64,000 nt of DNA from Anaerolineae bacterium. Its GTDB lineage: Bacteria; Chloroflexota; Anaerolineae; Aggregatilineales; Phototrophicaceae. The notes under the pieces were generated by a model, which made no database searches, had not been told where the DNA came from, and saw nothing but the letters and a program-made list of their open reading frames with translations. Positions 1-64,000 of this stretch are shown here, in pieces. The stretch is from positions 372,001 through 436,000 of the forward strand of contig JALHQT010000003.1 in the NCBI GenBank assembly GCA_022841825.1. The letters are read 5' to 3'. The position numbers were made by a program, and so were the translations under genes. Each line of letters opens with the position of its first letter. Position 1 is the first letter of the stretch.

Positions 1-1
1 G

Positions 2-781
2 CTCGACGGGCTGCGCGTGGGCGTCGAAAACGGCTGGCTGCCGCACGGCACGCCGATCCGCGAGGCACGCGATCTGAACGCGATCCTGGCGGGGCTGCGG
101 CGGCGCAAGCATCCCGACGAGCTGGCGCTGATCCGCGAGGCGATCCGGGTGACCGAAGCCGGACATCGCGCGGCGCGCGCGGCTATCCGCCCTGGCGCGA
201 CGGAGCTGCAGGTCTTCAACGCCATCCAGGACGCGCTGACCGATGCCTGCGGTCATGCCGTGCACCTGATCGGCGACTTCGTCAGCGGGGAGCGCGCGCG
301 TGGCATCGGCGGCTTCGCCAGCACGCGTGTCATTCAGGCGGGCGAGGTGATGATCGCCGATCTGTTCCCGATTGTGAACGGCTACCGCGCGGACTTCACC
401 GCGACGATCCCCGCCAGCGACAGCGTAACCCCCGAACAGATGCAGCTCGATGCCGCGCTCAACGCGGCGCTGCGCGCGGCGGAGACGCTGCTCAAGCCCG
501 GCGTCGTGGGCGGCGATGTCTATCGCATCGTCCAGCAGACGCTGGATGCGCACGGCTTCGCGGCACACTTCCCGCATCATGCCGGGCATGGTCTGGGGCT
601 GGATCATCCGGAAGCGCCATACTTTGTGCCGTTGAGCGATGAGGCGCTGGTGGAGGGTGACGTGGTGACGGTCGAGCCGGGGGCATATGGCGCGGCGTTC
701 GCTGGGCGCATCGAGAACAACTATCTGATTACAGCGGATGGCTTTGAACGCCTGACGAATCACCAGACGACTTTGTACTGA
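2..781 (+). CDS. Xaa-Pro aminopeptidase-like M24 metallopeptidase (5' truncated)
   Basis: C-terminal pita-bread catalytic domain of an M24 peptidase, the family that removes N-terminal residues next to proline. The frame is open from the window edge (LDGLRVGVENG before the first Met at 17), so the N-terminal creatinase-like domain lies outside. The dinuclear metal site can be read: Asp residues in IADLFPIVNGYRADFTATI, His in HHAGHGLGLDHPEAP, and the two Glu in VEPGAYG and GRIENNYLI. These ligands look intact, so the enzyme should be active. A strong hairpin terminator follows at once. Xaa-Pro dipeptidase or another M24 subtype cannot be separated from this fragment. Confidence 0.85.
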   Translation, partial: LDGLRVGVENGWLPHGTPIREARDLNAILAGLRRRKHPDELALIREAIRVTEAGHRAARAAIRPGATELQVFNAIQDALTDACGHAVHLIGDFVSGERARGIGGFASTRVIQAGEVMIADLFPIVNGYRADFTATIPASDSVTPEQMQLDAALNAALRAAETLLKPGVVGGDVYRIVQQTLDAHGFAAHFPHHAGHGLGLDHPEAPYFVPLSDEALVEGDVVTVEPGAYGAAFAGRIENNYLITADGFERLTNHQTTLY

Positions 782-792
782 AGGGGAAACAC

Positions 793-823
793 AAAGGCGG
801 GAGGCAGCACGCCTCCCGCCTTT
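793..823. terminator. Bidirectional intrinsic terminator
   Basis: Perfect 13-bp stem (793-805 with 811-823) around a 5-base loop. The stem ends in AAA on one side and TTT on the other, so it can terminate both the rightward peptidase gene and the leftward multicopper oxidase gene that converge here. Confidence 0.85.
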
Positions 824-834
824 GCGTTTGAATG

Positions 835-1860
835 CTATTCCTGGATAACCAGCGCGGTGACCATGCCGAACATGCCATTGCGCGATTCGGCGTGTGTCAG
901 AATGTGACAGTGGAATGCCCAGGCACCCGGCTCGGTGCAGTCCACGATGACGTCATAACGTTCGCCCGGCGCGATGTTGAGCGTATCGCACAGATACGGC
1001 ACGGGGAGGGGCCAGCCATCCTTGGTGATGACCAACTGCGGCAGACCGTGCAGGTGCATCGGGTGGATCATCAGACCTTCGTTCATATAGCGCACGCGGA
1101 TGCGGTCGCCCAGCTTGGCGATGATCGGCTGTGTGTAGGGAAACCCGCGACCATTGATGGTGAAGCCGAGCGTCGAATCGTTGAGGACAAACGTGTAGTC
1201 GCCGGCGACTTCCGGCTCGCGGCTCTTATCACGGGGTTCGATGATGAACGCGCCGAGCAGCCCGCTGGTGACCTGTTCCGCAGCGTTGTGATGCGAGTGA
1301 TACATGTGGGAGCCGGTATTCCGCGCGGTGAATTCGTAGACAAATGTCTCGCCCGGCTTGATCGGCGGCTGGGTGATGAAGGGCACGCCATCCATTGAGT
1401 TGGGCAGCAGGACGCCGTGAAAGTGGACGGCGGTCGATTGCACCATCTCGTTGGTCACGTTCACGCGCACCTTGTCGCCTTCGGTGACGCGGATTTCCGG
1501 ACCGGGGATGATGCCATTGTACGCCATCGCCGTGTATGCCTGCCCTGGCATCACTTCCCAGGTGATGTCCTGGCAGGTGATGTTGAAGACCTTAACATCG
1601 CCGTCCATTTCTGGTTCCAGGCGCGTACCCCAGAATGCGGGATCTTGCCCGATGCGATCCAGGTAAATCTGCACACCTTCCTGGTGATGCGCATCCATCG
1701 CATCAGCATCCATCGTGCTGCTTTGCATATTCATTTCACTATGAGGCGTGGCGGAAGGGTCCTGGGCGCGCGCGAACTTCGTTCCGGCGACCGCGATCCC
1801 CGTTACCCCCGCAGCCCCGGCAACCTTCAGGAATTCGCGGCGTCCAAGCTGATTACTCAT
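835..1860 (-). CDS. Tat-exported multicopper oxidase, small two-domain type
   Basis: Protein of 341 aa with a twin-arginine signal (RREFLK followed by a hydrophobic Ala/Gly stretch) at residues 7-30. The copper-ligand motifs are complete: HFHG, HSHH, HPMHLHG and HCHILTHAESRNGM. This gives a type 1 site plus the trinuclear cluster. The length fits two cupredoxin domains, as in small laccases, rather than the usual three. It probably acts outside the membrane as a laccase-like or metal oxidase. The start is supported by GAGGAG seven bases upstream. It is divergent from a membrane cytochrome c, so a shared respiratory or copper role is plausible but inferred. A nitrite-reductase-like role is less likely because the trinuclear-site histidines are present. 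Confidence 0.85.
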   Translation of the reverse strand: MSNQLGRREFLKVAGAAGVTGIAVAGTKFARAQDPSATPHSEMNMQSSTMDADAMDAHHQEGVQIYLDRIGQDPAFWGTRLEPEMDGDVKVFNITCQDITWEVMPGQAYTAMAYNGIIPGPEIRVTEGDKVRVNVTNEMVQSTAVHFHGVLLPNSMDGVPFITQPPIKPGETFVYEFTARNTGSHMYHSHHNAAEQVTSGLLGAFIIEPRDKSREPEVAGDYTFVLNDSTLGFTINGRGFPYTQPIIAKLGDRIRVRYMNEGLMIHPMHLHGLPQLVITKDGWPLPVPYLCDTLNIAPGERYDVIVDCTEPGAWAFHCHILTHAESRNGMFGMVTALVIQE

Positions 1861-1904
1861 CAGAGCATCTCCTCAATACAATGGCAAGAATTGCACATGG
1901 CGAT

Positions 1905-1920
1905 AAGCTTATGTAAGCTT
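1905..1920. promoter_or_regulatory. Inverted repeat in divergent intergenic region
   Basis: Seven-base arms AAGCTTA/TAAGCTT separated by TG, in the AT-rich gap (1861-2052) between the divergent oxidase and cytochrome genes. The position suits an operator for either gene. No regulator is encoded nearby, so this is only a candidate. Confidence 0.3.
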
Positions 1921-2052
1921 GTCACTCTTCGTAATGTACAAGCGTCACAAATTGGATATGACGAATGGCACTGGTCATCTCGACTCAAAGCGGCTTAACT
2001 TTATACAATCGTGCTCTCAATGCCAAATACTTCTCCCGATCAAGGACAATTC

Positions 2053-2985
2053 ATGAGTGATCAACGACAGGAACAAGAGACGCTTGCCGGTGGAATGCTG
2101 CCGACCCTCATTCTGCTGGTGACGTTTGGCGTCATTCTCTGGGTGCTGCTTGGCATCCCGCGCCAGAATGCCAATGACCGCGCTGCGGAAGCCGCCGCGC
2201 AAGCGACCGAGATCGCCGCACAGCCAACCGCCGCTCCCACCCTCGAACCCACCACCGCGCCAACGGAAGCGACTGCGGTCGCCGTTGCCTACAGCCCACA
2301 GCAGATCGACAGCGGGCGTAACACTTTCCTGACCACATGTGCCGCCTGTCACGGGCAGAATGGGCAGGGTATTCAGGGTTTGGGCAAGAACCTGGTCGTC
2401 AGTGAATTCGTGACTGGGCTGACGGATGAAGAACTGGTGCAGTTCATCATCGTCGGACGTATGCCAGGCGACCCGCTGAACACCACCGGGATGCTGATGC
2501 CCGCGCGGGGCGGCAACCCCTCTCTGACGGACGAGGCGATCCTGGACATCGTCGCTTACCTGCGCAGCGCGCGTGCAGAGCAAGACCTGTCCGTCGTCGG
2601 TGGCGGGGTACAGCCGCAGCCGCCGCGCGGCGATGTCGTGGAGGAGCCGTTCGTCATGCCGGGTCCTGTCGCGGCAGCGGCAGCCTATTCGGCACGGGCG
2701 GACGCGGGTTATCGCGCTGTCTATACGGTCGAAGAGACGTATAATCTCTCGTGCGCGGGGTGTCACGGCATGGATGGGAGCGGCGTCGCGGGGCTGGGTA
2801 CGAACCTGTCCGAGAGCGCGTTGTGGGGGAATGGTACGGCGCTGTTTGAATTCCTCAGCGCGGACGCACCTCCGGTCAACCCGCTCGACGCTTATCCGCA
2901 CCCGGTGCAGGGCAATCTCTATCCGGCGATGACGGATTCTGAACTGCTGGAACTGATCGGTTATCTGTATACCTTGCAGAATTAA
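2053..2985 (+). CDS. Membrane-anchored di-haem cytochrome c
   Basis: Protein of 310 aa. An N-terminal membrane anchor (MLPTLILLVTFGVILWVLLG, about residues 15-34) is followed by an Ala/Pro/Thr-rich linker and two cytochrome c domains. The haem sites are CAACH and CAGCH. Candidate Met axial ligands sit in GMLMPARGG and LYPAMTDSE. It should carry electrons at the outer membrane face. The start at 2053 was chosen because AAGGA lies six bases upstream; a GTG at 2011 would only add 14 residues without a ribosome site. It lies divergent to the multicopper oxidase, and its stop is followed by the remnant start of a lipoyl-E1 gene. Confidence 0.85.
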   Translation: MSDQRQEQETLAGGMLPTLILLVTFGVILWVLLGIPRQNANDRAAEAAAQATEIAAQPTAAPTLEPTTAPTEATAVAVAYSPQQIDSGRNTFLTTCAACHGQNGQGIQGLGKNLVVSEFVTGLTDEELVQFIIVGRMPGDPLNTTGMLMPARGGNPSLTDEAILDIVAYLRSARAEQDLSVVGGGVQPQPPRGDVVEEPFVMPGPVAAAAAYSARADAGYRAVYTVEETYNLSCAGCHGMDGSGVAGLGTNLSESALWGNGTALFEFLSADAPPVNPLDAYPHPVQGNLYPAMTDSELLELIGYLYTLQN

Positions 2986-2996
2986 GGGAGACGAGC

Positions 2997-3158
2997 ATCG
3001 CAGTCGAGATCCGGATGCCTGACCTGGCGACCACCGCCGACGAAATCAGGATTGTGCGTTGGCTGGTCGCGGTCGGCAGCGCTGTGAGGCTCGGCGAGCC
3101 GCTGCTCGAAATCGAAACGGAGATTGGACGCTGGGCGGCGCAGACGGTGACTGCGTAG
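2997..3158 (+). pseudogene. 5' fragment of lipoyl-E1 fusion gene
   Basis: Twelve bases after the cytochrome c stop, behind a GGGAG ribosome site, the frame reads I-A-V-E-I-R-M-P-D-L-A-T-T-A and continues as the first half of a lipoyl domain up to LEIET. It then runs into unrelated sequence ending in WAAQTVTA and a TAG. The first codon is ATC where a start is expected. Codons from 3015 match the intact gene at 9607 exactly at DNA level over 109 bp. The lipoyl lysine segment and everything after it are missing, so no functional product is expected. It most likely marks the original 5' end of the gene before the island arrived. Confidence 0.8.
3013..3121 (+). repeat. 109-bp direct repeat, left copy
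   Basis: Identical base for base to 9626-9734. It codes for 36 residues of a lipoyl domain. Identity stops sharply on both sides. The two copies bracket the kinase/ABC/GntR island. Confidence 0.95.
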
Positions 3159-3189
3159 CGAAGGATATAGTGCTCAAAACAGAGGCTCG

Positions 3190-4725
3190 TCAGCTCATTC
3201 TGGTAGATCGTTCGGAATATCTGTTAAGCTGCTCATAGATAGACATAGATGCTTCATATGACTGTCGATACAGCTCATAGCCCTGGGCATAAAGCGCGCG
3301 GTTCTTTGGCGAAGGCTCGATAGTATTGATGACAGCAATCATGTGCTGGACTGCTTCTGTGTAATCGCGATAATAACCGACCCCGACAGCAGCATTGACG
3401 GCAGCGCCGAGCGCACCTAGTTCTGTTGCGTTGGGTACTTCTAGTGAGACATCAAGAATATCCGCCAGTATCTGCAGCCACAACCGACTGCGAATTATTC
3501 CCCCGGAGATCCGCGCCGACGTTATGGTGGTTTCGTGTTTTGCAAGCATTTCCTGGTGAACAACGAAGCAATCCTTCAACTCATAGGCGACTCCTTCCAA
3601 CACAGATCGTGCGATATCTGCCAGGCTATGGTGAAGACTAAGGCCCAGGAATGCAGCACGAGCCAAAGCGTTGTAATGGGGTGAGCGCGATCCGCTCAAC
3701 AATGGGTGAAAAAGCACGCCTCGTGCACCGGGCGGTGATTCCGATGCGGCTTTCATGAGGCGTGTGTAACGGTCAGACTCGCTTTCACCTTCATAAATAG
3801 TGTTTGTGAACCAACGAACAGCCTCACCGGAGGTATTTGTCGCAGTAGTCAGGTACCACCGATCTGGGATCGGGTGCAAGAAAAGCAGGCATCGCTGTTC
3901 TTCGTCGGCAATGAAGCTGGACGATGTGGACATGAGTACGCCCGCTGTGCCAACGGTTACACCAATCTGACCAGGTGCGATGATGCCCAGCCCAAGCATT
4001 GTGGACACTCCATCGCCACTTCCCGCAATAACAGGGAGTCCAGCGGGTAAACCAAGCTCAGTTGCGACCTCATTTCGCAGATGTCCCGCAACATCCGCTG
4101 ATCTCAGGAGGCGTGGGAATAAGTCACCTGTTATGCCTATCTGCTCTGCAATGCTTGTATTCCAGGTACCTGTTCGATTGTCCAACAGGAGGGTCGCCGA
4201 GGCGTCGGTATAGTCTGTTGCCTGGATTCCTGTAAGTCGGTAGCGGATGTAATCCTTTGAAAGCATGACGGTGTGGATGCGTCGAAAGTTCTCAGGTTCG
4301 TTTTCTCGTACCCACAGCAGGGGCAAAATTGTCTGTGACGGAGACAGTGCAGTCCCAGTTGTCTCGTAGAGTAGCGTATCGAAGTGGTTGCGCTTGAGCC
4401 AATGTAGTTGAGGCAGTACTCGCTGATCGAGCCAACTGAGAGTTGGGCGAATGACGGCACCGTCTTTGTCCAGCATGACCGCCATCATCATCACACCGCA
4501 AACACAAACTCCCTTAACCTGGTGGGCGTCGATTTGTGCCACAGTGTCTCTCAAGACCTCGCGTGTCAGCGACCACCACATCTCCGGGTGAATCTCCAGC
4601 CAGTCATCGCGTGGATTATCGAAGCGGTAGTTCCGTTCTGCCTGCGCGCAAACCTTACCATTTTGGTCGATGGCAGAAGCCTTAATGCTGGATGTTCCAA
4701 GGTCTATTCCTATGAACACAGCCAT
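3190..4725 (-). CDS. FGGY-family carbohydrate kinase (xylulokinase/gluconokinase-like)
   Basis: Protein of 511 aa, the normal length for FGGY kinases. The N-terminal ATPase motif FIGIDLGTSSIKA and a WLEIHPEMWW segment typical of xylulo- and gluconokinases are present. The second nucleotide-binding half has GVTVGTAGVLM, and the C-terminal part has ISGGIIRSRLWLQILADIL and ELGALGAAVNA. It should phosphorylate the sugar brought in by the adjacent ABC importer; the exact sugar cannot be read from sequence. It is the last gene of the leftward operon starting at 8421. Base composition is visibly lower in GC than the genes outside the island. Confidence 0.85.
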   Translation of the reverse strand: MAVFIGIDLGTSSIKASAIDQNGKVCAQAERNYRFDNPRDDWLEIHPEMWWSLTREVLRDTVAQIDAHQVKGVCVCGVMMMAVMLDKDGAVIRPTLSWLDQRVLPQLHWLKRNHFDTLLYETTGTALSPSQTILPLLWVRENEPENFRRIHTVMLSKDYIRYRLTGIQATDYTDASATLLLDNRTGTWNTSIAEQIGITGDLFPRLLRSADVAGHLRNEVATELGLPAGLPVIAGSGDGVSTMLGLGIIAPGQIGVTVGTAGVLMSTSSSFIADEEQRCLLFLHPIPDRWYLTTATNTSGEAVRWFTNTIYEGESESDRYTRLMKAASESPPGARGVLFHPLLSGSRSPHYNALARAAFLGLSLHHSLADIARSVLEGVAYELKDCFVVHQEMLAKHETTITSARISGGIIRSRLWLQILADILDVSLEVPNATELGALGAAVNAAVGVGYYRDYTEAVQHMIAVINTIEPSPKNRALYAQGYELYRQSYEASMSIYEQLNRYSERSTRMS

Positions 4726-4805
4726 GTTTCGTCCCTCAAAATTAGAGCGAGATCACTTGCGTTTCGCGGTACACACGAGAACGATGGAAGTACCCTTGGC
4801 AAGAG

Positions 4806-5822
4806 CTATACGGACTTACGCCGCCGATTCATGTCGATCGCGACAGCGACAAAAATCACGATACCCTGAACAAGTTGGGTATAATAAGGTGAGACATTGA
4901 GAAGGTTTAACGTATTCTGTATAAGTCCGAGAATGGCGACACCGATCAGTGTGCCCCAGACTCCGCCTTTTCCGCCTGCCAGACTCGTGCCCCCAATCAC
5001 GACTGCAGCAATCACATCAAGTTCCAAACCGGTGCCCATAATCGTAGGTGCCGACCCCAGTCGCCCAACCAGAATCAATCCACCAAAAGCTGCAAGAACT
5101 GCGGAGATGACATAAACTGAGATCTTGACCTGGTTCACTTGGATGCCGACGATTTCCGCGGCTCGTTCGTTGCCGCCCACTGCGTAGATGCTGCGCCCGA
5201 AAGCGGTGCGGCTCAGGCTGATGCTCGCAATGGCGTAGATGCTTACCAGCAGTATGATAGGAATTGGGATGCCGAGAATACTGGCACGACCAAGGGAATC
5301 GAGATCATCACCCAAACCGGTTACAGTGACGGCTCTGCTATAAATGAGCTGCAAGCCACGGGCAACGCTCAACATTGCCAACGTTGTAATGAGCGGAGGG
5401 ACGCGCAGCTTAGTAATCGCTATTCCGTTGACCAAGCCTATGACGATGCCGATACCCAAGGCGATCAGTATGACGCCAGCAAGCGGAACTCCTTCCTTTG
5501 AGAATGTCGCCGCGACTGTCGCCGCTAGTGCCATTGTCGAGCCAACAGACAGATCAATCCCACCGGACAACATGACGTACGTCATCCCTACTGCGACAAT
5601 TCCTGTAGAAGACATGGTGATAATGACATTGACGAAGTTTCCCAAGGTCAGGAAATAGGGCGAGAGAATGGAGAGAACAACCCCAAAGCCTATGAGGATG
5701 ATCAACAGCCCAAATTCGTCGGGAAGTTTTCGGAGAACATGGGTAGCGTGCCAGACAGTTTTCCCCGGAGGCGCTTCCCCTCTGGAATCCGCGGTGTGTT
5801 GAGTTGTTATTTCAGGTTTCAA
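4806..5822 (-). CDS. Ribose-type sugar ABC transporter permease
   Basis: Protein of 338 aa with about eight to ten membrane segments and RbsC-family signatures: GIVAVGMTYVMLSGGIDLSVGS near the N-terminal third and AIVIGGTSLAGGKGGVWGTLIG near the C-terminus. It forms the membrane channel for the ATPase encoded just upstream. The start is a TTG inside the 3' end of the ATPase gene (overlap 5812-5822) with GGAGAG upstream, which indicates translational coupling. The family imports pentoses, hexoses and polyols; the substrate is unassigned. Confidence 0.85.
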   Translation of the reverse strand: MKPEITTQHTADSRGEAPPGKTVWHATHVLRKLPDEFGLLIILIGFGVVLSILSPYFLTLGNFVNVIITMSSTGIVAVGMTYVMLSGGIDLSVGSTMALAATVAATFSKEGVPLAGVILIALGIGIVIGLVNGIAITKLRVPPLITTLAMLSVARGLQLIYSRAVTVTGLGDDLDSLGRASILGIPIPIILLVSIYAIASISLSRTAFGRSIYAVGGNERAAEIVGIQVNQVKISVYVISAVLAAFGGLILVGRLGSAPTIMGTGLELDVIAAVVIGGTSLAGGKGGVWGTLIGVAILGLIQNTLNLLNVSPYYTQLVQGIVIFVAVAIDMNRRRKSV

Positions 5823-7353
5823 GAGATGTACTCTCCGTCACGTATGCGATAAGTTGATTTTTCGTAACCTCACCGCGAGCAAACTGTTTCTTGATCCTCC
5901 CGTCATACATTACGAATATGCGGTCGCTCAGGTCAAATATTTCGTCAATCTCGGAAGAAATCAGCAATATTGATGTCCCCTCAGCCGAAATGCGTTGCAG
6001 TATGCGGTAGATCTCGCGTTTAGCGCCCACGTCGATGCCCCGGGTTGGTTCATCCAGTATGAGAATGGTGGAATTAAGGAGCAGCCATTTGCCGAGCACA
6101 ACCTTTTGTTGATTACCGCCACTAAGATACATAATGAGCTGCTCGAGACTTGCGGCACGAACACCCAGGTCACTCACAGCGTTGCTGGCAAGCTGGCGCT
6201 GGGTTCTGGTAGCGATCAGTCCTAATCGGCTGCTTAATCGCTTCAACAGGGTAATCGTTGTGTTTTCTCGTACTGATAGGTTGGCAAAGATGCCCTCTGT
6301 CAGACGGCTCTCTGTAACAAACCCAACACCTTCCTTAATAACATCACGAGGGCTGCGCACATCAACGGGCTTTCCATGAATCGCAATTGTGCCACTCTCT
6401 CGGCGCAGTAACCCAAAAAGTGCTTTTGCCAATTCGGTCTTCCCTGCGCCCAGCAGCCCGCAAATACCGACGATCTCACCACGTCGCAGGTAGAAGCTGA
6501 TATCGTGAAGCAGGTTTTTCACATTCAGCGAACTTACTGCCAGGACAACTTCATCCGCAACGGGGGAACCCATGTGTTTGGGGGATTCAACGCCATGCCC
6601 CACCATTTCGATGATCAAATCTGCCTTGCTCAACGCTTTCGCTGTGTGGGTATTCACCCTTTTGCCATCTTTGAGGACGGTGATGCGATCACAGATATTC
6701 AGAACTTCGTCCAGAAAGTGCGACACATAGATAATCGCTACACCTTCCTTCTTCAGACTGGCGATCAACCTGAACAAGAGTCGCTTTTCGTTTTCCGTCA
6801 GCGAGGAAGTTGGCTCGTCCATGATCAGGATGCGCGCGCTGGCAGAGTCAGATACTGCCCGCAATATCTCAATCGCTTGGGCTTCGGCGAGTCGTAGATT
6901 ACCTACCCGCTCAGTTGGATCGACCGATAACTCCATTTTGCTCAACAGGGTGCGTGCTGCGCGAAGTTGTTCCGAATTCCGCAGGAAGCCCCAGCGAGAC
7001 TTGTGAAGCCGGCCTGCAAACAAGTTCTCTGCTACTGAAAGATTGGGAAAGAGGGTCGGTTCCTGATGGATGAACGCCATGCCAAGCGCGGCGGCATCGC
7101 GCGGGTTTGTGATGATTTGAGGTTGTCCATCGATGCGTATCTCGCCGCCTTCAGGGCGAAGGACTCCGTTGAGGATCTTGATGAGCGTCGATTTTCCTGC
7201 GCCGTTTTCGCCTACCAGACCATGAATTTCGCCAGGCAGTAGAGAGAAGTCGACTTGATCGAGGGCAACAAGTCCTGGAAAGCGCTTTGTAATCCCTATC
7301 AATTCCAAAACGTTGGCAGTATGCATAGGACCGATTAACCTGTTTTGTGTCAT
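5812..7353 (-). CDS. Ribose-type sugar ABC transporter ATP-binding protein, two nucleotide-binding domains
   Basis: Tandem ATPase of 513 aa from the start MTQNRLIG. The first domain has Walker A GLVGENGAGKST and Walker B ILIMDEPTSSL. The second has a degenerate Walker A CGLLGAGKTEL, signature LSGGNQQKVVLGKWL and Walker B ILILDEPTRGIDVGAKREIY. This layout is diagnostic for RbsA/MglA/XylG-type importers. An upstream in-frame Met at 7410 would add 19 unlikely residues. Its stop overlaps the TTG start of the permease. Confidence 0.88.
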   Translation of the reverse strand: MTQNRLIGPMHTANVLELIGITKRFPGLVALDQVDFSLLPGEIHGLVGENGAGKSTLIKILNGVLRPEGGEIRIDGQPQIITNPRDAAALGMAFIHQEPTLFPNLSVAENLFAGRLHKSRWGFLRNSEQLRAARTLLSKMELSVDPTERVGNLRLAEAQAIEILRAVSDSASARILIMDEPTSSLTENEKRLLFRLIASLKKEGVAIIYVSHFLDEVLNICDRITVLKDGKRVNTHTAKALSKADLIIEMVGHGVESPKHMGSPVADEVVLAVSSLNVKNLLHDISFYLRRGEIVGICGLLGAGKTELAKALFGLLRRESGTIAIHGKPVDVRSPRDVIKEGVGFVTESRLTEGIFANLSVRENTTITLLKRLSSRLGLIATRTQRQLASNAVSDLGVRAASLEQLIMYLSGGNQQKVVLGKWLLLNSTILILDEPTRGIDVGAKREIYRILQRISAEGTSILLISSEIDEIFDLSDRIFVMYDGRIKKQFARGEVTKNQLIAYVTESTSLET

Positions 7354-7419
7354 AACCTTAGTTTTCAAATTTGAAGGCTGCCCTCCAAGAGCAGCCTTCA
7401 AGAGCATCAAAGGGGTCTA

Positions 7420-8421
7420 TTACTGTACGATATCCTGCCCAAACTCAATATCGCCCCAGAGGTTTGGGAATGTGTCGATGTTATAAGGAGTGACGACATC
7501 GCCTCCGAAGAATAGCCCGCTGGGCACACTATCGCCGAGTCCCTGGATCACATAATCGATGGAGCGCACTGTCCATACACCCTGGAGATAGGGATACTGA
7601 GAGTATGACGCATCGGTTGTACCTTCGCGAACCTGCTCTAAGGTCTCGCCGTTGCCATCGACACCAATGATCCAAATATGGTTCGGATCGGTGTCCGGCA
7701 CCATGCGGTTCGCTTGCTCGACAGCGGCGATTGCCCCGGAGTTCGTCAGGTCGGTCACCGAATAAATGACATTGATCTCCGGGTTCGACTGCAGGAAGGT
7801 CGTTACGATGGAGAGCGCACGACTTGGATCTACGCCAGCGTCAGGCGTTCCAACCAGCGTGAAGTTATCAGCATCCTGGAAAGCGCTCAGGAACCCATTG
7901 AGGCGATCTACGAAGGGAACAACGCTCACTGGCCCATAGAGGACAAGCGCATTGATGGGCGCATCACCGATTTGCTCGCGGACGTACTGTCCCAATCGTT
8001 TGCCCGCTACAACATTGTCTGTCACCAGTAAACCTGTTACTGGACCGCGAATATCACGATCGATGGCAAAGAAGGGGCGCCCATCTTCCATATATGCCTC
8101 AATAGCGGGCACCAACGCATCCGCGTCCAGTGCAATTGCCGCCGCGCCAACCACGTTGGTCACCCGGTAGTTGTCGATATGAGCGACCTGACGCTCAATC
8201 GAGTTCTCAGCATTGTTGATGATTATGTTATACCCCAACCGCTCTCCTTCATCCTTGAAGCCGTGGGCAGCAGCCCAGTAAAAGGGAGCGCCAGCAAACG
8301 GTATCGTGAGCGCAATCGTCGGACGCTCTTCCTGCGCTTGTACACGGTCTTGTAGACGAGGCGCGGCAAGGGTAAGGAATGCGAGGATGGCAAGGATAAG
8401 TCTCAAACTGATCTTCTTCAT
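7420..8421 (-). CDS. Sugar ABC transporter substrate-binding protein (periplasmic-binding type 1)
   Basis: Secreted protein of 333 aa. Signal peptide MKKISLRLILAILAFLTLAA, followed by RVQAQEERPTIALTIPFAGAPFYWAA, the start of a type 1 periplasmic-binding fold. Further family features are IDNYRVTNVVGAAAIALDADALVPAI and GVDGNGETLEQVREG. The start at 8421 was chosen for AAAGAGGAGAAA directly upstream; longer in-frame starts lack a signal peptide. It is the first gene of the leftward operon and faces the GntR regulator across a regulatory gap. Confidence 0.87.
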   Translation of the reverse strand: MKKISLRLILAILAFLTLAAPRLQDRVQAQEERPTIALTIPFAGAPFYWAAAHGFKDEGERLGYNIIINNAENSIERQVAHIDNYRVTNVVGAAAIALDADALVPAIEAYMEDGRPFFAIDRDIRGPVTGLLVTDNVVAGKRLGQYVREQIGDAPINALVLYGPVSVVPFVDRLNGFLSAFQDADNFTLVGTPDAGVDPSRALSIVTTFLQSNPEINVIYSVTDLTNSGAIAAVEQANRMVPDTDPNHIWIIGVDGNGETLEQVREGTTDASYSQYPYLQGVWTVRSIDYVIQGLGDSVPSGLFFGGDVVTPYNIDTFPNLWGDIEFGQDIVQ

Positions 8422-8620
8422 TTTCTCCTCTTTCCTGAGCCTAAATCTAATAGAGTCGACTTCGCAGTTTCTGTTCGGTTGCACCTTTTGGTGAGACATC
8501 GAACTTTCGCATGTGCATCGGCATCGGGACAAGCCCTAACATCATTATTCTCCTTTCTTGGCGGTATTCAGATGTTGCACAATGCCAGCGCACTTTCTCC
8601 ATTTTCGACTGTTTGTTGAA

Positions 8621-8671
8621 TTTGTCAATATGTTCATATGTATTGACAAACTTTCACGACTCCTCTAGAGT
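8621..8671. promoter_or_regulatory. Divergent promoter with palindromic operator
   Basis: A perfect 10-bp inverted repeat, TTTGTCAATA (8621-8630) and TATTGACAAA (8641-8650), lies between the divergent sugar-importer operon and the GntR gene. Each arm contains TTGACA read outward. On the plus strand TTGACA (8643-8648) is followed after 17 bases by TAGAGT (8666-8671), a plausible -10. A second TATACT lies at 8685-8690. A dimeric regulator bound here would cover both -35 boxes. The rest of the 8422-8742 gap is AT-rich and holds no gene that I can see. Confidence 0.6.
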
Positions 8672-8742
8672 GAAGACTAATTGGTATACTCAATAAGGAG
8701 TGAATGTGCTGAACGACATGCGGTAGAGAGTGCAGGTTAACT

Positions 8743-9486
8743 GTGGGAATGCTTAAGCAGAACGGAGTTCCGTTATACGTGCAGCTTGAGGAGATTTTCG
8801 CGGGACGCATCATGACGGGCGAATGGATAGTTGATCAAACCATCCCCAATGAACTCGCCTTATGCAAGGAATTTGATGTAAGCCGCGGTCCCGTTCGTCA
8901 GGCGCTCGATCAGCTTGTTCGTAGGGGGATGCTCCGTCGAAAGCAAGGTCGAGGCACCACAGTGTTGCCCCCAAAAATCGAGAATCAGTTGAGCGACTTC
9001 TACAGCTTTACGACGTTAATTGAACGCAATCATATGCGTCCAGGCAAAAGGTTGCTTGCTTTCGACACTATGTATGCGGATCGGCATGCCATGAAGCATC
9101 TCGCCCTCTCTGCTACCGCAGAAGTGTACAAGCTTCGTCGGCTTCGGCTTGCCGACGATGAGCCACTTGTCGTGGAGACGGTCTTTATTCCTGCAGAGAT
9201 TTGCCCTGAATTGACAGCAGAAGAGGTTGCCAGCAACTCGCTCTATCGGCTGCTCCGAGATCGATACAAGGTGAAACTCGTCCTCAGCAGACAATTCTTT
9301 GAGCCGACGGTTGCGAACGAGTTTGAGGCTCATATACTCGAGATTGAGAAAAATGCGCCGGTTCTCTTAATAGAGAACGTCGCATACTCCACGAGCAACA
9401 AACCAGTCGTCTTCAGCAAAGCCATTATGCGTGGAGATCGTGTCCGCTACGGCGTGGAACTGAAAGCACCGTTTGAACCCGGCTAA
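8743..9486 (+). CDS. GntR-family regulator with UTRA effector domain (HutC type)
   Basis: Protein of 247 aa starting at GTG, with an ATG two codons later. Residues about 10-75 are a winged helix-turn-helix with PLYVQLEEIFAGRIMTGEW, FDVSRGPVRQALDQLVRRGML and the wing KQGRGTTV. Residues about 85-240 match a UTRA ligand-binding domain (VYKLRRLRLADDEPLVVETVFIP). It most likely controls the divergent sugar importer and senses the sugar or its phosphate; this is inferred from position. The downstream E1 gene starts 120 bases later with its own ribosome site. Confidence 0.88.
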   Translation: MGMLKQNGVPLYVQLEEIFAGRIMTGEWIVDQTIPNELALCKEFDVSRGPVRQALDQLVRRGMLRRKQGRGTTVLPPKIENQLSDFYSFTTLIERNHMRPGKRLLAFDTMYADRHAMKHLALSATAEVYKLRRLRLADDEPLVVETVFIPAEICPELTAEEVASNSLYRLLRDRYKVKLVLSRQFFEPTVANEFEAHILEIEKNAPVLLIENVAYSTSNKPVVFSKAIMRGDRVRYGVELKAPFEPG

Positions 9487-9606
9487 TCAATGAGTCCATC
9501 TGTACAAGAGAACCAAGTGAAATTCATCGCCGATCATACTAGGGTAGGTCGAAGTTCCAAAGTTGCTCTGCCAATCGCCCTTCGAAGATTCCAGAAAGGC
9601 TACGAA

Positions 9607-12015
9607 ATGTCAGAAATTCAGATCAGGATGCCTGACCTGGCGACCACCGCCGACGAAATCAGGATTGTGCGTTGGCTGGTCGCGGTCGGCAGCGCTGTGA
9701 GGCTCGGCGAGCCGCTGCTCGAAATCGAAACGGATAAGGCGACGATGGAGATCGAAGCCGTCGCCGCCGGAACGCTGATGGCGATCCATGCCAATGCCGA
9801 CGACCTGGTCGCGGTCGGGCAGGTGATCGCCAGCATCGAGGGTGAAGCCGCCAGCGCAGCGCCCGCAGTTTCCGTGCCCGCTGCGACCGCGCCGCCTGCG
9901 CCCGTCATCGCCCATCCCGCGCCGCCCGCGCCTGCGCCCGCGCCGCCGCGCCCAGCACAGGCGAAAGTCAGCCTGAGCAACCGCATCCTGGTCGATGAAC
10001 ATCCCTATTCGCGCGATTTCCTGCTCTATCTCTACGAGAAGATGGTGACCTGCCGCCAGTTCGAGGATCGCGTCAAGCTGCTGTTCCTGGAAGGCACGAT
10101 GCCCGGCACGATCCACCAGAGCCAGGGGCAGGAGGCGACGGCGGTCGGCGTGTGCGCGGCGCTCAACGCCGACGACTACATCACCTCGACCCATCGCCCG
10201 CATTCGCACGCGCTGGCGAAAGGTCTGACGCCCGAAGAGATCATGCTGGAGCTGTTTGGCAAAGCGGATGGTTGCTGCAAGGGCAAGGGCGGCTCGATGC
10301 ACATCGGCAATATGGCGAAGGGCATGGTTCCTGCCATCGCCATCGTCGGCGGCGGCATCCCGCTGGCGACGGGGATGGGGCTGGCGTTCCGGATGCAGGA
10401 GGCGCAGCAGGTGGTCGCCTGCTTCTTCGGCGAGGGCGCGAGCAACGAGGGTGCGTTCCATGAAGGCGTCAATCTGGCGGCGATCTGGTCGCTGCCCGTC
10501 ATCTTCATCTGCGAGAACAACCTGTATGGCGCATCGACCGCCGTCTCGAAGACGACGCGCGTGCCGCGTATCTCGCAGCGCGCCGAGTCGTATGGCATAC
10601 GCGGCGAAACCGTCGATGGCAACAATGTGATCAAGGTCTACGAGGCGGTGCGGCGCGCGGCGGAGGAGTGCCGTCAGGGGCAGGGTCCCGTGCTGCTCGA
10701 ACTGCTGACGTATCGGCGGGTCGGGCATTCGCGGCGCGACCCGGCGCACTACCAGGATAAGGACGAGCAGACGTTCTGGTTCCGGCGCGACCCCATCGCG
10801 CTGCTGCGCCAGGACATCGTCCGCACGGAAGTGGCGGGCGAGGACGAACTCGACGCGATTGACGCGCGGGTGGCGGGCGTGATCGAAGCGTCTATCGCCG
10901 TAGCGCGCGCCGCGCCGGAGCCGACGCCGGATGACCTGACGACCGATGTGTTTGCGACGACCTTAGCCCCCAGCACAGGTACAGGCGGCGGTGGCAGTAC
11001 GAAGCATCAGAGCATTGTCGAGGCGCTGCGCGATGGCATCGTCGAAGAGATGGCGCGCGACGAAAGCATCTTCTGCATCGGCGAGGACATCGGCGTGCCG
11101 GGCGGCTTTGGCGGCGCGTTCACCGTCACGCTCGGACTTGAAGAGAAGTTCCGCGCGCGCATCCTCGACACGCCGATCTCGGAACTCGGCTTCTTCGGCG
11201 CGGCGGTTGGCGCGGCGATGATGGGCATGCGCCCGATTGCCGACGTGCAGTACAGCGATTTCCTGTATCTGGCGATGGATCAGATCGCCAACAACGCCGC
11301 CAAACTGCGCTACATGTCCGGCGGGACGATCAAGGTGCCGGTCGTCTTCCGCGCGCCGGTCGGGGCGACCGGGCGCGGTTCGCAGCACGCGCAGAACATG
11401 GAGCGTTTCTTCATCGGCATCCCCGGTCTGAAGGTCGTCGCGCCGTCGAACGCCTATGACGCCAAAGGGCTGCTCAAGGCGGCGCTGCGCGATGATGACC
11501 CGGTGCTGATGTTCGAGCACAAGCTGCTCTATGGCTCGAAGGGCACGCGCGCCGAGACAGGCACGACCGATGCCAGCAGCGAAGTGCCCGATGGCGATTA
11601 TGTCGTCCCCATCGGCACCGCCGCCGTGCGGCGCGAAGGCGATGACGTGACGGTGCTGGCGTGGCTGCTGATGCTGCACGAGTCGATGGCGGCGGCGTCC
11701 ATCGCGGCAGAGGCGGGCGTGAGTGCGGAGGTGATCGACGTGCGAAGCCTGGCACCCATCGACTGGGCGACGATTGGCGAGTCGGTGCGCAAGACCGGGC
11801 GGGTGATGATCGTCGAGGAGGGACCCAAGACAGGCGGCGTCGGCGCGGAGCTGGCGGCGGGCATCGTGGAACGCTTCGCGGACAGCCTGTGCGCGCCCGT
11901 CATGCGCGTGGCGTCGGCAGATGTGCCCGTGCCTTTCACGCCCATCCTGGAGAACCTCTATCGCCCGGATCGGAAGCGGATTGCGGCGGCAATGCGGGAG
12001 GTGGCCGGGGGGTAG
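9607..12015 (+). CDS. Single-chain lipoyl domain + 2-oxoacid dehydrogenase E1-alpha + E1-beta
   Basis: Protein of 802 aa with an unusual domain order. Residues 1-78 form a lipoyl domain with the modified Lys at K44 (ETDKATMEIEA). Residues 80-120 are a Pro/Ala-rich flexible linker. Residues 135-440 are E1-alpha, with the thiamine diphosphate/Mg motif GEGASNEGAFHEG ending in ENN (275-305). A GTGGGGST linker leads to E1-beta from about 466 (FCIGEDIGVPGGFGG, LDTPISELGFFGAAVG). E1 normally consists of separate subunits, and the lipoyl domain normally belongs to E2. The start at 9607 follows AGAAAGG. An in-frame start at 9490 would add 39 residues encoded by island-like DNA. The first 109 bp after codon 7 duplicate 3013-3121. 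Substrate could be pyruvate, acetoin or a branched-chain oxoacid. Confidence 0.88.
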   Translation: MSEIQIRMPDLATTADEIRIVRWLVAVGSAVRLGEPLLEIETDKATMEIEAVAAGTLMAIHANADDLVAVGQVIASIEGEAASAAPAVSVPAATAPPAPVIAHPAPPAPAPAPPRPAQAKVSLSNRILVDEHPYSRDFLLYLYEKMVTCRQFEDRVKLLFLEGTMPGTIHQSQGQEATAVGVCAALNADDYITSTHRPHSHALAKGLTPEEIMLELFGKADGCCKGKGGSMHIGNMAKGMVPAIAIVGGGIPLATGMGLAFRMQEAQQVVACFFGEGASNEGAFHEGVNLAAIWSLPVIFICENNLYGASTAVSKTTRVPRISQRAESYGIRGETVDGNNVIKVYEAVRRAAEECRQGQGPVLLELLTYRRVGHSRRDPAHYQDKDEQTFWFRRDPIALLRQDIVRTEVAGEDELDAIDARVAGVIEASIAVARAAPEPTPDDLTTDVFATTLAPSTGTGGGGSTKHQSIVEALRDGIVEEMARDESIFCIGEDIGVPGGFGGAFTVTLGLEEKFRARILDTPISELGFFGAAVGAAMMGMRPIADVQYSDFLYLAMDQIANNAAKLRYMSGGTIKVPVVFRAPVGATGRGSQHAQNMERFFIGIPGLKVVAPSNAYDAKGLLKAALRDDDPVLMFEHKLLYGSKGTRAETGTTDASSEVPDGDYVVPIGTAAVRREGDDVTVLAWLLMLHESMAAASIAAEAGVSAEVIDVRSLAPIDWATIGESVRKTGRVMIVEEGPKTGGVGAELAAGIVERFADSLCAPVMRVASADVPVPFTPILENLYRPDRKRIAAAMREVAGG
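9626..9734 (+). repeat. 109-bp direct repeat, right copy
   Basis: Exact copy of 3013-3121, here inside the intact lipoyl-E1 gene. Just upstream the DNA differs (MSEIQIR here, IAVEIR at the left copy) and is AT-rich like the island. Confidence 0.95.
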
Positions 12016-12025
12016 GTGCGCCAAA

Positions 12026-12335
12026 GCGCCGGATGCTCAAGCATCCGGCAACAAGGTGCCTAGTTAACGAGGCAATTTGCGGACGAAATCCATTTCCGAA
12101 TCCCGAAACCATTTTACCGACGCCATCAAAATGGTTCATGTAGCGAAGTCGGTTGAACCTCTATATGTTCGTTTCGGGTATGCAACGCCAACGGCTAATG
12201 CGCGTCGGCTATGTGGATTCAGGCGCACTGAAGGCGCTCTAGGCAACGGAGGTTTCCCACAGCACCTTGAGCGTGCTTGATGTTCGATAGCCGACCCGTT
12301 TTAACGGTCGGCGTCGCATGGCGACTCTTCAGCAT
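12026..12335. repeat. Chain of short palindromes in gene-free DNA
   Basis: No gene is visible here. The stretch holds several small hairpins in a row: CCGGATGCT/AGCATCCGG (12029-12048), GCCTAGTTAACGAGGC, an ACCATTTT/AAAATGGT pair around 12108-12135, and GCCGACC/GGTCGGC near 12290-12315. The 20-mer at 12032-12051 recurs exactly at 36455-36474. The first hairpin sits just after the E1 stop and may also act as a terminator, though no T-run follows. Confidence 0.6.
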
Positions 12336-12356
12336 TTCAACTGCATTAGACACTGT

Positions 12357-12620
12357 ATCGTCCTTGATCATATGGGTACAACAGAGCTTGCTGCGAACCT
12401 TTTCCGCAGTACGCAGGCGGAAGAAAAGCTGCGGCGCGATCAGGTGCAGGGCAAAGAGGAAGCGAATCAGGTGCATTATCAAGCGGGTGTGATTGTCCGA
12501 CGCGCAATTTCTGAGCTTGGTGGCACGATGCCGGAAGATCTGCCGACGGTCGAGAGCATCAAGAAGCTCGAACGCGCGGAGAAGAAGAAGTTGGGTACGG
12601 GCAAAGGGAAAAAGAGCTAG
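12357..12620 (+). pseudogene. dinD: DinD C-terminal remnant
   Basis: The last roughly 85 residues closely follow the C-terminus of DNA-damage-inducible protein D: VLDHMGTTELAANLFRSTQ, AEEKLRRDQVQGKEEANQVHY, ELGGTMPEDLPTVESIKKLE. Intact DinD is about 270 aa with an N-terminal Bro-N-like part. Nothing resembling it precedes residue VLD; that DNA is palindromic repeat sequence instead. The frame is open back to 12318, so a short peptide could be made, but a working DinD is unlikely. I read it as a decayed 3' fragment. Confidence 0.7.
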
Positions 12621-12660
12621 GCTGTCGACAAGACACCAGCCCAATTACCTCGGTTGAGCC

Positions 12661-13122
12661 TTAGCGTTCACCATAATCTATGCCCCTCTGGGTGTCGTTG
12701 ATTAATTGGGCTAGTCGTTTTGCTGCATGGTTAAGAGCGGTTCGGTTTCGCTCGTGGAAATGTCCCCACATTTGCATTTCCTTCTTGCCACCTGCGGCTG
12801 ACCGCTCATCCACAACAAAATTCCTGATTAGACGTTCGTTTGCAATTACTGACAAACGGTGGATTCTATGCACAGTTTTAGACTTGTTCGTCAAGTCTGG
12901 TAGTTGACGCCACTTCTCAATGGACTCATCTTTTTCATGCTTTAGTTCAAGGTCACCTTCTTCCGACAAGTCGCCAACTGATAGGCAAATCGCGATGGCT
13001 TCACCAATGATACGCGCGTGCTCCTGGCTATCTGCCGCATTCAGCTCTCCCGTGGTTGGATAACCAGGGTGTTTAGCCAACCATACTTCATAGTCGGCAA
13101 TACATTGCGTCAGTTTATCCAT
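12661..13122 (-). CDS. Hypothetical protein
   Basis: Unrecognised, 153 aa from the ATG at 13122 (a TTG at 13134 would add four residues). It is charged and mostly helical in appearance, with no signal peptide or membrane segment. The sequence runs MDKLTQCIADYEVWLAKHPG, then a region rich in His/Lys/Arg (KSKTVHRIHRLSVIANERLIRN) and HFHERNRTALNHAAKRLAQL. Codon use is more AT-rich than the surrounding genes and matches the adjoining dinD remnant, so the patch is probably acquired. A short membrane-protein reading frame lies just upstream on the same strand. Confidence 0.5.
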   Translation of the reverse strand: MDKLTQCIADYEVWLAKHPGYPTTGELNAADSQEHARIIGEAIAICLSVGDLSEEGDLELKHEKDESIEKWRQLPDLTNKSKTVHRIHRLSVIANERLIRNFVVDERSAAGGKKEMQMWGHFHERNRTALNHAAKRLAQLINDTQRGIDYGER

Positions 13123-13158
13123 TCTTGATGACAAATAGTCTTGGCGATTTTTGCGTCT

Positions 13159-13293
13159 CTACGCATCTACACTCAATCTAGTGGTCAGATATGCGCTTAA
13201 GATCGTTAGGATACCGCCAATCAATACACCTAATAGCCCAATTCCCGCTGCGTCCGTAACAAGTTGTCCTTTCACCGCAACGAACAATATCAG
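13159..13293 (-). CDS. Possible small single-span membrane protein
   Basis: About 44 residues ending in QLVTDAAGIGLLGVLIGGIL, TILSAYLTTRLSVDA: one clear membrane helix with a short tail. GGAGGAGG lies shortly upstream, but only non-ATG starts (CTG at 13293, TTG at 13287) are available, so the start is uncertain. It could be translated together with the unknown gene at 12661-13122. Function unknown; chance hydrophobicity cannot be excluded. Confidence 0.35.
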   Translation of the reverse strand: MILFVAVKGQLVTDAAGIGLLGVLIGGILTILSAYLTTRLSVDA

Positions 13294-13297
13294 ATTG

Positions 13298-14272
13298 TCA
13301 CACCTCCTCCAACTCAAACCCATGCTCCGCCAGATACGCCTCCGCCTGCGCGCGGGTGAAGACGCTGGTCGTCGTCCCGACCGCCAGCGTCGCCGATGCG
13401 CCCAGGACGCTGGCGTAGCGCAGCATCTCCGGCAGCGCCCACCCACTGCCAATGCCATAGAGCAGCCCCGCGGCGAACGCATCGCCGCCACCGGACGGAT
13501 CGACCGCGTCGACCGGGAAGGGCCGGGCGCGCCAGACCTGTTCGCCCTGCGCTGCCGTCAGCCCCTTGCTCCCCTGCGTGATGACCAGCGTGCGCGCGCC
13601 CCACGCTTGGAGCGCGGCGATCTGCTCGCGGACGCCGCTGTGCCCGGTCATGCGCGCCGCCTCGTCCTCATTCGGAATGAAGTAATCGACATGCGGCAAA
13701 ATCTTGCGCAAGCCGCTGAAGTCGCTCACGCTCTGCGGAGTGATCACGTCTACGACGGTCGTCACACCCTGTTCGCGGCAGAAGCGCAGCATATCCGCGA
13801 AGGCGTCCATCTCGATCCCCGGCAGCACGTATAAGCCGCCGAGATAAAAGATGTCGAGCGTCCGCAGCCAGTCGCGATCCATATGTGCGACGGTCAGCGC
13901 CGCGTTCGCGCCGAACAAATGCAGGAAACGGCGATCCTGTCCTTTGACGAGCAGCACCACCGTCTGCGAAGTCGGTAGGGAGTCATGATAGGCAATGCGG
14001 TCGCAGCTCACACCGCCCTTTTCCAGCAGGGAGACGACGACTTCGCCCGCCCAATCCCTGCCGATGCTGCCGACGACCTCGGCATGAATGCCCTGCCGCG
14101 CCAGGCTGATGGCGACGTTCGCCGCGCAGCCGCCGACCGTGACGGGCAGCGCGTCGATGGCGAGCAGTTCGCCCTCATGCGGCAGGCGGTCGAGCGGACC
14201 GCAGAACAGGTCGGCGACGAGGATGCCCGTGCTGCCGACCGTGAAGCCGTTGTTGTGACTCGTGTCCGTCAT
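13298..14272 (-). CDS. PfkB-family sugar kinase
   Basis: Protein of 324 aa with both ribokinase-family signatures: an N-terminal GG motif in VTVGGCAANVAISLARQG and the C-terminal catalytic DAVDPSGGGDAFAAGLLYG with its catalytic Asp. ATP-binding segments include VITQGSKGLTA. It phosphorylates a sugar or sugar phosphate. Its start overlaps the aldolase stop (ATGA), so the two are coupled and the kinase probably makes or follows the aldolase substrate. Ribokinase, fructokinase and tagatose-6-phosphate kinase are all possible. Confidence 0.85.
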   Translation of the reverse strand: MTDTSHNNGFTVGSTGILVADLFCGPLDRLPHEGELLAIDALPVTVGGCAANVAISLARQGIHAEVVGSIGRDWAGEVVVSLLEKGGVSCDRIAYHDSLPTSQTVVLLVKGQDRRFLHLFGANAALTVAHMDRDWLRTLDIFYLGGLYVLPGIEMDAFADMLRFCREQGVTTVVDVITPQSVSDFSGLRKILPHVDYFIPNEDEAARMTGHSGVREQIAALQAWGARTLVITQGSKGLTAAQGEQVWRARPFPVDAVDPSGGGDAFAAGLLYGIGSGWALPEMLRYASVLGASATLAVGTTTSVFTRAQAEAYLAEHGFELEEV

Positions 14273-15153
14273 GTTTTCGCCTGCCCCATGCTGCCCAGAA
14301 TCCGCATTTTGTCCAGCACCACATCACGCACCGCCAGACGCCCGGCAACCATAATATCGGACTGCCCACCCATCCCCAACAACTCATGCGGATTTGGCTC
14401 ACGGTTGTGCAGCGCCATGTGAACTGCCAGCAGGTACGTTTGCTTCATGACCGTGCCGAAGTTGACTTTGGCGACGCCCAGGCGGATCGCTTCCCGCAGC
14501 GAGTCGTCGTCGATTCCTGTGCCGCCATGCAGGACGAGCGGCACAGGGACTGCCTCGCGCAGCTCCGCGATGCGCGTCAGGTCCAGTGAGCGTCGCCCCT
14601 CCAGTAGCACATGCACATTGCCCGCGCTGATGGCGAGCAGGTCAATGCCCGTCTGCGCGACGAATTCCGCCGCAGACTGCGGGTCGGTCACATCGCCCGG
14701 AATATCCGCGCCGAAGGGCAGTGTGCCGAGTTCGGCTTCGACGGCGACCGCGTGCTCATGGGCATAGGCGGTGATGGCGGCGGTGCGGCGGGCATAATTC
14801 GCCGGCGGCTCTCCCTCGTCGGGCACGGGCATGACGATGTTGAAGCCTGCCGTCACCGCGCGGCGCACCCATTCGTCGTGCGGGCACTCGTTGAAGATCA
14901 ATGCGCAGGGGATTGCCGCGCTCTCCGCCGCCGCACGCCCTAACGCGCCATACCACGCCAGCCGCTCCGGAGCAACGCGGTGTTCGCCGCTCATGAATTC
15001 GCCATTGAAGCCGATGATGACTGGAGACTGCGCCGCTTCCGCCGCGTCGATCACGCCGAGCAGCGACTCGAAGTTCCAGCTTTCGAAATAGCCGACCGCA
15101 TAGCCCTGTTCGAGGGCGGGGCGCGTCAGTTCGTGTACAGGGACAAGCGGCAT
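14269..15153 (-). CDS. Class II fructose/tagatose-bisphosphate aldolase-like protein
   Basis: Protein of 294 aa with the class II aldolase fold: MPLVPVHELTRPALEQGYAVGYFESWNFESLLGVIDAAE, the metal-ligand segment AVEAELGTLPFG, and the phosphate-binding end VPLVLHGGTGIDDDSLREAIRLGVAKVNFGT. It should split a ketose (bis)phosphate into two trioses or run the reverse. The start at 15153 matches the family N-terminus; an upstream Met at 15219 adds unrelated residues. It overlaps the PfkB kinase downstream and follows the epimerase gene closely. Confidence 0.83.
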   Translation of the reverse strand: MPLVPVHELTRPALEQGYAVGYFESWNFESLLGVIDAAEAAQSPVIIGFNGEFMSGEHRVAPERLAWYGALGRAAAESAAIPCALIFNECPHDEWVRRAVTAGFNIVMPVPDEGEPPANYARRTAAITAYAHEHAVAVEAELGTLPFGADIPGDVTDPQSAAEFVAQTGIDLLAISAGNVHVLLEGRRSLDLTRIAELREAVPVPLVLHGGTGIDDDSLREAIRLGVAKVNFGTVMKQTYLLAVHMALHNREPNPHELLGMGGQSDIMVAGRLAVRDVVLDKMRILGSMGQAKT

Positions 15154-15187
15154 ACCACTATTCCTTCGCTTTCTGGTTTGTTCTAGA

Positions 15188-15871
15188 TCACAAGCCGTGC
15201 AGCCAATTGAACGTCTCATTCAGGTCGCTGCTGCCAAAGATCAACGATCCAGGCACGACCGCATCGACCCCCGCAGCGCGCATCGCCGGGATGGTGTGCC
15301 GGCGATTGCCGCCGTCGTTGGCGATCTTGATGCGGTCAGTCAGCGCGCGCGCGGTCAGCATTTCGCGCATCGTCGTGATGCGTCCTAACTGGGAAGGATC
15401 GAGATCGATCCCTTTGATCCCCAGCTTCGTCCCCATCAGCGTGACGAGGATGATGTCATCCAGCCAGGGCAGGACGGCATCCAGGGGCGTTTCCAACTGT
15501 ATCGCCAACCCGGCGTGGACACCCAGGGCGCGCAGCCGTTCGAAACAGGGCGCGATATGCGCACCGTTTTCCGCGTGAAGGGTGATCAGGTTCGCGCCCG
15601 CTGCCGCGAAATCGTCGATCAGCGTCAGCGGATTTTCGACCATCAGGTGAACATGGATGGGCTTGGGCGTGAACGGGCGCAGCGCGGCGACCAGGTCGGG
15701 GAAAAAGAGCAGCCCCGGCGCGAAATGCGCATCGGTCACGTCAATATGATAGAGATCGACATAGTTTTCGACCCGCGCCATGTCCTCGCGCAGGCTGTGC
15801 AGCCGCGCTGACCAGAGCGAACCATCGACCAGCAGGCGGTGTGTCGGCAGTGTATCCCAGAAGTGACTCAT
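15188..15871 (-). CDS. rpe: Ribulose-phosphate 3-epimerase family protein
   Basis: TIM-barrel protein of 227 aa with the Rpe layout: LWSARLHSLREDM near the N-terminus, YHIDVTDAHFAPGLLFFPDLVAALR (metal His/Asp), IHVHLMVENP, TLHAEN, and IKIANDGGNRRHTIPAMRAAGVDAVVPGSLIFG. It interconverts pentulose or hexulose phosphates at C3. It is the first gene of a three-gene leftward unit with aldolase and kinase, so an allulose- or similar hexulose-phosphate epimerase is as likely as the housekeeping pentose-phosphate enzyme. Confidence 0.82.
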   Translation of the reverse strand: MSHFWDTLPTHRLLVDGSLWSARLHSLREDMARVENYVDLYHIDVTDAHFAPGLLFFPDLVAALRPFTPKPIHVHLMVENPLTLIDDFAAAGANLITLHAENGAHIAPCFERLRALGVHAGLAIQLETPLDAVLPWLDDIILVTLMGTKLGIKGIDLDPSQLGRITTMREMLTARALTDRIKIANDGGNRRHTIPAMRAAGVDAVVPGSLIFGSSDLNETFNWLHGL

Positions 15872-16105
15872 CGACGGGTTTCCGTTGCAGGGCAGCAGTT
15901 TCGCTTTCAGATCGTAAATCGTCAGCGAAACCGTCGCTCCAGCCTGAATTCAGCGCAATGACCATAAGCCAGATCATAAGCGATGCGTCGCAAATTTCCA
16001 ACGTCACAGAGAGTTTGTGCAAGTCTTAACAAAACGAGCTATCTTCATCCTCCATCAGCATCCGCAACTTTGCGATGCGCCTCATTTCCTCACTAGGAGG
16101 TTCAC
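15872..16105. other. Divergent intergenic region
   Basis: Separates the leftward sugar-phosphate unit from the rightward phosphonate importer and must hold both promoters. I see no convincing promoter box, riboswitch or operator, only the strong AGGAGG ribosome site ahead of phnD. Confidence 0.4.
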
Positions 16106-17131
16106 ATGGGTAATCGACTCACACTTTTGCTGCTCGTCATCGCCGCTGCGCTGATGACGGTTGGCTTTGCTGTCGCCCAGGAAGGTGAATTGGGCAGCGA
16201 GTCTAATCCGATTCAGGTCTATTTTGTCCCCTCGGTCGAAGCTCAGACCATCACGACCGGTGGTGAAGTCATGGCAGCGGCGCTGGCGGAAGCGACGGGA
16301 TTGAACTTTGAGGTCTTTGTCCCCACGTCGTACGCGGCGACGGTCGAAGCGATGTGCGCTGCTCCCGCCAGCTCTATGGGCTTCATCCCCGCCGCTGGCT
16401 ACGTCATCGCCAACAACCGCTGCGGTGTGCAGGTCGAGGCGGCTGCGGTGCGTCGCGGTTGGAACGTCTACTGGGCTGCGTACATCGTTCGCCGTGACAG
16501 TGACATCTATACCTATGGTGATCTCGCCGGGCGGAGCTGGGCGTACCCCGATGCCGGTTCAACCTCCGGCTTCATTGTCCCGTCGGTCGAACTGCAAGCA
16601 GCGGGCATCGAACCGGGTGAGCGTGTCGAGGCGGGTGGTCATAACCAGGTCGTCCAGGCAGTGTACAGCGGCGAAGTGGAGTTTGGCACGACGTTCTTTA
16701 GCCCACCGCTCGTCCCCGGTGCAGCCTGGCGCGTTGGTGACCCCGCGGAACCCTATGACCTGACGGTCGATGAGTCGCGCCTTGCCGAAGATGGCAATCT
16801 GTTCGTCGGCGACATCCGCATCCTCGATGCGCGCGCCAACATTCGCGAGACCGCGCCTGATGTCATCGACCAGGTGCGAATCCTGCGCCTGAGCGCGCCC
16901 ATCCCGAACGACACCCTGAGCTTTGGTCCGGAATTCTCGGAAGAACTGAAGGCGCAGATCATGGATGCGTTGTATGCCTTCGCGGAGACCGAGGCGTGGG
17001 GGCAGTCGATCGGCAGCGAAGACTTCTACGGTTGGAGCGGTCTCGCGCCGATTGAGAACGAAGGCTATGACCCCGTTCGCCTTCAGTTCGAAATCCTCGG
17101 TCTGACCGAAAGCGACATCTTCGGCGGTTAG
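16106..17131 (+). CDS. phnD: Phosphonate/phosphate ABC transporter substrate-binding protein
   Basis: Secreted protein of 341 aa with signal peptide MGNRLTLLLLVIAAALMTVGFAVAQ. PhnD-family features follow: IQVYFVPSVEAQTITTGGEVMAAALAEATG, YAATVEAMCAAPASSMGFIPAAGYV, LAGRSWAYPDAGSTSGFIVPSVEL and GGHNQVVQAVYSGEVEFGTTF. It binds phosphonate, phosphite or phosphate outside the cell and passes it to PhnE. The start is fixed by AGGAGGT at ideal spacing. No C-P lyase genes are in the window, so the ligand may well be phosphate or phosphite. Confidence 0.87.
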   Translation: MGNRLTLLLLVIAAALMTVGFAVAQEGELGSESNPIQVYFVPSVEAQTITTGGEVMAAALAEATGLNFEVFVPTSYAATVEAMCAAPASSMGFIPAAGYVIANNRCGVQVEAAAVRRGWNVYWAAYIVRRDSDIYTYGDLAGRSWAYPDAGSTSGFIVPSVELQAAGIEPGERVEAGGHNQVVQAVYSGEVEFGTTFFSPPLVPGAAWRVGDPAEPYDLTVDESRLAEDGNLFVGDIRILDARANIRETAPDVIDQVRILRLSAPIPNDTLSFGPEFSEELKAQIMDALYAFAETEAWGQSIGSEDFYGWSGLAPIENEGYDPVRLQFEILGLTESDIFGG

Positions 17132-17146
17132 TTCGTTCAGTACCCA

Positions 17147-17175
17147 ACTGGGCAGGGGGTATTGCCCTGCCCAGT
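17147..17175 (+). terminator. Intercistronic hairpin after phnD
   Basis: Perfect 11-bp stem (17147-17157 with 17165-17175) around a 7-base loop. No T-run follows, so it more likely protects the abundant phnD message or lowers read-through into phnC than ends transcription fully. Confidence 0.6.
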
Positions 17176-17197
17176 CCTCTGACAGCGACGAAGAGGC

Positions 17198-17959
17198 ATG
17201 ATGCTCATCATCCAGAACCTGACCAAAATATACGAAAATGGGTTTGTTGCCCTCAAAAATATCAATCTGGAAATCCCTGATGGTCAGTTTGTCTCGATCA
17301 TTGGCTTGAGCGGCTCTGGTAAATCGACTTTGCTGCGCTGCATCAACCGCCTGATCGACCCGACGGCAGGGCGCATCCTTTGGAACGGCATGGACATCAC
17401 GGCGGTGAGCGATGACGAACTGCGGCAGATACGCCGCCGCATCGGGATGATCTTTCAGCAGTTCAACCTCGTCAAACGCTCCAGCGTGATGACGAATGTC
17501 CTTGCAGGACGCCTGGGCTATCTCAACCCGTTATACAGCCTCGTCAACTACTTTCCTAAAAGTGAACAAGACCGCGCGCTTGCCGCTCTGGAACGTGTCG
17601 GCATCGCCGAAAAAGCCTACATCCGCGCCAGCTCTCTCAGCGGCGGGCAGCAGCAGCGCGTCGGCATTGCGCGTACGCTGATGCAGGAACCGGAGATGAT
17701 CCTCGCTGATGAACCCGTCGCCAGCCTCGACCCGGCAACCTCCCACTCCGTGATGAAGTATCTGCAACTGCTGAACAAGGAAGACGGGCTGACCGTCTTG
17801 TGCAGCCTGCACTTCCTCAGCCTGGCGCGTGCCTATGCCGACCGCGTGATCGCGCTCAAGGACGGCGTGCTCGAATTCGACGGACTGCCCGGCGAGATCG
17901 ACAATGACCGCTTCAAGCAAATCTACGGAGAAGATGCTGTCGAAGTCGAAATCAGTTAG
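17198..17959 (+). CDS. phnC: Phosphonate ABC transporter ATP-binding protein
   Basis: ATPase of 253 aa: Walker A IGLSGSGKSTLLRCINRL, Q-loop FQQFNLVKRSSVMTNVLAGRLG, signature LSGGQQQRVGIARTL, Walker B MILADEPVASLDP, and switch His in CSLHF. The NRL-x-DPT and NVLAGRLG segments are characteristic of PhnC. It powers import through PhnE, whose gene begins 15 bases downstream. Two consecutive ATG codons are possible starts. Confidence 0.9.
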   Translation: MMLIIQNLTKIYENGFVALKNINLEIPDGQFVSIIGLSGSGKSTLLRCINRLIDPTAGRILWNGMDITAVSDDELRQIRRRIGMIFQQFNLVKRSSVMTNVLAGRLGYLNPLYSLVNYFPKSEQDRALAALERVGIAEKAYIRASSLSGGQQQRVGIARTLMQEPEMILADEPVASLDPATSHSVMKYLQLLNKEDGLTVLCSLHFLSLARAYADRVIALKDGVLEFDGLPGEIDNDRFKQIYGEDAVEVEIS

Positions 17960-17974
17960 GGAAAGAAGTTTGCC

Positions 17975-20059
17975 ATGACCCAAACCACTGATCCTTCGCC
18001 TTCCCGGCGCGCGCTCAATCGGCTGTTCTTCGTGTTGGCTGCCGCCGTCGTGCTGGTCATCTTTGCCTATGGCTGGACGGTGACGGACATCGACTTCACA
18101 GTCACCCAGCAGCCGCAGCGCCAGGAAAATGTGACCAACGCGCTGCAAGAGCTGCTTTCGCCGAACGTCTTTACGCAGGACTACACGATTCAGAACACGA
18201 CGACGTCGTTTCTCGTGACGTGCACGGACGACTTCAGCGCGCCTGCCACACAGCCGAACACGAGCGCGCCCTACATCGCGGTCGAGCCTGCCTGCGGGGA
18301 CAGCAGCGACCTGGTGACGGTACGCGGCTATAACTTCCCACCCAACGCCCTCGCACGCATCAACTGGATCGCGACGGATGGCGAGCGCCGAATTCGGCAG
18401 GTCGTCGGCGTCGAAGCGGATAATTTCGTCACCAAGCCCGATGGCACATTCAGCGTGCAGATCGAAGTCCCGCGCATTCGCGGCACGAGCGGCGAAACGC
18501 ACACGATAGAAGCGCAGGGACGTTTCCCGAACGGCGCGCCGCACTTCAGTGAAACGACCGGCGTGGTCATGGAGCGAATGATCGAGACGATCTTCCTGGC
18601 GTTGATCGCGACGACCATCTCGATTCTGCCGTCGGCGATTCTGAGCTTCCTCGCCGCGCACAACCTGATGCGTTCCGTGCGCATCCCGCTGGGCAACCTG
18701 CTGGTCGGCTTCACGCTGCTGCCCGTCGGGTATTTCTTTGGTGCGACTCTCTTGGGCGCGTTAGGCAGTTTCGTCCTTAATCTCAGCAGCGGCGGCATCG
18801 CCGCGCCCGCCGCTGGCATGATCGTGGTGTTTGGTGCCGTCGCTTCGACAAGCCGCCTGGGGAGTGCGCCGCAGATCGCGCCGCGCACCCCGCTGCGGTC
18901 CATCGCGATGACGCTGGTGGTCTCTGTGGCAGGGGTCATCGTCATCGCGTTCGTCGCGGGCTTGGCGCTGGCGATTGACCGCCTGGGCGGGGATGGTATT
19001 GTCGGCGACATCACACGCTTCATCGGCTCGTTGGGCGAGATCATCCAGCTTGTGCTGGTCCCGCTGTGCGGCATCGTCGGGGCAGTCGCGGCAGCATCGA
19101 TCGGAGGGATGCTGACGACGCCGCTCCTGCGGCAGATCAGCGTGAGCGTCAGCCACATCCTGGGCGCGGTGCTCGGCGTGCTCGGTGGCGCAATCCTGCT
19201 GGGTATGGTGGCGAGCATTGGCATGTCGGCGGCGTGGATGGGCTTACTGGTGCCGGCTGTGGTGGCATCGCTGTCGTCGCCGCTGCTGCCCCAGTTGTAC
19301 AGCCAATTCACTGGGGTAGGTCTTCACCCAACCGGGTCGCAGCGCGTGGTGCTGACCGCCTTATCATGGATTGGCGGGGCAATCGGGTTCTCAGCGACGT
19401 TCGTGCTCATGGATGTGTCGCGGGCGATGGTCGAAGGTGTGCTGCCTGGGCGCGAGGTGATCGTCTCGTTCGCCGGGGTCGAGGTCTATGCTTACGTGGC
19501 AAAGGCGATGCTGATCGGCGCGGTCGTGGCGGGGATCATGGGAGGGCTGCAAGGCACGCGCGCCAACTTCGGCATCGGCGGTGTTCTCTATTCGATCACC
19601 CGTACGCTGCTCAACGCGCTGCGCTCTATCGAGCCGCTGATCATGGGCTTGGTGTTCGTAATCTGGGTCGGCATTGGTCCGTTTGCCGGGGTGCTGGCGC
19701 TGACGCTGCACTCGATTGCGTCGCTTGGCAAGCTCTATTCGGAGCAGATCGAGACGATTGACAGCGGTCCCATCGAGGCGCTGCAAAGCACTGGCGCGAA
19801 CCGCTTGCAGACGATTGTCTACGCAGTTGTGCCGCAAATCATTCCATCGTATATTGCCTTTACGATGTATCGCTGGGACATCAACGTTCGCATGTCTACG
19901 ATCATCGGTTTCGTGGGCGGCGGTGGCATCGGCTTCCTGCTTCAGCAGCAGATCAACCTGCTGCGCTACCGGGATGCGGGCGTCGCGGTGTTGGCGATTG
20001 CCATCGTCGTCTCGATCCTGGATTACGCCAGCGCCGCTATCCGTGAGCGTTATGTCTGA
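17975..20059 (+). CDS. phnE: PhnE-type permease with N-terminal extracellular domain and large membrane insertion
   Basis: Protein of 694 aa, against about 270 for ordinary PhnE. Residues 18-37 form a membrane helix. About 38-195 lie outside, with a TIG/Ig-like stretch (TVRGYNFPPNALARINWIA). A PhnE start follows at 201-232 (IETIFLALIATTISILPSAI, LSFLAAHNLM). About 300 residues (235-540) of additional hydrophobic segments interrupt the fold. PhnE then resumes at ITRTLLNALRSIEPLIMGLV, with the EAA coupling loop GPIEALQSTGANRLQTIVYA and a C-terminus through 694. The inserted part has no family assignment that I can make. No frameshift is seen; the frame is continuous. Confidence 0.85.
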   Translation: MTQTTDPSPSRRALNRLFFVLAAAVVLVIFAYGWTVTDIDFTVTQQPQRQENVTNALQELLSPNVFTQDYTIQNTTTSFLVTCTDDFSAPATQPNTSAPYIAVEPACGDSSDLVTVRGYNFPPNALARINWIATDGERRIRQVVGVEADNFVTKPDGTFSVQIEVPRIRGTSGETHTIEAQGRFPNGAPHFSETTGVVMERMIETIFLALIATTISILPSAILSFLAAHNLMRSVRIPLGNLLVGFTLLPVGYFFGATLLGALGSFVLNLSSGGIAAPAAGMIVVFGAVASTSRLGSAPQIAPRTPLRSIAMTLVVSVAGVIVIAFVAGLALAIDRLGGDGIVGDITRFIGSLGEIIQLVLVPLCGIVGAVAAASIGGMLTTPLLRQISVSVSHILGAVLGVLGGAILLGMVASIGMSAAWMGLLVPAVVASLSSPLLPQLYSQFTGVGLHPTGSQRVVLTALSWIGGAIGFSATFVLMDVSRAMVEGVLPGREVIVSFAGVEVYAYVAKAMLIGAVVAGIMGGLQGTRANFGIGGVLYSITRTLLNALRSIEPLIMGLVFVIWVGIGPFAGVLALTLHSIASLGKLYSEQIETIDSGPIEALQSTGANRLQTIVYAVVPQIIPSYIAFTMYRWDINVRMSTIIGFVGGGGIGFLLQQQINLLRYRDAGVAVLAIAIVVSILDYASAAIRERYV

Positions 20060-20106
20060 GCGGACATCCGCCCGAATCTAAACGACAATCGACTGGAGTC
20101 AGCACC

Positions 20107-21018
20107 TTGGAGCAAGGCGTAATCGCTGCGCCACGACGCGCGGTGGAGTGGCAGTATGTGGGCATCATGTTTCTGGGCGCTTTGGCAGGCTCCTGGGCGG
20201 GCATTCTGGGGCGGCTGGCACAAGGCGAGGGGGTGCCGACTTCCTACATCATCGCGTTTCGTCAGGTCGTCGGCGTGCTCGTGCTCACGCCCTGGGTGCT
20301 GGCACAGTATCGGGATGCGCTCCACCATTTGCGCAAACGCGATCTGGTCTTTGCGGCGATCACCGCCTTCTGGTTCGCTGCCCATCTGCTGTGGGGCTTC
20401 GGATCGCTGGAGTTCACGACGGTATTGGTCAGCACCGTACTGGGCGGCACGACACCGATCTGGATCGCGCTGGTCGAACGCTTTGCCCTCCATACAATGC
20501 TTGGCAGACAAGTCTGGTTCGGCTTGTGGGTCAGCATCGCGGGAAGCATCCTGATCGCCCTGGTGAGCGCGACCGATCTTTCGCTGGGCAGCAACCCCGT
20601 GCTGGGTGTGCTGCTGTCTTTGGGGTCGGCGCTGGCGGGTGCGGCATACAGCCTGCTGGGGCGCGACGCGCGCAATCGGATGCCGCTGGTGCCGTTCCTG
20701 TGGCTGATGTTCGTGATCGCGGCGGTCATCACGGTCGCCATTGTGGTGGTCGAGCGCGTCCCGCTGACGGGCTACAGCGCATCGGCATATGTTTACATGC
20801 TGCTGCTGGTGCTGCTGGCGCAGTTGTTTGGGCACTTCGCCTACAATTATGTGCTGCGCCGCGTCCCCGCCACCATCACGGCGGTGATGGGGCAGCTTGG
20901 CGTCGTCCTGTCGGTCGTGATCGCTTACTTCATGTTTGGCGAAGCGCCCGGAATTCTGGAGATCGTCGGCAGCGTCGTCATCGTCGCCGGCATCACGATT
21001 GTCAACCTGCGCCGCTGA
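20107..21018 (+). CDS. EamA/DMT-family transporter
   Basis: Protein of 303 aa made of about ten hydrophobic segments in two similar halves, the drug/metabolite transporter architecture. Features are the GSWAGILGRLAQG start, AFWFAAHLLWGFGSLEFTTVLVSTVLGGTTPIW, and a C-terminal half with HFAYNYVLRRVPATITAVMGQLGVVLSVVIAYFMFGEAPG. It is a probable inner-membrane exporter or importer of an unidentified metabolite. The start is TTG with GGAG nine bases upstream. It ends 17 bases inside the convergent acetyltransferase gene. Confidence 0.83.
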   Translation: MEQGVIAAPRRAVEWQYVGIMFLGALAGSWAGILGRLAQGEGVPTSYIIAFRQVVGVLVLTPWVLAQYRDALHHLRKRDLVFAAITAFWFAAHLLWGFGSLEFTTVLVSTVLGGTTPIWIALVERFALHTMLGRQVWFGLWVSIAGSILIALVSATDLSLGSNPVLGVLLSLGSALAGAAYSLLGRDARNRMPLVPFLWLMFVIAAVITVAIVVVERVPLTGYSASAYVYMLLLVLLAQLFGHFAYNYVLRRVPATITAVMGQLGVVLSVVIAYFMFGEAPGILEIVGSVVIVAGITIVNLRR

Positions 21019-21517
21019 GTCCGGGCAGTACTTCCCCGTCGTCTTTGCGGCGCAGCATCCCGGCATAGACGCCGGGGATCGAGTCTTCGATCACCTGTGC
21101 GCCGACGGCACGCTGGTAAAAATCGACGGGACCCGCGCTGCCGATGATCGCGTAGCCATAGCCAATATCGCGCATGGCGTGCAGGCAGGCGAGCAGCAGC
21201 GCTTTTCCCACCCCGCGCCCGCGCATCGATTCTGCGACGCCTGTCGGACCGAAGAAGCCCAGCGCGGTCGTGTCGTAGCATCCGAAGCCGACCAGCGCCC
21301 CATCGCACGTGGCAATCCAGATGCTGGGCGGTTGGCGGCTGAAGGCGACATCACATTCGCTCTCCCAGTACTCGCTGAAGTGCTCCTTCGCCCATGCGAT
21401 CACGAGGTGCTTTTCCGGCGCAAGACCCCGGCGAAGCGTGATCCCCTGCGCGGTCATCGCCGCGATGTCCGGTTCGAGCGGGGGCAGTGTGTAGAGCTTG
21501 ACCAGCATGTCGGGCAT
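21002..21517 (-). CDS. GNAT-family N-acetyltransferase
   Basis: Protein of 171 aa. The acetyl-CoA-binding motif reads VAESMRGRGVGKALLLACLHAMRDIGYGYAIIG, followed by VDFYQRAVGAQVI, the usual end of a GNAT fold. It transfers an acetyl group to an unknown amine. The start at 21517 has AGGAG seven bases upstream. It lies directly after murQ on the same strand, so it may be the last gene of the wall-recycling operon, for example acetylating an amino sugar; that is inference. Confidence 0.8.
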   Translation of the reverse strand: MPDMLVKLYTLPPLEPDIAAMTAQGITLRRGLAPEKHLVIAWAKEHFSEYWESECDVAFSRQPPSIWIATCDGALVGFGCYDTTALGFFGPTGVAESMRGRGVGKALLLACLHAMRDIGYGYAIIGSAGPVDFYQRAVGAQVIEDSIPGVYAGMLRRKDDGEVLPGLSGAG

Positions 21518-21541
21518 GAGTGTACTCCTCGTGTCATGAGC

Positions 21542-22420
21542 CTATTCGTCGATTACCTGTCGCAGGATGCCGCCCGCATCCGCCAGCAGCGCGCGCGCCA
21601 CATCAGCCGGGACGCCGCGCCGCGCCATGACAATGGCGGTCTTGACCTCATTGTCCGCGCTTTGCAGCAGCGCCGCTGCCGCTCCTTCATCCACCGCGCT
21701 AACCTGGGCGACTATGCGCCGCGCGCGCTGGAGCAGCTTTTCGTTCTTCACCTGCACATCGACCATCAGATTGCCATAGACCTTGCCCAGCCTGATCATG
21801 GTGCCGGTGCTGATCATGTTCAGCGCGAGCTTTTGCGCCGTGCCCGCCTTCATGCGCGTGCTGCCGGTGATGACCTCCGCGCCCGTCACGAGCGGGATGG
21901 CGATGTCGGCGGCGTCGAGCAGGGCGGAGGGCGCATTGTTGGCGATGCCGATGGTGAGCGCGCCGACACCGCGCGCATACGCCAGCGCCCCCAGCACATA
22001 CGGCGTGCGCCCGCTCGCCGCGATTCCGATGACCGAGTCGTCGCCGTGCAGCTTGCGCTCGCGCAGGTCGGCTGCACCCGCTTCCGCGTCATCCTCGACC
22101 CCTTCGACAGAGTGGCGGAGGGCGTGGTCGCCGCCCGCGATGATACCCTGAACGAGGTCGGGCGGCGTGCCATAGGTCGGCGGGCATTCCGAGGCATCGA
22201 GTACACCCAGGCGTCCGCTTGTCCCCGCCCCGCTGTAGAACAGCCGTCCGCCGCGCTGCAATCGTGCCACAATCGCGTCAATCGCCTGGGCAATGGCGGG
22301 CAGCGCGCGGGCGACCGCCGCCGCCACAAGCTGATCTTCGGCGTTCATGACCTGCACCATCGCCAGCGTATCCAGGCGGTCGATCTGTGCGCTGTTGGGG
22401 TTTTGGTCTTCGGTCAGCAT
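21542..22420 (-). CDS. murQ: N-acetylmuramic acid 6-phosphate etherase
   Basis: Protein of 292 aa, close to the usual 300. It cleaves the lactyl ether of MurNAc-6-phosphate to give GlcNAc-6-phosphate and D-lactate. Diagnostic motifs: [24 protein letters not shown] (SIS sugar-phosphate site), [25 protein letters not shown] and [19 protein letters not shown]. The C-terminus carries the short helical UBA-like end. The start at 22420 is the first Met before the family N-terminus LTEDQNPNS. It is near the end of the leftward wall-recycling run; a 130-bp repeat separates it from the kinase upstream. Confidence 0.93.
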
Positions 22421-22438
22421 TGAGAATCCTTCGTTACG

Positions 22439-22570
22439 TTTAGCCCTCACCCCCAGCCCCTCTCCCGATCGCGGAGTACCGCTAGGAGAGGGGAGCCAGA
22501 AGAGTCGTCTGGAAGTCCCTCTCCCAGGCGTACTCGCCGTTCGGGAGAGGGATTTAGGGTGAGGGCTAAA
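22439..22570. repeat. Inverted-repeat-bounded element, copy A
   Basis: 132 bp with perfect 14-bp terminal inverted repeats (22439-22452 and 22557-22570) and internal hairpins. Its last 55 bases (22513-22567) match 47461-47515 with one mismatch. It carries no coding sequence and sits between murQ and the kinase gene. It is MITE-like in form, but no cognate transposase is visible. Confidence 0.8.
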
Positions 22571-22583
22571 CCGAGAGTGAGGT

Positions 22584-23483
22584 TCATGATTCCACTATCA
22601 GCTTTGCCAGCAGCGCCGCCCCGATGACCGGTTCGTAGAGCGGATAAGGGATGGACTCAAGCCCAAGCTCATCGCAGAGTGCACGGCTGAGGGCGTTCTC
22701 GGACGTGAGCAGCCCGCCGCAGAAACGGATGGCGAACTCCGCTTCCACCCGCGCCGCCGCCGCCCGCGCGATCCACGCCAGCGCCGTCGCACCACGCCTC
22801 ACGATGTCCTGCGCGGTCGCGTCGCCTTCATCCGCCGCGCGCAGTACGACCTCGGCGCGCTGGGCAACTTCGCGGATGGGCGGCGGCTGGCGATACAGCC
22901 AGGGGACGGCATCGACCGGACGCGCGAAGCCGAATGCCTGCTGGATGCGCGCTGCCAGAGGCGCGGCGGTCGGGTCACCGCCATCGCTGTGGCGGATGAG
23001 CGCGCGCAGCCCTTCCAGCGCCAGCCAGCAGCCGCTTCCCTCGTCGCCTAACAGATAGCCCCATCCGCCCGCCTGCGCCCACTCGCCATGCGCGTTGACG
23101 GCGAAGGCGACGCTGCCCGTGCCCGCCAGCACCATCACGCCGCGCCGCGCGCCGTGCGCGCCAACCAGCGCGATCTCGTTGTCCATGCTGGCGGCGACCG
23201 GGACGCCCGGCAGCGCCGCGCCGACGGTCGCCCGCAGCCACTCCTCGGCGTAAACGGCGGACGCGCCCGCCACGCCGATGCCTACGCCTTCGACAGGCTG
23301 CTCGACCGCTGACATCACGTCGCGCATGGCGCTCTGGATGCGCGCGGCGGCTTCCTCGCGCCCGATGGTGCTGGGGTTGGCGGTCTCGCGCTGCGCGTGC
23401 GCCAGGACATTGAGCGCCTCATCGACGATGGCGACGCGCAGGTTGCTGCCGCCGCCGTCGATGCCCATGTAGAGGCGACTCAT
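22584..23483 (-). CDS. BadF/BcrA-type amino-sugar kinase (MurNAc/GlcNAc kinase)
   Basis: Protein of 299 aa of the ASKHA superfamily: phosphate-1 motif [49 protein letters not shown] and [24 protein letters not shown]. These features fit N-acetylglucosamine kinase and Clostridium MurK, which phosphorylate GlcNAc and MurNAc at O6. Lying between murQ and anmK, it would supply MurNAc-6-phosphate to MurQ. The start at 23483 overlaps the end of anmK. Which sugar it prefers cannot be told from sequence. Confidence 0.83.
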
Positions 23484-24700
23484 CTCGCTGCGCTCCACGT
23501 CCGCGCGATGAGATCGCGGTAGTTCGCGCCGGGCGTGATCTGCCCCAGTACCGAGGCATGACGCGCGCCCGTCTGCTCCGGCAGGCAGCCGACGCGGTTG
23601 TGCCATGTCTCGTAGGCGAGCAGGGCGAACAGCAGCGCTTCTTTGAAATCGCCGTCGATGCCATGTTCATCGCTCGACGAGACGCGCGTCTCGCCCAGCC
23701 GCTCGCGCAGCATGGCAACCAGCGTGTGGTTGAGCCGCCCGCCGCCGCCGATGATGCATTCGGCAATCGGCGCGGGCGCGAAGTCGCGGTAGGCGTGCGC
23801 GATGCTGGCGGCGGTCAGCGCGGTCACGCTCGCCAGGATGTCCGCATCGCTCAAGCCGCGCGCGCGCCCCTCGTCCAGCAGCCGCGCTGCATAGTCCGAT
23901 CCGAACAGCTCGCGCCCGGTCGATTTCGGCGGACGTTCCGCGTAGTAAGGATGCGCCAGCAGCGCAGCGAGCCACGCAGCATCGACACGCCCCTGCGCCG
24001 CCAATTTGCCGCCCGCGTCATACGTCTGCTGCCCATCCGTCATGATCGTCATCAGCGTATCGAGCAGGGCGTTGCCGGGTCCGGTGTCGAAGGCGATCAT
24101 CTGCGCGTCAGGCTGCGCGAGCGGAGGCAGAAACGTGACGTTGCCGATGCCGCCGATGTTCTGCACAGCGCGCCATTCCGTCGGGTGGCGCAGCAAAAGC
24201 CAATCGAGATAACTCACCAGTGGCGCACCCTGCCCGCCGGAGGCGACATCGCGCGCGCGGAAGTTGTGGATCGTGGTGACCGCCGTGCGTTCGGCGATGA
24301 TGCTCCCCTCGCCAATTTGCAGCGTGGCGACCGCGCGCCCGTTCGGGTCGATCTCATGCCAGAGCGTCTGCCCATGCGACGCGATGAGATCGACGGTAGG
24401 GACGCCATTGATGGCATCCGTTTCCTCCGTGCCGGACGCCATGAATGGAGTCCCCACAGATAGCGCCGCCGCCGCGAACGCGTCGCCGACTTCGGCGTTG
24501 AGTATGCACAGCGTCCGCGCGTCGGCTCCACCGGGGCGCATGGCGGCGAGCACGCGCTCGCGCAGGTCGGGCGCGTAGGGGATGGTCTGCGCTTGGAGGA
24601 TGCGGGCGTGAAGGTGCGGCGCTGCGCCGTCGATCTCGCACAGCGCCGCGTCGATACCGTCGGCAGACGTACCGGAGATTAAGCCAATGACTCGCATCAT
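23480..24700 (-). CDS. anmK: Anhydro-N-acetylmuramic acid kinase
   Basis: Protein of 406 aa. It phosphorylates and opens 1,6-anhydroMurNAc to MurNAc-6-phosphate, the MurQ substrate. Signatures: VIGLISGTSADGIDAALCEI at the N-terminus, IASHGQTLWHE, QNIGGIGNVTFLP, AFDTGPGNALLDTLM and CIIGGGGRLNHTLVAMLRERLG. Its start overlaps the stop of the serine hydrolase gene (ATGA). Its presence implies that anhydro-muropeptides from lytic transglycosylases are recycled. Confidence 0.93.
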   Translation of the reverse strand: MMRVIGLISGTSADGIDAALCEIDGAAPHLHARILQAQTIPYAPDLRERVLAAMRPGGADARTLCILNAEVGDAFAAAALSVGTPFMASGTEETDAINGVPTVDLIASHGQTLWHEIDPNGRAVATLQIGEGSIIAERTAVTTIHNFRARDVASGGQGAPLVSYLDWLLLRHPTEWRAVQNIGGIGNVTFLPPLAQPDAQMIAFDTGPGNALLDTLMTIMTDGQQTYDAGGKLAAQGRVDAAWLAALLAHPYYAERPPKSTGRELFGSDYAARLLDEGRARGLSDADILASVTALTAASIAHAYRDFAPAPIAECIIGGGGRLNHTLVAMLRERLGETRVSSSDEHGIDGDFKEALLFALLAYETWHNRVGCLPEQTGARHASVLGQITPGANYRDLIARTWSAAR

Positions 24701-25902
24701 AAACCCTCCATCACCGCATCATGCACGGCGCGGCGGAAGTCGTGCGTGCTGTCGTACGCCGCACTGTGCCGCCCGTAGTAGACGCTGTTGGTCAGCAGGG
24801 CGATCACGACCTGTGCGTCGGGGTCGATCCAGAGCGTCGTGCCTGTGAAGCCGGAATGCCCATAGGCGCGCATACTCATCTTCTCGCCCGCCATCGAGTC
24901 GGTCGCTGCCCTGAGCGCGAAGCCCAGCCCGCGCCGCGTGCCGTCGCTTTCGACCTGGAGCGTCGTCGCCTCTTGCGCGATCTCCGGCGGGATGCCGAAC
25001 GCCGAGGGATCGCGCAGCCATTGGCTGCCCAGCGCAGCGACCGCGCGCGCCGTCCCGAACAGCCCGGCATGACCCGTCACGCCGCCCAAGCCGCAGCAGT
25101 TCTCGTCGTGGACTTCGCCCCAGGCGCGCCGTTTGCGCCAGGTTGGGTCGTCCTCCGTCGGGGCGATCTGTGCGCGCGCCCTCCCACCATCGCGGATGGG
25201 ATTGAAAAGGGCGTGATGCCCTATGTCCCCGCCAAGTCTGTTGAGGACGCGCCTGCGGATCGCCGCTTCCAGGTCGCCTCCGTCCAAGCGCGCAATCGCC
25301 TCGCCGAGCAGCATCAGCCCGATGTCGCTGTAGCGCACCACGCCATCGGGCGGCGCGACGAAGGGATAGGTGTTGATCGCCGCCAGCCCGCGCCGCCAGC
25401 GCCACGCCCGCGCTTCCGGAGTCATCGGCTGGTCGGGTGGCAGGGGTGCATCGCCCGCCGCGTTGTAGACATCGCGCCAGGGCGGCAAGCCGCTGGTATG
25501 CGTGAGCAGGTGGCGGAAGGTCACGCGCGCCGGATCGACTGTCAGCCCCTCAAGGTCGGGCGGCGTCGGCAGGCGCTGTTTGCTGTGCGGGTCCTGCCCG
25601 CCTTCGATGGGGCGCGGCGCGACCGCGCCGAACTGCGGCACGACGCTGACGAGCGGGTCGTCGATGCGCACTTTGCCCTCGCCGACCAACGACAGAAACG
25701 TCGTCGCCGTGAAGAGTTTCGTCACCGACGCCAGATCGAAAAGCGTCTCGCTGGTGACGGGCATCGTCCGTGCATCGGGGTCGATCCACCCCCACGCGCC
25801 CTCATAGACGACGATCCCGCGATGGTCAACGCAGATCGTGCAGGCGGGGAAGGTCTTGCCGAGATAGGAATTGATGATTGTGTCGAGACGGGCGGTGTTC
25901 AT
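24697..25902 (-). CDS. Class C beta-lactamase-fold serine hydrolase, AmiE-like
   Basis: Protein of 401 aa with the serine-hydrolase triad of motifs: SxxK as SVTK in LFDLASVTKLFTATTFL, a Tyr motif in VVRYSDIGLMLLGEAI, and HxG in GHSGFTGTTLWIDP. No signal peptide is evident. In Bacillus the gene in this context (amiE) is an N-acetylmuramyl-L-alanine amidase that frees peptides from MurNAc. The placement between namZ and anmK supports the same job here. Esterase activity remains possible. Confidence 0.8.
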   Translation of the reverse strand: MNTARLDTIINSYLGKTFPACTICVDHRGIVVYEGAWGWIDPDARTMPVTSETLFDLASVTKLFTATTFLSLVGEGKVRIDDPLVSVVPQFGAVAPRPIEGGQDPHSKQRLPTPPDLEGLTVDPARVTFRHLLTHTSGLPPWRDVYNAAGDAPLPPDQPMTPEARAWRWRRGLAAINTYPFVAPPDGVVRYSDIGLMLLGEAIARLDGGDLEAAIRRRVLNRLGGDIGHHALFNPIRDGGRARAQIAPTEDDPTWRKRRAWGEVHDENCCGLGGVTGHAGLFGTARAVAALGSQWLRDPSAFGIPPEIAQEATTLQVESDGTRRGLGFALRAATDSMAGEKMSMRAYGHSGFTGTTLWIDPDAQVVIALLTNSVYYGRHSAAYDSTHDFRRAVHDAVMEGL

Positions 25903-25923
25903 ACCTACAAGTCCTCCCGCGAC

Positions 25924-26049
25924 GCCCCTGGTTCAAAACCAGGGGCTGTTACAATCCAGAGAAAGCCCGTAAACGGGTTGAAATGTATTAATGTCAGCCC
26001 GTTTACGGGCTTCCAGAAAAATGCCAGCATGGGGTTTTGAACCCCATGC
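25924..26049. repeat. Array of palindromes between serine hydrolase and namZ
   Basis: Three hairpins in series: 25924-25933/25937-25946 (10-bp stem, 3-base loop), a 14-bp inverted repeat 25964-25977/25998-26011, and 26027-26036/26040-26049 (10-bp stem, 3-base loop). Each stem differs in sequence, but all share the form of short GC-rich arms with TTT/AAA near the loop. No gene lies in 25903-26064. Confidence 0.8.
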
Positions 26050-26064
26050 GTCGCGGCATGATGA

Positions 26065-27225
26065 CTACGCATACAACACCCCCTCCTCTCGCGTCCTGCG
26101 CCACTCCTGCGCCGCCGCGTCCCATTCCGCTGCGATGTCCGCCAGCGGCACACCCGCCTCGATCTGCTCGCGCAGAGTCGCGCCGCCTGCGAGGAGATCG
26201 AACGGTGGGTGCTGCGATCCGGCATACGGCGGCAGCCACGCGAAATCGGCGGGATAGAGGCGGCGCACTTCGCGGATGACGGCGACCCACGCCAGCAGCG
26301 GACGGTATGAGGCATCCGTGATATGCGCCTGCACGCCCGCGCAGACTTCACCCGCGTACTTGCTCGCCGTCGGCGTGAAGACGTGCGGTCGGTAGCGCAC
26401 GCCCGGCAGCGCCAGCGCGTTCAGGCGCTCTGCCAGCGCGTCGCCGTCGATGTAGGGCGCGCCGCAGATCTCGAACGGCAGCGCTGTGCCGCGCCCCTCC
26501 GAGACGTTCGCCCCTTCGACCAGGCACGCGCCGGGGTAATGCCGCGCCGTGCTCAGGTGCGGCATGGCGGGCGACGGCGGCACGAACGGCAGCCCGGTCT
26601 CCTCCCAGGTCATGCCGCGCGGGTAGCCTTCGCATTCGATCACCAGCAGCGCGGCGGGCGTCGGGTTCCAGCGCGCGTTGTACAGGCGCATCAGCTCGCC
26701 GAGCGTCAGCCCGTGCTGCACGGGGATGGGCGCGCCGCCGACAATCGACAGGTAATCGGGCTGCACAGGCGCGCCATCGACCGCAGCGCCGAGCGGGTTG
26801 GGGCGGTCGAGCAGCACGACTTCCACGCCTGCCTCGCCCGCCGCCTGGAGCAGATAGCTGATCGTCCAGGCGTAGGTGTAGTAACGCACGCCAATGTCCT
26901 GGATGTCGCAGACCACCGCGTCCAGCCCCGCCAGCATGTCGTGTTTCGGGCGCATCGTCGCGCCGTACAGGCTGTGGATCGGCACGCCTGTGCGCGGGTC
27001 GATGCTGGAGGCGACATGCGCGCCGTCGCGGGCTGCGGCGGCGAAGCCATGTTCGGGACTGAAGAGCGCGCGCAGGTCGATCTGGGGCGCGCGGCGCAGC
27101 ACGTCATAGGCGCTGGCGAGTTCGCGCGTGACGGCGCTGGGGTTGGTCAGCAGACCGATTCGCCGCCCTTCGAGCGCGTCGAAGCCGCGCGCGCGCAGCG
27201 CCTCCAGACCAGTCACGACGCTCAT
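26065..27225 (-). CDS. namZ: Exo-beta-N-acetylmuramidase (DUF1343)
   Basis: Protein of 386 aa of the DUF1343/YbbC family, shown in Bacillus to release MurNAc from non-reducing ends. Motifs: IGLLTNPSAVTRELASAYDVL, LFSPEHGFAAAARDGAHV, VCDIQDIGVRYYTYAWTISYLLQAA, LLDRPNPLGAAVDG, PHLSTARHYPGACLVEGANVSEGRGTALPFE. No signal peptide is evident, so it probably works inside the cell on imported fragments. It overlaps nagZ by ATGA. Confidence 0.9.
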   Translation of the reverse strand: MSVVTGLEALRARGFDALEGRRIGLLTNPSAVTRELASAYDVLRRAPQIDLRALFSPEHGFAAAARDGAHVASSIDPRTGVPIHSLYGATMRPKHDMLAGLDAVVCDIQDIGVRYYTYAWTISYLLQAAGEAGVEVVLLDRPNPLGAAVDGAPVQPDYLSIVGGAPIPVQHGLTLGELMRLYNARWNPTPAALLVIECEGYPRGMTWEETGLPFVPPSPAMPHLSTARHYPGACLVEGANVSEGRGTALPFEICGAPYIDGDALAERLNALALPGVRYRPHVFTPTASKYAGEVCAGVQAHITDASYRPLLAWVAVIREVRRLYPADFAWLPPYAGSQHPPFDLLAGGATLREQIEAGVPLADIAAEWDAAAQEWRRTREEGVLYA

Positions 27226-28763
27226 GCGGGCACCAGCGCCAAGGGCAGCGTGCCCGTCGGCACATAATCGCCCAGCAGCGCCGCGACCGCCGCGCCGAGC
27301 GAAGGCACGCTGTCGCCGCAGGTGCAGAGGATGGTCTCCGCGCCAACGAGCGCCGCCGCGTCGTGCGGGTTGCGCAGGGCGACCAGGATCGTCGTCTTCG
27401 CCGCGTCGATCAGACTTTGGGCGAAGCGGGTCTTCGCCTCGTTTAGATGCGCGCTGCGCGTCGCCAGCACCAGTGTATCGACGCGCGCCGCGAGCGCCAA
27501 CGCCTCATCGGTGAAGTTCGCCCCGTAAACGATGACGACCTCGGCATCGGGCAGGCGCTCGCGCAGCAGACGGCTGAAGCCCGTCAGCCCATCGACTTCG
27601 CCGATGCCGCTCTCATGCGCCGACGCGAACTCGACCACGCCGACGCGCCCGCGCAGCGGCAGGGCAGTGCCCGCCCGCAGCAGCGTCGTGCCCGCGCGGG
27701 CGGCTTCGTCGGCGAGCGCCAGATGTTCGGGCGCGCGGATCGCGCTCAGGTCGGCGCGCGGCACGACATAGCGGTCTTTGAAGGCGGTGAGCCTGCGGTT
27801 GGCGTCGTCGATCACGCTCTGCGGAAGGCGACCGCTGCGTGCCGTGCCGAGCAGCGCATCGTACGCCGCCTCCTGACGTTCGCGGGTGTGCGAAAAGAGG
27901 ATGGCGTCGATGCCCGCCAGCGCCGCCAGCACCGCCGATTCCGCCGCGCCGTAATGATGGGTGATCGCCTGCATCTCCAGGCAGTCGGTCGTGACCACGC
28001 CGTCATAGCCCAGCTCGCCGCGCAGCAGCTTATGCACGACGATGGGCGAGAGCGTGCACGGATACTCCGCATCGAGCGCGCGATAGAGCACATGCGTCAC
28101 CATGACCGACGCCGCGCCCGCCGCGATTGCCGCGCGGTACGGCATCATGTCGATGGCGCGCAGATGATCGAGCGAGGTGTCGAGCGCGGGCAGGGCGATA
28201 TGCGTATCGATGGCGGTGTGCCCGGCGCTGGGGAAGTGCTTGGGGCTGGTGGCGATGCCGCCCGCCTGGAAGCCGCGCACGGCGGCGGCAGCCATCACGC
28301 TGACCGTCTCCGGGTCGCTGCCGAAGGTGCGTGTGCCCATCGACGGGTTATCGGCGTAGTAGCTGATGTCCACGACGGGCGCGTAGTTCCAGTGGATGCC
28401 GAGCGCGCGCAGCTCCGCCGCCAGCACGCCGGACATCGCTTCAATCAGCCGCTCGCCGTCGCGCGCGCTCGCCAGCGCCATCGCGCCGGGGCTTTCGGTG
28501 AAGCCTTCGCGCAGGCGCGCGACCGTGCCGCCTTCCTGGTCAATGCTGATGATGACGCCGTAAGGCGCGTTCGCCTGCAGCGTGTCGGTCAGCGCCGCGA
28601 GCTGCGCCGGGCTTTCGACATTGCGCGCGAACAGGATGACGCCGCCGATGCGCCCGGCGCGCAGCCAATCGAGGAGGTAGTCGGGGGCTTGCAGCCCTTC
28701 AAAACCGACAAACAACATCTGACCGACGCGCGTTTCGAGCGTCGTGGGCGTTTGAAATCTCAT
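27222..28763 (-). CDS. nagZ: Beta-N-acetylhexosaminidase, GH3
   Basis: Protein of 513 aa. Residues about 10-340 form the GH3 barrel with GGVILFARNVESPAQ, IISIDQEGGTVARLREGF, the catalytic His-Asp motif SPKHFPSAGHTAIDTHIALP (usual form KHFPGHGDTxxDSH) and the nucleophile Asp in VVTTDCLEMQAI. About 170 extra C-terminal residues form a second domain, as in the two-domain Bacillus NagZ. It removes GlcNAc from muropeptides. The start at 28763 precedes the family N-terminus; no signal peptide. Confidence 0.9.
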   Translation of the reverse strand: MRFQTPTTLETRVGQMLFVGFEGLQAPDYLLDWLRAGRIGGVILFARNVESPAQLAALTDTLQANAPYGVIISIDQEGGTVARLREGFTESPGAMALASARDGERLIEAMSGVLAAELRALGIHWNYAPVVDISYYADNPSMGTRTFGSDPETVSVMAAAAVRGFQAGGIATSPKHFPSAGHTAIDTHIALPALDTSLDHLRAIDMMPYRAAIAAGAASVMVTHVLYRALDAEYPCTLSPIVVHKLLRGELGYDGVVTTDCLEMQAITHHYGAAESAVLAALAGIDAILFSHTRERQEAAYDALLGTARSGRLPQSVIDDANRRLTAFKDRYVVPRADLSAIRAPEHLALADEAARAGTTLLRAGTALPLRGRVGVVEFASAHESGIGEVDGLTGFSRLLRERLPDAEVVIVYGANFTDEALALAARVDTLVLATRSAHLNEAKTRFAQSLIDAAKTTILVALRNPHDAAALVGAETILCTCGDSVPSLGAAVAALLGDYVPTGTLPLALVPA

Positions 28764-28771
28764 GGTCGATC

Positions 28772-28960
28772 CTATCTCTTCTGACGCAGCCGCACCGCGC
28801 CGATGATGATGGCAAGCAGTCCGAAACCCATCGCGGCGCTGCACGCGCTCAAGACCTGCTCGGCGCTCCCCTGCGGCTGGAAGAGTGTGAGCACCAGCCC
28901 GCCGAAGCCCAGGAATCCCCCCAGGCTGATCAATCCATGCAGCGGCTCTTTATCCAGCAT
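28772..28960 (-). CDS. Small two-span membrane protein
   Basis: Sixty-two residues from MLDKEPLHG with two hydrophobic helices (LISLGGFLGFGGLVLTLF and ACSAAMGFGLLAIIIGAVRL) and a basic tail RLRQKR. It starts 11 bases inside the 3' end of the OppF-like gene and stops eight bases before nagZ, so it is co-transcribed and probably translated by coupling. No family is recognised. An accessory to the importer is possible. Confidence 0.6.
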   Translation of the reverse strand: MLDKEPLHGLISLGGFLGFGGLVLTLFQPQGSAEQVLSACSAAMGFGLLAIIIGAVRLRQKR

Positions 28961-29978
28961 ACCCGCTTGCCGCCGCTTTCGCCGCTTCCTGAAGCGCTTC
29001 CCCGCGCTGGAGCGGCAGGCACGCGGCATGCTGTGCCGCTCCGGGGATCGCCGTCAGATGCGGCAGGGTCTCATCACACAGCCCTGGCACGAAGAACGGG
29101 CAGCGCGGGTGGAAGGCGCAGCCGGGCGGGATGTCGGTCAGCTTGGGGATGTCATCGGAGCGCAGGCGCAGCATGTGCTTATGGCGCGTCAGCTCCGGGT
29201 CTGCCTCTGGGACGGCGGCGAGCAGCGCCCGCGTGTAGGGATGCTGCGGCGCGGCGATGACATCCTGCGTGCGCCCGATTTCGACGATCCGCCCCAGATA
29301 CATGACGGCGATCCGCCCCTCCCACGCGAAGTACTTGGCAAGCGCCAGGTCATGCGTGATGAAGACGATGGTCAAGCCGAGGCGGTCGCGCAGCTCGTGC
29401 AGCATCTTGAGCAGGCTGATGCGGATGCTGACATCGACCATGCTCACCGCCTCGTCCGCCACGATCAGGCGCGGCTGCACGGTCAGCGAGCGGGCGATGG
29501 AGACGCGCTGGCGCTGACCGCCGCTCAGTTGATGGGGATATTTATTGACGATGTCGCCCGGCGGCGTCAGGTCAACCATCGTCAGCAGTTCCCAGATGCG
29601 GCGGCGAACGCCCGCGCTGCCTTCGACCATCTTATGGCGTTTGAGCGGGAATGACAGAATGTCGCCGATGGTGTGCGCGGGGTTGAGCGATGCGAATGGG
29701 TCCTGATGCACCAACTGAAGCTGGCGGCGCAGCGCGGAGCGTTCTTTGCCGCTGTAACTGGAGATCGGGCGTCCCTCGACCAGCATCTCGCCGCCGCTCG
29801 GTTCGAGCAAGCCCGCGATGATCTTGCCCGTCGTGGTCTTGCCGCAGCCGCTTTCGCCGACGAGGCAGATGATCTCGTTCGGTTCGATGCTCAGATTGAT
29901 GTCCTGGAGGACGGGGATCGTCTGGCGGTCTTTGACGAAGGTGCGGTGTACCCCGCGTAGCTCGATGATCGGCGTCAT
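28950..29978 (-). CDS. Oligopeptide-type ABC transporter ATP-binding protein (OppF/DppF-like)
   Basis: ATPase of 342 aa: Walker A CLVGESGCGKTTTGKIIAGLL, signature LSGGQRQRVSIARSL, Walker B LIVADEAVSMVDVSIRI (DEA instead of the usual DEP), switch His TIVFITHDLALA. The C-terminal oligopeptide-transporter extension holds GCAFHPRCPFFVPGLCDETLP, whose cysteines can bind an Fe-S cluster in this family. The start at 29978 overlaps the upstream ATPase stop. It works with the OppD-like partner to import muropeptide-derived material, by context. Confidence 0.88.
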   Translation of the reverse strand: MTPIIELRGVHRTFVKDRQTIPVLQDINLSIEPNEIICLVGESGCGKTTTGKIIAGLLEPSGGEMLVEGRPISSYSGKERSALRRQLQLVHQDPFASLNPAHTIGDILSFPLKRHKMVEGSAGVRRRIWELLTMVDLTPPGDIVNKYPHQLSGGQRQRVSIARSLTVQPRLIVADEAVSMVDVSIRISLLKMLHELRDRLGLTIVFITHDLALAKYFAWEGRIAVMYLGRIVEIGRTQDVIAAPQHPYTRALLAAVPEADPELTRHKHMLRLRSDDIPKLTDIPPGCAFHPRCPFFVPGLCDETLPHLTAIPGAAQHAACLPLQRGEALQEAAKAAASGYAG

Positions 29979-31006
29979 GGCGCGGCGACCTTTCGGGTGA
30001 CTTCGGACTGCGCCAGCACGCGCTCGGTCTCGTAACACGATGCCTGGTGTTCGTCGTCGTAGGTGATGAGGGGCGGCGGCGTCTGGCTGCACACCTCGCG
30101 GGCGAAGGCGCAGCGTTCATGGAACTTGCAGCCCGACGGCGGGTCGATCAGATCCGGCGGTTTGCCGGGGATGCTCTCCAGCGTCTCCGCACCGGCGCTC
30201 AGGCGCGGCGCGGCATTCAGCAGGCTGAGGGTGTAGGCATGGCGCGAGCGGTAGAAGACCTCGTTGACGGGACCGATCTCGACGATCTCGCCCGCATACA
30301 TCGTGGCGACCGTGTCGGCGATCTCGGCGGCGACCGCGAGGTCGTGGCTGATGAAGATGACGCTAAAGTTCAGTTCCTCACGAAGCTGCTTCAGCACATC
30401 GAGGATTGAACGCTGGGTGAGAATATCGACGGCGGTCGTCGGCTCATCCATGATGACGATCTGCGGGCGCAGCAGCAGGCTGACGGCAAGCAGCACGCGC
30501 TGGCGCATCCCGCCGCTCAGTTCGTGCGGGTAGCTGCGCATGACGCGCGCCGGGTCAAGCCGCACCTGCTCGAGCAGACGCAGGGCGCGTTTGTGCGCCT
30601 CGTCGCGCCCGATGCCATGTGCTTTCGCGGTGTCGTAGACCATATCGCTGACGCGGATGATCGGGTTGAGCGAATTGAGCGCGCCCTGGAAGACCATCGA
30701 GCATTCCGACCACAGGTAGCGGCGCATTTCGCGGTCGCTGAACTTCAGGATGTCCGCCTGCCGCCCATCGCGGTAGGTGTAGATCACGCCGTCCCCGCTC
30801 GTGCGTGCCGTCTTGGGAAGCTGGCGGATGAGCGCAAGGTTGAGCGTGGTCTTGCCGCAGCCGCTTTCGCCGATCAGCGCCAGCGTTTCGCCAGCATGAA
30901 GGTCGAACGAGACATGCGAAGCGGCGCGCACCCGCCCGCGCTCCGCCTGGTACGTGACGGACAGATCGCGCACGCTGAGGACGACATGATTGCGGTCGTA
31001 GGTCAT
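29975..31006 (-). CDS. Oligopeptide-type ABC transporter ATP-binding protein (OppD/DppD-like)
   Basis: ATPase of 343 aa: Walker A ALIGESGCGKTTLNLALIRQL, signature LSGGMRQRVLLAVSLLL, Walker B IVIMDEPTTAVDI, switch His ISHDLAVAAEIADTVATMYAGEIVEIG. The family C-terminal Cys region reads GCKFHERCAFAREVCSQTPP. It pairs with the OppF-like ATPase, whose start overlaps its stop (ATGA). Confidence 0.88.
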   Translation of the reverse strand: MTYDRNHVVLSVRDLSVTYQAERGRVRAASHVSFDLHAGETLALIGESGCGKTTLNLALIRQLPKTARTSGDGVIYTYRDGRQADILKFSDREMRRYLWSECSMVFQGALNSLNPIIRVSDMVYDTAKAHGIGRDEAHKRALRLLEQVRLDPARVMRSYPHELSGGMRQRVLLAVSLLLRPQIVIMDEPTTAVDILTQRSILDVLKQLREELNFSVIFISHDLAVAAEIADTVATMYAGEIVEIGPVNEVFYRSRHAYTLSLLNAAPRLSAGAETLESIPGKPPDLIDPPSGCKFHERCAFAREVCSQTPPPLITYDDEHQASCYETERVLAQSEVTRKVAAP

Positions 31007-31015
31007 GGCGTCCCT

Positions 31016-32203
31016 TTACACCCCGGCTCGCAGCCGGGGGTTGAAGATTTCTTCCAGCGAGCGCGCGAACATGACGAGCGAAAGCTGGAAGAGCGCGATG
31101 GCGATGATGGGCGAGAGCAGCATCCCGGATGCCTGCGGCAGGAAGAGGACGCCCTGCTGCCGCCCGGTGAAGATCATGACTGCCCAGTCCGGCTCCGTCA
31201 GTGGCACCATGCCGAGGAATGTCAAGCCGACAATCGAATACATGGCGATGCGGATGGTGAAGATCAGATTGACGCTGATATACGAGACCATGTTGGGGAA
31301 GACTTCGCGGCTGATGATGTGCCACAAGCCCAGGTCGAGCACGAACGCTGCCTGCACATAATCGCGCTCGCGCAGGCTGAGCACCTGCGCACGGACGGCG
31401 CGCATGAGCGTGGGCCAGTTGAGCACGCCGAACAGCACCGCCAGCATGAAATCGCTGTCGAATTCGACCACCGCCGCCAGCACGATCAGCAGCGGGAAGC
31501 CGGGGATGGTCAGGATGAAGTTGGCGATGGCGCTCAGGATTTGATCGACCGCGCCCCCCAGCAGCCCGGCGGCGGAGCCGAGGATGACCGCGATGGCGGT
31601 GGCGATCAGTCCCGCCTGGATCGACGTGATGATCAGCCGCTGCCCGCCATGCACCATGTGCGACAGCACATCGCGCCCCTTCCAGTCGAGACCGAGCGGG
31701 TGTTCCCAACTGGGCGGGGCGACCAGCACGCGCGAACCGGGCGCACGCCGCTCCATGTGCGCCTCGCCCTCGTAGCGGATGAACAAGGGTCCAAACGTCG
31801 TCACCAGGACGAAGAAGGCGATGCCCAGAAAGCCGAGGAAACCTGCTTTGTTGCGGGTGAGGGCACGAAACGACTGGCGGACGCTCTTGCCCAACCCCGC
31901 GAGGATACGCTGGATGCGCTCTCGACCGCTTTCGTCGAAATTGACTTCCGTGATGGCGGCGCGCGAGGTGAAGGGGTCCTGCTTGTTGACATAGGCATAG
32001 GACAGGACAACGGCATAGGTGATGACGATCATTGGCAAGCCGCCGATCAAACCGCAGCCAAAGCCGCTGAAGGCGCAGGCGATGAAACCGCCAATGCCCG
32101 CGCGTACGTGCTTGTAGTGGATGCCCGCCGCGAGTGGCACGATGCCGCAGAGGATGCCGATGACGAGACCGAGCGGTGTAGCGACCGTTTCCAGACCCAT
32201 CAC
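31016..32203 (-). CDS. Oligopeptide-type ABC permease (OppC/DppC-like) with extra N-terminal membrane domain
   Basis: Protein of 395 aa, about 100 longer than a typical DppC. Residues 1-75 hold two or three additional hydrophobic segments (TPLGLVIGILCGIVPLAAGI, GGFIACAFSGFGCGLIGGLP, IVITYAVVLSYAYV). A charged stretch follows, and the canonical part starts near residue 110 (FRALTRNKAGFLGFLGIAFF). The HPLGLDWKGRDVLSHMVHGGQ segment and the EAA-type loop near RAVRAQVLSLRERDYVQAA identify the permease. A CCCCGGCT/AGCCGGGG hairpin overlaps its 3' end. Its start overlaps the OppB-like stop. Confidence 0.85.
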   Translation of the reverse strand: MMGLETVATPLGLVIGILCGIVPLAAGIHYKHVRAGIGGFIACAFSGFGCGLIGGLPMIVITYAVVLSYAYVNKQDPFTSRAAITEVNFDESGRERIQRILAGLGKSVRQSFRALTRNKAGFLGFLGIAFFVLVTTFGPLFIRYEGEAHMERRAPGSRVLVAPPSWEHPLGLDWKGRDVLSHMVHGGQRLIITSIQAGLIATAIAVILGSAAGLLGGAVDQILSAIANFILTIPGFPLLIVLAAVVEFDSDFMLAVLFGVLNWPTLMRAVRAQVLSLRERDYVQAAFVLDLGLWHIISREVFPNMVSYISVNLIFTIRIAMYSIVGLTFLGMVPLTEPDWAVMIFTGRQQGVLFLPQASGMLLSPIIAIALFQLSLVMFARSLEEIFNPRLRAGV

Positions 32204-33306
32204 TGCGCCGTCTCCCCGTCCGCGACGCGCACGCGCGGGTCGAGCCAGCCGATCACGAAATCGGCGAAGATGTTGGAGAAGACGACCGCAATCGTGATGA
32301 CGAGGAAGATGCCCTGCATGGTCGTGTAATCGCGCCCGGCGATGGCGATGAACAGGTTGCGCCCCAAGCCGGGGTACTGGAACATCTCTTCGATGATGAC
32401 CGTGCCGCTGACCACCAGCCCGACGCTGATGGCGAGGCGGGTGATCAGCGGGAGCATGGCGTTGCGCCCGATGTAACCCATGAGGATACGCTGCTCGGAC
32501 AAGCCGCGCGCTTTGGCGACGGCGATATAGTCTTCGCCGAGCGTGCTGAGGGTGCTGCTCTTCATCGACAAGATCCAGGTGCCGATCGTGGAGAGGACGT
32601 AAATGAGGACGGGCATGGTGGCGAATGAGATGATGCTGCCGATGTATTCGAGCGTGAATCCCGCTTCAATCGTCGGATCAACACCGCCGCGCACCGAGCC
32701 GATGTCGAACCAGCGCAGTTGAACGCCGAAGATGACGATGATCAGCAAGCCGATAATGTAATCCGGCAACCCGGACAGGATCGAGGCGATGGTCGTCATC
32801 AGATTATCGAACCACGAGCCGCGCCAGTAGCCCATCGCCAGACCGATCAGGATGCCGAGCGAAAAGCTGACCAGCAGCGACAGCCCGACGCAGAAGAGCG
32901 TCCAGGGCAGGTAGCGCAGGATAATGCTGCTGACGCTGACGCCCGTGCGTGTGATCGAAGCGCCGAGGTCGCCGCGCAGCAGGTCACTCCAGAAGTCGGT
33001 GTATTGCAGCAGGATCGGGCGATCCGGGTCGAAGTTGAAAAGCGTCGCCGCCGCGCGCAGCGCTTCTTCGTAGGTCAGATTTTGCGTTTGCATCATCTGG
33101 TCGATCTTGATATCGACGGGGTTGCCAGGCATCTGACGGATGAGCACGAAGGTGAAGGTCGTGACTGCCCAGATCGTGATCAAGCCCGATAGCAGCACGC
33201 GGAAGAGGTAGCTGCGCGTGATCCTGCGCAGGCGCTGCCCCAGCGTGGGCGCGGCATCGGCGTGGGCTTTCGTCGCGTGGGGGGGATCGGCGGGAATTGC
33301 GGACAT
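32200..33306 (-). CDS. Oligopeptide-type ABC permease (OppB/DppB-like)
   Basis: Protein of 368 aa. One N-terminal helix (FRVLLSGLITIWAVTTFTFVLIRQMPGNP) is followed by the large loop and five more helices. The DppB signature reads SLLVSFSLGILIGLAMGYWRGSWFDN, and the coupling loop is LGEDYIAVAKARGLSEQRIL, ahead of RNAMLPLITRLAI. The start at 33306 was chosen because upstream residues are not family-like. Confidence 0.87.
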   Translation of the reverse strand: MSAIPADPPHATKAHADAAPTLGQRLRRITRSYLFRVLLSGLITIWAVTTFTFVLIRQMPGNPVDIKIDQMMQTQNLTYEEALRAAATLFNFDPDRPILLQYTDFWSDLLRGDLGASITRTGVSVSSIILRYLPWTLFCVGLSLLVSFSLGILIGLAMGYWRGSWFDNLMTTIASILSGLPDYIIGLLIIVIFGVQLRWFDIGSVRGGVDPTIEAGFTLEYIGSIISFATMPVLIYVLSTIGTWILSMKSSTLSTLGEDYIAVAKARGLSEQRILMGYIGRNAMLPLITRLAISVGLVVSGTVIIEEMFQYPGLGRNLFIAIAGRDYTTMQGIFLVITIAVVFSNIFADFVIGWLDPRVRVADGETAQ

Positions 33307-33378
33307 AAAGCGTTTCTCGAAATAGCGTCTATCTAACATATTGGCGGGCGCAGCATATCGCGTCCCGTCTGATGGTAC

Positions 33379-33400
33379 GGGCGCACACACGGGTGCGCCC
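33379..33400. repeat. GGGCGCAC/GTGCGCCC hairpin
   Basis: Eight-bp stem with a 6-base loop in the gap between the solute-binding protein and the first permease gene. It is of the same GTAGGGGCG-type palindrome style as 50827-50854. It may limit read-through from the abundant binding-protein message. Confidence 0.55.
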
Positions 33401-33417
33401 CTACAACACCTATATTC

Positions 33418-35172
33418 TTACTGTACGCGCGCGTCTGAGAGCGTGCCGTTCAGGATCAACCAGATGATGAAGTGATCGTTGCTCGGATTGGCGTAGATCG
33501 CGTCGCCATCGGCGGGACCGCCCGCAATCGCGGCTTCGTTGAGCGGCTCGACACTCAGCATCTCGTTGAGCGGGATGTAGAGCATCTGCGAGTTGAGCAG
33601 CGTTGCCAGGTAACCGGCGCGTTCCTGCTGGGCAGCGGTGTCGAGACCGGTGCTGACGTTGAGGATCAGGTCGTTCAGATCGACCGTTTCGCCGTTGTAA
33701 TCGAACTCACGGATGTTCAACTGGAGACCCGGCTGGTCTTCCGCCAGGGCGGTCGTCCAGCGGCGCACCGGATTGTTCATGTTGGCGAAGGCGAACGGCG
33801 AACCCGCACCCCAGCTCCAGACCGAAAGCTGGAAGTCGCTGGCGCGGATGGCGGCGGCAGCTTCCTGCCAGGGCAGGGCACGCTCGGTGATGTCGAAACC
33901 AAACTCGTTCAACTGCGCGGTCGCATCGCGGGCGGCAGCGCTGAAGTCGGCGAAGTCTGCCGGGAAGGTGTATTCGACGCTGATGGTGTTGCCTTCAGCA
34001 TCCGCCCACTTGCCGTCGGCATTGCGGGCATAGCCAGCCTCTTCCATCAGCGCGGCTGCGCCTTCGAGGTTGTACTCGTAGCGGTTCATGCTGTCCAGCG
34101 TTTCCTGGCTGAGGACATTCGGCGCAATCGAGTCGAGGATGCCCGACAGATAGACGGTGCCGGATGCGCCCAGACCGTTGGTCAGCAGCGCGCTCTGTTC
34201 GCGGTTGATGGCATGCGCCATCGCCTGGCGGACGAGCACGTTATCGAACGGCGGGACGGTGAAGTTGAAGAGCAGTGCCGGACCGTAGCCGCGCGGCGTG
34301 GTCACCAGGCGGATGCCTTCTGCCGCGAATGACTCGATGGTGGCAGGCGGATAGACGTTGGTCGAGTGCGCCAGTTCGCCGCTGAGGACGAGCGGCGTGG
34401 TCACTTCGGTTTCGCCCGCCCAAATCTTCAGCGTGCCAAAGTTGACACTGCCCGAATACAGGCTGTTGGGCTGCCAGCGCAGGGTCATGAACGCCTCGCC
34501 GACATCGTCGAGCGTATAGGTGTAGGGTCCGGTCGCCAGCAGCACGTCGGGGCGGAATTCGGCGATGGCGGTGGAGAGCGCTGTCCATGACTCGGACTCG
34601 CTGGTCGCGCCGTCGGCGACGAGCTGGCGCGCCTGTGCCGCGAGTTCGCCATAGGTGGCGCTCGGCGAGACGTATTCCTTGAGGATCTGACGCTCGGCGT
34701 TGAGCGACGCGCCGCCTTCGGTGAAGTTGAAGCGCACGGTGCTGTCATCGACCGCCTCGACGCTGGTCAGGAACGACCACTGCGACCAGTTGAGGATGCG
34801 CCCGATGTCGAAGGTATCGACCACGTCCTGTGAGGTGACGGGGCTGCCGTCGCTCCACATCGCGCCTTCCTTGATGGTGAATTCGTAGGCGGCGTTGTCA
34901 TCGACAAAGCCCCACGATTCCGCCAGCAAACCGACGTATTCGTTGGTTCCCCACAGATAGTAGGCAGGGCTGAGATGTACGAAGGTTCGATAAACGAGAC
35001 CGAGGTTGTCGTTGAGACCCCCAGCCGCGAATCCGTTCAGGTGGTGGGTGCCGGGTGCGGCGTAGGGCCAGGTGCCCAGCCATTCGCCAGCCGGGGCATC
35101 CTGCGCGCCCGCAGGCAGCGCCATGCCGAGCACGAGCGTCAGCAAAGCAAGGACGATTAACAGGCGTTTCAT
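33418..35172 (-). CDS. Family 5 extracellular solute-binding protein
   Basis: Secreted protein of 584 aa, a normal length for oligopeptide-type binding proteins. Signal peptide MKRLLIVLALLTLVLGMALPAGAQ. The SBP_bac_5 core includes LAESWGFVDDNAAYEFTIKEGAMWSDGSPVTSQDVVDTF and FDNVLVRQAMAHAINREQSALL. The start is supported by GAGGAG upstream. It opens the 13-gene leftward run that encodes importer and wall-recycling enzymes, so a muropeptide, disaccharide-peptide or cell-wall peptide is the likely ligand (inference). Confidence 0.87.
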   Translation of the reverse strand: MKRLLIVLALLTLVLGMALPAGAQDAPAGEWLGTWPYAAPGTHHLNGFAAGGLNDNLGLVYRTFVHLSPAYYLWGTNEYVGLLAESWGFVDDNAAYEFTIKEGAMWSDGSPVTSQDVVDTFDIGRILNWSQWSFLTSVEAVDDSTVRFNFTEGGASLNAERQILKEYVSPSATYGELAAQARQLVADGATSESESWTALSTAIAEFRPDVLLATGPYTYTLDDVGEAFMTLRWQPNSLYSGSVNFGTLKIWAGETEVTTPLVLSGELAHSTNVYPPATIESFAAEGIRLVTTPRGYGPALLFNFTVPPFDNVLVRQAMAHAINREQSALLTNGLGASGTVYLSGILDSIAPNVLSQETLDSMNRYEYNLEGAAALMEEAGYARNADGKWADAEGNTISVEYTFPADFADFSAAARDATAQLNEFGFDITERALPWQEAAAAIRASDFQLSVWSWGAGSPFAFANMNNPVRRWTTALAEDQPGLQLNIREFDYNGETVDLNDLILNVSTGLDTAAQQERAGYLATLLNSQMLYIPLNEMLSVEPLNEAAIAGGPADGDAIYANPSNDHFIIWLILNGTLSDARVQ

Positions 35173-35280
35173 CTTATTAGTTCTCCTCGAAAAAGCTTAG
35201 AGTTGAACTGCGCTGGCAAGCGAACAAACCCGCAGCCTCACACATCTGGAAGGAGGGGTTAGACTCCGAGATGAGCGCAA

Positions 35281-35305
35281 CCAGTTCTCGTGATCGGAGA
35301 ACTGG
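35281..35305. terminator. Hairpin between two leftward operons
   Basis: Perfect 9-bp stem (35281-35289 with 35297-35305) and 7-base loop in the 218-base gap between the sugar permease stop and the start of the binding-protein gene. No clear T-run, so termination strength is uncertain. Otherwise the gap must contain the promoter of the wall-recycling run; I could not fix its boxes. Confidence 0.5.
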
Positions 35306-35390
35306 TGCCACGCTATTCATGCGATTACGTTAGCGCGCGAGGAGTCGGATTGCAAATAAACGTTTCAGTGGACGCTTCGTTTTTCGAAGC

Positions 35391-36404
35391 TCACTGCTGA
35401 AGGCGTTTGCTGCGCTGCCGCTTGATAACCTGATCCAGCACGACCGCCAGCACTGTTACCGCGCCGGTGACGAAGGTGCTCCACGTCTGGTCGATACCGA
35501 AGAAGATGATGCCGCTGCTGATGACCGCGATGATCAGCACGCCGATGACCGCGCCGATGACCGTACCCCAGCCGCCAGAGAGCGGAGTGCCGCCGATGAT
35601 GGCTGCGGCGATGACTGTCAGCGCGAAGTCCTGCCCGGAGGTCGGGTCGATGGCACCGCGAAATCCGACGAACAGCGCGCCGGAAAGCCCGCAAACCGCG
35701 CCGATCAGGATGATCGTTTGCAGCCGAACCCACGGGACGGGGATGCCTGCGAGCCGGGCGGCTTCCGGATTGCTGCCGATTGCCTGGACGCGATAACCAT
35801 AGCGGGTGCGGTGCAGGACGAGGTGCAGCGCGATTGCCATGATCAGGAAGACGACCGCGACCATCGGGATCGCCCCAAAGAGGCGGGTCGTCGCAAAGGT
35901 GAAGAAACTGCTCGTCATGACTTCATCGGGCGGGACGACGGCGCGCGACTGGTTGACCACGAGCGCCAGCCCGCGAAACATCGAAAAGGTGCCGAGGGTG
36001 ACGATGATGTTGGGCAGATTTAAGCCGACCGCCAACGTGCCGTTGAACAAACCGAGCAGCGCGCCGAAGACGACACCGCCGCCCGCCGCCAACCAGGGGT
36101 CAATGCCATTGACCATCAGCGTCGCCGTGATGACCGCCGAGAAGTTGAACATCCAGCCGACCGAAAGGTCGATCTCGCGGATCGCCAGCAGGAACACCAT
36201 CGCCAGGGCGATCATGCCGTAGAACGCCGTGTTGCCGAACAGCCGCAGCAGGTTGAGCGGGTTGAGGAATTCCGGGCGCGCGATGCCGATCACGATCACC
36301 ATCGCCAGCAGCGCGCCGATGACGCCGATCTCGTCGGGGAGTTGGAACCTGCGGCGCGCGGTGGAGGGAGAGGGTGATGCAGTTGCGGAGGGAGAATCTG
36401 ACAT
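35391..36404 (-). CDS. Ribose-type sugar ABC transporter permease
   Basis: Protein of 337 aa with RbsC-family motifs FYGMIALAMVFLLAIREIDLSVGWMFNFSAVI, GSNPEAARLAGI and AAAIIGGTPLSGGWGTVIGAVIGVLII. It is the last gene of the leftward importer unit whose binding protein starts at 40613. A 235-base gap with palindromic repeats separates it from the SDR gene, so read-through across repeats is assumed. Works with the ATPase at 37921-39423. Confidence 0.86.
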   Translation of the reverse strand: MSDSPSATASPSPSTARRRFQLPDEIGVIGALLAMVIVIGIARPEFLNPLNLLRLFGNTAFYGMIALAMVFLLAIREIDLSVGWMFNFSAVITATLMVNGIDPWLAAGGGVVFGALLGLFNGTLAVGLNLPNIIVTLGTFSMFRGLALVVNQSRAVVPPDEVMTSSFFTFATTRLFGAIPMVAVVFLIMAIALHLVLHRTRYGYRVQAIGSNPEAARLAGIPVPWVRLQTIILIGAVCGLSGALFVGFRGAIDPTSGQDFALTVIAAAIIGGTPLSGGWGTVIGAVIGVLIIAVISSGIIFFGIDQTWSTFVTGAVTVLAVVLDQVIKRQRSKRLQQ

Positions 36405-36454
36405 GGTTGCGCCTCATCACACGACGATTAATTCCAATCACTTGCCCGCCGCCA

Positions 36455-36566
36455 GATGCTCAAGCATCCGGCAATCCATGCGCCCGGTTTACCGGGCGTG
36501 GCAATTTACACGAACTGCTGACCGCCTCGTTTACGAGGCGCGTTTTGCCAGATGCTTGAGCATCTG
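36455..36566. repeat. Palindrome array between permease and SDR genes
   Basis: Contains GATGCTCAAGCATCCGGCAA (36455-36474, also at 12032-12051), CGCCCGGTTTACCGGGCG, CGCCTCGTTTACGAGGCG, and an almost identical GATGCTTGAGCATC hairpin at 36547-36566 in the opposite sense. Its outer ends therefore form an inverted pair around two inner hairpins. No coding sequence. Confidence 0.75.
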
Positions 36567-36639
36567 ACACAGGTAGCAGGCGATCCAGATAGAAACGGCT
36601 GTTTTGTCGTCCGAGATCGCTTGCCCATCGACATCATTC

Positions 36640-37473
36640 TCACTTGCGCCAGGGCTGTGTGCTGGTCGGTTCGCCCCAACTGGGGATTGGCGCTTGCAGC
36701 CCGTTCTCGATCCACAGGAACTGCCCTGTGACACCCGCCGCCGCGTCGCTCACCAGCCCGGCGACCAGGTCGGCGGCTTTTTCCGGGTCATCGCCGCCGG
36801 TCTTTTCGACCCACGCGACCCAATCGTGATAGCCTGCCGCCTCCGCGCCCATATGCGCGACCTTCTCGCGGATGTCCGCCCACATCTCGGTCTTCACATC
36901 GCCGGGATGGATGACGTTGGCGGTCACGCCTGTGCCTTCGATCTCGGCGGCGAGATGGCGCGTCATCTGGTTGAGCGCGACCTTGCTTGTGCCATAAGCG
37001 CTGTTGGTGGGTCCAGGTTGGTGGAGCGCGGCTGCCGAGGTCACGTTGATGATGCGCCCCCATCCGCCCGCGATCATCCCACCGACGAACGCCTGGCAGA
37101 GCAGGAAAGGCGTGAGGGCGTTGATGGCGATGGTCTCCAGCCACTCGGATGGATCGACATCCTTGATCAGGCTGATCGGTCCGAAGATGCCCGCCCCGTT
37201 GACCAGGATCGAAGGCACGCCGAGCGTGCTCTCGATCTGCGCTTTGAGCGTGCCAATGGCTGCCGGGCTGCTGAGGCTCAAATCGGCGGGGAAGACTGCC
37301 GCTTTGCCGCCTTTCCCCGCGATCTCCGCCGCCGTCTCCTCCAGCCCGGCGGTGCCGCGCGCCACCAGCGCGACAACCGCGCCCTCGACCGCGAGGCGCA
37401 CGGCAATGCGCCGCCCGACGCCACGGCTCGCCCCCGTGACGACCGCGATTTTGCCCGCCAGCGCGCCGCTCAT
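36640..37473 (-). CDS. Short-chain dehydrogenase/reductase
   Basis: Protein of 277 aa of the classical SDR type: cofactor motif VVTGASRGVGRRIAVRLA, NGAG, catalytic Ser in INVTSAAALHQPG and catalytic YxxxK in YGTSKVALNQM. It is probably an NAD(P)-linked sugar dehydrogenase, because its start overlaps the L-rhamnose mutarotase stop (ATGA) within a sugar-importer unit. Substrate not determinable; a fatty-acid-type reductase is less likely in this context. Confidence 0.85.
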   Translation of the reverse strand: MSGALAGKIAVVTGASRGVGRRIAVRLAVEGAVVALVARGTAGLEETAAEIAGKGGKAAVFPADLSLSSPAAIGTLKAQIESTLGVPSILVNGAGIFGPISLIKDVDPSEWLETIAINALTPFLLCQAFVGGMIAGGWGRIINVTSAAALHQPGPTNSAYGTSKVALNQMTRHLAAEIEGTGVTANVIHPGDVKTEMWADIREKVAHMGAEAAGYHDWVAWVEKTGGDDPEKAADLVAGLVSDAAAGVTGQFLWIENGLQAPIPSWGEPTSTQPWRK

Positions 37474-37799
37474 GATGACTGACCCGCCTTGGTTTCCAGG
37501 TGGAAGATCTCGCGCACGGCGGTCGAATCGACCTTGCCCTCAGCGTTGAAGTGCATGAGGGGGTTCATGATCTCCGCCCAGCGGTCATGGACTTCGGAAT
37601 TCCACAGCTTCGTCCACGCTTCCTCGTCGTGGATCTCGGAATAGAGGACCAGCATCGGATCATTCTCGAAGATGGTGATCTGCGCGATGCCGCTCTTTTC
37701 GATTTCGGCGACGAGTTCCGCCCAGATGTGGTCATGGTGGCGTTTGTAATCCGCCAGCCCGCCCTCTTTCAATCGCATCACAAAAGCCACTCGTTTCAT
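37470..37799 (-). CDS. rhaM: L-rhamnose mutarotase
   Basis: Protein of 109 aa, the usual size. It matches the family: MKRVAFVMRLKEGGLADYKR, HHDHIWAELVAEIEKSGIAQITIF, then a Trp-rich half with EAWTKLWNSEVHDRWAEIM. It interconverts the anomers of L-rhamnose or a related deoxysugar. Its place between the sugar ATPase and the SDR points to import and oxidation of L-rhamnose or L-fucose, but homologues act on other sugars. Confidence 0.85.
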   Translation of the reverse strand: MKRVAFVMRLKEGGLADYKRHHDHIWAELVAEIEKSGIAQITIFENDPMLVLYSEIHDEEAWTKLWNSEVHDRWAEIMNPLMHFNAEGKVDSTAVREIFHLETKAGQSS

Positions 37800-37841
37800 C
37801 GATGAACTCTCCTAATGTGTTGTTGACCAACGTATTTTCCA

Positions 37842-37915
37842 GACGGACAGCATGAATGCCGTCCCTACAGGATCGCGGATGTAGGGATGCCATTGATGGC
37901 GTCCGCGTACAATGG
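37842..37915. repeat. Dispersed intergenic repeat (GTCCCTACA type), copy 1
   Basis: Self-complementary segment in the gap between the ATPase and mutarotase genes. Its 37852-37869 part (ATGAATGCCGTCCCTACA) recurs inverted at 40798-40815 with one mismatch. Confidence 0.65.
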
Positions 37916-37920
37916 CTGCT

Positions 37921-39423
37921 TCACGTCATCTCGCCCGTATTGATCATATGCAGCAGATTGTGCTCCGTGATCGCCTCTCTTGCCAGTTCGCCCGCCAGCC
38001 TGCCGCGATACAGCACCAGGATGCGGTCGCACAGCCCGATCAGCTCCGGCAGTTCGGTCGAACTGAAGAGCACGACACGCCCCTCCGCCGAAAGCTGGCG
38101 GATGAGGAGGTAGATCTCGCGCTTCGCACCGACGTCTACGCCGCGTGTCGGGTCGTCAAGCAGCACGACATCCGGCGCGACCTCCAGCCATTTGCCGATG
38201 ACAACTTTCTGCTGGTTGCCGCCGGAAAGCTGGTTCGCCAGATGGTAGGGCGAACGGGTCTTGATGTGCAGGTTGTGAATCTGGCGCTCGGCGCTTGCCA
38301 GCAACTGGTCACGTCGCAGCCAGACCTGCCGCGTACGGAGCGCGCCAACGGCGACCTGGGCGATGTTATCGACCAACGACTTTTCCAGCATCAGCCCATT
38401 GCGGCGGCGGTCGGCGGGGACGAGGCAGACACCGCGCCGCGCTGCCTGCGTTGGGTTGTGGGGGATGCCGCCGCCATCGGGATAGATGAACTCGCCTTGC
38501 TTCGCCCTGCTCATGCCGAAGAGGATACCGAGCAGATCCGAAACGCCCGATCCTTCCAAGCCTGCCAGCCCGACGATTTCGCCCGTCCGCGCCTCGAAGC
38601 TGATGTCCTGAAGCGCGGCGCTGCTCAAGCCCCGCACGACCAACCGCTTCTCCGGGTGTCCTGCTGCCTGGGGCAGCGGCGGCGGGAATAATGATTCCTG
38701 CCGTCCGCCGATCATGCCTTCGATCACCTCACGGATGCTCGTCTCGCTGATGCCCCGCGTGAAGACCTCACGCCCGTTGCGGCAGACGGTCACCTGGTCG
38801 GCGATGCTGAAGACCTCTTCGAGGCGGTGCGAGACATACAGCATCGTGATGCCGCGTTCGCGCAGCCCACGCAAAACGGCGAAGAGCCGGGCGGTTTCCC
38901 GCTCGTTCAGCGCGGAATTGGGTTCGTCCAGGATGAGCAGGCGAGGGGCTTCCAGCAGGACGCGGCAGAGTTCGACCAACTGGCGCTCGCCGATGGTCAG
39001 CAGACTGACGGGCGCGTCCACATCGACATGCAGCCCCAACTGCTCCAGGATCGGCGCGCTTTTTTCGCGCATGAGCTGCCGCGAGACGAAGCCGTAGCGG
39101 GTGGGTTCGCGGTTGACGAACAGGTTCGCCAGGACGGAGCGTTCGGGGAACAGGCTGAGTTCCTGGTAGACGATGCCGATGCCGTGCTGCCGTGCCGCAT
39201 TGGGGGAGTCGAAGGTGACTTTCTGCCCGTCGAAGTGGATCGTTCCGCTGTCCTGACGAACGACCCCGGCGAGGATTTTCATGAGGGTGGATTTGCCTGC
39301 GCCATTTTCGCCCGCGACCGCATGGATGGTGCCGCGTTCGACATCGAGCGACATGCCGTCGAGGGCGACCACACCACCGTAGTGTTTGACGAGCGATTGG
39401 ACGGAGACCAGGGATGTAGTCAT
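37921..39423 (-). CDS. Sugar ABC transporter ATP-binding protein, two nucleotide-binding domains
   Basis: Tandem ATPase of 500 aa from MTTSLVSV. The first domain has Walker A AVAGENGAGKSTLMKILAGV and Walker B LLILDEPNSALNE. The second domain has GLAGLEGSGVSDLLGIL in place of a regular Walker A, signature LSGGNQQKVVIGKWL and VVLLDDPTRGVDVGAKREIYLL. This is the RbsA-type layout. The second domain's missing lysine in the P-loop (GSGVSD) fits the known catalytic asymmetry of these proteins. Confidence 0.87.
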   Translation of the reverse strand: MTTSLVSVQSLVKHYGGVVALDGMSLDVERGTIHAVAGENGAGKSTLMKILAGVVRQDSGTIHFDGQKVTFDSPNAARQHGIGIVYQELSLFPERSVLANLFVNREPTRYGFVSRQLMREKSAPILEQLGLHVDVDAPVSLLTIGERQLVELCRVLLEAPRLLILDEPNSALNERETARLFAVLRGLRERGITMLYVSHRLEEVFSIADQVTVCRNGREVFTRGISETSIREVIEGMIGGRQESLFPPPLPQAAGHPEKRLVVRGLSSAALQDISFEARTGEIVGLAGLEGSGVSDLLGILFGMSRAKQGEFIYPDGGGIPHNPTQAARRGVCLVPADRRRNGLMLEKSLVDNIAQVAVGALRTRQVWLRRDQLLASAERQIHNLHIKTRSPYHLANQLSGGNQQKVVIGKWLEVAPDVVLLDDPTRGVDVGAKREIYLLIRQLSAEGRVVLFSSTELPELIGLCDRILVLYRGRLAGELAREAITEHNLLHMINTGEMT

Positions 39424-39442
39424 CTGTGTGTCACTTTGTCGG

Positions 39443-39507
39443 GTGCGCGGTGCGTAGTGCGTGGTGCGAAAGAACATCACTGTTTGTTCGCACTACGCAC
39501 CGCGCAC
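39443..39507. repeat. Long perfect inverted repeat between binding-protein and ATPase genes
   Basis: Nineteen-bp perfect stem (39443-39461 with 39489-39507) and a 27-base loop, built of GTGCGTAGTGCG-type units. It lies in the 104-base gap after the binding-protein stop, where it could reduce expression of the downstream genes relative to the binding protein. Confidence 0.75.
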
Positions 39508-39527
39508 TTCGCACTCCGGACGAGGCG

Positions 39528-40613
39528 TTACGCGCCTTCGTTCTCGATGGGTTCCAGGCTGCACGACCACACCGGGGCGCTGCCATTCACGCAGTTCGCC
39601 CAGGGCTGGTAGAACGCACGATTCGCCTCGACATCCGCCGAGAGGTTCAGCAGTTCGTCAAAGCCGATCAGCGGCAGTCCGTTGCCCATATCGACGCTGT
39701 CGGCGGTCACGATCTGCGTGCCGGAGTCGATGAAGCCGGGTTCGAGCGGGATGCCATTACGCAGCGAGTCGACCAGCATCAGCACGGGCATGTAACCCTG
39801 GACGAACGCGCTCTGCCCAATCGAGATGGTGGCGAACCCATCCTGGATTTCACGCAGGTTGTCTTCGGTCAGGTCATAGCCACCGGCGATGAAGCTGGTG
39901 CCGCTGTTGCGGTTGAGCTGTCCGAGGCTGGCGATGTCCGGGGCGCACAAGCCGACCATCGCGGCGGCATCCGGATTGGCAGCGAGCTGCTGTTCCCATT
40001 GTGAGTAGTTTTCGACGGCATCGACCTTGACATCAAACGGACCCAGCACTTCCAGACCCGGCGCTGCCGCCAGCGCTTCCTGCACACCGCGCGCGCGGTT
40101 TTCCAGCACGGGGAAGCCGGGGAAGCAGTTGCCGAGGATGACCTTGCCGCTGGCACCTGCGCCGCCGAGGCGTTCGAGCACCATCGAGCCGAGGATGCGC
40201 CCGCTCTCGGTCGAGCGTTCGCCGACGTAGGGGGCATTGACGGCGGTACTGAGCAGGTTGAACTGCACGACCGGGATGCCGCTTTCGATGATCTCGTTCA
40301 AGCCGTTCGCCATCGATTCGCCGGGGACGGATGCCGCGATGCCGTCCGCGCCCGCGGCGACAAAGTTCTGCACGGCGACCAACTGTGCATCCGCGTCTCC
40401 ACCCGCCGGACCGCCGACGACCAGCTCGACGCCGAGGTCGTCCGCTGCCGCGGTCGCGCCGTCGATGATTTGCTGAATGAACGGATTACCGACGACATGG
40501 ACGACGAAACCGATGGTGATCGGCTCATCCTGGGCAAATGATGCCGGGACGAGTGCGCCCAGCAGCAATACGGTCAGGACGGCGATGAATGCAATGGTTC
40601 TCTTGAGTGACAT
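39528..40613 (-). CDS. Sugar ABC transporter substrate-binding protein (periplasmic-binding type 1)
   Basis: Secreted protein of 361 aa. Signal peptide MSLKRTIAFIAVLTVLLLGALVPASFAQ, then ITIGFVVHVVGNPFIQQIIDGATAAADDLGVELVVGG and AQLVAVQNFVAAGADGIAASVPGES, typical of ribose-type binding proteins. The start at 40613 has GGAGG six bases upstream. It is first in the importer unit with the ATPase, mutarotase, SDR and permease. Confidence 0.87.
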   Translation of the reverse strand: MSLKRTIAFIAVLTVLLLGALVPASFAQDEPITIGFVVHVVGNPFIQQIIDGATAAADDLGVELVVGGPAGGDADAQLVAVQNFVAAGADGIAASVPGESMANGLNEIIESGIPVVQFNLLSTAVNAPYVGERSTESGRILGSMVLERLGGAGASGKVILGNCFPGFPVLENRARGVQEALAAAPGLEVLGPFDVKVDAVENYSQWEQQLAANPDAAAMVGLCAPDIASLGQLNRNSGTSFIAGGYDLTEDNLREIQDGFATISIGQSAFVQGYMPVLMLVDSLRNGIPLEPGFIDSGTQIVTADSVDMGNGLPLIGFDELLNLSADVEANRAFYQPWANCVNGSAPVWSCSLEPIENEGA

Positions 40614-40644
40614 TTGCAACCTCCAGCACTAGTTCAAGGTAAAT

Positions 40645-40675
40645 TTGCTCTGCATTTTGGGGCATTATATAATGC
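40645..40675. promoter_or_regulatory. Promoter with palindromic -10 in divergent gap
   Basis: On the plus strand TTGCTC (40645-40650), 17 bases, then TATAAT (40668-40673). The -10 lies inside a perfect 14-bp palindrome GCATTATATAATGC (40662-40675), so the same TATAAT can be read leftward. It could drive the cupin/Gfo/enolase unit, and a dimeric repressor could bind the palindrome. Confidence 0.5.
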
Positions 40676-40797
40676 GCGACATTGTATATAGTACGCACGC
40701 CGGAACACGAATGTCAAGGAAATTGTATTTGTTTGTGGAGAGCAGAATTGTCGATGAATCCAGCGGACGGCAAGAATGGCGTCCCGACACGGCATGT

Positions 40798-40826
40798 TGT
40801 AGGGACAGCATTCATACCGTCGGTCT
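40798..40826. repeat. Dispersed intergenic repeat (GTCCCTACA type), copy 2
   Basis: Inverted relative to 37852-37869, with 17 of 18 bases shared over the core. Lies just ahead of the cupin gene. Confidence 0.6.
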
Positions 40827-40846
40827 TAATCGAAATGGATGGCTGT

Positions 40847-41194
40847 ATGCCTGATCTTCGTCGCCTGGACACCACCACCCTCGAATACAGTGAGGACACG
40901 CGCTTTCCCGGCATCGCGATCAAGCTGCTGGAGACGCGGGCGACGCACCCGACCAGCAGCGTGATCATCGCGCGGGTCGCCGTCGGCGGCGAGATTGCGG
41001 AGCACGTCCACCCCGCCGAGACGGAGACCGCCTATGTGTTGAGCGGCGACGGCGTGCTGCATACGGCGGAGGGCGATTATCACTTTGCGCCGGGCGTGCT
41101 GGTGACGATCCCGCCGGGCGTGGTGCATCGGCTCGTCAACACGGGCGATGTTCCGCTGGAGGTGTTCGCGTTTCATACGCCGCCGACACGTTAA
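40847..41194 (+). CDS. Small cupin-domain protein
   Basis: Protein of 115 aa. One cupin barrel with both motifs: GGEIAEHVHPAETETAYVLSGDGVLHTAEGDYHFAPG (metal His/His/Glu) and IPPGVVHRLVNTGDVPLEVFAFH. The likely start is ATG 40847; ATG 40835 is also possible. It could be a sugar isomerase-like enzyme or a sensor of a sugar acid; the fold alone does not say. First gene of a rightward unit with the oxidoreductase and enolase-superfamily genes. Confidence 0.8.
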   Translation: MPDLRRLDTTTLEYSEDTRFPGIAIKLLETRATHPTSSVIIARVAVGGEIAEHVHPAETETAYVLSGDGVLHTAEGDYHFAPGVLVTIPPGVVHRLVNTGDVPLEVFAFHTPPTR

Positions 41195-41232
41195 TCGTGT
41201 TCGCCCGCAGACGGTCATTGGGAAGATTATTC

Positions 41233-42312
41233 ATGTCGACGCAGAAAGCCAAAATAGGAATCGTCGGGACCGGTTGGTGGACAACCACCGCCCACATCCC
41301 TGGCATGCTCAGAAATGCCGACGCGGCGTTGGTCGCGTTGGCAGATCGCCGCCCTGACGCGCTGGCGAAGGCAGCGGAAGCCTATGGGCTGGCGGTGGGG
41401 CAGTACACCGACTACCGCGAAATGCTCGCGCATGAGCAGTTGGATGGTGTGATCGTGGCGACGAACCACAGCACGCATTACGAGGTGGCGCGCGACTGCC
41501 TGGACGCCGGGCTGCACGTTATGCTGGAAAAGCCGATGGTGCTCTACGCAGGGCACGCCCGTGACCTGCGCGACCGGGCAGCGGCGAAAGGTGTCGAGCT
41601 GATCATCGGCTACCCCTGGCATTACACCGCCAACACCCGACGCGCCCGCGACATCATCCAATCAGGCGAGCTGGGCGCGATTGAATATGTGTCGTCGCTT
41701 TTTACGTCGATGGTGATCGAATACTATCGCGGCGACCAGGAGAAATATCGCCAGGTCTTCAACTTTCCGGTCACGGGTCCCGGCAGCGCGTATGCCGACC
41801 CCGCGCTTTCCGGCGGCGGGCAGGGACACTTGCAGATCACGCATTCCGCCGGGACGCTCTTTTTCGTCACGGGATTGCAGGCGGAGCGTGTGTCTGCATT
41901 CATGAACCCGCTCGATCTGGCGGTCGATGTGGCGGACGCGATCTCGATGCGCTTCCGCGCGCAGGGGGGCAGCCTCGCCGTCGGCGTCGTCGGCAGCACG
42001 GGCAACCTGGGCATCGGCGATAGCGGCATCTGCGAGCTGCAAGTTTGCTGTGCGCGCGGGCGGCTGACGCTCGAACACATTAGCGGGGCGCTCTCCGTGC
42101 GCCATCATGACGGGCACGAGTCGCGTTACGAGATTCCCGAAAGCGAACGCTACCCGATGTTTGCCACCGGGAACAATCTAGTCGATGTTATTCTGGGCAG
42201 GGGCGCGAACGAATCGCCCGCCGAAGTCGGGGTGCGCACCGTCGAACTGCTCGACGCGGCGTATCGCTCGGCGGCGGCGGATGGGGCATCAGTGAAGATT
42301 GAGGATTTGTAA
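41233..42312 (+). CDS. Gfo/Idh/MocA-family oxidoreductase
   Basis: Protein of 359 aa. Rossmann start KIGIVGTGWWTTTAHIPGML, then YTDYREMLAHEQLDGVIVAT, and the EKP motif in GLHVMLEKPMVLYAGHARDL, followed by the C-terminal substrate domain. It should oxidise or reduce a sugar or cyclitol with NAD(P). The start at 41233 fits the Rossmann fold directly. Its stop and the next start share TAAATG, so it is coupled to the enolase-superfamily gene. Confidence 0.85.
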   Translation: MSTQKAKIGIVGTGWWTTTAHIPGMLRNADAALVALADRRPDALAKAAEAYGLAVGQYTDYREMLAHEQLDGVIVATNHSTHYEVARDCLDAGLHVMLEKPMVLYAGHARDLRDRAAAKGVELIIGYPWHYTANTRRARDIIQSGELGAIEYVSSLFTSMVIEYYRGDQEKYRQVFNFPVTGPGSAYADPALSGGGQGHLQITHSAGTLFFVTGLQAERVSAFMNPLDLAVDVADAISMRFRAQGGSLAVGVVGSTGNLGIGDSGICELQVCCARGRLTLEHISGALSVRHHDGHESRYEIPESERYPMFATGNNLVDVILGRGANESPAEVGVRTVELLDAAYRSAAADGASVKIEDL

Positions 42313-43452
42313 ATGAAAATCACGCAGGTCGAGGTCATCCCGCTGCAACGCAAGCTTAACCAGGCGTTCGAGGGCGGCACATATCGCATCACCAACCGCT
42401 TCACGCTCGTCACGCGCATCCACACCGACGAGGGCTTGATCGGCGAGACGTTCGGCGGCGACGAGGACGGCGCGCAGGACAAGATCGTCCACTGCATCCG
42501 CGACTACTTCGCGCCGCTGCTGGTGGGCGAAGACCCGCAGAATGTCGAGCGGCTGTGGGGCAAGATGTGGGGGCGGCGCGTTGACCTGGGCAACCGCAGC
42601 CTGCATGTGCTGGATATGTACAACCACGCCATGTACATGCAGGCAATCGCGGCGGTTGATAACGCGCTCTGGGATCTGCTCGGCAAGATGCACAACACAC
42701 CGGTCTATAAGCTGCTCGGCGGCTACCGCGACCGCGTGCCGATCATCGCCATCGGCGGCTACTATCAGGCGCAAAAGGGGCAGGATCAGCTCAACGACGA
42801 GATGATGTACTACAAGTCGTTGGGGATGGCGGGCGTCAAGTTCAAGGTCGGGCGCGTGAGCGTGCGCGAAGACATCGAGCGGGTGACGCGCGTGCGCGAG
42901 GTGGTCGGCGACGACTTCATCATCGTCTGCGACGCCAATCAGGCGTGGCACCCGCGCGAGGCGATTGACTTCTGCCGCCGCGCGGAAGGGCTAAACCTGG
43001 GTTGGATCGAGGAGCCTGTCCGCTGGCATGACCAGTTCGAGGGGATGCGCATGGTGCGCGAGGCGACCAGCATCCCGGTCAACGCCGGGCAGGGCGAGAT
43101 CACGGCGTTTGGCTGCCGCGATCTGGTGATCAATCGTTGCGTCGATATTCTGAATGTCGATGTGACGCTGGCGGGCGGCGTGACCGAATGGCGGCGCATC
43201 GCGGCGATGGCGGGCATGTTCCATGTGCAGATGGCGCATCACGAGGAGCCACAGATCGCGCTGCATCTGCTGGCGAGCGTGCCGAACACGCTGTACGTCG
43301 AAATCTTCCCCAATTACGAGCGCGACCCGATGTGGGTCGATCTACCCATCGAACGCCCGCGCGTCGCCGACGGCTACATGTATTTGCCGGACGCGCCAGG
43401 GTTCGGCATCGACCTCAATCATGAGGTGATCGAGCGGTATCGGGTGGAGTGA
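42313..43452 (+). CDS. Enolase-superfamily (mandelate racemase/sugar-acid dehydratase type) enzyme
   Basis: Protein of 379 aa. The capping domain is followed by a barrel with the KxK motif (GVKFKVGR), metal ligands in VCDANQAW, WIEEP and NAGQGE, and a His general base in QMAHHEEP. These place it in the mandelate racemase group, mostly acid-sugar dehydratases. Together with the oxidoreductase ahead of it and the divergent mutarotase/SDR, it is a candidate rhamnonate- or fuconate-type dehydratase; substrate not proven by sequence. Confidence 0.84.
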   Translation: MKITQVEVIPLQRKLNQAFEGGTYRITNRFTLVTRIHTDEGLIGETFGGDEDGAQDKIVHCIRDYFAPLLVGEDPQNVERLWGKMWGRRVDLGNRSLHVLDMYNHAMYMQAIAAVDNALWDLLGKMHNTPVYKLLGGYRDRVPIIAIGGYYQAQKGQDQLNDEMMYYKSLGMAGVKFKVGRVSVREDIERVTRVREVVGDDFIIVCDANQAWHPREAIDFCRRAEGLNLGWIEEPVRWHDQFEGMRMVREATSIPVNAGQGEITAFGCRDLVINRCVDILNVDVTLAGGVTEWRRIAAMAGMFHVQMAHHEEPQIALHLLASVPNTLYVEIFPNYERDPMWVDLPIERPRVADGYMYLPDAPGFGIDLNHEVIERYRVE

Positions 43453-43498
43453 CGAGTAGAACAAGGTGATGAGGCAAAGGGTGAATATTTCATCCTCA

Positions 43499-44395
43499 TC
43501 ACCTCATCACCTTCTTCACCATCCCCGGTATCTCGCCCAGGCGACTCGCGACCAGAATGCCTGCCTCTCGCATCCGCACGATCTTGGCGGCGGGGCTGCC
43601 CGCTGCCCCGTTGACCATCGCGCCCGCATGACCGAAGCGGATACCCTGCATCCGGTCTGCGAAGCGCCCGGCGACGAACGCGATGATGGGCAGACGGGGG
43701 TGCTGCGCTTCGACATATTCCGCCAGTCGTTCCTCCATCATGCCGCCCGGTTCGCCAAAGATCACAAGCGCATCGGTCTCCGGGTCGGCTTCGTAGAGCG
43801 GCAGCAGGTCGAGGAACGTTGCGCCGATGATCGGGTCGCCGCCAATCGAGACGCAGGTGCTCTGCCCGATGCCCGCGCCCGTGAGCAGGCTGGCGATCTC
43901 GGTCATCATGCCGCCGCTGCGCGAGATGACGCCAACGCGCCCCGGCAGATAAGCGCGTCGCACGGCGTCGGCAGCGCCGCCCGCCATGCCAATCCGTGTC
44001 TTGCCTGGCGAGATAATGCCGAGCGAGTTGGGACCGACCATCTGTGCGCCAGCCTGCCGCGCTGCCTCGATCATCTGGACGACATCGCGCCGGGGGATGC
44101 GTTCGGTGACCACGACCAGCAGGCGCAGTCCGTTCGCCAGCGCTTCTCGCGTCGCATCCAGCGCGACGCCGGGCGGCACGGAGATGATCGCCGCGTCTGC
44201 GGGCTGTGCCGCCAGCGCGCCGCGCACGGTATCGAAGACGGGAACATCATGAATGCGCATGCCGCCTTTGCCAGGCGTGACGCCCGCGACGATCTTCGCG
44301 CCGTAGCGAATCGACTCGGCAGTGAAGGTCGCCGCTTCGCGCCCGGTGATGCCCTGAACAAGAATGCGCGTTTCCGCGTGGGCAAGGATCGTCAT
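43499..44395 (-). CDS. Succinyl-CoA/malate-CoA ligase alpha subunit
   Basis: Protein of 298 aa. CoA-binding N-terminus ILVQGITGREAATFTAESIRYGAKIVAGVTPGKGG, ISRSGGMMTEIASLL, GIGQSTCVSIGGDPIIG, and the phosphohistidine loop IRFGHAGAMV. All key features are intact. The start at 44395 overlaps the beta-subunit stop. In this unit with a fumarase it may be the TCA enzyme (SucD) or malate-CoA ligase (MtkB); sequence by eye does not separate them. Confidence 0.85.
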   Translation of the reverse strand: MTILAHAETRILVQGITGREAATFTAESIRYGAKIVAGVTPGKGGMRIHDVPVFDTVRGALAAQPADAAIISVPPGVALDATREALANGLRLLVVVTERIPRRDVVQMIEAARQAGAQMVGPNSLGIISPGKTRIGMAGGAADAVRRAYLPGRVGVISRSGGMMTEIASLLTGAGIGQSTCVSIGGDPIIGATFLDLLPLYEADPETDALVIFGEPGGMMEERLAEYVEAQHPRLPIIAFVAGRFADRMQGIRFGHAGAMVNGAAGSPAAKIVRMREAGILVASRLGEIPGMVKKVMR

Positions 44396-45555
44396 CGGAT
44401 TTCCTCGATCACCCCTTCTATCGTCGTCTCGCGCCCGAAGTGGCGCACGCCATAGTGGTCGAGCAGTTTCGCGCCTTCGTCTTCCCAGGAGCCGGGAATG
44501 CGGAAGGCGGCGATCACGTCGCGCGGATCGCGTCCCAGCTCCAGGATGCCTTTGATGACCCCGCGTGCCATCAGATCGACCCGCGTATTGCTGACCACGT
44601 TCATGATGACGACCAGCTTTTCGACCTGCGGCTGGCGGAGGATGAGTTTCGTCAGCTCCTTGACCTTCCACACGCTGGGATTGCCGCCGATCTCGCAGTA
44701 GTTGGCGGGCGACAACCCGGCGTCGAGCAGGGCGTCCATCGCGGTCAGGCTGGCACCGCCGCCGCCGATGATCAGCCCGATGGTGCCGTCAAGCGCGACC
44801 AGCCGCCCCGCCGCCCCGCGATGATCGCGCTCGTCCAGCGCAGCGGCGCTCATCTCGAATGCGCTGCGGCGAGCAGCCAGAGCAGCGCTGAAGGGCGCGA
44901 GTTCCAGCAGCGCCTTCTGGCGGTAGAGCGCGTCATCGTCCAGCTCAAGATGCACATCGGCGATCCACCACGCCCCTCCGTCATCCACCAGCAGCGGGTT
45001 GCATTCCAGCAGCAGTGCGTCCCACTGCACGAAGGTCTCCGCCAGCGATTTTGCCAGCCCGCTGACCTGCGCGAACGCCTTGCCAGCCAGCCCCAGCGCC
45101 GCCGCCGCTTCGCGCCCAACGTAATCGGGAATGCTGACGTTAGGCGAAAAGCGTACCTGCCCTAATCCGCCGTGTGCCTCGATGTCGATACCGCCCGCCG
45201 CTGACGCCAGCAGGAGCGCCGAACGCTGCCCGCTGTCATACGTCGCGCCCAGGTAGTACTCGCCCGCAATCGCCAGCCTGCGCTCGACCAGCAGCCGCTC
45301 GACACGCCAGCCGAGCAGCGTCATACCGAGCAGATCGCGCGCGGCAGCTTCCGCTGCTTCAGGCGTATCCGCAAAGCGCACACCGCCCGCCTTCATGCGC
45401 CCACCCATCGGGATTTGCACCTTCAGCACGACCGCGCCACCCAGCGTCTCGGCGGCATATCGCGCGTCGTCGGGTGTGTCGGCAGTCATGCCGTCGGGGA
45501 TGGGCAGCCCGCGCGCTTTGAGGAGCGCTTTTGCTTCGTATTCGACGATGATCAT
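44392..45555 (-). CDS. Succinyl-CoA/malate-CoA ligase beta subunit
   Basis: Protein of 387 aa. ATP-grasp N-terminal half with VEYEAKALLKARGLPIPDGM, VVLKVQIPMGGRMKAGGV and AGEYYLGATYD. The C-terminal ligase half has LIIGGGGASLTAMDALLDAG, NYCEIGGNPS and VVIMNVVSNTRVDLMARGVI. It forms the nucleotide-binding subunit for the adjacent alpha subunit. It follows the fumarase genes with two bases between. Confidence 0.85.
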   Translation of the reverse strand: MIIVEYEAKALLKARGLPIPDGMTADTPDDARYAAETLGGAVVLKVQIPMGGRMKAGGVRFADTPEAAEAAARDLLGMTLLGWRVERLLVERRLAIAGEYYLGATYDSGQRSALLLASAAGGIDIEAHGGLGQVRFSPNVSIPDYVGREAAAALGLAGKAFAQVSGLAKSLAETFVQWDALLLECNPLLVDDGGAWWIADVHLELDDDALYRQKALLELAPFSAALAARRSAFEMSAAALDERDHRGAAGRLVALDGTIGLIIGGGGASLTAMDALLDAGLSPANYCEIGGNPSVWKVKELTKLILRQPQVEKLVVIMNVVSNTRVDLMARGVIKGILELGRDPRDVIAAFRIPGSWEDEGAKLLDHYGVRHFGRETTIEGVIEEIR

Positions 45556-45557
45556 GA

Positions 45558-46403
45558 TTACAACTCGATGCGCGTGTGGCGCTGAAGGTGGCAGTCGAGA
45601 TTGATCGCCAGCGGGATGCCCGCGATGTGCGTCGGGTAGTATTCGATGCGCACGTCGGCGGCGGTGTTGACCCCGCCATAGCCCTGCGGTCCGATGCCGG
45701 TCGCATTGACGAGGTCGAGCAGTTCGAGTTCGAGCGCGGCGTAGCGCGGGTCGGGGTGGCGTACGCCAACTTCGCGCATGAGCGACTTCTTGGCGAGCAG
45801 CGTCGCCATCTCCAGCGTGCCGCCGACGCCGACGCCGACCGTGATCGGCGGGCAGGCGTTCGACCCCGCCGCCTCGACGCAGCGCACGACCTCGCGCTTG
45901 ACGCCTTCGATCCCCTCGGCAGGCGTCAGCACGCGCGCCCAGCTCATGTTCTCCGCGCCGAAGCCCTTCGCCGCGACGGTCAGCGCCAACCCCTCACCAG
46001 GGACGAGATCGACATGGATGACGGGCGGCGTGTTGTCCTTCGTGTTGACGCGCTCGAAGAGCGGCTCCGCCACAATCGACTTGCGCAGGTAGCCTTCTTC
46101 GTAGCCCAGCCGCACGCCCTCGGTGAGGGCATCATGCAGCCCACCGCCGACCAGATGCACATCCTGCCCTAGCTCGACGAAGATGATCGCCATCCCGGTA
46201 TCCTGGCACATTGGCATCTGCCGCGCCGAGGCGATGCGGCGGTTATCCACGATGTCCTGCATCGCCTGCCGCCCGGCGGGTGACGGCTCAAGCTGGAGGA
46301 TCGACTCCAGTTGGATCATGACGGGTTCCGGCGTGTGGATATTGATGGTCTGCACGGCGCGGCGCACCGCATCGCGGATTTCTGCGACATCAATCGTTCT
46401 CAT
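45558..46403 (-). CDS. Class I fumarate hydratase, alpha subunit
   Basis: Protein of 281 aa of the two-subunit Fe-S hydratase family. Cluster cysteines are visible in QMPMCQDTGMAIIFVELG and AGSNACPPITVGVGVGG, plus VRRCVEAAG-type context around VVRCVEAAG. It holds the [4Fe-4S] cluster that binds fumarate/malate. L-tartrate dehydratase has the same architecture and cannot be excluded. It starts inside the end of the beta-subunit gene. Confidence 0.85.
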   Translation of the reverse strand: MRTIDVAEIRDAVRRAVQTINIHTPEPVMIQLESILQLEPSPAGRQAMQDIVDNRRIASARQMPMCQDTGMAIIFVELGQDVHLVGGGLHDALTEGVRLGYEEGYLRKSIVAEPLFERVNTKDNTPPVIHVDLVPGEGLALTVAAKGFGAENMSWARVLTPAEGIEGVKREVVRCVEAAGSNACPPITVGVGVGGTLEMATLLAKKSLMREVGVRHPDPRYAALELELLDLVNATGIGPQGYGGVNTAADVRIEYYPTHIAGIPLAINLDCHLQRHTRIEL

Positions 46404-46960
46404 GGTGTGCGTTTGTACGCCGCCTTTCCCTGTTCGTACACATCGTTCCCGGAGATGTCGTTGGCGACCAGCAGCGGGAAGTCTTCGACCTCCAGGCGAC
46501 GGATCGCTTCGGTGCCCAGGTCTTCATAGGCGATCAGCTCGACGCGCTTGATGCGGTCGGCGATCAGCGCCGCCGCGCCGCCGACGGCGACCAGGTAGAC
46601 CGCGCCATACTCGACCATGCCCGCGCGCACCGCCGCGCTGCGCGTCCCCTTGCCGATCATGCCCTTCAGTCCGCGTGCCAGCAGCGGCACGGTGTAGTCG
46701 TCCACGCGCCCGGCGGTCGTCGGTCCCGCCGAGCCGATCACATCGCCCGGCTTGGTCGGCGACGGTCCCACGTAGTAGATGACCTGCCCACGCACGTCGA
46801 ACGGCAGCACACCGCCCGCGTCGAGCGCGGCGATCATGCGCTTGTGGGCGGCATCGCGCGCGGTGTAGACGTGACCACTCAGGAGGACACGGTCGCCCGC
46901 CCGCAGCGCTCTCACGGCGTCGTCGGTCAGCGGGGTGGTCAGGCGGTGAGCATCGGTCAT
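46400..46960 (-). CDS. Class I fumarate hydratase, beta subunit
   Basis: Protein of 186 aa with the family segments LRAGDRVLLSGHVYTARDAAHKRM, IYYVGPSPTKPGDVIGSAGPTT, GRVDDYTVPLL and GLKGMIGKGTRSAAV. It completes the active site with the alpha subunit, whose gene it overlaps. First clearly catalytic gene of the leftward unit fumarase beta, alpha, ligase beta, ligase alpha. Confidence 0.86.
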   Translation of the reverse strand: MTDAHRLTTPLTDDAVRALRAGDRVLLSGHVYTARDAAHKRMIAALDAGGVLPFDVRGQVIYYVGPSPTKPGDVIGSAGPTTAGRVDDYTVPLLARGLKGMIGKGTRSAAVRAGMVEYGAVYLVAVGGAAALIADRIKRVELIAYEDLGTEAIRRLEVEDFPLLVANDISGNDVYEQGKAAYKRTP

Positions 46961-46987
46961 GTGCCTACTCCCTATGTCTTCTCTTGG

Positions 46988-47050
46988 CGTCCTTGGCGTC
47001 TTCGCGGTTCAACCAAAAGATCAACCGCCAAGACGCCAGGGACGCCAGTT
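46988..47050. repeat. GGCGTCCTTGGCGTCTT-type inverted repeat
   Basis: Imperfect stem of about 25 bp (46988-47012 with 47023-47049) in the 115-base gap between the ferredoxin-like and fumarase-beta genes. No coding sequence. Confidence 0.6.
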
Positions 47051-47075
47051 ATGGATTGCGGGGCGTGGCTTTGTT

Positions 47076-47321
47076 TCACGGGTGCTCTCCCGTGGAAACG
47101 AGCGTCTCATCGCAATAGGTCTTGCGGATGCGAATCATGCCGGGCGGCGCAAGCCTGAGGCAGAGCGCGCACAGCGTGCATTCGTCCTCCTGCTCCTCAC
47201 GGGTGACCAGCGTCGCCGCTTCGACCGCGAAAATATCGACCGGGCAGACGCGGACGATGGCATCGCGTAATTCGGGCGCTGCGCCCTGCTGATCTATCGT
47301 GATTTCGATGAAGACGCCCAT
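47076..47321 (-). CDS. Short ferredoxin-like protein with a reduced cysteine set
   Basis: Protein of 81 aa from MGVFIEITIDQQG. The layout is that of a small bacterial ferredoxin, with VCPVDIFAVE and ECTLCALCLRLAPPGMIRIRKTY. Four cysteines remain (one CP plus CxxCxxC). The Cys usually present before the last Pro-Pro is Ala (LAPPG), so probably only one [4Fe-4S] cluster forms. It opens the fumarase/CoA-ligase unit and may serve in cluster supply or electron transfer. Confidence 0.65.
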   Translation of the reverse strand: MGVFIEITIDQQGAAPELRDAIVRVCPVDIFAVEAATLVTREEQEDECTLCALCLRLAPPGMIRIRKTYCDETLVSTGEHP

Positions 47322-47348
47322 AGAATGCTCTCTTGCCACATGACCCTT

Positions 47349-47515
47349 AGCCCTCATCCCCCAGCCCCGCCTCCGCTCTGCATCCGGCGTCCCGAACGCG
47401 GAGTACCGCTGGGAGAAGGGGGGCCAGATGTAGCGACGAGGGATGCCTCGTCCGGTCTGAAAGTCCCTCTCCTAGGCGTACTCGCCGTTCGGGAGAGGGA
47501 TTTAGGGTGAGGGCT
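47349..47515. repeat. Inverted-repeat-bounded element, copy B
   Basis: Starts AGCCCTCATCCC and ends GGGTGAGGGCT. Its last 55 bases (47461-47515) match copy A with one mismatch; the middle differs in length. Intergenic, between the ferredoxin-like and enolase-superfamily genes, with no coding sequence. Confidence 0.8.
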
Positions 47516-47524
47516 TCTGCTACA

Positions 47525-48664
47525 TTACTTCTTCAAATTGTACTTCTGCACCACCGACTCGATCACCTCGACGCCCAAGCCGGGCGCGTCACCAATGCTC
47601 ATGTAGCCATCGACCGGGGCGAACGGCTGCGTCACCAGCTCGTGCTGCATCGGGTTCTCGAACGGCTTCATCTCGAAGATCGTCGCGTTGGGCGCGGCGA
47701 GCGCGAGATGCAGGCTGGCGGCGGTGATGATGGCGCTGCTCCAGCAGTGCGGGTCCATGCCGACGTTGTGGCGCGCCGCGAGCTGCGTGATCTGCTGCAT
47801 CCCGGTGATGCCTTCCGTGCGCCCCGGATCGACCAGGATGACATCGCAGACGTTGGCTTGCAGCAGACGCAGGTAGTCATTGCGATTCCAGAAGCGCTCG
47901 CCAAAGCCGATCATCATCTCCGGCACAGCCGCGCGCAGTTGGCTGTAGCCGAGCAGGTTATCGGGCTGGAAGACATCCTCCAGCCACGTCAGGTTATGGG
48001 GCAGAAACGCACGCGCCATTTTGACCGCGTAGGGCAGCGTCCAATGCACCTTCGCGCCAATATCGACGATGAAGCCCGCGTCAGGTCCGATTGCCTGGCG
48101 CACCGTTTTGACGAACTCCAGGTCGCGAACGGCGCTCGTGCCCAGGTTCGCCTCGCCCTTCTTGCCAAAGCCGACCTTGACCAGCTTGTAGCCGTTGCGG
48201 ATGTGCGTCGCCAGCTCCGCCGCCATCGCGTCGATGGTCGATGCTTTGGGGTGCGTGCTGGCGCAGGTCGGCAGCTTTTCGTGCTGCTTGCCGCCGAGCA
48301 TCTGATGGAGCGGGATGCCGAGCAGCTTGCCCTTGAGATCCCAGAGCGCGATATCCAGCGCGCTGATGGCGAACGCCGCGATGCCGCCCACATCGCCGTA
48401 CCACCACACCTGCCCGCGCACCGTGTTCCATAAGGTTTCGTGGTCGAGCGGGTCTTTGCCGACCAGCAGGTCGGTCAGCCCGTTTTCCAGCAGTGCGGTG
48501 GTGGCGTAGGTCGCCTCTTTGAACTGGCTGATGCATTCGCCCCAGCCAACCGTACCATCGCTTGCTTCGATGCGCGTCAGGACGATGTAACGCCAGGCGT
48601 TGTTGTCGTTCGGCTCCTGGTAGCCCAGCGGAAAGACATCAACTTTCTTGATCGTGACAGGCAT
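47525..48664 (-). CDS. Enolase-superfamily (mandelate racemase group) enzyme
   Basis: Protein of 379 aa. The barrel motifs are YKLVKVGFGKKGEANLG, FIVDIGAKVHW, WLEDVFQPDN, GFGERFW and a His in GMDPHCWSSAII. It is distinct from the enzyme at 42313. It should dehydrate or racemise an acid sugar or other carboxylate. The start at 48664 was preferred to 48673 because AGGA lies at a proper distance only for the inner ATG. It faces the GntR regulator across a 113-base gap. Confidence 0.82.
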   Translation of the reverse strand: MPVTIKKVDVFPLGYQEPNDNNAWRYIVLTRIEASDGTVGWGECISQFKEATYATTALLENGLTDLLVGKDPLDHETLWNTVRGQVWWYGDVGGIAAFAISALDIALWDLKGKLLGIPLHQMLGGKQHEKLPTCASTHPKASTIDAMAAELATHIRNGYKLVKVGFGKKGEANLGTSAVRDLEFVKTVRQAIGPDAGFIVDIGAKVHWTLPYAVKMARAFLPHNLTWLEDVFQPDNLLGYSQLRAAVPEMMIGFGERFWNRNDYLRLLQANVCDVILVDPGRTEGITGMQQITQLAARHNVGMDPHCWSSAIITAASLHLALAAPNATIFEMKPFENPMQHELVTQPFAPVDGYMSIGDAPGLGVEVIESVVQKYNLKK

Positions 48665-48703
48665 TTTTGACATTCCTATGCGGCATGTGTATATTTTTGG
48701 AAG

Positions 48704-48717
48704 GATTATACATAATC
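48704..48717. promoter_or_regulatory. Candidate GntR operator GATTAT-AC-ATAATC
   Basis: Perfect 6-bp arms with a 2-base centre in the gap between the divergent enolase-superfamily and GntR genes. A related half-site, TATATGTAATC, lies at about 48756-48765. Position and spacing suit an FCD-type regulator. Confidence 0.45.
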
Positions 48718-48777
48718 TAGCGAGATTGCGTTTGCTTGTCAAATGGCGGTGCGGTATATGTAATCTGATGTCCTGAC

Positions 48778-49464
48778 TTGCAGCACAACGAGGTGCGACA
48801 GCACGATGTGACAAAGCGGGTGAAACCCAAGTCTCAAAAGACGAAGATGGATCAGATCGTCGAGGTGCTGCGCGATGCCGTGCTGATGGGCGAATTTGGC
48901 TCCGGCGAGCGGCTCTTGCAGGAGGAGCTGGCGGAGCGCTTCAACACCAGCTCGACGCCGATCCGTGAGGCGCTGCGCCAGCTTCAGGCTGAGGGTATTC
49001 TCGAACACAGCCCGTATCGCGGCGTGCAGGTCGCGGAAGTGCGCATGGACGACGTGCGCGAGATCTACATGCTGCGCGCCGTGCTCGAATCGTTCGTGAC
49101 GCGCCTGGCGGTTCCCTACCTGAACAACGCCTATCTCGAACAGCTCCGCGCGCTGCAAACGCAGATGCGTGAACATCTGGCGACGAACGAGATGCAGAGT
49201 CTGAGAAAGACGAATTACGAGTTTCATCTCTTGATCTACGAAGTAGCGCGGATGCCGCACTCGCTGAAGATCATCAAGAATCTGTGGGCGCAGTGCCCCT
49301 GGGATGCGCTGTATGTGCTGCCGGGGCGCGCGCCCAAATCGCTGGATGAACATGAGCAGATCCTCGCCGCCATCGCCGACCAGGATGCAAAACTTGCGGG
49401 GCAGCGCGTCCAGGAGCATATTGAGTACGCCGCGACCGCGCTGGCGAACTTTATCGATGAATAG
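48778..49464 (+). CDS. GntR-family regulator with FCD effector domain
   Basis: Protein of 228 aa as read from TTG 48778; the true start may lie slightly downstream. Winged helix with MDQIVEVLRDAVLMGEFGSGERL, EELAERFNTSSTPIREALRQLQAEGI and the wing YRGVQVAEV. The helical FCD domain follows (VREIYMLRAVLESFVTRLAV, EFHLLIYEVARMPHSLKIIK, DEHEQILAAIADQDAKLA) with metal-site residues in place. It lies 29 bases ahead of the 2-oxoacid dehydrogenase genes and divergent from the enolase-superfamily gene, so it probably controls both. Confidence 0.87.
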   Translation: MQHNEVRQHDVTKRVKPKSQKTKMDQIVEVLRDAVLMGEFGSGERLLQEELAERFNTSSTPIREALRQLQAEGILEHSPYRGVQVAEVRMDDVREIYMLRAVLESFVTRLAVPYLNNAYLEQLRALQTQMREHLATNEMQSLRKTNYEFHLLIYEVARMPHSLKIIKNLWAQCPWDALYVLPGRAPKSLDEHEQILAAIADQDAKLAGQRVQEHIEYAATALANFIDE

Positions 49465-49493
49465 CACTCAGTACTTAATAAAGAGGAGCTTGG

Positions 49494-50813
49494 ATGCCGA
49501 CTGAAATTGTGATGCCCAATCTTGGCTTTGATACACAGTCGGGGCGGTTGATCGAATGGCTGAAGAAGCCCGGTGACACCATTCAACGCGGCGATGTCCT
49601 CGCCGTCGTCGAGTCTGATAAAGCGAATGTTGAGCTTGAAAGCGTCGCGGCAGGCGTCCTTCTGGACATCCTCGCCCCAACGGACAGCGAAGTGGCGGTT
49701 GGGGCAGTCATTGCGCACATCGGCGCGCCCCATGAGCTGGTCGCACCGCCTACAACAGCCGCGCCCGCGCCGGCTTCGCCGCGCGTCCCGGATGTCTCGC
49801 CGATTGCGCGCCGCATGGCGGAAGAACATCGGATCGATCTGAGCGCGATCACTGGGTCGGGGCGCGATGGACGCATCGTCCGCGAGGATGTGGAGGCGGC
49901 GATTAACCTCACCTCTGAAAACCTCACCCCCCGCCCCCTCTCCGTCCTCGGAGAAGGGGTCAAGTTCCTCGCGCTGCCCCGTGTGCGCAAGGCTGCGCGC
50001 GAGGCAGGCATCGACCTGGCGCTCGTCCCCGCGACGGGCGCTCAAGGGCAGGTCACGCCCGCCGACTTGGCGCGCTACCTGGCAGTGCAGTCCGCCACAC
50101 GCGCACAGGCAGCCGTTCCCGCCCCCGTCACCAGGTCCGCTGCGCCCGTGCCCGCCCGCGAAGGCGCGCGCGAGATCGCGATCAGTCGGGCGCGGCGGAC
50201 GATGGGCGAGCGCCTGGGCAAGCACAAGCGCGAGGCTCCTCACTTCTACGTTACGGGTGAATTCGATGTCGAGGCAGCGATGGCGCGCCTGACCGGGCGT
50301 GCGCGCATCAATGACCTGCTGCAATTCCTGACGGTCCGAACACTTCTGCGCGTTCCCGAACTCAACGCGACCTACGAAGGCGAGCGCCTGTTCCATCATG
50401 AGGCGGTGCATCTCGGCATCGCCGTCGCGCTCGATGACGGGCTGCTCACGCCGGTGCTGCGCCATGCCGAACGCCTCTCGCTGGAAGGGATCGCCGATGA
50501 GACACGCGCATTGATCGCACGCGCGCGTGCGGGGCGGCTGAAGGCGGACGAAATCGGCGGGGCGAGCTTCACCATCAGCAACCTCGGCATGATCAAGCAG
50601 GTAGAGCGCTTTACGGCAGTCATCAATCCGCCTCAGGTCGCCATCCTGGCGGTGGGCGCGGTGAGGCAAAGACCCGTCGTCGTGGACGGTGGGCTGCATG
50701 TTCGGCGTACCGTCTATCTGACGATCAGCGGCGATCATCGTGTGGTCGATGGGATGCACCTGGCGCGTTATCTGGCGACATTCGGCGAAGAACTGGAACG
50801 ATTCACGGGATAA
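49494..50813 (+). CDS. 2-oxoacid dehydrogenase E2 (dihydrolipoyl acyltransferase) with two subunit-binding domains
   Basis: Protein of 439 aa. Residues 1-78 form the lipoyl domain with K43 (ESDKANVEL). A first peripheral-subunit-binding domain spans about 100-137 (VSPIARRMAEEHRIDLSAIT) and a second 159-197 (LPRVRKAAREAGIDLALVPA). The acyltransferase core spans 225-439 with the active-site DHRVVDG at 414-420. Most bacterial E2 chains have one subunit-binding domain. Between the two lies a stretch, residues 141-156, that reads like a translated intergenic repeat. First structural gene of the rightward unit with E1-alpha and E1-beta. Confidence 0.88.
   Translation: MPTEIVMPNLGFDTQSGRLIEWLKKPGDTIQRGDVLAVVESDKANVELESVAAGVLLDILAPTDSEVAVGAVIAHIGAPHELVAPPTTAAPAPASPRVPDVSPIARRMAEEHRIDLSAITGSGRDGRIVREDVEAAINLTSENLTPRPLSVLGEGVKFLALPRVRKAAREAGIDLALVPATGAQGQVTPADLARYLAVQSATRAQAAVPAPVTRSAAPVPAREGAREIAISRARRTMGERLGKHKREAPHFYVTGEFDVEAAMARLTGRARINDLLQFLTVRTLLRVPELNATYEGERLFHHEAVHLGIAVALDDGLLTPVLRHAERLSLEGIADETRALIARARAGRLKADEIGGASFTISNLGMIKQVERFTAVINPPQVAILAVGAVRQRPVVVDGGLHVRRTVYLTISGDHRVVDGMHLARYLATFGEELERFTG
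49914..49961 (+). repeat. Repeat-derived segment inside the E2 reading frame
   Basis: Encodes SENLTPRPLSVLGEGV. The DNA (ACCTCACCCCCCGCCCCCTC and onward, ending GGAGAAGGGGTC) has the CCTCACCCCC...CCCCTCTCC...GGAGAGGGG style of the left end of elements A and B. It sits in frame in the linker between the two subunit-binding domains. Confidence 0.55.
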
Positions 50814-50826
50814 ATTGCGTAATCAC

Positions 50827-50854
50827 GTAGGGGCGACCCATGGGTCGCCCCTAC
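50827..50854. repeat. Perfect 28-bp palindrome between E2 and E1-alpha
   Basis: GTAGGGGCGACCCA followed by its exact complement. Occupies almost half of the 60-base gap. Could act as an intercistronic mRNA hairpin; it belongs to the same style as 33379-33400. Confidence 0.75.
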
Positions 50855-50874
50855 CAGACCAAAAAAGGTTCATG

Positions 50875-51861
50875 ATGACACAACATGCTCTTGCCCCCGC
50901 GCTGCCCCTTGAAACGCGCCAGCGGATGCTGCGGCAGATGCTGGAAATCCGCCTTGCCGAGGAAAGCATACAGGGCTTGTTTCTCGAAAATCTGATACGC
51001 GGCACGACGCACCTGTGCATCGGGCAGGAGGCGTGCAGCAGCGGCGTCGCCGCCGTGCTCCAGCCGGGCGATACGGTCACCTGCACGTATCGCGGGCACG
51101 GGCACGCGCTGGCGATGGGCTTGTCGCTCAAGGGGATGCTCGCCGAGATGATGGGCAAGGCGAGCGGCATTTGCAAGGGCAAAGGTGGCAGCATGCACAT
51201 GACCGATGCCTCGCTCGGCTTGCTGGGTGCGAACGCCATCGTCGGCGCGCAGCTTCCCATCGCGGTCGGTGCGGCGCTGACGGCACAGGTCATGGGGACG
51301 GGCACGCTCGCCATTACATTCTTCGGCGAGGGGGCGTCCAACATTGGCGCGTTCCATGAGGCGCTCAATCTGGCGGCGATCTGGAAGCTGCCGGTGCTTT
51401 TCATCTGCGAAAACAACCAGTACGGCGAGTACAGCGCCATGCACGTGACGACGCCCGTCGCCAATATCGCCGACCGTGCGTCGTCCTATGGGATGCCAGG
51501 GATCATCGTCGATGGGCAGGACGCCGAGATCGTGTACGACCAGGTGAAGGCAGCGGCTGATCGCGCGCGGAGCGGCGGCGGTCCCAGCCTGATCGAACTC
51601 AAGACCTATCGCTTCAAAGGACACTCGCGCACCGACCAGGCACCGTATCGCCCGAAAGGCGAACTCGACGCCTGGCTCAAACGTGATCCGATCCTGATCC
51701 TGAAAGAGCGGATGATCGCCGAGGGTCAGCTTGACGAAACCGAATACGAAGAGCTGCGCAGTGCGCTGGAGCGCAGTGTTCATGAGGCGGTGGAATGGGC
51801 GAAGGCGGAGCCATTCCCGGCGCTGGAAACGCTGGTTCAGGACATCTATTACGAAGGGTAG
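50875..51861 (+). CDS. 2-oxoacid dehydrogenase E1-alpha
   Basis: Protein of 328 aa, typical for the separate alpha subunit. LPLETRQRMLRQMLEIRLAEE at the N-terminus, CKGKGGSMHMTDASLGLLGANAIVGAQLP, then the thiamine diphosphate motif GEGASNIGAFHEALNL ending in ENN, and the phosphorylation-loop-like KGHSRTDQAPYR. Starts ATG 50872 and 50875 are adjacent. Pairs with the E1-beta gene eight bases downstream. Pyruvate or acetoin are plausible substrates. Confidence 0.88.
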   Translation: MTQHALAPALPLETRQRMLRQMLEIRLAEESIQGLFLENLIRGTTHLCIGQEACSSGVAAVLQPGDTVTCTYRGHGHALAMGLSLKGMLAEMMGKASGICKGKGGSMHMTDASLGLLGANAIVGAQLPIAVGAALTAQVMGTGTLAITFFGEGASNIGAFHEALNLAAIWKLPVLFICENNQYGEYSAMHVTTPVANIADRASSYGMPGIIVDGQDAEIVYDQVKAAADRARSGGGPSLIELKTYRFKGHSRTDQAPYRPKGELDAWLKRDPILILKERMIAEGQLDETEYEELRSALERSVHEAVEWAKAEPFPALETLVQDIYYEG

Positions 51862-51869
51862 CGTTCTTC

Positions 51870-52847
51870 ATGCCAAAAATGACGTATCGTGAGGCGATCA
51901 CCAAAGCGCTTGCCGATGCCATGCGTGCCGATGCGCGCGTCGTTCTGTTCGGGGAGGACGTGGCGGTCGCGGGCGGCGTCTTTAAGGTGACGCCGGGATT
52001 GTATGAAGAGTTTGGGGCGCTGCGCGTGCGCGATACGCCGATCAGCGAGCAGGCGTTCATCGGCGCGGCGCTCGGCGCGGCGATCACGGGCTTGCGCCCG
52101 GTGGCGGAGCTGATGTTCGCCGATTTCATCCCGGTGGCGATGGATCAGATTGTCAACCAGATCGCCAAGTATCGCTACATGAGCGGTGGGCAGTTCGTCG
52201 TCCCGCTGACGATCCGCGCGGCGCAGGGGGCGGGCGCGGGTTTTGGCACGCAGCATTCGCAGTGCGCCGAGTCGTGGCTGATGAATATGCCGGGCTTGAA
52301 AATCGTCGTGCCGGGGACGGTGGCGGATGCCTATGGGCTGCTGCGCACTGCCATCGAGGAGAACAACCCGGTCATCGTCCTCGAACACAAGGTGATGTAC
52401 AACCTCGCCGAAGAGGTGCCGGATGTGCTGCCGCATGTGCCGCTCGGTGTCGCCGCCGTGCGCCGCGCGGGGCGCGATGTGACGATTGTGGCGACGCAGC
52501 TCGTCATGCAGCGCTCGCTGGAGGCAGCGGATGCCCTGGCAGCGGAGGGGATCAGCGTCGAGGTGATCGACCTGCGCAGCATGGCACCGCTCGACGAGGA
52601 GACGATCCTGGCGTCGCTGGAAAAGACGCATCGCCTGCTGATCGTGGAGGAAGCGCCACACGCGGGCGGCTGGGGCGCGACGATTGCCGCGCTCGCCGCC
52701 GACCGGGGCATCTATCTGCTGGATGCGCCCGTGAAGCGCGTCAACATGGGCGGGGCACTGGTCGCCTACAGCCCGCCGCTGGAGGACGAGGTGGTGCCGA
52801 ACGCCAAACGCATCGCCCAGGCGGTGCGGGACTTGGTGGCGGAGTAA
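51870..52847 (+). CDS. 2-oxoacid dehydrogenase E1-beta
   Basis: Protein of 325 aa. TYREAITKALADAMRADARVVLFGEDVAVAGGVF, RDTPISEQAFIGAALGAAITGLRPVAELMFADF, FVVPLTIRAAQGAGAGFGTQHSQ, and the C-terminal transketolase domain with VEVIDLRSMAPLDEETIL and LLIVEEAPHAGGWGATIAA. Complete. No E3 (dihydrolipoamide dehydrogenase) gene is in the window, so E3 must be encoded elsewhere. Confidence 0.88.
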   Translation: MPKMTYREAITKALADAMRADARVVLFGEDVAVAGGVFKVTPGLYEEFGALRVRDTPISEQAFIGAALGAAITGLRPVAELMFADFIPVAMDQIVNQIAKYRYMSGGQFVVPLTIRAAQGAGAGFGTQHSQCAESWLMNMPGLKIVVPGTVADAYGLLRTAIEENNPVIVLEHKVMYNLAEEVPDVLPHVPLGVAAVRRAGRDVTIVATQLVMQRSLEAADALAAEGISVEVIDLRSMAPLDEETILASLEKTHRLLIVEEAPHAGGWGATIAALAADRGIYLLDAPVKRVNMGGALVAYSPPLEDEVVPNAKRIAQAVRDLVAE

Positions 52848-52860
52848 TTCTATGCGTTTG

Positions 52861-52999
52861 ACCCCTCCCTAAATCCCTCCCCACTCCGCAAGCTTCGTGG
52901 AGAGGGACTTCCAGACCGGACGCGGCGTGCCTCGTTCCAGCATCTGGCTCCCCTCTCCACGAAGCCTGCGAAGTGGGGAGGGGCTGGGGGAGGGGTTTA
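52861..52999. repeat. Diverged inverted-repeat element, copy C
   Basis: Begins ACCCCTCCCTAAATCCCTCC and ends GGGGCTGGGGGAGGGGTTTA, with a long internal hairpin (ACTCCGCAAGCTTCGTGGAG pairing imperfectly with CTCCACGAAGCCTGCGAAGT). The block GAGAGGGACTTCCAGACCGG is the complement of a block in copies A and B, so C lies in the opposite orientation. Confidence 0.65.
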
Positions 53000-53023
53000 T
53001 ATGAATTGAGGAGACTATTCATC

Positions 53024-53866
53024 ATGCATCTGACCGCGAGCGCTTATTCTTTTGAAGTCCTGCCGCTGGAGGGCTGCCTGTCCGTCGTCAAGCACATGGG
53101 CTTCAGCCATGTCGATCTGTCCGGCTTCCGCAATCGCGGCGCTGCCAGCGTCGAACCGGAAGCGATCCTCGCCGATACCCAGGGCGAAGCGGACAAGATG
53201 AAGGCGCTGCTCGACAAATACGAGCTGATCGTCAGCGACTTCTTCCCGCAGTTCGGGCTGTCGTTCGACGAGCACTCGTTGAACAACCCCAACCCCGCCA
53301 TCCGCGAGAAGAACCACGCCTTCATCCGCGCCTGCGCGCACTTCTGCAAGCTGATCGGCAGCCCCGGCATGACCATCCTGCCAGGTTATGATCATCCCAC
53401 CCGCAAGCACGAGGAGAACCTGCAAATCGCGGGCGCGGAGCTGCAGCGTGCCGCCGAAATCGCGGGTGAATACGGCGTCGAGCTGCGCTTTGAGCCGCAC
53501 ACTGGGTCGGTTTCGCCGACGCCGGAGCTGGCGGTGCGGCTCGTGACGGAGTTCGCGCCGGATGCCCGACTGGTACTCGATTGTTCGCACTTCCTGCTGC
53601 AATACATCTCGATGGAGCGCATCTACGCCTGTGTCCCGTACACGGGGCATGTCCATGTGCGCCCAGCGCGCGAGGGCAAGCTGCAAACCCGTTATGCCGA
53701 GAACACCATCCCCTGGGGTGATCTGATCGGCAAGCTGCGGGCGGTGGGTTACGCGGGCGCGCTGTCGCTGGAGTACGTCCATGCTGCATGGTACGACCTG
53801 GATCGCTGCGACACGCTGTATGAGACGTGGGTGACGAAAGAGGCGCTGCTGCCGCTGGTGGGGTGA
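53024..53866 (+). CDS. TIM-barrel sugar isomerase/epimerase (xylose-isomerase-like)
   Basis: Protein of 280 aa. AP-endonuclease-2/xylose-isomerase-like barrel with GFSHVDLSGF, IREKNHAFIRACAHFCKLIG, GVELRFEPHTGSVSPTPELA (metal Glu and His), DARLVLDCSHFLLQ (Asp, His), YTGHVHVRPAR and LSLEYVHAAW (last Glu). The metal ligands appear complete. It is the last gene of the 2-oxoacid dehydrogenase run, which hints that this run belongs to sugar catabolism. The start is supported by TGAGGAGA. Confidence 0.8.
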   Translation: MHLTASAYSFEVLPLEGCLSVVKHMGFSHVDLSGFRNRGAASVEPEAILADTQGEADKMKALLDKYELIVSDFFPQFGLSFDEHSLNNPNPAIREKNHAFIRACAHFCKLIGSPGMTILPGYDHPTRKHEENLQIAGAELQRAAEIAGEYGVELRFEPHTGSVSPTPELAVRLVTEFAPDARLVLDCSHFLLQYISMERIYACVPYTGHVHVRPAREGKLQTRYAENTIPWGDLIGKLRAVGYAGALSLEYVHAAWYDLDRCDTLYETWVTKEALLPLVG

Positions 53867-53879
53867 CCTTCGCTCAGAT

Positions 53880-53898
53880 TTCCCGACTCAATCGGGAA
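53880..53898 (+). terminator. Weak hairpin after the isomerase gene
   Basis: Seven-bp stem TTCCCGA/TCGGGAA with a 5-base loop, starting 13 bases after the stop. No T-run. Confidence 0.4.
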
Positions 53899-53969
53899 CA
53901 AGCCCCATGACAGCGGGACACATGACGGATTATCGTGACGGTAGAAATGCATGACAAAAGGAGAAGACC

Positions 53970-55013
53970 ATGCGCCGTTCTACCGTTTCGATCATCACAG
54001 TGCTCGCCTTGTTCATGTTGAGTGGAATCGCCGCGTTCGCCCAGGAAGACAATGCCCAGCGCAACAAACAAATCTATCTGGATATGGTCGCGCAGTACAA
54101 TGCGGGCAATCGGGAAACATTTTATGGCTTGCTGACGGACCCCTTCATGATGAATCAGGGCGATCCCATGCTCGCCACCATGTCGCCGGATGACGTGCGC
54201 GCTTACGACAGTGCGCTCGCAGGTGCCATGCCTGACATCCAGATGAACCCGTCAGTCGTGATCGCGCAGGGGGATTGGATAGCCACACATGTTACGTGGA
54301 CGGGCACGTTCACCGAGCCGTTCAGCTTTGCCCCGTTTGGTCCCGATGCGTTCCCCGCCAACAATGCGGCAGTCACCTGGACGGAGATGAATTTCCTGCG
54401 CTTCACGGCGGAAGGTCTCGTGGATGTCGCCTGGCTGTTGGCGGAACCCACGTTGATGTTTGGGCAGATGGGCATGTTCCCGCCGACGGAAGGGTCGCGC
54501 ACCGGTACGCCGATTGAAGGTGCAGCAGGCTATCAGACCCTCAGTGCCGACGAACTCGCCACCACCTTCACCAGCGGCAATGAAGCGCGCAATCTGGGCA
54601 TGTTTGTGGACATGATTGGGCTTGGATTTGGCGGTGACAGCAGCGGCTTCTATGCCGACCCGTATGTGGCATGGGGCTTCGGCGGCGCTTATTCGGTGAC
54701 GGCGGCGCAGACCGCGGAACAAGCGGCTTTCCCGGCGATGCTGGCAATGGCGATGCCCGATGCTGCGATGGAACAGCCCGTGACGGTCGCGGAGGGCGAT
54801 TGGGCGGCGACACTCATTACTCTCAGCGGGACCTTCAGCGAGGACATCGAATTCTTCGGGATGCCCCTGACCGCGACGGGTGAGACCATCACCTGGCAGT
54901 TTGGCGCGATCAACCGCTTCAATGCCGACGGCAAGATCGTCGAAGAGTGGATTGAAGGCGATTCCACGCCGCTGCTGGTCGGGCTGGGCATCATCCCACC
55001 GATGGGTCCGTAA
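53970..55013 (+). CDS. Secreted protein with two SnoaL-like halves
   Basis: Protein of 347 aa. Signal peptide MRRSTVSIITVLALFMLSGIAAFAQ. Two similar halves follow, each with a SnoaL/ester-cyclase pattern: first DIQMNPSVVIAQGDWIATHVTWTGTF and VTWTEMNFLRFTAEGLVDVAWLL; second MEQPVTVAEGDWAATLITLSGTF and ITWQFGAINRFNADGKIVEEWIEGDSTPLLVGLG. The fold usually forms a cone that binds small hydrophobic ligands. Function unknown. The halves have diverged, so the duplication is old. It precedes a two-component system with a hairpin in between. Confidence 0.75.
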   Translation: MRRSTVSIITVLALFMLSGIAAFAQEDNAQRNKQIYLDMVAQYNAGNRETFYGLLTDPFMMNQGDPMLATMSPDDVRAYDSALAGAMPDIQMNPSVVIAQGDWIATHVTWTGTFTEPFSFAPFGPDAFPANNAAVTWTEMNFLRFTAEGLVDVAWLLAEPTLMFGQMGMFPPTEGSRTGTPIEGAAGYQTLSADELATTFTSGNEARNLGMFVDMIGLGFGGDSSGFYADPYVAWGFGGAYSVTAAQTAEQAAFPAMLAMAMPDAAMEQPVTVAEGDWAATLITLSGTFSEDIEFFGMPLTATGETITWQFGAINRFNADGKIVEEWIEGDSTPLLVGLGIIPPMGP

Positions 55014-55043
55014 ACGCGCTATCATCTCCAAAAGTGAACAAGC

Positions 55044-55067
55044 TGAGGACGACGTCAGTCGTCCTCA
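55044..55067 (+). terminator. Hairpin between secreted protein and kinase genes
   Basis: Perfect 10-bp stem TGAGGACGAC/GTCGTCCTCA with a GTCA loop, 31 bases after the stop. Without a following T-run it may only partly stop transcription into the kinase gene. Confidence 0.55.
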
Positions 55068-55096
55068 AGCCTTGTGGTCGTCAGGATACGAACGAT

Positions 55097-57163
55097 ATGG
55101 CAAGCGCAATTTCCCTCGACAGTCATGAAACCCCACCCGCCGGCAAATGGCTGATCCGCGTTCGCGCGGTTTGGCTCGTGCTGGTCGCCGTTCTGTTTTG
55201 CACATTCCTCATGAGCATCCCGGCTGCTTACACGATGCTGACGACGGTTTGTGATGGCGATAGCTCGGACTCCTGTGTCTGGGTGCAGCAAAGCACGGCG
55301 GAGATACTGGCAAGGCACGATGTTTCGGTATCGAGCCTGGCAGCATTCAACCTGATTGTATTTGTGGCGTTTTCGGCTTTCTGCTGGGTTTCGGGGCTGC
55401 TCGTCCTGCGCTACCGCTCGCGGGATTGGCATGGGCTGCTGGTATCCTACCTGCTCATCACGCTGGCGGCGGGCGGTCCTTCTTTCGTCTTCATGAGTGC
55501 GTGGGACCATACGGATGTACCGCCCATCATTGCGGCGGTGCCGGGTCTTACCATCTTCCCGATGTATCTGGCGCTTTCGCTGTTTTTCCAGACCTTCCCG
55601 GATGGGAAGTTCTATCCCCGCTGGGGGCGCCTCGGCACCCTGCTCATTCTGGCGAATTACGCGGTGTGGATTCTGCCGCCCCCCATCAACCTCATAAGCT
55701 GGTCGCCTGCATTGGCGTCCCTGTGGCTGCTGTTGGTTTATGGCTTCCACATCGTCATTCAGGCGTATCGCTACCGCTACCATTACACGAAGGCGCAGCG
55801 GCAGCAGACCAAGTGGCTGGTCTTTACTGCGGCAGTCGCCCTGGTGAGCGTCATCGCTTTTTCTCTGGTTGTGGACAACGAGTACGGCGCGATTCTGGAA
55901 GGCGTCCTCACAACGATTGGTTTCTACCTGCCGATTGCCATAGGCATCAGCATCGCCATCCTGCGCTATCGCCTGTGGGACATCGACGTCATCATCAATC
56001 GCACGCTGGTCGTCGGCGCGCTCACAAGCATCCTGATCGCGGTTTATGCGCTGGTCGTCACCAGCCTCAGCCAGGTTGTGCGCGTCGAGGACAATTTCGT
56101 CGTCTCGCTGCTGGGCGCGGGCGTCATCGCCATCCTGTTTCAGCCTCTCCGGCAGTGGCTCCAGAATGCCATCAACCGCCTGATGTTCGGCAAACGCGAC
56201 GAACCGCTGGCGGTGATGACCGAACTGGGCGCGAGCCTGGAGAAGATGCTTTCGCCGGATGCAGCGCTCCTGCACCTGGTGGAGATGACCGCGAAAACGC
56301 TCCGCCTGCCATATGTCGCCGTCGAGCGCGCGGACACGTCTGAGCGAGTCGCATCCGGCAGCCCTCGCGCGAATCCGGCGAGCTTCCCGCTGGTCTACCA
56401 GGCGCAGGTCATCGGCACACTCCTTGCGGCATCGCGTTCGCCGGGTGAGACACTCAACGCAGCGGATCGGCTGGTGCTGGAAGGCGTCGCGCGTCAGGCG
56501 AGCGGCATCGTCCACGCCGCCCGTCTGACGCACGATCTTCAGGCGTCGCGCCAGGAGATCCTGACCACCCGCGAGGAGGAGCGCCGCCGCCTGCGCCGCG
56601 ACCTGCACGACGGCTTGGGTCCCGCCTTGGCAACGCTGACGCTCCAGGCGGAAGCCGCCCGCGAATGGCTGCCGACGAACCCTGACAAAAGCGACGCCTT
56701 GCTGGGCGAGATCATCGCAGGCTCGCAGAATACGCTGGCGGAGATTCGGCGGATTGTCTATGCGCTGCGTCCGCCGGCGCTTGACGATTTGGGGCTGCTC
56801 TCGGCAGTGCACGAGCAGGCGCGTAAGCTCTCCAGCAGCGACCTGACGATTGTCGTCGAAACGCCGGAAAATCTGCCCGCGCTGCCTGCGGCGGTCGAAG
56901 TAGCGACCTATCGCATCATCCAGGAAGCGTTGACCAATGTGACGCGCCATGCCAGAGCGCGCTCCTGCAAAGTACTGCTGTCCATCAACGGGCATATGGA
57001 CATCACGATTGAAGATGACGGCGTGGGCATCCCGCCTTCGCACCACAGCGGAGTCGGATTGAAGTCGATTTATGAGCGTGTTGGGGAACTGGGCGGCTCC
57101 TGTCAGATCGAGTCGCATCCTGGGGCAGGCACGCAGATCAGAGTCTCACTGCCGAGGCAATAG
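55097..57163 (+). CDS. Membrane sensor histidine kinase, NarL/DesK type
   Basis: Protein of 688 aa. About eight hydrophobic segments occupy the first 320 residues, with an extracytoplasmic loop after the first (CDGDSSDSCVWVQQSTAE). A GAF-like cytosolic region follows, and then the HisKA_3 box near residue 500 (EEERRRLRRDLHDGLGPALA, phospho-His in DLHDG). The ATPase domain has RIIQEALTNVTRHARA, ITIEDDGVGIPP and GVGLKSIYERVGELGG. ATG 55097 was preferred to 55034, whose extra residues fall in hairpin-rich sequence. Signal unknown. Confidence 0.86.
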   Translation: MASAISLDSHETPPAGKWLIRVRAVWLVLVAVLFCTFLMSIPAAYTMLTTVCDGDSSDSCVWVQQSTAEILARHDVSVSSLAAFNLIVFVAFSAFCWVSGLLVLRYRSRDWHGLLVSYLLITLAAGGPSFVFMSAWDHTDVPPIIAAVPGLTIFPMYLALSLFFQTFPDGKFYPRWGRLGTLLILANYAVWILPPPINLISWSPALASLWLLLVYGFHIVIQAYRYRYHYTKAQRQQTKWLVFTAAVALVSVIAFSLVVDNEYGAILEGVLTTIGFYLPIAIGISIAILRYRLWDIDVIINRTLVVGALTSILIAVYALVVTSLSQVVRVEDNFVVSLLGAGVIAILFQPLRQWLQNAINRLMFGKRDEPLAVMTELGASLEKMLSPDAALLHLVEMTAKTLRLPYVAVERADTSERVASGSPRANPASFPLVYQAQVIGTLLAASRSPGETLNAADRLVLEGVARQASGIVHAARLTHDLQASRQEILTTREEERRRLRRDLHDGLGPALATLTLQAEAAREWLPTNPDKSDALLGEIIAGSQNTLAEIRRIVYALRPPALDDLGLLSAVHEQARKLSSSDLTIVVETPENLPALPAAVEVATYRIIQEALTNVTRHARARSCKVLLSINGHMDITIEDDGVGIPPSHHSGVGLKSIYERVGELGGSCQIESHPGAGTQIRVSLPRQ

Positions 57164-57172
57164 GGAGAGACG

Positions 57173-57835
57173 ATGGACGCCATCACCGTTCTGATCGTGG
57201 ATGATCACGCGCCTTTCCGCGCCGGGCTGCGCGCGCTGCTGGAATCCGCGCCCGCGCTCTCGGTCGTCGGCGATATCGCTTCTGGCGAGGAGGCGATTCT
57301 GAGTGCGGCGAAGCTCCAACCAGATGTCATCCTGATGGATGTTCAGATGTCGGCGCTGAATGGCATTGAAGCGACGCGCAGCATCCTCGCCACCAGCCCG
57401 CATATCGCCATCCTGATCCTGACGATGTTTGAGGATGATGATTTCGTCTTTGCCGCGCTGCGCGCCGGGGCGCGCGGCTATCTGCTGAAGGGGACGATGA
57501 AGGCGGATCTGCTGCGGGCGATTCAGTCGGCGGCGAGCGGCGAGGCGATCTTCGGCGCTGGCATCGCCCGGCGCGTCATCCAGTATTTCGCCGAGGCGCG
57601 CCCCGCGAATGCCGCGCCTCCCTATGCTTTCCCGGAACTGACGCAGCGCGAGCGCGAAATCCTCGACCTGATCGCCAACCACGAAAGCAACAGCGAAATC
57701 GCCGAACGTCTCAGCCTGAGCCTGAAGACAGTGCGCAATCACGTCTCGAACATCTTCAGCAAGTTACAGGTCGTCGATCGCGCGCAGGCGATCCTGCGCG
57801 CACGCGAAGCGGGCATCGGCGGCGACGACGGTTGA
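57173..57835 (+). CDS. Two-component response regulator, LuxR/NarL family
   Basis: Protein of 220 aa. Receiver domain with ITVLIVDDHAPFRAGLRALL, phospho-Asp in DVILMDVQMSALNG, LTMFEDDDFVFAAL and switch Lys in GYLLKGTMKADLL. The C-terminal LuxR helix-turn-helix reads LTQREREILDLIANHESNSE, IAERLSLSLKTVRNHVSNIF. It lies nine bases after the kinase gene, so the two form one system. Target genes unknown; the preceding secreted protein is a candidate. Confidence 0.9.
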   Translation: MDAITVLIVDDHAPFRAGLRALLESAPALSVVGDIASGEEAILSAAKLQPDVILMDVQMSALNGIEATRSILATSPHIAILILTMFEDDDFVFAALRAGARGYLLKGTMKADLLRAIQSAASGEAIFGAGIARRVIQYFAEARPANAAPPYAFPELTQREREILDLIANHESNSEIAERLSLSLKTVRNHVSNIFSKLQVVDRAQAILRAREAGIGGDDG

Positions 57836-57855
57836 ATCAGCTTTAGGCGTGCTGC

Positions 57856-58857
57856 TCAGTTCTTGCGGATGATGGTGTTGATCTTGGTCTGGAGCAGCTC
57901 AAACGCCTCCGCCCATTTGGTCTTCACCCGCTCATTCAGCTCGCGGATCTCCTGCTTGTAGCGCCCTTCATCGGCGAGCAGCGTCTCGATTGCCGTTTGC
58001 AGGCTTTCCGGCGTATGGTCGATGAACAGTGTGCCGCCCGTAAAGTACTCTCGCAGCGCCGATTGGTCGGAGATAATGATGGGCTTGTTGATGAAAAGCG
58101 CATCCTGCGCCGCACCACTCAGCGAGTTGTCGTGGGTTGTCAGTACGATTACGGCGCGTGCGCGCGCGAGCTGTCCCCAGTACTCATCCTTACGCAGATA
58201 GCCCGTGAACTTGACGTTCGCGGGAGGGTCTTTCAGCCACTCGGGGTTGGCGAGGCTGGTATTGCCGAGGATAGAGAAGGTGTAATCGGGGAACTGCTTC
58301 GCCGCCTCCAGGATGATTTCGACGGGTTCATCGCTGCCGAAGGTGCCGACATAGGTGAAGTGCTTCTCGGTGGTTTGCGCGGATTGCTGAAGCAGTTCAG
58401 CGGAAAGCTGCTTCGGCGGGTTCGCAATCAGCATCGCCTTAGACCCCCAGCTCTCAAAGAGCGTTTTGAACTTCTCCTGATGACTGCAGATCGTGTTCAG
58501 GTCGGCGAAACGCGATGTAAAGCGTTGTAAGGGAAGCGTCCAGCCCCACTTTGCGTTGTAAAGCGACGGACCATGGTTATCCAAGACGAACGGCAGCTTC
58601 GTCAGCCACTTATAGACCATCACACACAAACCAGCGATAGGCGGCGAATTGGTCACGAAGACCAGATCGGGTTTATCGCGGAAGAGGACGTGCCAGGTCT
58701 GAAACCACTGGATCGGATAGCGGATCGGTACCAGATACGGACGTTTGTCCTTCAGCACGGAAATGTTGTACAGCTTTGCCTCGAGTCGTTCGGCGAAGGC
58801 TTCTGTACGCGCCTCATGCCGTGCCCAGACCACGGCGGCAATCTTGCGTGAACTCAT
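57856..58857 (-). CDS. Glycosyltransferase, GT-B fold
   Basis: Protein of 333 aa. N-terminal half with KPDLVFVTNSPPIAGLCVMVYKWL and PFVLDNHGPSLYN; nucleotide-sugar half with HFTYVGTFGSDEPVEIILEAAKQFP, YLRKDEYWGQLARARAVIVLTTHDNSLSGAAQDALFINKPII. It resembles GT4 enzymes, though the usual Glu-x7-Glu is not clear. Soluble. Last gene of the leftward polysaccharide cluster; it overlaps the upstream glycosyltransferase (ATGA). Confidence 0.8.
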   Translation of the reverse strand: MSSRKIAAVVWARHEARTEAFAERLEAKLYNISVLKDKRPYLVPIRYPIQWFQTWHVLFRDKPDLVFVTNSPPIAGLCVMVYKWLTKLPFVLDNHGPSLYNAKWGWTLPLQRFTSRFADLNTICSHQEKFKTLFESWGSKAMLIANPPKQLSAELLQQSAQTTEKHFTYVGTFGSDEPVEIILEAAKQFPDYTFSILGNTSLANPEWLKDPPANVKFTGYLRKDEYWGQLARARAVIVLTTHDNSLSGAAQDALFINKPIIISDQSALREYFTGGTLFIDHTPESLQTAIETLLADEGRYKQEIRELNERVKTKWAEAFELLQTKINTIIRKN

Positions 58858-60002
58858 TGTGATGCCCTTTCCAGAGGTGGGATTTGTTGCAGAGGTTTGA
58901 CCATTCTATCGATGACCGCGTCCCAGGTAAAGTCTGCCCGCATTTTTTCGTAGGCATGGCTTCCCATCGCTTTGGCTTTGTCGGGATTGCGCAGAATATC
59001 AATCAGCGCCAGTGCCAGCGCTTCGGGTTCGCGGGGCGGCACCATCAGCCCATTCTGACCCTGGTCGATAATTTCCGGCATGGCGCAGATGTTGGTGCCG
59101 ATGACCGGCAGCCCGTTGCCCATCGCCTCGACGAGGACATGCCCATACGGCTCGAACAGCGACGGCAGCACGAAGACGCTGGCATCCTGATACAGTTTCA
59201 TCAGGATATCCGCGTCATTGATGCGTCCCATCCACTTGACTGAGTCGGGGGATGGGGTGCTGGGTACGTCAGGTCCCACGATGATCAGCTTCGCATTGGG
59301 CAGCACACGCGAGACCTGTTCCCATGCCTTCAGCAGGTATTGTCCGCCCTTGCGTTCAAACTCGTAACCAATGAAGAGAGCGATCTGTGAGCTGTAGTCC
59401 GTCTTGGTCAGCGGCTTGACGGGCAGGTTGCCGCTCGAACCGATGACAAAGATCTTCGCAGGGTCTACGCCGTAATCGTCGATCATGGACTGGGCAACAA
59501 ACTTGCTCCAGGGAAAGAGCGCCTCGGCATTGCGCATGGTGTCCCGTTGCAGTTCGACCCATTCGTCGTGTTCACGATCGCTGACCTTTGGGACGTGCGG
59601 CTCCCACATACGCTGATTAATGCGGTAGGTCGAGTCGGTGCTGATGACGTACTTGTGATTGCGATTGGGCGACGGGTTGAAAAGGGGATGAAGCTGAAAG
59701 GCGACATCGAACTGACCCTGGATCGAATCCAGATACTCCTGAGACAGGCGGCTTCGCTGGCGGAAGCCCCAGGGATTCAGGATTTCGACCTTTCGCCAAC
59801 GCTCCATGTTTGGGCGAAAACTGCGGAGACCACTGAAGTAGCGGGCTGCACCTTCAAAAGCGATACGCTTTATGCCCACCATCTCGAAGCGTTCACCCAA
59901 CGTGCTGTACATCGAAGTGGCAGCATTGACGAACTTCGCATCGCTTCGTGGTCTGATATGAACGACGGAAACGCCTACAATTCTCAACTTCTGTGCAGTC
60001 AT
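58854..60002 (-). CDS. Glycosyltransferase family 4
   Basis: Protein of 382 aa from MTAQKLRI. GT4 features: KIFVIGSSGNLPVKPL, ALFIGYEFERKGGQYLLKAWEQV, KLIIVGPDVP, and the donor-binding Glu motif ASVFVLPSLFEPYGHVLVEAMGNGLPVIGT with DQGQNGLMVPPREPEALA. It adds one sugar to a polysaccharide repeat unit from a nucleotide-sugar donor. The start lies four bases after the flippase stop. Confidence 0.86.
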   Translation of the reverse strand: MTAQKLRIVGVSVVHIRPRSDAKFVNAATSMYSTLGERFEMVGIKRIAFEGAARYFSGLRSFRPNMERWRKVEILNPWGFRQRSRLSQEYLDSIQGQFDVAFQLHPLFNPSPNRNHKYVISTDSTYRINQRMWEPHVPKVSDREHDEWVELQRDTMRNAEALFPWSKFVAQSMIDDYGVDPAKIFVIGSSGNLPVKPLTKTDYSSQIALFIGYEFERKGGQYLLKAWEQVSRVLPNAKLIIVGPDVPSTPSPDSVKWMGRINDADILMKLYQDASVFVLPSLFEPYGHVLVEAMGNGLPVIGTNICAMPEIIDQGQNGLMVPPREPEALALALIDILRNPDKAKAMGSHAYEKMRADFTWDAVIDRMVKPLQQIPPLERASQ

Positions 60003-60006
60003 CGAA

Positions 60007-61266
60007 TTACTCCAATTCATGCGTTTTGGGGAACCATGATACCGGTGCTCGCTTTTCATGAGCGGAAAACAGCCAGACCAGACCATAGACCAGTATGCCG
60101 GACAAGACCGAGCTTAATAACGCGACGGCACCACCGATAGGACCGTAGATAGGCACAAGCCAGATACCCACGACCAGGATCGTGGCGACCATGACGATAC
60201 GACTCATCGTATCCCAGTGTGTTCTGCCGGAGCTGATGACCATCATGAAGATAATGCCGTGCGAATGCATGAGGATGGTTGCCAGCCCCAGAAGCGCCGG
60301 AAACAGCAAGCCGATGAAGTACTCTTCGCCAAAGAATGTGGTCACGAACCAGGGATAGACGAGCAGATAGGCGACCAGGAAGATCATGTTGGCGACCAGG
60401 GCGACACTGAGCGACATGATGAAATGCTTCCGCCCATCACTCCTGGTCATGGCGGCGATGGTCGGCAGCAGCACCAGACCAATGCCGCCGGGGATGAGCG
60501 CAAAGAGACTGCTGAGCGTTTTAGTGAACCCATAGACACCCAGTTCGCTGCGCGTGGCATAGTGCTCGATCAGGAAGACGTCGAGCCATTGGATCAGCAC
60601 GTAGAGGATCTGCGACAGGAAGAGCGGCAGTGACGCGACAAACATATCCTTGAGGCGCTTGGCGTCGTATTTGAAGCTGATCCGAAGGGGAAGCGGAAAG
60701 AAAATGATCAGGATCAGCAGCGGTACAAAATACGACAGCCCGTAGACAAAGATGTTCGGTAAGACCGTATCGACGCGGACGACGAAGACCAGGATTGCGA
60801 CCACCAGGATCTGAAACAGATTGCTGCCCAGATACATCGTCAGGACGCGCCACGATGACAGAAAGCCGCCCGCTACCCCCTGATATGTATAGAAGACGCT
60901 GATGCCCAGAAAAACGACGATCACTTCCCAGCTAAAGTTGCCGGTCGCAAGCAGCAGTGGAACGCTGACGAGCAGCGTAAGCGTGAAGAGCATCAGCCAG
61001 AGAAACCAGGCAGTACCCATGACTTCTTTTAGCTCGTCAGGGTTTTCACGGTTCTTGCTGACGTACAACGAGATGAGCGTCTGCCCGAACGGCTGTACGA
61101 GGATGGCGAGCAGGCTTGCCTGGGCAATGACAAACGAGACATAGCCATATTCATCCGTCGGGTAGTTTGCCGCCAGTACAAACGTAAAGGCGAAGCCCAG
61201 CGCACGGGCAAGTGTCAGTCCCGCCGAGTTGATCACCGACGACTTGAAAAAGGACACTTTATTCAT
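60007..61266 (-). CDS. Oligosaccharide flippase (Wzx/MATE-like)
   Basis: Protein of 419 aa with about twelve membrane helices. N-terminus SSVINSAGLTLARALGFAFTFVLAANYPTDEYGYVSFVIA is typical of polysaccharide-synthesis membrane proteins, as is VYGFTKTLSSLFALIPGGIGLVLLPTIAAM. It moves lipid-linked repeat units across the membrane. No Wzy polymerase is recognised in the window. Confidence 0.86.
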   Translation of the reverse strand: MNKVSFFKSSVINSAGLTLARALGFAFTFVLAANYPTDEYGYVSFVIAQASLLAILVQPFGQTLISLYVSKNRENPDELKEVMGTAWFLWLMLFTLTLLVSVPLLLATGNFSWEVIVVFLGISVFYTYQGVAGGFLSSWRVLTMYLGSNLFQILVVAILVFVVRVDTVLPNIFVYGLSYFVPLLILIIFFPLPLRISFKYDAKRLKDMFVASLPLFLSQILYVLIQWLDVFLIEHYATRSELGVYGFTKTLSSLFALIPGGIGLVLLPTIAAMTRSDGRKHFIMSLSVALVANMIFLVAYLLVYPWFVTTFFGEEYFIGLLFPALLGLATILMHSHGIIFMMVISSGRTHWDTMSRIVMVATILVVGIWLVPIYGPIGGAVALLSSVLSGILVYGLVWLFSAHEKRAPVSWFPKTHELE

Positions 61267-61362
61267 GTCGCCTCGACTTCAGGTTGTGAGAACATGGGGT
61301 CACCGTTACCGTGCTGTCCATAGCAAAACATGCTTTGATGATATTCATCATAGCCGACCAAA

Positions 61363-61401
61363 AGACGGCGGTCTATGCGCAACGAGCATAGACCGCCGTC
61401 T
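61363..61401 (-). terminator. Strong intrinsic terminator downstream of the aminotransferase
   Basis: Perfect 16-bp stem (61363-61378 with 61386-61401) and 7-base loop. Read leftward it is followed by TTTTGG. It separates the aminotransferase from the flippase gene, so the latter needs its own promoter in 61267-61362. Confidence 0.85.
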
Positions 61402-61418
61402 ACTGCGGAGAGGCGCGC

Positions 61419-62540
61419 TTAGGCGTTGACGAGACTGTGCTGATTCTCGAATGCTATGACGGTGTCACAGACGTAATCCACCTGTTCGCGAGTCATATGC
61501 GGGAACATCGGCAGTGACAGCAGACGATGCGCTTCGGCTTCCGTGATGGGGAAATCGCCCACTTTGTAGCCCATGTGCTTATAGATCGGCGACAGATGGA
61601 CGGGCACAGGGTAATGGATGGCTGTGCCAATGCCGTTTTCGCCGAGATAGTTGCGCATTTCGTCGCGCTTGTCCGTCTGGATGACAAAGAGATGCCAGAC
61701 CTGCTCAAGATGGCTGGGCGTCTGAGGCAGGACGACGCCGCTGCCCTGAAGGTTTTCGATGTACCATCCGGCGACCTGGCGACGCATGTCGTTCCAGCCG
61801 TCGAGCTTGCGGAGTTTGGGCTGGAGGATCGCTGCCTGGATGGTGTCGAGGCGGTGATTATACGGATGATAGGAGTGATCGTACTTCTGAATCTGTCCGC
61901 AGTTGCGCATCGCCTTGACCTTCTTGACGACGTTTTCGTCGTTGGTCGTCAGCACACCTGCGTCGCCGTACGCGCCCAGGTTCTTTCCCGGATAGAGGCT
62001 GAAGCCCGCGGCGTGACCAATCGAACCGACACGTTTGCCCTTGTAGCGTGCGCCGTGCGCCTGCGATGCATCCTCAACCACGACCAGGTTGTGTTTGTTC
62101 GCAAACGCCATGATGGGGTCCATGTCTGCCGGGCAGCCGTAGAGATGCACCGGCATGATGGCGCGGGTGCGCGGGGTCAGTGCCGCTTCCATCTTGTCGG
62201 GGTCCATGAGGTAGGTGTTGGGGACAACATCCACGAAGACCGGCTTGAAGCCGCCAAAGACAGCCGCCGCTGCGGTTGCAATGAAGGTGTTGGCTGGGAT
62301 AAGGACTTCATCGCCAGGTTCAAGATCGTAGGCGAGCAGGATGAGTTGCAGGGCGCTGAGTCCGTTATCGACACCCACCGCGTACTTGGCTTCGGAATAG
62401 GCAGCGAAATCGCTTTCAAATGCTTCGACATCGCTGCCGAGGATGAATGCGCTCTGGCGAACGACACGCTCCATTGCGGACAGCGTTTCGTCCATGATTT
62501 CCTGATGCATTGAGATCAGATCGAGAAATGGAACCTTCAT
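61419..62540 (-). CDS. DegT/DnrJ/EryC1-family sugar aminotransferase
   Basis: Protein of 373 aa. MKVPFLDLISMHQEIMDETLSAMERVV, GVDNGLSALQLILLAYDLEPGDEVLIPANTFIATAAAA, EDASQAHGARYKGKRVG and the PLP-lysine segment SLYPGKNLGAYGDAG. It converts a keto-nucleotide sugar to an amino sugar for the polysaccharide. The start at 62540 is the family N-terminus. Confidence 0.9.
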   Translation of the reverse strand: MKVPFLDLISMHQEIMDETLSAMERVVRQSAFILGSDVEAFESDFAAYSEAKYAVGVDNGLSALQLILLAYDLEPGDEVLIPANTFIATAAAAVFGGFKPVFVDVVPNTYLMDPDKMEAALTPRTRAIMPVHLYGCPADMDPIMAFANKHNLVVVEDASQAHGARYKGKRVGSIGHAAGFSLYPGKNLGAYGDAGVLTTNDENVVKKVKAMRNCGQIQKYDHSYHPYNHRLDTIQAAILQPKLRKLDGWNDMRRQVAGWYIENLQGSGVVLPQTPSHLEQVWHLFVIQTDKRDEMRNYLGENGIGTAIHYPVPVHLSPIYKHMGYKVGDFPITEAEAHRLLSLPMFPHMTREQVDYVCDTVIAFENQHSLVNA

Positions 62541-62677
62541 GGAATTCTCCCAAACATGATGATGGATATAGAAACGATAGTGACGGACGTTTTGGATAGA
62601 TGCGATGAACAATAATCAGCATAATGCCCAGTCATCGCCTATTCAACGGGTGAATTGCGCCTGACGCCTGCGATGCC

Positions 62678-62705
62678 CGGACAAGGGGCTTAAGCCCCTT
62701 GTCCG
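62678..62705. repeat. Perfect 28-bp palindrome after the sugar transferase gene
   Basis: CGGACAAGGGGCTT followed by its exact complement, 27 bases beyond the sugar-transferase stop. It has no loop and no T-run, so it resembles the dispersed palindromes more than a classical terminator. The rest of 62541-62732 shows no gene. Confidence 0.75.
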
Positions 62706-62732
62706 ACTCAGCATTCTCAGCTCGTTGATGTG

Positions 62733-63770
62733 TTAGGCAGCGCCTTTGCCGCGCAGCACACTCATCGGCGTGAGCGCCAGGATCTTCATGTCCAGCCAGA
62801 ACGACTGGTGACGTGCGTAGTAGATGTCCAGCTCGACCATTTTGTCGAATTCGACTTCGCTGCGCCCGACCGCCTGCCAGTATCCGGTGATGCCCGGAAC
62901 GCCTGCGAGGCGCTTCTTGTGCCACTCCTCATAGACTTCCACTTCATAGGGAAGCGCGGGGCGGGGACCCACAAGGCTCATTTCGCCCAGAAGGACATTG
63001 ATGAGCTGAGGAAGTTCATCCAGGCTGGTTTTTCTCAGAATACGCCCGACCTTTGTCACGCGCGGGTCCTGCTGGAGCTTGAACACGTCACTGCCGCCGT
63101 TGAGGGCGCTCATCCGTTCCTTGTCATTCGCCATGAATGCCTTGACGAATTCCTCATGCAGCTTGGTGGGCGAATTCTTGTACATGCTGCGGAACTTGTA
63201 CATCATGAACGTGTGAGACACCCACACCCACTGCCCATCCTTAAAGACGCGGCGAGTGCCGACGCGCTTCTGGATGAAGAAAGGACCGCCCTTGCTTTCG
63301 ATGGAGATGGCGGCGGCGATCAACAGCAGCATGGGCAGCAGAAGGACGATCAGGAGCAGCGCCGAAATGCGGTCGAACGCCGCCTTGATGGCGAAGTGCA
63401 GCGATTTCTGCTCGCAGGGAAGCTCGATGTACAGCTTGTCGGCGACATCCTTTGCCGGTGCCGGTGTGCTGTCCACAGCCGCCGCAGCCGCGGGTGTCGA
63501 TTGAACCACCGTCAGCACGGGGGGTTCCACGACGATAGGCGCAACTGCTGCCTGCGAAGGTGGGGTCTGCACCATCGGGGAAGGTGTGGGTGCAGCGTCT
63601 TTTCTGGCTGCACGTTTCCCGCTCCATGCGATCATCGGGTCACCGGTCTTCACCAGTACCAGGCGTGAAATGATGGCAAACACCAGGATGAGTGCGACAA
63701 GCTGCATACCGCTCTTGAGCAGCCACCGAAAAATGGATGATCCCCGCAGCAATGATTGGAAGTTGCTCAT
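62733..63770 (-). CDS. Undecaprenyl-phosphate sugar-1-phosphate transferase
   Basis: Protein of 345 aa. One N-terminal helix (LVALILVFAIISRLVLV) and an Ala/Pro/Thr-rich linker to about residue 120 come before the bacterial sugar transferase domain. That domain has a hydrophobic anchor (ALLLIVLLLPMLLLIAAAIS), FMMYKFRSMY, the catalytic-end LRKTSLDELPQLINVLLGEMSLVGPRP and GITGYWQAVGRSEVEF. It starts repeat-unit synthesis on the lipid carrier. The usual four-helix N-terminal part of long family members is replaced by one helix plus a linker. Confidence 0.88.
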   Translation of the reverse strand: MSNFQSLLRGSSIFRWLLKSGMQLVALILVFAIISRLVLVKTGDPMIAWSGKRAARKDAAPTPSPMVQTPPSQAAVAPIVVEPPVLTVVQSTPAAAAAVDSTPAPAKDVADKLYIELPCEQKSLHFAIKAAFDRISALLLIVLLLPMLLLIAAAISIESKGGPFFIQKRVGTRRVFKDGQWVWVSHTFMMYKFRSMYKNSPTKLHEEFVKAFMANDKERMSALNGGSDVFKLQQDPRVTKVGRILRKTSLDELPQLINVLLGEMSLVGPRPALPYEVEVYEEWHKKRLAGVPGITGYWQAVGRSEVEFDKMVELDIYYARHQSFWLDMKILALTPMSVLRGKGAA

Positions 63771-64000
63771 CTTCAAATACACCTTCAGGCTAGATGCCGT
63801 TGCCCAATGCAATCTAAAGGTAACGGCTTGTCCCTTGCATCAACATAAATCTCCGGATGTCTTTACTGCAAGGATCGACGCCAGCACCTTGTCTGCCCCG
63901 ACTCACGCGAGAAACCAATCGGGCGGACGCGGTTGATGGATGTCGGGCAGACTTTTGCCGCACCGCCTGTCAGGGGTTGCCGAGCGTTCCTTACAATCAT
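63771..64000. other. Upstream region of the polysaccharide cluster
   Basis: No gene is visible up to the window end. It should contain the promoter for the leftward sugar-transferase gene, but I cannot place it with confidence. Confidence 0.4.

Follow-up and report, generated by a model that had tools for sequence, protein, structure and literature searches.

Gene content of the locus

On the forward strand of the window (the whole stretch of 64,000 nucleotides of DNA that was analysed) the genes phnD, phnC and a long phnE are followed by a gene of the EamA type (positions 20107–21018). The PhnD-like product has a hydrophobic stretch at its N-terminus, without a lipobox. The long phnE encodes a PhnE-type ABC permease with a genuinely split architecture (Table 1). 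The genes phnC and phnD, which adjoin it in the window, also accompany it elsewhere: among 76 related loci with a clustering long PhnE, phnC was found in 64 and phnD in 61, some of the loci being cut by contig ends. No conserved catabolic neighbour of the long phnE was detected in these loci, the commonest family beyond phnE, phnC and phnD occurring in 13 of the 76.

Two gene groups lie on the reverse strand of the window. The first (13298–15871) is divergently oriented and comprises, as judged by eye, genes for a PfkB-type kinase and a class II aldolase and a ribulose-phosphate-3-epimerase-like gene; among the loci compared, only one similar gene each was seen near phnE in L075 and L131. The second (21542–25902), also judged by eye, encodes MurQ, a GlcNAc-type kinase, AnmK and a beta-lactamase-like hydrolase, and is possibly a muropeptide recycling cluster.

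Table 1. Features of the phnD-phnC-phnE locus. Positions are those of the window; residues are those of the long PhnE.
Feature	Position	Strand	Basis
phnD-like substrate-binding protein, 341 aa	16106..17131	+	PF12974 (1e-38); TIGR01098 above cut-off; closest PDB entries HtxB and PtxB
phnC ATPase, 253 aa	17198..17959	+	TIGR02315, 337 bits (cut-off 266)
phnE permease with two added domains, 694 aa	17975..20059	+	Open frame; TIGR01097
TM1, residues 9–36	17999..18082	+	Predicted helix; hydropathy over 72 rows
Outside beta-sandwich (Ig-like), residues 45–192	18107..18550	+	Strands in model; fold comparison of residues 97–184
PhnE TM2, residues 193–235	18551..18679	+	TIGR01097 columns 52–94
Membrane insert, residues 237–530	18683..19564	+	Model of residues 229–538 alone; read as eight membrane helices
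PhnE core (TM3 onward), residues 531–694	19565..20056	+	TIGR01097 columns 99–251; PF00528
Presumed EAA loop, residues 601–620	19775..19834	+	Read from translation; E601, A602, G607 and P620 invariant in 72 rows

A PhnE permease split between TM2 and its core

Scanned with the NCBIfam model of PhnE (TIGR01097), the long PhnE scores 227.0 bits over two stretches, which is above the curated cut-off of 216.7, and its best single stretch reaches 212.8 bits, slightly below it. The profile breaks between columns 94 and 99: columns 52–94 and, when the C-terminal piece is scanned alone, columns 99–251 (residues 541–693) flank a gap that places neighbouring columns approximately 300–305 residues apart. 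An earlier note on this DNA had proposed that PhnE motifs are parted by about 300 mostly hydrophobic residues and that the insertion falls between the first PhnE helices and the half of the protein with the EAA loop; both proposals agree with the profile. Residues 601–620 are what we take to be the EAA loop, judging by their motif and its spacing. The EAA motif is named in PMC3150292. In the scan of the whole protein the second stretch starts earlier, with residue 511 at column 71, which indicates that both flanks of the insert are able to mimic TM2.

Residues 235–540 alone have no match in Pfam or NCBIfam. The possibility that they are a normal PhnE, which the earlier note had named as the outcome that would speak against its reading, is therefore ruled out. 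Since the same architecture recurs in many assemblies, including the one-contig genomes G027, G213 and G251, it is not an assembly error. While the split itself is thus borne out, it is no peculiarity of one gene, as it recurs in Anaerolineae and shorter relatives carry an insertion at the same place. Likewise, the N-terminal helix described in the note is present in the model, but it is probably the ordinary TM1 of PhnE and not an addition.

In G027 an 80-residue frame that corresponds to the last half of a PhnE core is found directly behind the long PhnE (L125:4408-4647). It is possibly a relic of a second permease gene.

Separable modules and size classes

Profiles for TM1, the beta-sandwich, TM2, the insert and the core were built from 72 aligned relatives. 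Across 166 copies, the gap between TM2 and the core is absent in 41, 142–168 residues long in five, 209–231 in 56 and 290–373 in 64 (36, 5, 45 and 57, respectively, when distinct sequences are counted), with no copy falling between the four classes; sampling was guided by resemblance to the long PhnE and by our selection of stretches, and the class proportions carry little meaning. Comparison of the classes by hhalign connected the 209–231 class to the 290–373 class (99.4%, E 5e-22) and to the short groups L139/L140 (99.8%) and L143/L144/L146 (95.8%). The two short groups gave 2.0% against each other, a value that lends no support to a common origin of all short forms.

Plain PhnE, consisting of TM2 and the core, measure 268–361 aa in the loci taken. 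In three proteins of 384, 390 and 401 aa (L014, L124 and L132, respectively) the sandwich is present and TM2 touches the core. An insert without a detected sandwich was found in L027/L140 (514 aa), L031/L139 (521 aa) and, as one copy, L145 (506 aa), and in L139, L140 and L145 this protein is each time the product of the second gene of a tandem pair. Proteins with both modules, among them that of the window, mostly have about 600–820 aa, those of L139 and L140 having 556 and 553 aa. By these combinations, the beta-sandwich and the insert are two separable modules, and the existence of insert-free relatives indicates that the insert is not essential to the fold.

Tandem phnE genes, both with a stretch added between TM2 and the core, occur in L139, L140, L142 and L145. 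In L142 a contig end truncates the second gene, and in the other three pairs one copy has the beta-sandwich and none was detected in the other. Fused double PhnE are also present in the phylum (L121, 853 aa; L122, 901 aa; L134, 687 aa; L135, 624 aa), representing single-chain permease pairs.

Predicted structure of the two added domains

The AlphaFold2 model of the full 694-aa chain has a mean pLDDT of 79.6, with good values for the beta-sandwich and most of the insert and poor ones for the TM2 and core blocks (pLDDT 39–86), probably since the core rows hardly differ. An extracellular beta-sandwich is predicted to occupy the loop between TM1 and TM2, in keeping with the outside domain postulated before. 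The closest PDB folds to its residues 97–184 are of the neocarzinostatin type (Z 7.7, rmsd 2.2, 82 residues), the Z being of a common level.

Residues 229–538 modelled alone gave a mean pLDDT of 90.2 and a pTM of 0.83, residues ∼269–308 being the weakest (60–77). The model contains helices at residues 239–272 (with a break), 276–293, 306–336, 342–386, 390–416, 421–446 (with a break), 454–478 and 506–526, as well as short strands at 236–238 and 531–533, which, if taken to pair, suggest that the ends of the insert meet. Read together with hydropathy, the model helices probably make up eight membrane passes, consistent with the earlier expectation of many helices added in the middle of the transporter. 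The raw hydropathy scan yielded seven segments in the 290–373 class, one of them 38 positions long, six in the 209–231 class, and five and four in the two short-insert groups. Because the 38-position segment holds two model helices, we count eight in the longest class, and because a single position splits one pair, we count four and not five in the first short group; the helix numbers are thus read as 4 and 4 in the short groups, 6 in the 209–231 class and 8 in the 290–373 class. K+R contents of successive loops in the six-segment class (0.9, 1.2, 3.8, 1.2, 3.3, 0.7 and 1.8) are as expected if the insert begins and finishes inside the cell. K+R is greater in the would-be inside loops, the only exception being a short final loop in the longest class. 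With an even helix number, the orientation of the EAA loop and the topology of the core would be unaltered.

The insert of the window protein has no sequence match in the PDB. Searches of Pfam and NCBIfam with all 76 insert rows returned scattered weak matches, none of them in the row of the window; the most widespread was to DUF1129 (14 rows, best E 3e-4). Foldseek searches with the insert model against PDB and BFVD retrieved nothing at E 0.001 or better, and the best VIA-align match (Z 7.7, rmsd 4.8, 124 residues) was to membrane bundles of pLGIC and covered residues ∼258–388 only. That these fold searches returned no significant relative does not demonstrate a new fold, as the listed matches are dominated by one sub-bundle.

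Distribution

At a threshold of E 0.001, the insert profile had matches in 39 of the 298 genomes that represent the class, three of these matches being marginal. The insert is thus present in at least about 36 of the 298 Anaerolineae genomes, in frames of 473–750 residues that have a PhnE match where both are listed. The figure of 36 (39 minus the three marginal matches) is a minimum, because the profile missed G182, G215 and G195; among the loci of the missed genomes, the gap is 142 residues long in L144 and L146, and L147 is split over two frames. No free-standing insert domain was found among the strong matches in the 298 genomes. Genomes G226, G259 and G264 account for the marginal matches (E 5e-4 to 9e-4). 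That of G264 (L192) is by eye a sensor-like multi-helix protein and not PhnE, that of G259 (L193) falls within one of two long frames that face each other on opposite strands, neither of which is PhnE, and that of G226 (L194) comes from a genome of the same genus as G264.

In a sample of 301 genomes from the phylum, all eight insert matches were in the same class. A scan of genome contigs recovered 79 loci, most of them titled Chloroflexi or Anaerolineae; the search patterns derive from one protein, and the result is no proof of absence elsewhere. Among 72,556 plasmid records, residues 235–530 had no match at E 0.1, and none of the 1,021 matches to the whole long PhnE exceeded 80% of its length. 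Literature searches on PhnE cryo-EM structures, PhnE with Ig-like domains and importers with extra helices gave nothing on this architecture among the matches listed.

Three contigs with an Anaerolineae-type PhnE are titled Bacteroidetes, Pleurocapsa and Acidimicrobiia (L047, L048 and L108, respectively). In length and core score, L048 PhnE is the same as L005 PhnE, which comes from the genus of the window, and the title of at least L048 is therefore probably wrong.

Evolutionary history

A tree was computed from 62 cores with the insert columns omitted. It places 36 insert rows in one clade (99/92), within which the eight-helix rows form a single clade (99/93); sandwich-only rows branch outside. 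The short-insert rows L143, L144 and L146 are also found outside the insert clade, beside the insert-free L136 (95/91), and the AU test does not reject a single clade comprising all 39 insert rows (p-AU 0.207). The simplest history that we infer leads from a plain PhnE to the acquisition of the sandwich, then of the insert and, in the clade of the window, of one more hairpin. Later steps would be a shortening of the insert (L139 and L140) and, in some second copies, loss of the sandwich.

PhnD partner and substrate

The genome from which the window comes contains a second set of phnC, phnE (329 aa) and phnD, with phnJ of the C-P lyase on the same strand as this second phnD and ∼3.6 kb away from it. 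The long PhnE is accordingly not the C-P lyase-linked importer of this genome, and the PhnE label does not equate with phosphonate. The second, plain phnC-phnE-phnD set is that of L138 (G000:C2:105500-113500), with phnJ at G000:C2:103257-104069. A phosphonatase gene, scoring above cut-off, lies on another contig of the same genome.

Among PDB sequences, the PhnD of the window is most similar to HtxB (E 8e-15), followed by PtxB proteins (6e-14 to 9e-11), E. coli PhnD reaching 2e-5. Phosphonate is a doubtful substrate on two counts: the C-P lyase gene is near a different, ordinary phnCED, and the closest PDB relatives of this PhnD are hypophosphite- and phosphite-binding proteins. Residues Y76, S152 and H179 align with Y55, S130 and H160 of Te_PtxB (5JVB), but are non-discriminating, each being found at the equivalent position in 9/9 plain PhnD systems as well, and hence indicate only the group of phosphorus oxyanions. 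D269 corresponds to HtxB D206 in a second, weak alignment stretch of 11.5 bits; an aspartate at this position occurs in 94 of 95 PhnD rows from sandwich or insert systems versus one of nine from other systems. A 'hybrid' class of binding proteins with PtxB and HtxB features, of which this PhnD is a candidate member, is described in PMC5700983. On our reading, the operon imports a phosphorus oxyanion or ester.

The lipobox is absent from PhnD in all 45 distinct rows of the eight-helix class, and present in 27/35 rows of the six-helix, 2/3 of the short, 8/9 of the sandwich-only and 4/8 of the plain class. The second PhnD of the window's genome likewise has none. Loss of the lipoprotein machinery is not the reason, as Lgt was matched in 290 of the 298 genomes, including this one. 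Given that the eight-helix rows form one clade, the absence may represent one event, and no coupling to the insert is demonstrated.

Conservation and possible role of the insert

In 48 long-insert rows, conservation of 85% or more is seen at 131 of the 164 core columns, as against 42 of the 294 insert columns, and 39 of these 42 are G, L, A, P, F or V, leaving R308, S375 and Y507. Compared with three relatives, dN/dS is 0.20, 0.26 and 0.48 for the insert and 0.016, 0.027 and 0.034 for the core, ratios that are rough because dS ranges from 0.75 to 2.1. Such a conservation pattern suits helix packing better than a ligand or ion site and, the conserved positions being nearly all Gly, Ala, Leu or Pro, the insert is read as a lateral structural module.

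The reading that we prefer, with a probability of roughly 0.55, is that of a phnDCE-type importer for a phosphorus oxyanion or ester in which the insert, grown after the beta-sandwich, serves as a lateral structural scaffold rather than a second pathway. As the sequence shows, the permease has an ordinary PhnE core, EAA loop included, that is interrupted at the turn between TM2 and TM3 by a separate hydrophobic domain. Two long PhnE copies would pair as in other type I importers, their EAA loops binding two PhnC, and PhnD would deliver the substrate to the permease pair. The insert might exit and re-enter at one cytoplasmic point and pack on the lipid-facing side of the core, contributing to stability, oligomer contacts or the local lipid environment. 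Having arisen later than the beta-sandwich, it would have behaved as a block gaining or losing helix hairpins in pairs while the core topology stayed constant. Its mechanism is most likely structural, a regulatory role being less probable.

A regulatory role would be played by a functional second membrane unit, i.e. a lateral gate, a channel or a sensor of lipid, ion or phosphate state that controls the importer. The confident predicted fold of the insert, its retention across many genera with mostly one origin in the tree and the purifying selection on it (dN/dS 0.20–0.48) are compatible with such a unit. We nevertheless hold it to be unlikely, if conceivable: just three of the 42 conserved insert columns are polar or aromatic-hydroxyl residues, no significant match to a channel or sensor was obtained (the Z of the pLGIC bundle is in the range of common helical arrangements), and relatives without the insert exist. 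A further-reaching version, in which a new membrane fold confined to PhnE grew in hairpin steps (∼4, 6, 8) and produced a protomer of 14 helices whose lateral domain has a regulatory or gating function, coupled to the change from a lipid-anchored to a free PhnD in the eight-helix clade, appears doubtful to us. Absence of the lipobox in the eight-helix class could mean that the extra hairpin has a specific task, but the 45 rows go with one clade.

The insert could also be what is left of two fused PhnE, the first core and the second N-terminal half having decayed. Fused doubles of 853 and 901 aa exist in the phylum (L121, L122), as does one of 687 aa (L134) with ∼275 residues separating the first TM2 from the second core. 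Fusion of two PhnE would keep six helices in this interval, the number assigned to the 209–231 class, and residues 511–540 can be read as profile columns 71–98 together with the core. Against this, hhalign of the insert classes with insert-free PhnE or the core gave probabilities below 1%, although a control limits its power, MalG-like permeases, which are distant relatives, scoring 59.9% against PhnE and 21.7% against the core. No second permease core was found in the long PhnE by phmmer or hhalign, by which a decayed copy might escape detection. No type I permease is among the best 50 matches listed for each fold search with the insert model, which is a weak argument, and the nearest insert-free rows include single genes (L131, L152, L153) as well as tandem ones (L119, L120, L133). 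A decayed second PhnE is thus unsupported by hhalign, within its limited power, and by the fold searches, and we regard this origin as improbable. Equally improbable is that the insert is ballast of nearly neutral effect, a hydrophobic segment inserted by chance or as a selfish element and tolerated by virtue of its even helix number: the insert does evolve fast relative to the core, varies in size and is shortened in some copies, but it is in frame in many genera, keeps 42 columns at ≥85% conservation with dN/dS below 1 and has a coherent predicted fold.

Comparison with known systems

Additions to the cores of type I ABC importers are usually found at the termini or in extracytoplasmic loops. 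In the long PhnE, a polytopic membrane domain is embedded within the core of a highly conserved permease, and its graded sizes appear to preserve helix parity. The architecture is a genuine and conserved extension of a known permease family, and natural relatives without each module provide a ready series for testing the insertion of domains into the core of a membrane protein.

The core of MalF of the maltose importer is not known to have an eight-helix block inside. The likeness to MalF is by analogy and concerns its P2 region, which, according to PMC3150292, is a large periplasmic region of the permease that touches the binding protein MalE. By the same analogy only, the beta-sandwich may help to hold PhnD as MalF-P2 contacts MalE.

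Closer at hand, the 329-aa PhnE near phnJ in the same genome (TIGR01097) shares with the long PhnE the core helices, the EAA loop, TM2 and the phnC and phnD neighbours, but lacks the membrane insert and has no detected beta-sandwich. The sandwich-only PhnE of Anaerolineae (L014, L124 and L132; 384–401 aa) share TM1, the beta-sandwich, TM2 and the core; the genome of L014 has the gene order phnD-phnC-phnE (L130), as in the window, whereas in these proteins TM2 leads directly into the core, with no insert. Finally, the fused double PhnE (L121, L122 and L134) are likewise single long chains of 687–901 aa, but they contain two recognisable cores, whereas the long PhnE of the window contains one.
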